Positions 1 to 20,988 of a stretch of DNA of 20,988 nt are shown in pieces. Source of the DNA: a virus. Position numbers and translations under genes: made by a program. The notes below the pieces were generated by a model that was not told the DNA's origin, ran no database searches, and saw only the letters and a list, made by a program, of their open reading frames with translations. Location of the stretch: IMG/VR virus record IMGVR_UViG_3300032291_000495, positions 1 to 20,988 of that record; one strand, given 5' to 3'. Each line of letters opens with the position of its first letter. Positions within the stretch are counted from its first letter, which is position 1.

Positions 1-2
1 AG

Positions 3-68
3 GCTTTTGAAAGAGAATATGGGGTTACCGAAGAAGAACTTTTAGAATATACTCTCAACCTATTATGA
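3..68 (+). CDS. C-terminal fragment of an unidentified phage gene (5' truncated)
   Basis: An open frame enters the window from upstream and ends at the TGA at 66-68. It gives 21 residues ending in EEELLEYTLNLL. The stop overlaps the ATG of the next gene (ATGA), the same coupling used elsewhere in the window, which supports a real gene end. The visible tail is acidic and probably helical. It is too short to assign a family. Confidence 0.55.
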   Translation, partial: AFEREYGVTEEELLEYTLNLL

Positions 69-454
69 CAAATGATGAAGCTCTATGGAACTGGTCTTAC
101 TATCTAACCTATTGGCTAGATGACCCAGCTCCAACTCCACCTACTACTTGTCGGTCTTTTGAAAAGAACCATGTGCCAGACTTAGGCAATGTCATGGATG
201 AAGAAGATGACAAAGGTATGCCAAGCATAGATTGGAAACTAGGCGAGTTATACGAATCTTGCATGAAAGAGCTACCAGAGCATCATAGGAGAGCTTTAAA
301 GGCATACTATGTATCATTCCCATATCAAAGCAATTACAATATTGCTAACCATCTAAGAATAAATGTAAAGAAGCTAGAGAATGACTTACAAGAAGCAAGA
401 GCCAGAATTAACAAAGAAGTCAATCGGAAAATATCAAGAGACAAGGCTTTGTGA
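65..454 (+). CDS. Q-like late antiterminator / HTH regulator
   Basis: This 129-aa protein has an N-terminal Trp-rich segment (LWNWSYYLTYW), a CRSFE motif near residue 29, an acidic linker, and a C-terminal half reading ELPEHHRRALKAYYV, then NIANHLRINVKKLENDL and an arginine-rich helix. The CRS-E element followed by LP..hR.aLk.yYV and a sigma-region-4-like helix-turn-helix is the layout I know from short Q-type antiterminators of betaproteobacterial phages. Such proteins let RNA polymerase read through the terminator at the head of the late operon. Context agrees: a strong terminator (726-750) lies downstream and virion genes follow. The ATG overlaps the upstream stop and no clear Shine-Dalgarno is visible, so translation is probably coupled. 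It could instead be another HTH activator of late genes. Family assignment is from memory of motifs. Confidence 0.6.
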   Translation: MTNDEALWNWSYYLTYWLDDPAPTPPTTCRSFEKNHVPDLGNVMDEEDDKGMPSIDWKLGELYESCMKELPEHHRRALKAYYVSFPYQSNYNIANHLRINVKKLENDLQEARARINKEVNRKISRDKAL

Positions 455-560
455 TAATTGCAGAACAAAGAAGCCAAAGCACACAGGATTTATGCAAAAG
501 TTCAATAATGGGCTAAATCAGCGTTGGTTATGTATGGACTGTAAAGAAAAGATAGAATAG
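381..560 (+). CDS. 59-aa zinc-ribbon-like protein
   Basis: This short ORF starts at ATG 381, inside the end of the Q-like gene in another frame (74-nt overlap), and ends at TAG 558-560. Residues 24-27 are CDNC and 51-54 are CMDC, a CxxC-x23-CxxC spacing typical of a small zinc ribbon, with basic residues between and before them (RTKKPKH, LTKKSIGKYQ). It could bind nucleic acid or a partner protein, but the function is unknown. The regular Cys pairs and the use of an otherwise empty stretch support it being real. The last G of its stop codon is also the first base of the tRNA that follows. Confidence 0.6.
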   Translation: MTYKKQEPELTKKSIGKYQETRLCDNCRTKKPKHTGFMQKFNNGLNQRWLCMDCKEKIE

Positions 561-633
561 CTTCTATAGTTAAATGGTATAACACTTGACTTGTAATCAT
601 GGATTGGCAGTTCGATTCTGTCTAGAAGCACCA
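560..633 (+). tRNA. tRNA-Thr (anticodon TGT), encoded CCA
   Basis: A full cloverleaf can be drawn. The acceptor stem 560-566/623-629 is 7 perfect pairs. The D stem is 569-572/580-583 with A14 and G18-G19 present. The anticodon stem is 585-589/597-601 with one T-T mismatch, and the loop CTTGTAA places TGT at 592-594 with T33 before it. The T stem is 606-610/618-622 with one G-T pair and loop TTCGATT. The variable loop is 4 nt. Discriminator A630 is followed by an encoded CCA at 631-633. G1-C72, C2-G71 and anticodon G35-U36 match known bacterial threonine identity elements. It reads ACA, a codon very common in these genes. The first base is shared with the TAG stop of the preceding ORF. Confidence 0.92.
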
Positions 634-642
634 AAAAAATAG

Positions 643-671
643 TTGTTGCATTTCTAAAAATGTAGTAAGAT
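643..671 (+). promoter_or_regulatory. weak candidate late promoter
   Basis: TTGTTG (643-648) and TAAGAT (666-671) are separated by 17 bp, matching 3/6 and 4/6 of the sigma-70 consensus. The position just after the tRNA and before a hairpin and terminator is where a lambda pR'-type late promoter would sit. The match is weak and AT-rich DNA yields many such pairs by chance. Confidence 0.25.
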
Positions 672-677
672 TGCCTT

Positions 678-702
678 GGGTAATCTCGTCTTGAGATTGC
701 TC
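678..702 (+). promoter_or_regulatory. leader RNA hairpin upstream of terminator
   Basis: Bases 678-687 pair with 693-702 (10 bp with two G-T wobbles) around a 5-nt loop. The core is AATCTC/GAGATT. It has no T-run, so it is not itself a terminator. It lies 24 nt before the terminator stem and could be a pause, antitermination or processing element in the 634-759 non-coding stretch, which otherwise holds only the candidate promoter and the terminator. Confidence 0.4.
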
Positions 703-725
703 AATCCCCACAGAGAGTGATTTTA

Positions 726-750
726 GCCCTAGCAATAGGGCATTTTTTTT
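726..750 (+). terminator. intrinsic terminator with GCAA tetraloop
   Basis: GCCCTA (726-731) pairs with TAGGGC (736-741) around a GCAA GNRA loop, then A and eight T residues (743-750). It ends the early/tRNA transcript just before the late gene cassette and is the obvious target of the Q-like antiterminator. It works in the + direction only; the reverse side lacks a T-run. Confidence 0.85.
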
Positions 751-759
751 AGGCAAACC

Positions 760-1197
760 ATGAAGATAACAGTCGGATTACTAGCACCAAAAGAAGATGG
801 CATGGAGAAAGAGATGCCTGAAGGAATGGGATTGCTAGACGAACAAATGGAAGATACTAGCGAGTATCCTATTGACAAGAAGTCAAATGATGCAATTACT
901 AAGGCTTTGATGGAAAATCGTCACCTTGGCGCTAAAGACCCTGCTAATCCTGCTGGTTTCTGGGTAGAAATTGCAGACTTCTGGGGTATTCCAGAGGAAG
1001 ATGCTAAAGAACGCAGATGTGGCAATTGTGAATACTTTGACAATACTTTAGCAGCTAAACAAGCTATGAAAGTAGTGCCAGTTACAGAGTTCGATAAAAA
1101 AGGCGGTGAAAGAGGTTACTGTCATAAATACACCTTTATTTGCCATGATTTAAGAGTTTGTGACCAATGGGAAGAAAAAGAATATGAAGATGAATAA
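760..1197 (+). CDS. conserved phage protein with Cys cluster
   Basis: This is a 145-aa acidic protein and the first gene after the terminator. The N-terminal third is Met/Glu-rich. A middle segment reads NRHLGAKDPANPAGFWVE. The C-terminal part has Cys at 87, 90, 121, 128 and 134 (CGNC, GYCHKY, ICHDL, VCDQW). A CxxC pair followed by spaced single Cys with aromatic neighbours suggests a metal or iron-sulfur site, loosely like small HiPIP-type proteins, but I cannot name the family. The start at 760 follows an AGG a few bases upstream. The next gene begins inside its 3' end. Role unknown; its position before DUF6496- and DUF5872-like genes is a recurrent phage accessory arrangement. Confidence 0.7.
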   Translation: MKITVGLLAPKEDGMEKEMPEGMGLLDEQMEDTSEYPIDKKSNDAITKALMENRHLGAKDPANPAGFWVEIADFWGIPEEDAKERRCGNCEYFDNTLAAKQAMKVVPVTEFDKKGGERGYCHKYTFICHDLRVCDQWEEKEYEDE

Positions 1198-1345
1198 GAC
1201 ACAAAAGAAAATCGGCAAAGTAATGGGCGAGTTCAAGGAAGGCACACTACATTCTGGCAAAGGTGGAGCAGTTGTTAAAAATCCTAAACAGGCTATTGCT
1301 ATCGCTATTTCTGAAGCAGCTAAAAGAGCTAAGTATAAGAAATGA
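1184..1345 (+). CDS. DUF6496-like small basic protein
   Basis: This 53-aa lysine-rich protein has the conserved stretch KVMGEFKEGTLHSGKGG then KNPKQAIAIAISEA. That matches the pattern I associate with DUF6496 (VM-EFK-G-L-SG, then K-xQAIAIALSEA), found widely in phages and bacteria with no known function. The frame extends up to a GTG at 1160, but I prefer ATG 1184 (ATG 1190 is also possible) because the family begins only a few residues before the KIGKVM motif and a purine-rich stretch precedes 1184. It overlaps the previous gene by 14 nt, and its TGA overlaps the next ATG. It may bind nucleic acid, given its charge. Confidence 0.75.
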   Translation: MKMNKTQKKIGKVMGEFKEGTLHSGKGGAVVKNPKQAIAIAISEAAKRAKYKK

Positions 1346-1632
1346 AAATCAGAGACGCAGCAAAGCTCTTTGAACGCATTGGTGTAGAGGGATATAACAA
1401 GCCAAAAAAGACACCAAGCCATCCTACTAAAAGCCATGTAGTCGTGGCTAAAGAAGGAGACCAAGTAAAGACAATTCGCTTTGGTCAGCAAGGAGTATCA
1501 GGCTCACCAGCTAAGAAAGGTGAGTCAGATGCTGATAAAGCTCGTAGAAAGTCATTTAAAGCTCGTCATGCAAGCAATATATCTAAAGGCAAGATGAGTG
1601 CAGCATACTGGGCTGACAAGGTTAATTGGTAA
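1342..1632 (+). CDS. DUF5872-like basic protein
   Basis: This 96-aa strongly basic protein has an N-terminal helix (IRDAAKLFERIGVEGYNKPKK), a middle strand region VKTIRFGQQGVSG, and the C-terminal signature ARRKSFKARHASNI then KGKMSAAYWADKVNW. The C-terminal block is highly conserved in many phages and is, from memory, DUF5872. Function unknown; the charge and location just before packaging genes would suit a DNA-associated role, which is inference. It starts with ATGA overlap with the DUF6496-like gene, so the two are probably translated as a pair. Confidence 0.8.
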   Translation: MKIRDAAKLFERIGVEGYNKPKKTPSHPTKSHVVVAKEGDQVKTIRFGQQGVSGSPAKKGESDADKARRKSFKARHASNISKGKMSAAYWADKVNW

Positions 1633-1784
1633 TAGTAGAAATCAAGAACCTTCCTAAAAAATGGGATGGTTTTGACGAAAAGTTTTATTTTTTAAAAGAT
1701 TTATATGCAGAACTATTAAATCTTTCAGATAGACTAGATGCTGACAGAATACAGTTTGTTGGCGAAATACAAACATTACATTAG
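1626..1784 (+). CDS. 52-aa hypothetical protein, TTG start
   Basis: A short ORF fills the apparent gap before the next gene. It can start at TTG 1626, the first possible start after an in-frame stop at 1623-1625, with AAGG at 1618-1621 upstream. Its 5' end overlaps the DUF5872-like stop. The product reads like a real protein: LPKKWDGFDEKFYFLKDLY then ELLNLSDRLDADRIQFVGE, with amphipathic helices and mixed charge. It ends at TAG 1782-1784, immediately before the next gene's AGGAAA ribosome site. I do not recognise a family. Confidence 0.55.
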   Translation: MVIVEIKNLPKKWDGFDEKFYFLKDLYAELLNLSDRLDADRIQFVGEIQTLH

Positions 1785-1792
1785 GAAATAAG

Positions 1793-3196
1793 ATGGCACT
1801 ATTAGACGAAATCCGAAAGGCTCAAGTCTTAAACCTATTAGGTGAAAGATTACAGGGCTTATTGGATGTTCCTACAAGTGCATCTAGATTTATGGTAAAT
1901 CCTACAGCAGTTCTTGATGCTGTATCTGGTAAGACAGCAATGCCAAAAGAAAAAGGTTTTGCTGAAGCTGTTGCTCAACTTCCACAAAGAGAAAATTTAA
2001 CTGTATTAGACCCTGCAAATAGGGCTTATATGGAAGGTTATAGTCAAGGTGAGCCATTTGGTTATGCTTCTATGGCTTTGCCTTTTGCTGGTGCTGGAGC
2101 AACAAAACTAAGTGACAAGTTAGTGCAGACTATCACTAAGAATCCTAGTGCTACTGCAATGAATGTTATTGACTATGCAAGCGCTTACAATCCATCTCAG
2201 ATTTTCATTGGTCAAGGAGCAAAGTCTTGGAATCCAGATATGGCATTTAAAGCTGCCAAAATGGAAAAAGCAGGTAAGTCTCCACAAGAAATATGGAAAG
2301 AAACTGGAACAGTAAAAGCTCCTGATGGTAATTGGAGACAAGAGATTAGTGATGCTGGCTCAGAAATAAATAAATTGCCACTACAAGATTCTTGGGAAAA
2401 CTTCTCAAGAAAAGCTGAAATTGCTAAATATGGCAGTAGAGGTGCGGATGTAGGCAAAATGTCTAATAAAGAATTTAAAGAGTTTCAAAAATTTAGAGAT
2501 GATTTGCAACAAGAATTTAATACTTTGACAAAAAGAGAAGCTCCACTATCTGATGTTTTGACTCATAAACAGTTATATGAAGCATACCCAGATATTGCAA
2601 AACTAAACACTATGCAAGATAAAAGCATTGGTTTAGAGGGAGAGTTAAGCCCTTATGGTATTAAGTATGGTGATGTTTCAAACAAAGATAACCTTAGAGG
2701 TTTATTTTTGCATGAAGGTCAGCATGGTATTCAATTAAATGAGGGATGGGCTTTAGGTGGTTCTCCTAAGAATTATACTCAACAGGCTGAAGCAGAATTA
2801 GCAAAAAAAGCATTGTTAATGAGAAGTGAGATTGATGCAATGCCAAGCTCAATACCTTTTGATGAAAGAGCTAAAACAGTTAAAGAGTTGTTTGAAAAGC
2901 TAGACCAAACTCCAATTGATAAAAAGACAATGGATTTAGTAAAAGACTACACAGACAACCCAAGTTCACAGTTAGAAGAAATAGCTAACTTTTATGGCTT
3001 AGACAGAAGAAGCTCTGCTATGTCACCAGATGATGTTTACAAAAGATTGTTTGGAGAAGCTGAAGCTAGGCTAACTCAAAGCAGAAGGGATTTAACTCCA
3101 GAACAAAGGTTAGAGTATTTCCCATACAATCAAGGTCAATATGGATTAGATGTTCCATTAAATGAAGTAATTGTAAGAGGTTTGCTAGGAAAGTAA
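1793..3196 (+). CDS. HEGQH metallopeptidase-like phage protein
   Basis: This 467-aa protein starts after a good AGGAAA site. Residues 307-311 are HEGQH in the context LFLHEGQHGIQ, an HExxH zinc-binding motif. About 110 residues later comes GEAEAR (421-426), then RRDLTPEQR. This pair (LHE-QH-IQ, then GE-EAR and R-LT-eqR) is what I recall from large polyvalent-protein-associated domains of phages (LPD23-like), predicted metallopeptidase-like folds. The Glu of the second motif could be the third zinc ligand. The N-terminal 130 residues have a hydrophobic Gly/Ala stretch (YASMALPFAGAGA) and the middle is charged and helical. It could process a virion or scaffold protein, or travel in the virion and act on host proteins on entry. 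Neither role is shown by the sequence. It sits just upstream of the terminases. Confidence 0.65.
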   Translation: MALLDEIRKAQVLNLLGERLQGLLDVPTSASRFMVNPTAVLDAVSGKTAMPKEKGFAEAVAQLPQRENLTVLDPANRAYMEGYSQGEPFGYASMALPFAGAGATKLSDKLVQTITKNPSATAMNVIDYASAYNPSQIFIGQGAKSWNPDMAFKAAKMEKAGKSPQEIWKETGTVKAPDGNWRQEISDAGSEINKLPLQDSWENFSRKAEIAKYGSRGADVGKMSNKEFKEFQKFRDDLQQEFNTLTKREAPLSDVLTHKQLYEAYPDIAKLNTMQDKSIGLEGELSPYGIKYGDVSNKDNLRGLFLHEGQHGIQLNEGWALGGSPKNYTQQAEAELAKKALLMRSEIDAMPSSIPFDERAKTVKELFEKLDQTPIDKKTMDLVKDYTDNPSSQLEEIANFYGLDRRSSAMSPDDVYKRLFGEAEARLTQSRRDLTPEQRLEYFPYNQGQYGLDVPLNEVIVRGLLGK

Positions 3197-3210
3197 TACT
3201 GTTGTATTAT
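3182..3210 (+). promoter_or_regulatory. candidate sigma-70 promoter before terminase genes
   Basis: TTGCTA (3182-3187, 4/6) and TATTAT (3205-3210, 5/6) are spaced by 17 bp at the end of the HEGQH gene, in one of the few gaps of the region. It would start RNA near 3217, ahead of the small terminase. A 7-bp hairpin (3200-3206/3211-3217, loop TTAT) overlaps the -10. AT-rich sequence makes chance matches likely. Confidence 0.3.
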
Positions 3211-3245
3211 TGCAACATCATCAACCAACACCCTAATGGATTGGA

Positions 3246-3566
3246 ATGGAAAACAGTAGCGAAAACAACAACTTGCCTATTGAAACAAAATCTGTAGGTG
3301 CGCCTAAAGGCAATGACAATGCTAAGAAAGGCAGACTGTTCTTTGACCAATTAAGGAAAGAGCTAGTTCAAGAAGATGCTCTTAGACTAAGAAAGATTGC
3401 TAAGAAGCTAGTAGAAGCAGCAGAGGATGGAGAACCTTGGGCTGTTAAAGAAATCATGGATAGAGTAGATGGTAAAGCTATTCAAGTTACAGAGATGTCT
3501 GGCTTGGATGGTGGAGCAATAGAGACAGTAACTTCTATCAATATCAACTTAAAGAAGCCTGAATGA
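3246..3566 (+). CDS. putative terminase small subunit
   Basis: This 106-aa protein lies directly upstream of the large terminase and overlaps it by 4 nt (ATGA). It opens with a polar tail, then VGAPKGNDNAKKGRLFFDQLRKEL, a helical stretch RLRKIAKKLVEAAEDGEPWAVKEIMDRVDGKA, and a beta-like C-terminus. The PKGN-NAKKG ... A-kEImDR-DGKa pattern is common in small proteins annotated as terminase small subunits or DUF5681-like. In such phages the subunit recognises the packaging site and stimulates TerL. No obvious helix-turn-helix is visible, so the call rests on pattern and position. Confidence 0.7.
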   Translation: MENSSENNNLPIETKSVGAPKGNDNAKKGRLFFDQLRKELVQEDALRLRKIAKKLVEAAEDGEPWAVKEIMDRVDGKAIQVTEMSGLDGGAIETVTSININLKKPE

Positions 3567-4816
3567 GTGAACTCAATCTAGAGTTACCAGAGAAGATGAG
3601 CTTCTTGTTTGAGCCACACAGATATAAAGTGGCTTATGGTGGTCGAGGCTCAGGAAAGTCATGGGGAGCTGCCATAGCTTTATTAGCTTTAGGCGCACAA
3701 AACCCATTAAGAATACTATGCGCTCGAGAGTTTCAGAACTCTATTAGCGACTCGGTTCATGCCTTGTTAGCAGACCAGATTAGAAAGCTCAACCTAGAGT
3801 CATTCTATGAGGTTCAGAACACAGCAATTTATGGCAAGAATGGTACAGAGTTCTTGTTTGCAGGTTTAAAGCACAATGTCACAAAGATTAAGTCTTTTGA
3901 AGGTGTAGACATTTGCTGGGTAGAAGAAGCACAGACTACTTCTAAGTCTAGCTGGGATGTATTGATTCCTACTATCCGTAAAGAAGGTTCAGAGATATGG
4001 ATTACATTCAACCCTGAGCTTGATACAGATGAGACTTACAAGCGGTTTGTAGTAGTGCCACCAAGCAATGCAAAAGTAGTCAAAGTAAACTGGTCTGACA
4101 ATCCTTGGTTTCCTAAAGTCCTAAGAGACGAGATGGAAGATTTAAAGTCTAGGGATATGGATGCTTACCTGAATGTTTGGGAAGGCAATACAAGACAAGT
4201 TCTAGATGGCGCTGTATATGCTAATGAGCTAAGGAAGGCTCAAGAAGATAGCAGAATTAAAGATATATTTGTAGACAAGTCTATCCCTGTAAGCACCTTC
4301 TGGGACTTAGGATGGGCTGATATGACATCTATTTGGTTTGTTCAGACAATCTCAGGTGGAGAGGTTAGAGTAATTGACTTTTACCAAGACTGTCAGAAAC
4401 CGATTGACCATTATGTTCAACTCCTTCAGAATAAGGGTTATACATACAGAGACCATTGGCTTCCGCATGATGCAGAACACAAGAATATGACAGGTCGTAG
4501 CACTAAAGAGATTATTGAAGGCATGGGATTACCAGTTAGGATTACTCCTAAACTGTCCATTGCTGATGGTATTAACGCAGCTAGAATGTTGATGAATCGC
4601 TGTTACTTTGACCAAAACAGATGTGCAGAAGGCTTGCAAGCATTAAGACATTACAGATATGCTGTAGACCCTGACACTAAGATGTTTAGCGATAAACCTT
4701 TGCATGACCAACATTCTCATGCTGCTGATGCTTGGAGATATGTTGCAGTAGGGCTAGATGAAAAGCCTAACGATTGGAACAAATCAATTAAGATTAACAC
4801 GAAATGGATAGTCTGA
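3563..4816 (+). CDS. terL: terminase large subunit (PBSX / Terminase_3-like)
   Basis: This 417-aa packaging motor and nuclease has Walker A GGRGSGKS at residues 26-33 in the ATPase domain. Walker B with the catalytic acidic pair is VDICWVEE (115-122), and a coupling-type motif ITFNPE follows near 150. The C-terminal RNase-H-like nuclease supplies D248 (FWDLGWAD), D303 (PHDAEHKN) and D389 (HSHAADAWRY), the usual three acidic metal ligands. Length and motif order fit the PBSX/XtmB group (Terminase_3 plus Terminase_3C). It docks on the portal and pumps DNA into the procapsid. Its stop TGA overlaps the portal ATG. Confidence 0.95.
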   Translation: MSELNLELPEKMSFLFEPHRYKVAYGGRGSGKSWGAAIALLALGAQNPLRILCAREFQNSISDSVHALLADQIRKLNLESFYEVQNTAIYGKNGTEFLFAGLKHNVTKIKSFEGVDICWVEEAQTTSKSSWDVLIPTIRKEGSEIWITFNPELDTDETYKRFVVVPPSNAKVVKVNWSDNPWFPKVLRDEMEDLKSRDMDAYLNVWEGNTRQVLDGAVYANELRKAQEDSRIKDIFVDKSIPVSTFWDLGWADMTSIWFVQTISGGEVRVIDFYQDCQKPIDHYVQLLQNKGYTYRDHWLPHDAEHKNMTGRSTKEIIEGMGLPVRITPKLSIADGINAARMLMNRCYFDQNRCAEGLQALRHYRYAVDPDTKMFSDKPLHDQHSHAADAWRYVAVGLDEKPNDWNKSIKINTKWIV

Positions 4817-6882
4817 TGGACAACAATACCCTTAAAGGAATACTAGAAGTTGAGATTGATAATGCTCTTGGCTTTATCGAGACAGAAACGACTGATGCTC
4901 GTAGAAAGGCTTTGCAATACTACAATCGTGAGCCATACGGAAACGAAGTAGAAGGTCGTAGCTCTATCGTTACTGGTGAAGTAGCAGAAGTAGTTGATGG
5001 TGCATTGCCACAATTACTAAGGGTTTTTACTCAGTCAGACGAGATGGTTCGCTTTGAGCCTAAAGGTGCTGGTGACGAGGAAAAGGCTAAACAAGCTACT
5101 GAGTATGTGAACTGGGTTCTAAACCACGATAACCAAGGTGTCATCCTGTTCCATAACTGGTTCAAAGATGCTTTGTTGCAGAAGAATGGTATCGTTAAAG
5201 TCTACTGGGATGAGCAGACAGATGTAACAAAAGAGCAGTATGAAGGCTTGAACGAAGAAGAACTAACAATGCTTTTGGCTGACCCAGAGGTAGAAGTAGT
5301 TAGTCAGGATATGGAAGAAGTAGCTCCTGCTGGTGTAGACCAGATGGGTATGCCAACTCCACCTGTATATTCATACAGTATCAAGCTAAAGCGCACTAAA
5401 AAGAATGGCAAAGTTATTGTTGAGAATGTCCCACCAGAGGAGTTCTTAATCTCTAAGAAAGCTCGCACTATTGCTGATGCTCCATTCGTAGCTCACAGAA
5501 AACTAACAACTCGTAGCGAATTAGTCGCTATGGGCTTTGACAAGGCTACAGTTGATGAGTTGCCTTCTTACTCAGACTTAACATATTCTGAGGAAAGAGT
5601 AGCTCGATTTGACAGAGGCGAGATGCCAGATGAGCAAGCAAGCCTAGACAAAGCTATGCAAGATGTAGAAGTCATGGAGTGCTACCTTAAAGTAGATATG
5701 GATGAGGATGGCATTGCTGAGTTGCGTAAGATTGTTTATGCAGGTCAAAACATCCTAGACAACACAGAAGTAGACTTTGTTCCTTTTGCTTCAATTTGCC
5801 CTATTCCTATGCCACACAAGTTCTTTGGTCATAGCTTGGCAGACAGAGCAACAGACTTGCAATTGATTAAATCTACAGTAACTCGTCAGATTCTAGACAA
5901 CCTTTACCTTACAAATAACTCTCGTATGGGTGTTGTTGAAGGTCAAGTAAACCTAGATGATATGCTGACAGTTACAGCAGGTGGTGTGGTTCGTATCAAG
6001 AACCCTAATGCAATCGTTCCATTATCAGTTCCACCAACAGCATCACAGTCTTTCCCAATGTTGCAGTATCTAGACCAAGTTCAATCTAAGAGAACTGGTG
6101 TCAATGATGCTCAACAAGGCTTAGACCCTAACATTCTGCAAAACACTACTGCTACTGCTGTAGCTGCTATGCAGTCTGCTGCTGCTGGCAAGATTGAGAT
6201 GATTGCTCGTGTGTTCGCAGAAACAGGTGTAAAAGACCTATTTGAGAAGATTCTTCACTTGTTATGCAAGTATCAAGACAAGGCTCGTATTATTCGCCTA
6301 AGAGGTAAGTATGTTTCTATTGACCCAAGAGAATGGGTAAATGGCTTTGACATCTCTATCAATGTAGGTCTTGGCACAGGCAATAAGCAAGAACAAATGG
6401 CTATGGTAGCTATGGTTCTACAGAAGCAAGAGCAAATCTTGGGTACACAAGGCTTTAACAACCCATTGGTAACATTGACTCAGTATCGTGAGACTCTAGG
6501 TCGCTTCATTGAAGCTGCTGGATATAAAGACAGTAGTGAGTTCTTCAAAGAGATTCCACCTGAGTTAGAGCAACAGATTGCAAATCCACAGCCACAGCAA
6601 GCGCCTGTAGACCCAGCAGTTCAGGCTTACATGGCTCAAGCACAGGCTCAGATGCAGATTGACCAAGCCAAAGCTCAACAGCAGATGGCTCTAGACCAAC
6701 AGAAAGCAGAAGCAGACTTGATGTTGCAACAACAGAAGGCACAGGCAGAAATCCAGTTGAAGCGTGAGAAAGCAATGGCTGACTTAGAGCTAAAGACTGC
6801 TGAGTTCCAAGCTGAAGCCCAGTTGAAGGCTATGCAAGTAGGCGCACAATTAACCAATACTCCTAACATTCCTAACCTATGA
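4816..6882 (+). CDS. portal protein, P22 gp1-like
   Basis: This is a 688-aa portal forming the dodecameric DNA channel at the capsid vertex. The N-terminal signature RKALQYYNREPYGNEVEGRS followed by VVDGALPQLLRVF is characteristic of P22-like portals, and the length is close to P22 gp1 (725). The middle carries the wing and stem regions. The C-terminal residues from about 595 to 675 are a Gln/Ala/Lys-rich alpha-helical run (AQAQMQIDQAKAQQQ and similar), matching the long helical barrel of P22-type portals. I chose ATG 4816, which overlaps the TerL stop as TGATG; ATG 4804 in the same frame adds four residues, and neither has a strong ribosome site. The last codon overlaps the next start. Confidence 0.92.
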   Translation: MDNNTLKGILEVEIDNALGFIETETTDARRKALQYYNREPYGNEVEGRSSIVTGEVAEVVDGALPQLLRVFTQSDEMVRFEPKGAGDEEKAKQATEYVNWVLNHDNQGVILFHNWFKDALLQKNGIVKVYWDEQTDVTKEQYEGLNEEELTMLLADPEVEVVSQDMEEVAPAGVDQMGMPTPPVYSYSIKLKRTKKNGKVIVENVPPEEFLISKKARTIADAPFVAHRKLTTRSELVAMGFDKATVDELPSYSDLTYSEERVARFDRGEMPDEQASLDKAMQDVEVMECYLKVDMDEDGIAELRKIVYAGQNILDNTEVDFVPFASICPIPMPHKFFGHSLADRATDLQLIKSTVTRQILDNLYLTNNSRMGVVEGQVNLDDMLTVTAGGVVRIKNPNAIVPLSVPPTASQSFPMLQYLDQVQSKRTGVNDAQQGLDPNILQNTTATAVAAMQSAAAGKIEMIARVFAETGVKDLFEKILHLLCKYQDKARIIRLRGKYVSIDPREWVNGFDISINVGLGTGNKQEQMAMVAMVLQKQEQILGTQGFNNPLVTLTQYRETLGRFIEAAGYKDSSEFFKEIPPELEQQIANPQPQQAPVDPAVQAYMAQAQAQMQIDQAKAQQQMALDQQKAEADLMLQQQKAQAEIQLKREKAMADLELKTAEFQAEAQLKAMQVGAQLTNTPNIPNL

Positions 6883-7109
6883 ACAAATCGGAAAGAGCAA
6901 GAGTATTACTAAGTGACGAGTTTTTCATGGAACTTGTGGAAAACCAAAAACTGTTGTATAAAAACAACATATTCAATAGTAATGAAGATGATGTTGAATT
7001 AAGAGAGAAATCTCTCATCAAATACAGAGCTATTGAAGAACTCTTATCTGGTATCCAAGCTATCGCAGATGATAAGCAGATTCAAGATAAGAAATGGAAG
7101 ATTTTTTAA
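6879..7109 (+). CDS. small helical protein between portal and scaffold
   Basis: This 76-aa, Glu/Lys-rich and almost wholly helical protein starts with ATGA overlap with the portal stop. It has DEFFMELVENQKLLYKNNIF then LREKSLIKYRAIEELLSGIQ. Small helical proteins are often found at this place in P22-like and SU10-like head modules, usually without known function. It could assist scaffold or portal assembly. No motif identifies it. Confidence 0.7.
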   Translation: MNKSERARVLLSDEFFMELVENQKLLYKNNIFNSNEDDVELREKSLIKYRAIEELLSGIQAIADDKQIQDKKWKIF

Positions 7110-7130
7110 CTACCATAAAAGGTAATAACA

Positions 7131-8120
7131 ATGAGTGAAAACACCAATCCAAACGGAAGTGTTAGTGTAAACGAAGCGGCTAGTGCATTTTTGTCTTTGA
7201 TGGACTCACCTACTGAGGAAGCGCAAGCTCAACCAGAGGTAGACCAGCAAGAGCAAGAATCTGAGGAAGTTGAGTATTCAGCAGAATCAGAGGAAAGTTC
7301 AGAGGACTACACAGATGAAAATGCAGAAGAAACTGAATACCAAGAAGAAGAAACCCAAGAACCACAGCGATTCAAAGTCAAAGTAGACAATGAGGAGATT
7401 GAGGTCACCTTAGAGGAACTTCAACAAGGTTACAGTCGCACAAAAGATTACACAAAGAAAACTCAGGCTTTAGCTGAGACTCGTAAGGCTGTGGAAGCAG
7501 AGAAAGCGAGAATCGAAGAAGCCAAGCAGTTGCGAGACACTTATGCTCAAAGACTCCAAGTAATCGAACAGATGCTCAATCAGAATCCTGACAATGAGAA
7601 TCTAGCCGAGTTAAAAGAGTCAGACCCTATTGGCTATGCCATCAAGGTCGCTGAGAGAGCAGAAAGAGACAAACAATTGCAAGCGGTACAAGCTGAGAAA
7701 CAGCGAATTGCTCAACAGCAACAAGCAGAACAGCAAGAGTACCTAAAAAATCATTTGGCTCAAGAGGCTACAAAGCTCAAGGAGTGGATTCCTGAGTTTA
7801 GGGATGAGGTAAAAGCAGATATAGCTCGCAAAGAGATTAAAGCCTATGCGAAGTCAATCGGTTTCTCAGACCAAGAACTTGCTAATGTATATGATGCAAG
7901 AGCAGTTCAAACCCTCTACAAAGCCATGCAGTACGAGAAGTTGATGAAGGGCAAGACTGTAGCAACTAAGAAGGTTACAGAAGCTCCTAAGACTTTAAAA
8001 GCTGGTGCATCTCAACCACAGGGAACATCAGAACAAGAAGCAATTAAAAAGCAGTTCCAGAAGCTGAAGCAATCAGGCAAGAAGCAGGATGCTGCAAAAC
8101 TATTTGAAAAATTCATTTAA
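7131..8120 (+). CDS. capsid scaffolding protein
   Basis: This 329-aa protein sits between portal and major capsid genes. Residues about 25-80 are extremely acidic (runs of E, S, Q and D). They are followed by a compact segment FKVKVDNEEIEVTLEELQQGYSRT, then a long coiled coil rich in Gln/Glu/Lys/Ala from about 105 to 215, and a basic C-terminus (KKQFQKLKQSGKKQDAAKLFEKF). Acidic start, coiled-coil core and basic tail are typical of phage scaffolds, whose C-terminus binds coat protein. The IEVTLEELQQGYSRTKDY motif is widespread in scaffold-like proteins of such phages. AAAGG precedes the ATG. Confidence 0.85.
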   Translation: MSENTNPNGSVSVNEAASAFLSLMDSPTEEAQAQPEVDQQEQESEEVEYSAESEESSEDYTDENAEETEYQEEETQEPQRFKVKVDNEEIEVTLEELQQGYSRTKDYTKKTQALAETRKAVEAEKARIEEAKQLRDTYAQRLQVIEQMLNQNPDNENLAELKESDPIGYAIKVAERAERDKQLQAVQAEKQRIAQQQQAEQQEYLKNHLAQEATKLKEWIPEFRDEVKADIARKEIKAYAKSIGFSDQELANVYDARAVQTLYKAMQYEKLMKGKTVATKKVTEAPKTLKAGASQPQGTSEQEAIKKQFQKLKQSGKKQDAAKLFEKFI

Positions 8121-8131
8121 AGGAAAAGAAA

Positions 8132-9091
8132 ATGGCAACATATACAAAATATGACGCAGTTGGTCAGCGTGAAGATTTATCAGATGTAATCTACAACATC
8201 AGCCCAACAGATACACCAATCATGTCATCTATTGGCAAGACTAAAGCTACTGCTGTAAACCACGAGTGGCAAACTGACAGCTTGGCTGCTGCTACAACAG
8301 CTAACGCATTAGTTGAAGGTGCTGACGCTACTTCTGCTACATTGTCTCCAACAACTCGCTATGGCAACTTGACACAAATCGTTGGTAAGACTGTTCAAGT
8401 TTCTGGCACATTGGATGCTGTGGACAAAGCTGGTCGTAAGTCAGAAAAGGCTTATCAATTGGCTAAAGGCTCTGCTGAAATCAAGCGTGACATTGAAACA
8501 ATCATTACAGCTAACCAAGCTAAAGTTGCTGGTGATGGTTCTTCAACAGCTCGCAAGATGTCTTCACTATTGTCTTTCATCAAGACTTGCACATCAGTAG
8601 GTGCTGGTACAACTACTGCTGGTGCTGACCCTACAACTATCGGTGTTTCAGCTCGTGTTGATGCTGATACAACTCGTACTTTCACAGAAACAATGTTGAA
8701 AGAAGTTGTTCGTGAAGTGTTTACTGCTGGTGGTACACCTTCAGTATTGTTCGTATCTCCAGCATTGAAGCAAACTGTTTCTGGCTTCACAGGTTTGGCT
8801 GCTCAACGCTACCAAGCTCCTGTAAGCGGTCAAGCTACAATTTTGGCTGGTGCTGACATCTACCAATCTGACTTTGGTCAAATCAGCATTGTTCCAAACC
8901 GCTTCATGCGTACTCGTGATGCTTTGTTGTTAGACCCAGAATACGCAGCTTTGGCTTACTTGCGCCCATTCCAAACTAACGACTTGGCAAAAGCTGGTGA
9001 CAGCGAGAAAACACAAATCTTGGCTGAATTGACTCTTGAAGTTAAGAACGAAGCAGCTCATGGTGGTGTATTCGACTTGAACGCAGCATAA
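8132..9091 (+). CDS. major capsid protein, SU10-like (DUF5309 type)
   Basis: This 319-aa protein begins MATYTKYDAVGQREDLSDVI then YNISPTDTPIMSSIG, the hallmark start of the SU10-like / DUF5309 capsid family of the HK97 fold. It continues with EWQTDSLA, a TTRYGNLTQIVGKTVQVSGT strand region, an IKRDIETIITANQA spine-like helix, and a C-terminus with VPNRFMRTRDALLLDPEYAAL. An AAGGA site lies just upstream. All 13 arginines use CGT or CGC, unlike the AGA-rich genes downstream, as expected for the most highly made protein. A terminator follows. Confidence 0.93.
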   Translation: MATYTKYDAVGQREDLSDVIYNISPTDTPIMSSIGKTKATAVNHEWQTDSLAAATTANALVEGADATSATLSPTTRYGNLTQIVGKTVQVSGTLDAVDKAGRKSEKAYQLAKGSAEIKRDIETIITANQAKVAGDGSSTARKMSSLLSFIKTCTSVGAGTTTAGADPTTIGVSARVDADTTRTFTETMLKEVVREVFTAGGTPSVLFVSPALKQTVSGFTGLAAQRYQAPVSGQATILAGADIYQSDFGQISIVPNRFMRTRDALLLDPEYAALAYLRPFQTNDLAKAGDSEKTQILAELTLEVKNEAAHGGVFDLNAA

Positions 9092-9119
9092 TTGACTATT
9101 CTTGAATAGTTGGTAGAAT
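9092..9119 (+). promoter_or_regulatory. sigma-70-like promoter after the capsid gene
   Basis: TTGACT (9092-9097, 5/6) and TAGAAT (9114-9119, 5/6) are separated by 16 bp. The predicted RNA start, near 9126, falls inside the 5' arm of the terminator at 9121-9149. The spacer contains the palindrome ACTATTC-TT-GAATAGT (9095-9110), which could be an operator or simply a hairpin. It would drive 9161 onwards. Confidence 0.5.
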
Positions 9120-9120
9120 T

Positions 9121-9149
9121 GGGGGTGGAGAAATCCATCCCCATTTTCT
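9121..9149 (+). terminator. intrinsic terminator after major capsid gene, GAAA loop
   Basis: GGGGGTGGA (9121-9129) pairs with TCCATCCCC (9134-9142), 9 bp including one G-T wobble, closed by a GAAA tetraloop and followed by ATTTTCT. The T-run is short, so it is probably partial. It would trim transcripts after the capsid gene and reduce expression of the tail genes. Confidence 0.75.
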
Positions 9150-9160
9150 AGGAGAGCAAC

Positions 9161-9484
9161 TTGTCTAAATTAGGCAAACTCAAACAAAATCAGAATGTTT
9201 ACGCAGATGGTGAAGGCGGTATTATTATTGAGACTAAGGTCGATTTAAGCCAAATCATTGAGATAAACAAACAAAAATTTAATGAACGAAGCGAAAAGAC
9301 TAATTGGGGTTCTGATGTATTAGACCCTCGAAATCATATCGCTACTATCCCTGACATCATCATTGATGAATTGAACAAAAAAGGTGTAATGCGTGGCTAT
9401 GCAGTCATAGACAAGGAAGCCTTTAGACGATTCTTAAATGACCCAGATAATAAGGTCTGGAGAACAAGGGGTGGCAATGTATAA
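9161..9484 (+). CDS. conserved phage protein of unknown function, TTG start
   Basis: This 107-aa protein starts at TTG 9161 with a strong GGAGAG site at 9151-9156 that decides the start. The sequence includes KLKQNQNVYADGEGGIIIETK, a SDVLDPRNHIATIPDIIIDE helix/strand region, and KEAFRRFLNDPDNKVWRTRGG near the end. It recurs in related phages right after the coat gene as far as I recall, without a known role. It could be a minor head or head-completion protein, which is inference from position. Its end overlaps the glycosyltransferase start. Confidence 0.75.
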   Translation: MSKLGKLKQNQNVYADGEGGIIIETKVDLSQIIEINKQKFNERSEKTNWGSDVLDPRNHIATIPDIIIDELNKKGVMRGYAVIDKEAFRRFLNDPDNKVWRTRGGNV

Positions 9485-10106
9485 AGTAGGAATCTGTATC
9501 CCTGCAAGGGGAACAATGGAAGTAGGAACTGCCTTTGATTTGGCAGCTTTGGTGAACTATACAAACAAGCATAGCAAGATAGAGATAAATCTTTACACTT
9601 CTATGGGAACTTTGATATTTGACCAAAGAAACAATATGGTTCAATCAGCGTTAGACGATAACTGCACACATATTCTGTTTATTGATGCAGATATGAGGTT
9701 TCCTAAGAACTCTCTAATGAAGCTGATAAATCATAATAAGGCGATTGTAGGTGTTAATGCTACTACTCGTAGTGAGCCAGTAAAGCCTACAGCAAAGACA
9801 TTAGAGGTATTTGATGACCATGTAGTGTGGCATCCAGTATTCTCAAAAGGCAAGACAGGCATTGAGATTGTTGATGGCATAGGCTGTGGAGTCATGCTGA
9901 TTGATGCTTCTGTATTTAAAGAATTAGAGAAACCTTGGTTTTACTTTGAGCAATTGCCACAAGGTAAGATTCTAGGTGAGGACATCTACTTCTGTATTAA
10001 GGCTTCAGATATTGGCTTTAAGACTTATGTAGACCACGATTTATCACAAGAAATTAAGCATATTGGTTCGTATCAATATGGATGGCATAACATAGAAATG
10101 GATTAG
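9477..10106 (+). CDS. GT-A-type glycosyltransferase
   Basis: This 209-aa protein is read from ATG 9477, preceded by AGGGGTGG; an in-frame ATG at 9438 would lie deep in the previous gene and lacks a site. It has VGICIPARGTMEVG at the start, where the nucleotide-sugar pocket would be. A DxD metal motif lies in LFIDADMRF (D70, D72), a central GVNATTR block follows, and GEDIYFC (E168-D169) matches the acidic pair before the catalytic helix. This order fits a compact GT-A fold transferase, probably with a nucleotide-sugar donor and divalent metal. It lies between coat and adaptor genes, so it may decorate a virion protein or host surface sugar. No membrane segment is visible. Donor and acceptor cannot be told. 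Confidence 0.8.
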   Translation: MYKVGICIPARGTMEVGTAFDLAALVNYTNKHSKIEINLYTSMGTLIFDQRNNMVQSALDDNCTHILFIDADMRFPKNSLMKLINHNKAIVGVNATTRSEPVKPTAKTLEVFDDHVVWHPVFSKGKTGIEIVDGIGCGVMLIDASVFKELEKPWFYFEQLPQGKILGEDIYFCIKASDIGFKTYVDHDLSQEIKHIGSYQYGWHNIEMD

Positions 10107-10108
10107 AC

Positions 10109-10729
10109 ATGGCTTTTACCAACTACTCGGCTTTAAAGACCACAGTAGCTAATTACCTAGGTCGGACAGATTTAACTACTCAGATTCCTGACTTCATTAC
10201 ATTGGCTGAAACTCGTCTAGCAAGAGAGTTGCGTACAAGACAGATGCTAAAGTCAGCGACATCTTCAATGACTAGCGGTGATGCTAAAGTGGCATTACCT
10301 ACAGACTTTCTTGAAGTAAGAGATTTATATATCCGAGGAAACCCAAGGATGCCTGTTACTTATCTAGCTCCTAGTGCCTTCACAAGAGATGCTAGGGCAG
10401 ATGAGTCTGGCTTACCTGTTTACTATACAGTATTGGCTTCAGAGTTCTTATTTGCGCCTATTCCAGATGGCACAAAGACACTAGAGATTCTTTACTATGC
10501 AAAACCTGTTGTATTGTCAGATAGCAATACAAGCAATGTATTCTTGGCTAATTACCCTGATGCTCTACTTTATGGCGCATTATTAGAAGCAGAACCTTAT
10601 CTCATCAATGATGCTAGGGTTCAGTTATGGGTAAGTTTGTACGATAGAGCTATTAACTCTATTTCTAGCGCAGATGAAGGCTCAGAATATAGCGGTGTCC
10701 CATTACAAATGAAAGTTACTTCAAGATAA
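10109..10729 (+). CDS. head-tail adaptor (gp4 / SU10 adaptor-like)
   Basis: This 206-aa protein begins with FTNYSALKTTVANYLGRTDL then IPDFITLAETRLARELRTRQM, a helical bundle pattern seen in podophage adaptors that bind below the portal. It continues with LPTDFLEVRDLYI, a beta stretch ending in ILYYAKPVVLS, then a helical block ANYPDALLYGALLEAEPYL. This is the layout of the phage adaptor family typified by SU10 and many aquatic phages. It would link the portal to the tail hub encoded at 12075. It starts 2 nt after the glycosyltransferase stop. Confidence 0.82.
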   Translation: MAFTNYSALKTTVANYLGRTDLTTQIPDFITLAETRLARELRTRQMLKSATSSMTSGDAKVALPTDFLEVRDLYIRGNPRMPVTYLAPSAFTRDARADESGLPVYYTVLASEFLFAPIPDGTKTLEILYYAKPVVLSDSNTSNVFLANYPDALLYGALLEAEPYLINDARVQLWVSLYDRAINSISSADEGSEYSGVPLQMKVTSR

Positions 10730-10738
10730 GGAAATATC

Positions 10739-11125
10739 ATGGCTGAAATGTCAAACTACTTGGAAAATGCAGTTATCAATGCAGTTCTCCGTAATACAAG
10801 CTACACAAGCCCTACAACAGTTTATGTAGGTCTTTTTACATCTGACCCTACTGATGCTGGTTCAGGCACAGAGGTTTCAGGTGGCTCTTATGCTCGTACT
10901 GCTGTTACTTTTGGCGCACCTTCTAATGGTGTATCAACTAACAGCGCTGCGGTAGAGTTTCCACAAGCTACAGATAGCTGGGGTACTGTTACACACATTG
11001 GTATTCATGATGCTTCTAGCTCAGGTAACTTGCTATTCCATACTGCTTTAGATACTTCTAAGGCAATTGCTACAGGAGACATCTTCAAGATTGCTTCTGG
11101 TAACTTGAGTGTTACATTGGCATAA
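10739..11125 (+). CDS. Gp80-like beta-sandwich tail protein
   Basis: This 128-aa protein has the run NYLENAVINAVLRNTSY, TVYVGLFTSDPTD, GSYARTAVTF, SWGTVTHIGIHDASSSGNLLF and a beta C-terminus. The phrases N-LE-aild--l, YVgLfTsdPTd-Gsg-Ev-gg-YaR--v-f and W-tvthiGi-Da are those of a common small phage protein family (Gp80-like), usually placed among tail or fibre proteins. The role is probably structural. Its stop and the next start overlap (TAATG). Confidence 0.75.
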   Translation: MAEMSNYLENAVINAVLRNTSYTSPTTVYVGLFTSDPTDAGSGTEVSGGSYARTAVTFGAPSNGVSTNSAAVEFPQATDSWGTVTHIGIHDASSSGNLLFHTALDTSKAIATGDIFKIASGNLSVTLA

Positions 11126-12093
11126 TGCCACTAACTCTTGAGCAGTTAGACCAGTTTGGAAGCCTAGATGATTTAGAATATTCTCTAGACCTAGACTGGT
11201 ATGATGACCGAGTATCTGGCACTTGGACTTTAGAAGCCCTTGATGCCATTGGTTCTATCGACAGCCTGAACCTGTCTTTAGATAGCGAGCTATGGAATGG
11301 CTCTGTAACTGTTTATTTTGTAAATCCTGCAAGTGTTTCTTCTAGTGCAACAGTTTCAGCCAATGCGTTAAGAGAAAGATTTGTAACTGGCTCAGTTAGC
11401 TCTGAGGCTAATGTATCTGCAAGCCCTACAAGAATTATGTTCTTTAGTGGCTCAATTACTGGTAATGCTCAGACAGAAGCCAATGCTTATGCAGTATATG
11501 GTGGCTCAGGCTCGATTACAGGCTCTGCAACAGTATCAAGTAGTGCATTTAGGGTAAGGACTAGTGCTGGCTCAGTAAACTCAACAGCAAGCGTTTTAGC
11601 AAGCGCATACAGGATTTGCTCAGGAGCAGGTTCTGTTACTGGTTCTGCTACTGTAACAGCCAATGGCGCAAGAGTATTAAGTGCAGTAGGAGCTATTTCA
11701 GGTTCAGCAACAGTTTCTGCTGACTCAATTAGGGTAAGAACAGGAAGTGGAGCAGTCAATGGATTATCGACAGTTACAGCATTGGGTGGTGTTGAATACT
11801 CAGGCAATGCAGAGATTAGAGGCATTTCGACAGTATCAGTTACAGCAAATGCAGTATTTAGCTCATCAGGCTCAATTAGCAACACAGCTACTATTCGGTG
11901 CTTAGGTAATATCCTAGGAGACAATTGGAGCTTAGACACAATAGGTTCAGAGTCTTGGACACCAATAACACCTGAGAATCCTAACTGGAACGATAATTCA
12001 GTAGGTAGCGAATCTTGGACAGAAATCACAGCAGGTTCAGAAAACTGGACTGCTTCAACAAGTGGAAATGAACAATGGCAAATCAGCGCATAA
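11125..12093 (+). CDS. repeat-rich beta tail protein
   Basis: This 322-aa protein has three repeat types. Residues 4-25 and 35-57 are two copies of a TLE-LD--GS-D-L--SLD---W module. Residues 70-261 hold about nine to ten repeats of 20 residues of the form GSVTGSATVSA-A-RV. Residues 274-318 hold five decapeptides, each with a Trp (278, 288, 298, 308, 318), mostly GSE-WT. The Ser/Thr/Ala/Gly/Val content suggests a beta-solenoid or fibrous shaft. No enzyme motif is visible. Flanked by the Gp80-like protein and the hub, it is probably a tail or surface fibre component. The last Trp codon overlaps the ATG of the next gene. Confidence 0.75.
   Translation: MPLTLEQLDQFGSLDDLEYSLDLDWYDDRVSGTWTLEALDAIGSIDSLNLSLDSELWNGSVTVYFVNPASVSSSATVSANALRERFVTGSVSSEANVSASPTRIMFFSGSITGNAQTEANAYAVYGGSGSITGSATVSSSAFRVRTSAGSVNSTASVLASAYRICSGAGSVTGSATVTANGARVLSAVGAISGSATVSADSIRVRTGSGAVNGLSTVTALGGVEYSGNAEIRGISTVSVTANAVFSSSGSISNTATIRCLGNILGDNWSLDTIGSESWTPITPENPNWNDNSVGSESWTEITAGSENWTASTSGNEQWQISA
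11332..11907 (+). repeat. about 60-bp tandem coding repeats
   Basis: Roughly nine to ten in-frame units of about 60 bp encode 20-residue repeats (for example GSITGSATVSSSAFRVRTSA and GSVTGSATVTANGARVLSAV). Units have diverged and some are a residue or two longer or shorter. They are coding repeats, not spacer-repeat arrays. Confidence 0.8.
11944..12078 (+). repeat. 30-bp tandem repeats encoding Trp decapeptides
   Basis: Five successive 30-bp units place Trp at residues 278, 288, 298, 308 and 318 of the 11125 product. Three units read GSESWT or GSENWT. The unit period is exact, though the DNA has diverged. Confidence 0.8.
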
Positions 12094-13523
12094 CTTTTGG
12101 TGAGTGGTTACCAGACCAACCATCTGTAACTGGTGCTTTAATGAAGGCAGATAATGTCTACTCTAGAGCTATCGGCTATGGTGGTATTCCGTCTGCTGTG
12201 GACTATTCTCAATCTGCTTCAGAGCCATTAAACAATGTGGTAGCTGGTAAAAACCCTGATGGTTCTACAACAGTATTTGCAGGAAGCCAGACAAACCTAT
12301 ACAAATTAGACTCTGCTGATATGTCTTTAGATGATGTATCAGGAGCTACTTATGCTACTCCTGTAGACCAAAGATGGAGATTTACTCAGTTTGGCAACAG
12401 AATTATTGCTGCTAATGGATATAACAAATTACAAGGTTGGTTACTAGGAACTTCTACTGCATGGGCTGATTTGTCTGCTGATGCACCTACAGCTCGTTAT
12501 GTCACAGTAGTTCGTGACTTTGTAGTATCAGGGCATATTGGCACAGCTTACCCATTCAGAGTTAAATGGTCTGCATTGAATGATGAGACAAGCTGGACAG
12601 ATTCAGCGACAACTCAATCAGATTACCAAGAGATTCCTGATGGTGGCTCTATTGTTGGTGTAACAGGTGGTGAATTTGGCTTAATCTTGATGGACAGGTC
12701 AATCTATCGCATGACTTATGTCGGTAGCCCACTAGTATTCCAGTTTGACAATATCTCTAGAAACCTAGGCTGTTATGAGGCTAACTCAATTATTCAGTAT
12801 CAAGGATTAACATTCTTCTTGGCTGATGATGGATTCTATGCCTGTGATGGTCAAAATGTCGTATCAATTGGTGGCGAAAAGATAGACAGATACTTCTTTA
12901 CAGATGTAGACGAGGAATATTTGCACAATATGTCTGCTGCTGTAGACCCTATTAAAAACCTTGTGATTTGGGCTTACCCATCTAAAGGTCAGGGTGGCAA
13001 TGTTAATAAGTTATTGATTTATAACTTCCAAACTAAAAAGTGGTCTAGCGGAACTACTGATGTAGACAGAGTGGCTTCATCTTCTAGCCCATCTACTACT
13101 TTAGAGGGTTTGGATGCTATTTCTAGCTCTATTGATGCTTTAGGAACTAGCTTTGACTCTCGTATCTGGTTAGGTGGAAAGTTGTTGTTTGCAGGGGTAA
13201 GAAATAGTAAAATTGTGACATTTACAGGCGCTAATTCTACTGCTACAATTCAGACAGGAGAACTGTCTCTAGAAAATCGTAAGTCTGCAATTACTTTGGT
13301 TCAGCCTACAGTAGATAATGGCTCATGTGATGTTGCAGTATTTTCAAGAGATTTGCTTACTACCCAAGTTATATTTGGCTCATCAACTTCAGCAGATTCA
13401 GAGAATAGAGTGTCAGTAAGAAGCATGGGAAGATACCATAGACTACAGTTTAGCCCAACAGGAGCTAACTGGGATTCTATTATCGGTGCTGATGTTGAAA
13501 TTGTTCCTATGGGTGGCAGATAA
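12075..13523 (+). CDS. tail hub / stabilisation protein, gp10-like beta-propeller
   Basis: This 482-aa protein has repeated propeller-blade-like strands: TTVFAGSQTNLYKLD, RWRFTQFGNRIIAANGYNKL, ARYVTVVRDFVVSGHIG, FGLILMDRSIYRMTYVG, LTFFLADDGFYACDGQNV, NLVIWAYPSK and LLIYNFQTKKW. This pattern and the length resemble the P22 gp10-type packaged-DNA stabilisation or tail-nozzle proteins (472 residues in P22), which sit below the adaptor and carry fibres. Residues 342-365 (TLEGLDAI to DSRIW) form an insert also found twice in the preceding protein. ATG 12075 lies within the preceding gene (19-nt overlap). Confidence 0.7.
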   Translation: MANQRITFGEWLPDQPSVTGALMKADNVYSRAIGYGGIPSAVDYSQSASEPLNNVVAGKNPDGSTTVFAGSQTNLYKLDSADMSLDDVSGATYATPVDQRWRFTQFGNRIIAANGYNKLQGWLLGTSTAWADLSADAPTARYVTVVRDFVVSGHIGTAYPFRVKWSALNDETSWTDSATTQSDYQEIPDGGSIVGVTGGEFGLILMDRSIYRMTYVGSPLVFQFDNISRNLGCYEANSIIQYQGLTFFLADDGFYACDGQNVVSIGGEKIDRYFFTDVDEEYLHNMSAAVDPIKNLVIWAYPSKGQGGNVNKLLIYNFQTKKWSSGTTDVDRVASSSSPSTTLEGLDAISSSIDALGTSFDSRIWLGGKLLFAGVRNSKIVTFTGANSTATIQTGELSLENRKSAITLVQPTVDNGSCDVAVFSRDLLTTQVIFGSSTSADSENRVSVRSMGRYHRLQFSPTGANWDSIIGADVEIVPMGGR

Positions 13524-14320
13524 TGTTTAGAGTCTTACCACCTTTCGGTGGAGACCAGCGAGCTGTCGCTGAAATAGTCAATGGCATTATGAATGGCAAG
13601 ACCAATAATACTGGTTCTGTCACATTGGCTACTGGGGGTGCAACAAGCACGACTATTACAGATGCTCGTATTGGTGCAGATTCTGTGGTGATTATTGTTC
13701 CTACTGATGATATATCTTCTACTGCTTACTATCCTTATTTGGCGGTGCAAGATACTACAAACCAAGTAGCTCCCAATACAACTGGGGTGAATATTATCAC
13801 CTTTAATACTACTGACTATGCTTTAGGAGCTAGTCTAGTAGATAACACAAAACTAACTGCTGGTTATGCAGGTTTATACAATATTCAGTTTTCAATTCAG
13901 TTTGTAAATGCTACAAATAGCCATGAGACTGTGGATATTTGGTTTAGAAAAAATGGTACTGATATAGCAGCTTCTAATAGTAAATTTGGTATGTCTCAAA
14001 GAAAAAGCTCTGGTGATAATAGTCATGACATAGGTGCAATGAACTTTTTTGTTGCTTTGCAAAAAGATGATTATATTCAATTGGCATGGAGACCAAGTAG
14101 CACAAGCACATCTATAGAATATTTTGCAGCAGGTACAAGCCCTACAAGACCAGCAACACCATCAGTAATAGCAACCATGAGCTACTTATCTAGCAATGGT
14201 TACACAAGCAATATATTTACAAACCCTTATATTAGTTCAGTAACTAATGGAAGCGCAGTAATTTCACATCCTGCTAACTCAATTGCAGGTAAAACTTTTG
14301 ATTATGTAGTCATAGGATAA
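13523..14320 (+). CDS. tail tip protein with C1q/TNF-like domain
   Basis: This 265-aa protein starts on the stop of the hub gene (TAATG). The N-terminal segment RAVAEIVNGIMNGKTNNTGS then VTLA is a recurrent attachment-type start in short-tailed phages. Residues about 114-222 (AGLYNIQFSIQF, VDIWFRKNGTDI, NFFVALQKDDYIQLAWRP, PSVIATMSYL) follow the strand pattern of a C1q/TNF-like jelly roll, a trimeric fold used in receptor binding. A short beta tail follows. It is probably a small fibre or tip that binds the host surface. The domain call is from pattern only. Confidence 0.7.
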   Translation: MFRVLPPFGGDQRAVAEIVNGIMNGKTNNTGSVTLATGGATSTTITDARIGADSVVIIVPTDDISSTAYYPYLAVQDTTNQVAPNTTGVNIITFNTTDYALGASLVDNTKLTAGYAGLYNIQFSIQFVNATNSHETVDIWFRKNGTDIAASNSKFGMSQRKSSGDNSHDIGAMNFFVALQKDDYIQLAWRPSSTSTSIEYFAAGTSPTRPATPSVIATMSYLSSNGYTSNIFTNPYISSVTNGSAVISHPANSIAGKTFDYVVIG

Positions 14321-14324
14321 AATC

Positions 14325-15248
14325 ATGGCAGAAACAGTAACCTCATCAAGCATTGACCCAGCGTTATTGCCTTATTTACAGACAGGCTTAGAAAGAGCAA
14401 AAAGCCTATTTCTGACAGGTGAGCAACCTAAATTCTTTGAAGGTCAGACTTATGTTAGCCCATCAGCTCAGACTCAACAGGCTTTAACTCAGCAAGAGGC
14501 TTTAGCAACTCAGGCAAGTCCTGTATTGCAACAAGCTCAACAAGCCTACCAACAGGCTCTAGGCGGTATTGGCGCTACTGCTTCTGGTTCATTCCTAGGT
14601 AGTAACCCTTACCAAGCTCAAATGATGCAAGCGGCTACTCGCCCATTAGAGCAACAGTTCTCTGGTCAAGTATTGCCACAGATTGCTAGTCTTTATTCAA
14701 AGGCTGGTCGTTATGGTTCTGGTGCAATGCAAAATGCTTTGACAGGCGCTACAGAGTCTTATGGTCGTGCTTTAGGAGATATTACTAGCAACATTGCAGG
14801 ACAACAGTATCAGGCTGAAAGAGGCTTGCAACAACAGGCTCAATTAGGTCAAGCTCAGTTAGCTGCTGCTGCACCTAGCATCTATTCACAACAATATTTG
14901 CCTTCTCAGCAATTGGCTCAAGTTGGCGCAGCAAGAGAAGCTATCGCAGCTCAACCATTACAAGAACAGATGGCTCGTTACCAGTTTGGTCAGCAATTAC
15001 CATACCAACAGTTATCTGGCTACTTATCAAGCGTGTATGGCTCTCCTATGGGTTCTTATGGCACACAAACAACTTCTATGCCTAGCAATCCTCTAATCAA
15101 TACTGCTGCTGGTGCTGGTTTAGGTTATTTAGGTGGTCAGGCTCTAGGTTCATTCATAAATAAAACACCATTTAGCTTAACTTCTCCAAGTGGCTATGGT
15201 ATTGCTGGTGGTTTAGGTGGTGCAGCGTTAGGTGGTTTATTGTTCTAA
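14325..15248 (+). CDS. DNA ejection / internal virion protein
   Basis: This 307-aa protein is rich in Gln and Ala, with a long helical middle (for example TQQALTQQEALATQASP and GQLQ/AQLGQAQ-type runs). It has a conserved block of the RYGSGAMQNALTGATE type, and a Gly-rich hydrophobic C-terminus from about residue 260 with small-residue zippers (GAGLGYLGGQALG, GIAGGLGGAALGG). Such proteins in short-tailed phages are packed in the head and leave with the DNA to form a conduit through the envelope, as gp7, gp16 and gp20 do in P22. It opens a five-gene ejection block and ends by TAATG overlap with the next gene. Confidence 0.75.
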   Translation: MAETVTSSSIDPALLPYLQTGLERAKSLFLTGEQPKFFEGQTYVSPSAQTQQALTQQEALATQASPVLQQAQQAYQQALGGIGATASGSFLGSNPYQAQMMQAATRPLEQQFSGQVLPQIASLYSKAGRYGSGAMQNALTGATESYGRALGDITSNIAGQQYQAERGLQQQAQLGQAQLAAAAPSIYSQQYLPSQQLAQVGAAREAIAAQPLQEQMARYQFGQQLPYQQLSGYLSSVYGSPMGSYGTQTTSMPSNPLINTAAGAGLGYLGGQALGSFINKTPFSLTSPSGYGIAGGLGGAALGGLLF

Positions 15249-15610
15249 TGCTAATTTCTGACATTATCAGGAAAGATTCTCCAAATGAAAATCCTGAAGA
15301 TGTTATCAGGAGCATTAAGCATTATTTAGAAACAAATCAAGGAGTCCTGCTGAGAAGAAACAATACTGTGATATTCGGTTATAAGTTCACAGAAAACTCA
15401 GCAGGGATGCACCTTTTTACAATTGATAGCCCTATAAAAGTAGTGAAGTCAATTAAGTATTTTGTAAATGAAGCATCTAAGCACAATGTAAAGACTGTAT
15501 ATGGACTTACAGAGAATAAACAGATGTATAAAGTCTTTAAATTGCTTGGATTAAATGTAGAGAAATCAGAGCTTCCACAATATAATTGGAAGTGGCAGAT
15601 AAAGGAATAA
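15248..15610 (+). CDS. conserved phage protein, possibly GNAT-fold-like
   Basis: This 120-aa mixed alpha/beta protein has a helix IRSIKHYLETNQGVLLRRNN, strands TVIFGYKFT and MHLFTIDSP, a helix KSIKYFVNEASKHNVKTVYG, then ENKQMYKVFKLLGLNVEKS. The end (helix of the N--mykvf-klGf type after a strand) recalls acyl-CoA N-acyltransferase folds, and small GNAT-like proteins lie among internal virion genes of T7-like phages (gp13). No acetyl-CoA loop (Q/R-x-x-G-x-G/A) is visible, so catalysis is doubtful. It lies between two ejection proteins, with TAATG coupling upstream and a 1-nt gap downstream. Confidence 0.6.
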   Translation: MLISDIIRKDSPNENPEDVIRSIKHYLETNQGVLLRRNNTVIFGYKFTENSAGMHLFTIDSPIKVVKSIKYFVNEASKHNVKTVYGLTENKQMYKVFKLLGLNVEKSELPQYNWKWQIKE

Positions 15611-15611
15611 T

Positions 15612-16550
15612 ATGTCTAAGAGTGGTATTCCAATTGTTGAAGATGTTGCTAAAGTAGGGGGAGCTTTAATAGATGACCCACTTGGCACTATCGGCAATGT
15701 AGTAGAGGGCGCATTAGATGACCCTATAAAAACTGCTGCAATGGTAGCTGCTGCTTACTATGCTCCTACATTATTGGCTGAAACTGTGGCTGCTGATGCT
15801 GCTTTTGTTGCTTCAGATGCAGCTAGTTTGGCTGCTCAAGGATTGTCAGAAGCTCAAATTGCAAGCACACTAACAGCAAGCGGTGTTGATGCTATGGCTG
15901 CTGTTGATGCAGCTAGTCTAGCTTCACAAGGGTTAAGCGCATCTCAAATTGCTACTAATTTAGCTCAATATGGTGAGTCTGCATTTACATCATCTACAGC
16001 AGTTCCGTCTGCTGAAGGCATCTTATCTAGCCCACAGACAACAGATTATCTGGGAACTCAAGCTCTTGGAGATTCAACCACAGGTGCAGTAGGTAGCACA
16101 GCAACACCATCTACAGTAGGACAACTAAGCACTAATGTTTCTAATATTGGTGTTCAAGCTCCTGAGCTATCTAATCTAGGCTCATTGGGCGGTACTGCTG
16201 CTATGCAAACTGGAACTGCTGGCTTAACAGCAGAACAATTAGCTCAAGCTACTGCAAATGCTCAAGTAGGCTCAAATGCTACAAGTGGTCTAGGATATTT
16301 AGGTGGCGCAGAGTCTCTACCATCAGGAACAGCAGGAATACAAGGTGTAACAGCTCCTACAAGTTTAAGTCTTTCTGATGCACAAAGAGCATTAAAGCTA
16401 GGACAATCATTGTTTGGTCAGCAACAACAAACACCTACAGGATTTCCAAAAAGACAGACTCAACCTTATGGAGCAGTAGATTACTCTCCAACATTGTCTC
16501 TTTTACAACAAAGAGTATCAACTCCAAATGTATATTCATTATTAGGATAA
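15612..16550 (+). CDS. Ala/Ser/Gly-rich ejection-block protein
   Basis: This 312-aa low-complexity protein begins with a hydrophobic N-terminal third (IKTAAMVAAAYYAPTLLAET). Residues 69-87 (DAASLAAQGLSEAQIASTL) recur at 99-117 with few changes, a 30-residue period of helical units. The middle is Thr/Ser/Gly-rich and the end is polar (QQQTPTGFPKRQTQ). Its place between ejection-type genes suggests an internal virion role, perhaps membrane interaction during DNA entry. No enzymatic motif is visible. Confidence 0.65.
   Translation: MSKSGIPIVEDVAKVGGALIDDPLGTIGNVVEGALDDPIKTAAMVAAAYYAPTLLAETVAADAAFVASDAASLAAQGLSEAQIASTLTASGVDAMAAVDAASLASQGLSASQIATNLAQYGESAFTSSTAVPSAEGILSSPQTTDYLGTQALGDSTTGAVGSTATPSTVGQLSTNVSNIGVQAPELSNLGSLGGTAAMQTGTAGLTAEQLAQATANAQVGSNATSGLGYLGGAESLPSGTAGIQGVTAPTSLSLSDAQRALKLGQSLFGQQQQTPTGFPKRQTQPYGAVDYSPTLSLLQQRVSTPNVYSLLG
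15816..15962 (+). repeat. 90-bp spaced coding repeat
   Basis: Two units starting at 15816 and 15906 encode DAASLAAQGLSEAQIASTL and DAASLASQGLSASQIATNL, 30 residues apart. They differ at several bases, mostly in third positions or conservative changes. Confidence 0.75.
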
Positions 16551-16554
16551 GAAT

Positions 16555-17853
16555 ATGGCACTAGACCCTTTATATGGCTTATTAAGCCAACAACAAATTG
16601 AAGATGCTAAAACAGAAGCTGGAAACATGGCTGGTTTACAAGCATTAGCTGGATTGCTATCAATGTCTGGTCCACAGGCTAGACCCATAGGTACTGGTCA
16701 AGCATTAGGTCAAGCACTTATGGGTGGATACCAAGGCTATCAAGCATCAATGGATAAAACTCTTAATGATATGTTAAAGGGGTTACAAGTATCAAAACTA
16801 AAGAGAGAAATGGAAACTGATGCAAGATGGCAGAAATTGCTTTCTGGAGATACAGGAACTGTTGGTCAATCTGCTTTTGGAACAGGTATTAAACCTGTTG
16901 CTATGGAAGGAATTTCAGCATATCCAACAAAAACTGAAGGAATTAAACCAGTTTCTAATATTAGTTATGGTCCATCAGAAACAACTGCAAAGCAAAATCC
17001 ATTAGATGTTTTAGGTTTAACTGCACAGCAAAAATTAGTTTTATCTACAATGCCAACAAAAGATGCTATGGAACTTATTGGTAAACAAGCATTTTCTCAA
17101 GGTAGTGAAACTGAAAGAGCATGGAATACATTACTTACTGAGGACCCTGCTTCTCCTAAGTATGCTGCTGCTTATGCTATGACATTTGATAAAACTAGAC
17201 CAGTTTCTAGACCTATTACAGACCCTAATACTGGAGAAGTATTGGGCGAAAGAATTGTTTATGAATCTACTCCAGTTCCTGCATGGGTTCAAAAACCTAC
17301 ATATACACCTAAAGCAAAGGTAGAAGCTAAACATGCAACAGAAGCTCCTGCTACTAAAACAACATCTAAAGTAGAAGCGCCAGCTCCAGCAGATACAAAT
17401 TATGGCGCTGGAGTATTGCTTGGTGCTAGAGGTGAAGAATATAACAACATGAGAAAGCAAGACTTTCAATTAAATAAACTTACATCATCTTTAAATAGAC
17501 TTAAATCTCATATCAATGAAAATGGCTTACAAGTTGGTGGTTTAGGCGAAAAAGGTGGCGAGCAAAATAGCTTATACACAGACTTCTTAATGCAAATGAA
17601 AGAAGTTCAAGGTCTTGGTGTATTGAACGGACCAGACGAAAGATTGATGTATCAGCAATTATCTAATCCAACACAATTAGGAACATTGCTTAAGGGCGGT
17701 GGCGGTCAAGATTATATTTCAGGTCAAATTAAAGCATTAGAAAATAAAATTTCTGATGAAAGAGGAATTATTAACCAAAGATTACGCCCAGCAGTAGGAA
17801 AAGAAGGTAAAATAAATCCTAACGACCCATTTGGCTTAAGAGGTACTAAGTAA
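16555..17853 (+). CDS. ejection-block virion protein
   Basis: This 432-aa protein has a Gly/Ala/Met-rich N-terminal segment (GLQALAGLLSMSGPQARPIG, then GQALGQALMGGYQGYQ) before a charged helix (DKTLNDMLKGLQVSKLKREM). That is the common opening of internal virion proteins in related short-tailed phages. A Pro/Lys/Ala linker near 245-280 separates it from a C-terminal helical region (FQLNKLTSSLNRLKSHINEN, then IKALENKISDERGIINQRLR). No enzyme motif is seen. Its stop overlaps the next start (TAATG). It probably leaves the virion with DNA. Confidence 0.7.
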   Translation: MALDPLYGLLSQQQIEDAKTEAGNMAGLQALAGLLSMSGPQARPIGTGQALGQALMGGYQGYQASMDKTLNDMLKGLQVSKLKREMETDARWQKLLSGDTGTVGQSAFGTGIKPVAMEGISAYPTKTEGIKPVSNISYGPSETTAKQNPLDVLGLTAQQKLVLSTMPTKDAMELIGKQAFSQGSETERAWNTLLTEDPASPKYAAAYAMTFDKTRPVSRPITDPNTGEVLGERIVYESTPVPAWVQKPTYTPKAKVEAKHATEAPATKTTSKVEAPAPADTNYGAGVLLGARGEEYNNMRKQDFQLNKLTSSLNRLKSHINENGLQVGGLGEKGGEQNSLYTDFLMQMKEVQGLGVLNGPDERLMYQQLSNPTQLGTLLKGGGGQDYISGQIKALENKISDERGIINQRLRPAVGKEGKINPNDPFGLRGTK

Positions 17854-19982
17854 TGAGTGCTATAGATGATTTTAGAAAGCAGACAGGAAATGCCTATGCT
17901 GACTTATCTGACTTTCAATTAGCTAAGGGTATTTATGAAAAGTTTTATTCTAAAGACTATAAGACTTTTATAGACTTTGCTAAAGCTACTGGTCATCCAT
18001 TAGAAAAATTAACTGATATTAGAACTGGTGCGCCAGTTAATGTTAGAGCTGCTGTAGGTGCTGTTGAAAAACCAGCAGATAGACTAGCTACAGTTAAAAA
18101 GTTTTATCCTGATGCGCAACCATATGAAGATAACAACTTCATTTATACAAATCCTAAAACTGGTCAGCCTACATTGATGAATGAGGTAAATCAAAAAGTT
18201 TTAGGAATCCCATTACCAACAAAAGGTGATATTGCTGGAGCTGCTCCTGAAATTGCTGAAATGGTAGGTGGTGGTATGGGCGCTACATTAGGGTTATTGT
18301 CAAGCGCACCTACAGGTGGTACTGCTTCTGTATATACAGTTCCAACTATGTCTGCTGCTGGCGCTTTAACTGGAAAAACATTAGCTCAAGAATATATTAG
18401 AAGAATGTTTGGTTCTGCTCCTGATACTAGAAATATTATTGAAGCTGGCACAGAAGCTGGAAGCACATTCTTATCTAATATGCTTGGACAAAGGCTTGGT
18501 GAGGTAGCTCCAGAAGTTGTTAAACAGACTATTGGACCAGCATTAAGATATGTTGGCGGTAAGATTGCTCCACAAAGCGTAGGACCATCTGCAAGAAGAT
18601 TAGGTGTTGAGCTTCCTGCTGGAGCTGCTACAGGTAATAAATCTATTCAAACTATTGAATCTGGTGTTGCATCAATGCCAGCAGGTGCGCAAGTTATTGG
18701 TCCTGCTTATGAGAAGGCAATATCTCAGACAGGTGGTGCTGCTAAAACTTTGGCTGAAAGATTTGGAACTCCAATGTCTAAAGAAGGTGCTGGAGCTGAA
18801 ATTAAAGCTGCTGCTAAAAATGCAGTAGAAAGATTCAAGCAAACTAGAACTTCTTTGGATGACAATGTAGAAGGATTTATTGGTCCTGATACTATGGTTT
18901 CTGTAGATAATGCAACGAATTTACTAAATGACTTAAAAGCTCAGTTAGTTAAAGCTCCTGAAAGTTTAGGACCTAGCTTAAATCCATCTATTCAAAGATT
19001 AGAAGGAATTATTGCTGATGCTAGTGCTAACAATGGAATGATTCCTTTTGGCATATTAAGAAAAGTAAGAACAAGCATTGGTCAAGAGTTAGACAATACT
19101 ATGGCTGCTGGAGTTGCTCCACAGTCAAAACAATCATTAAATAGTGTTTATGGTTCATTGTCTGAAGATATTAAAAATGCAGCTTTACAAGCAGGTCCAG
19201 ATGCTGAAAAAGCATTAAAAACCCATGATAGATATGTAAGACTATTTAGAAACTCAGAAGGTGGCAGAGTTCCGCCATCAGAGACTTTAGAGAAGATTAT
19301 TCAAACAGATACAGATGCAAAAGCATTTAATCTTGCAATGTCTGGTTCTAAAGATTCAGGTCAGCAATTAGCTAGACTTAGAGGTATGTTTAAGCCTGAA
19401 GAATGGGACATTGTGTCTGCTTCAGTATTAGACAATCTTGGTAGAGCAAAAGCAGGTCAAAGAGCTGGAGAGATGTTAGGTGAAGAAATATCTGATTTCT
19501 CTGCTAATAGTTTTTTAACAAATTGGAATAATTTGTCATCATCAGCAAAAACAGCATTATTTGGCGGTAAAAGATATGCTGAATTAAAACAACCATTAGA
19601 TGATTTAGTAAATATCAGCAATGCTTTAAGAGATGCTGAGAAAATGAAAAACTACTCAAATACTGCTAGGTCATTGATGACAGGTTTAGGATTTGCGGCT
19701 ATTGGCGGTGGAATAGGGTTTGCTGGTAATGGAGATGTTGGCTCTAATGCTGTAGAATCAGTAATGGCTGCTGCTGGTTCAAGTTATATGGCTGGTAAAC
19801 TATTAACAAATCCAAAGTTTGTTAATTGGCTTACTCAATCAGTAAATGTGACAAATAAAAATCCTAATGCTTTAATACCACAGTTATCTAGATTAGCTGC
19901 TATTGCTGATGCTGATGCAGGTATAAGAGACGAAATTTATCAATATATTGGTGAAGTAGCACCTAACTCACAAGCGGAATAA
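17853..19982 (+). CDS. large DNA-ejection protein (gp16-like)
   Basis: This 709-aa protein is the largest in the window. The N-terminus (about 1-60) is a small helical domain ([20 protein letters not shown]). Residues about 125-180 are hydrophobic and Gly-rich ([16 protein letters not shown]), a candidate membrane segment, and a second lies near 609-630 ([16 protein letters not shown]). The centre is helical and charged. Length and layout are like the large ejection proteins of P22-type phages. No lytic transglycosylase motif is visible. All of roughly 30 arginines use AGA or AGG, the opposite of the capsid gene. Confidence 0.75.
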
Positions 19983-19986
19983 AATC

Positions 19987-20697
19987 ATGGCAAAAACCAA
20001 AATCTCGGAATTTGATGTAAACCCAGACAACAATACTGACATCAATAACATCAATATTGCTGAAGGCTGTGCGCCTAGCGGTATCAATAATGCTATTCGT
20101 CAGCTCATGTCTGACTTGAAAGATTGGCAAGCTGGTACAAGTGGCGATACTTTGCCTATTACTGCTGGTGGCACAGGCGCTACTTCAGCTTCTGCTGCTA
20201 GAACTGCTCTTGGTCTAGCCATTGGCACAGATGTTCAGGCTTATGATGCTGATTTAACAACTCTAGGAGCTGGTGGTTCATCTGCTCGTTCATTCCTTGG
20301 TTTAGCTATCGGAACTGATGTTCAAGCCTATGATGCTGACACAGCTAAGACTGATGTAGCCCAGACATTTACAGCAGCACAAAGAGGAACTGTATCAGCT
20401 CTTACTGATGGCTCTAGCATTACTCCTGACTTTGCAGTAGCTAACAACTTCTCTGTTACTTTAGGTGGTAATAGAACTTTGGCTAACCCTACAAATATTA
20501 CAGCAGGTCAGTCAGGTGTGATTGTGATTACTCAAGATGGCACAGGCTCTCGCACACTAGCTTATGGTTCTTACTTTAAGTTTCCTAGCGGAACAGCACC
20601 AACATTGACTACAACTGCAAGTGCAGTAGATGTCTTGGTATATTATGTAGAAAGTTCAACTAGAATTACTGCTCGCCTTGTAGCAGATGTTAAGTAA
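19987..20697 (+). CDS. tail fibre protein
   Basis: This 236-aa protein opens with [20 protein letters not shown] and [18 protein letters not shown], a start typical of fibre proteins attached to short tails. It continues with [20 protein letters not shown], a standard fibre motif, then two copies of [15 protein letters not shown] (from residues 75 and 104). The C-terminal beta domain ([20 protein letters not shown] to [13 protein letters not shown]) is a known fibre-end type. It likely contacts the host surface. No chaperone domain or active site is visible. An AAGGA follows the stop and serves the next gene. Confidence 0.82.
20209..20343 (+). repeat. 87-bp spaced fibre repeat
   Basis: Units starting at 20209 and 20296 encode the same 15 residues ([15 protein letters not shown]), but their DNA differs at many third positions. 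The repeat is therefore old and kept at protein level. Confidence 0.75.
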
Positions 20698-20705
20698 GGA
20701 TACTT

Positions 20706-20988
20706 ATGTCAGTTATTCAGAATAACTTACTACTAGCTGGTGATGATGCTTACAACCTTAATCGTTCACTAAGATTTAGGTCTAGTGCTAGTGCTTATTT
20801 AAGTAGAACACCAGCTTCTAACGGAAATCGTAGAATTTGGACAATTAGCGCTTGGGTAAAAAGAGGTGCTTTAGGTGCTGAACAACAAATTCTTTCAGGC
20901 GGTGTAATTTCAGGAACATACTATTACACTAAAGGATTATATTTTACTTCAGCCGATAAGATTGCTATTACTAATTATCCTGATACTG
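20706..20988 (+). CDS. LamG / concanavalin-like tail protein (3' truncated by window)
   Basis: This ORF starts at ATG 20706 after AAGGA (20696-20700) and runs open to the window end (94 codons). It reads SLRFRSSASAYLSRTPASNG, then RRIWTISAWVKRGALG, then a strand-rich stretch. The SLRF--s-saYLsrtp--s--RriWTiSaWVKrg pattern is the start of LamG-like (concanavalin-type) domains in long tail proteins of aquatic phages, thought to bind glycans. Most of the protein lies outside the window. Confidence 0.78.
   Translation, partial: MSVIQNNLLLAGDDAYNLNRSLRFRSSASAYLSRTPASNGNRRIWTISAWVKRGALGAEQQILSGGVISGTYYYTKGLYFTSADKIAITNYPDT

Follow-up and report, generated by a model that had tools for sequence, protein, structure and literature searches.

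A Leu/Asp motif at the proposed fibre-dock position of a phage tail nozzle, with related copies in the neighbouring repeat-rich tail protein

The DNA analysed here (the window) is the whole of IMG/VR virus record IMGVR_UViG_3300032291_000495, 20,988 bases long, and is probably a fragment of the genome of a short-tailed phage. Its morphogenesis genes are SU10-like, as judged from domain matches to SU10_portal, SU10_MCP and SU10_adaptor, and the tail genes and motif copies considered below lie on the plus strand. The gene of the tail adaptor (10109..10729; SU10_adaptor, PF24175) is followed by that of a Gp80-like protein (10739..11125; PF23140, a family named for fibre I of podophage GP4), then by the open reading frame of a repeat-rich tail protein of 322 amino acids ("rep", 11125..12093) and by the gene of the tail nozzle protein, of 482 amino acids (12075..13523), in such a way that the 3' end of the repeat-protein gene overlaps the start of the nozzle gene. 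Directly 3' of the nozzle, a protein is encoded (13523..14320) that has a conserved N-terminal anchor, A (FRxLPPFGGDxRxVAE...GKTNNTG), and a tail-fibre-like protein with a different N-terminal anchor, B, is encoded at 19987..20697 and is a candidate ligand of the docks described below. A 35,792-base IMG/VR contig (L373) encodes a repeat-protein head identical to that of the window over 62 residues, and is probably a longer relative of the window virus.

The 482-residue protein, called a hub in the sequence-only reading that preceded this work, is a SU10-type tail nozzle. It matches phrog_3287 over residues 2-482 (E 4.1e-78), as SU10 gp17 also does (E 8.4e-116), and both a propeller and platform fold and the context of a SU10-like head-tail module were found. 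The best solved-structure matches of its AF2 model (42 sequences, pLDDT 86.7) were the nozzles of Pa223, VP1 and SU10, the closest being that of Pa223 (PDB 9nwi, Z 32.6). Comparison with the SU10 nozzle gave Z values of 28.5-29.8, and with its virion chains of 29.0-29.8, with 464-472 of the 482 residues aligned at an rmsd of 2.9-3.1 (VIA-align). The tail of podophage GP4 (PDB 8jov), whose name is borne by the Gp80/fibre I family of the window's neighbouring gene, has a related nozzle fold (Z 23.3).

Three copies of a short TLE-LD-W motif had been reported in these two neighbouring tail genes; all of them were found in place, and the case for them proved stronger than first put. In the repeat protein, copy 1 comprises T4-L23 plus W25 (11134..11199), with the pairs L8-D9, L14-D15 and L21-D22 ahead of the tryptophan, and copy 2 comprises T35-S54 plus W57 (11227..11295), with the pairs L39-D40, I45-D46 and L52-D53. 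The nozzle copy, which we propose to be a fibre-dock loop, comprises T342-D361 plus W365 (13098..13169), with the pairs L346-D347, I353-D354 and F360-D361. Copy 2 and the nozzle copy align as TLExLDxI-(S)xSIDxLxxSxDSxxW. Against the whole nozzle copy 2 scored 66, and against the rest of the repeat protein copy 1 scored 57, values reached by none of 3000 shuffles in either case. Copy 1 scored only 30 against the nozzle alone, which was reached by 220 of 3000 shuffles, so that copy 1 is linked to the nozzle through copy 2 and through the family profile. A profile of nozzle segments scored the two repeat-protein copies of the window at 34.3 and 23.8 bits (domain E 3.7e-9 and 6.9e-6), whereas shuffled repeat proteins (n=2000) gave at most 6.1 bits with the same profile. 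As judged from these sequence comparisons, the repeat-protein copies are homologous to the dock loop of the nozzle.

The distribution of the motif was studied in loci obtained from viral-contig scans seeded with relatives (at most 80 among the matches listed per scan) and in eight chosen phage records, so that all counts describe relatives, many of them close, and not phages at large. L081, which is the window itself, was left out of all sets. The motif profile was built from 67 distinct nozzle segments, with the nozzle of the window included and both PaP3 (L085) and the repeat proteins excluded. A search of the kind proposed in the sequence-only reading gave many matches, and the nozzle-only profile recovered the gene just upstream of the nozzle: repeat proteins were matched with domain E values between 3e-11 and about 0.2, any further rows beginning at E 5, and in the 347 records no ORF was found at E 0.05 besides the nozzles and the ORF just upstream of them. 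The motif was detected in 335 of the 347 nozzle ORFs, the other 12 being 11 ORFs truncated before the site and PaP3. The suggestion that the segment could be an optional insert, absent from some homologues, was rejected, as it is present in 335 of the 336 ORFs that reach the site and PaP3 has a Trp version of it. The two outcomes that had been named as speaking against the motif, a profile without further matches and nozzles simply without the segment, were thus not obtained, PaP3 and SU10 having the tryptophan version.

With the tandem head as seed, a scan yielded 80 of 275 loci among the matches listed, 72 of them under new ids, several of which lie in contigs already in the set under other ids. 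In each of these 72 loci, one ORF other than the nozzle carries the motif; it ends in the Trp tail in 69 and is cut off by the locus end in 3, and the nozzle is the next gene after the LD-headed ORF in all 67 loci that contain one. A tblastn search with motif-like letters matched nozzles of relatives and chance mycobacteriophage rows, and in the 11.3-kb region of PaP3 no second ORF with the motif was found. No description of a second protein with this loop was found among the titles and abstract openings listed from an open-licence library.

The nozzle copy had been placed between propeller-like strands; it sits instead where the propeller exits into the C-terminal part, after the last propeller strands and ahead of the C-terminal part of the platform. 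The 335 nozzles have three hydrophobic-Asp pairs seven columns apart, counted in profile columns without insertions. The first pair is L/M/I/V followed by Asp in 329 of them, and all 335 have a second pair of a hydrophobic residue (L/I, a few V or M) followed by D/E, a third pair of L/F followed by Asp, and a final aromatic residue (W/Y/F); in 42 the first two pairs stand one column closer. Residues 341-370 of the window's nozzle have block-mean pLDDT values of 47-51, as compared with 86.7 for the whole model, and segments 340-343 and 354-368 are the only ones of at least three residues below 50. As the segment is conserved, yet has no confident fold alone, it looks like an interaction loop. 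The nozzle of MW202481 (L349, MW202481.1 27950-29560) carries an insert of about 55 residues in the loop, between pairs 1 and 2.

The position of the loop is that of a known fibre dock. According to the SU10 structural report (PMC9509320), the nozzle holds the short tail fibre with a dock loop, located at the edge of propeller blade 1, in which W839, W847 and W857 form a quasi-threefold star and each packs on Ile24 of one fibre chain, in such a way that three loop positions are matched to a trimeric fibre. Trp was confirmed at positions 839, 847 and 857 of the SU10 protein sequence, and in a joint alignment these residues share one block with the window motif; this block follows the WS of the last propeller strands and precedes the next strands. 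PaP3 has a loop of the Trp type in the same place, with three Trp at 7-residue spacing, and its fibre orf12, next door to the nozzle, has a gp16-type anchor (phrog_6465). Since the motif shares its alignment block with the SU10 and PaP3 tryptophans, the window loop is most simply read as a Leu/Asp version of the fibre dock. It has in common with the SU10 gp17 loop the family, the fold, the position in the chain and the presence of three pseudo-equivalent hydrophobic positions in one loop. By contrast, the SU10 tryptophans are spaced 8 and 10 residues apart, while here Leu/Ile/Phe-Asp pairs stand about 7 apart; the fibre anchor of SU10 is of the gp16 type (Y-I-Y), whereas other candidate anchors are present here; and the occurrence of the loop in a second protein is a feature of the window lineage, unlike SU10. 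Because the three hydrophobic positions are occupied by Leu/Met, Leu/Ile and Leu/Phe instead of Trp, the loop would be a variant that may work like the dock, and not a Trp-star dock. The earlier proposal of a docking module is therefore supported for the nozzle copy, which lies at the published SU10 fibre-dock site in a protein of the same family.

The repeat protein consists of the LD head, a shaft of beta-type repeats (each about 20 residues long, by eye) and a C-terminal run of six tryptophans at 10-residue spacing (W268, W278, W288, W298, W308 and W318; 11926..12078), of which the first four are invariant in 31 sequences and the last two are present in at least 90%. At E 0.1 it had no match in Pfam or PHROG, its AF2 model has a pLDDT of 39.4, and a profile of the head gave matches at chance level against solved structures. 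Among 159 repeat proteins with a complete N-terminus, 39 have two recognisable copies, 74 have one and 46 have none; 39 of the latter have a PLDRLTG-like head, which on sequence we read as a degenerate motif copy (examples gave E 0.027-1.5), and the remaining 7 carry other heads. Such other heads on the shaft-plus-Trp-tail protein include YVVYGYWEY, YGLSAFSQSPYSAL/FGICSFSQAPFSSL, TISAFTFAEA and VSSRLISVPAQNS, and come from L060, L063, L065, L083, L332, L324 and L349 (thus including MW202481). As the same shaft and Trp tail are found with several different N-terminal heads, head exchange is indicated. The claim that the module is transferable is hence partly borne out, by the copy number of two, one or none and by the replacement of heads, but in the records read its range was limited to these two adjacent genes. 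The terminal Trp run was also followed in 187 upstream ORFs, where at 9-11 residue spacing 5 have three tryptophans, 79 have four and 98 have six; an irregular four-Trp tail with one odd gap accounts for 5 of the 187. We judged it unlikely that the run represents further triple docks, since four is common and five was not seen in this set.

The candidate fibres were compared through their anchors, in 30 records hand-picked for length (24 from the window and IMG/VR and 6 phage records; some further long contigs, among them L199, L206 and L285, left out). Anchor A usually heads the gene right after the nozzle, and anchor B heads the tail-fibre-like protein. Anchor B was detected exactly once in each of the 28 records with an LD dock (with a partial match, 44/59 positions, in G004) and in neither of the two with a Trp dock, SU10 and PaP3; anchor A was present in 26 of the 28, with a second weak place in one record, and in neither of the two. 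By tblastn, anchor B was found in 6 of 50,697 phage records, which are the six best nozzle matches. HTVC106P-type records have anchor B and keep the loop without anchor A, which makes anchor B the better fibre candidate. Among relatives, the co-occurrence of anchor B in 28 of 28 records may be simple co-inheritance, and the distances between nozzle docks and between anchors B were not associated once nozzle divergence was accounted for (partial r -0.14, equalled or exceeded in 1730 of 2000 permutations, 23 records). This set was reduced from 28 by leaving out L027, with a weak and different anchor, and four records whose nozzle is more than 90% identical to that of another record, the window included. 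The profiles of anchors A and B bear no resemblance to the anchor of SU10 gp16, both gave chance-level rows against solved structures, and phrog_6465 was absent among 11 different proteins of the window, which is part of a genome. In HTVC106P-type loci, a conserved ORF of 49 residues between the nozzle and fibre genes takes the place of the anchor A protein (L084 7461-7610).

The copies of the motif in the two proteins are more alike within a genome than between genomes. The identity between the nozzle copy and the last repeat-protein copy was 0.516 within and 0.450 between genomes in 25 clusters (80% nozzle identity), a difference reached by 0 of 5000 permutations, and 0.508 and 0.446 in 14 clusters (12 of 5000); with 7 clusters the excess was not clear (429 of 5000). 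It was weaker for the first repeat-protein copy (5, 112 and 1693 of 5000 for 25, 14 and 7 clusters). In a smaller sample, the excess was reached by 3 of 5000 permutations with 15 clusters, and with 11 clusters by 190 (identity) and 664 (BLOSUM) of 5000. In a partial Mantel test, nozzle dock and repeat-protein dock were correlated given the nozzle body (r 0.17, 5 of 1000, 39 clusters). This likeness would be accounted for by a ligand in common, by direct contact or by repeated transfer in the past. Recent gene conversion between the neighbouring copies, without functional coupling, would fit the adjacency of the genes and the slightly higher codon identity at shared residues within genomes (0.347 versus 0.314). 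It was rejected on codon use, and we give it the lowest probability of all the explanations considered: at shared residues with more than one possible codon, codons agree within a genome at only 479 of 1380, about as often as between genomes, which argues that the likeness does not come from recent DNA exchange.

Direct contact was the idea of the sequence-only reading, in which the LD heads of the repeat protein would pair with the nozzle loops and fix the repeat protein on the nozzle. This would agree with the lineage-matched similarity and with the adjacency in 67 of 67 loci, but joining of the two proteins by the module is not supported. The ORF upstream of the nozzle (n=347) is a repeat protein in 182 cases, an adaptor (a sequence-pattern class) in 127 and another protein in 18, and was not found in 20; among the 18 are L049, L056, L059 and L064, repeat proteins whose terminal part has fewer than four Trp. 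The nozzle motif is kept where the repeat gene is not adjacent (as in HTVC106P and L067), which suggests that the function of the nozzle loop is independent of the repeat protein. Conversely, motif-free repeat proteins with other heads adjoin motif-bearing nozzles of the same type in L060, L063, L065 and L083. The last of these is Methylophilales phage Venkman, a cultured relative that has a nozzle loop of the LD type and a fibre gene with anchor B; the head of its adjoining repeat protein, gp51, is a different one and lacks the motif. A tandem head would moreover require two nozzle loops each, and in SU10 this loop carries a fibre (PMC9509320), so that such pairing seems improbable. We consider somewhat less probable that both loops bind a third, non-fibre partner in the neck, such as Gp80, the adaptor or the anchor A protein, with their likeness as a consequence. 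The Gp80-like protein and the adaptor are encoded next to both, and a weak association between nozzle dock and anchor A given the nozzle body (r 0.11, 31 of 1000, 58 clusters) leaves room for partners other than B; however, the association of the repeat-protein dock with anchor A goes the opposite way (r -0.27, reached by 1000 of 1000), the loop persists in the HTVC106P-type records that are devoid of anchor A, and the fibre held at this place in SU10 points elsewhere. Lower again we place convergence with the nozzle loop, in which case the motif would be a short heptad-like or capping element for trimerisation of the repeat protein. The seven-residue spacing of the hydrophobic residues and the short, low-confidence helices in the AF2 models of both proteins are in line with it, but the heptad is broken by a six-residue spacing of pairs 1 and 2 in the window's repeat-protein copies and in 42 of the 335 nozzles, and the similarity extends over the whole motif, with TLE and the terminal aromatic residue, far beyond chance.

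We favour, with somewhat better than an even chance for the explanation as a whole, that the nozzle copy is a fibre dock of Leu/Asp type and that the copies in the upstream repeat protein are extra docks. It is supported by the homology of the copies, the location of the loop, its triplicate pattern, its conservation together with low predicted confidence, the restriction of the motif to two genes in the records read and the lineage-matched similarity. Binding of a fibre by the nozzle loop we infer from homology to SU10, and we infer likewise which fibre would bind and that the repeat-protein copies would share its ligand. In such a mechanism, each nozzle subunit (six per tail, by homology) would let the loop hang from the junction of propeller and platform as a flexible strand with three pseudo-repeats, which would fold only on binding of a trimeric tail fibre, one pseudo-repeat per fibre chain, as the tryptophans of SU10 do. 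In the window lineage Leu/Ile/Phe and Asp would replace Trp, and the fibre would attach through another type of N-terminal anchor, for which anchor B (ORF 19987) is the most likely candidate. The repeat protein would probably be an accessory tail appendage offering extra sites for the same fibre; that its copies are extra fibre docks has about even odds. A more specific form, which we regard as possible and rather less likely than that, is a fibre multiplier: the N-terminus of the appendage would have one or two complete three-lobed docks, so that a single fibre gene would be mounted in two tiers, on the nozzle and on the appendage, with a head exchangeable between lineages and a constant shaft and Trp tail.

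How receptor-binding fibres are held and multiplied in short-tailed phages is known from few structures. With a dock signature that occurs in a second protein and in hundreds of phage records, most of them uncultured, the types of dock and fibre anchor could be read from sequence; it also offers a concrete test of whether a duplicated docking loop sets the number of fibres.

Two other proteins of the window were also observed. A glycosyltransferase-like protein is encoded at 9438-10106, amid the virion module and between the capsid and adaptor genes, with a match to Pfam Anp1 just above the cut-off (E 9e-7) and to phrog_1574 (function unknown). At 1793-3196, a protein of 467 amino acids with the polyvalent-protein domain LPD23 (E 3e-10) is encoded, and it contains an LHEGQHG stretch which we take to be suggestive of a metal site.
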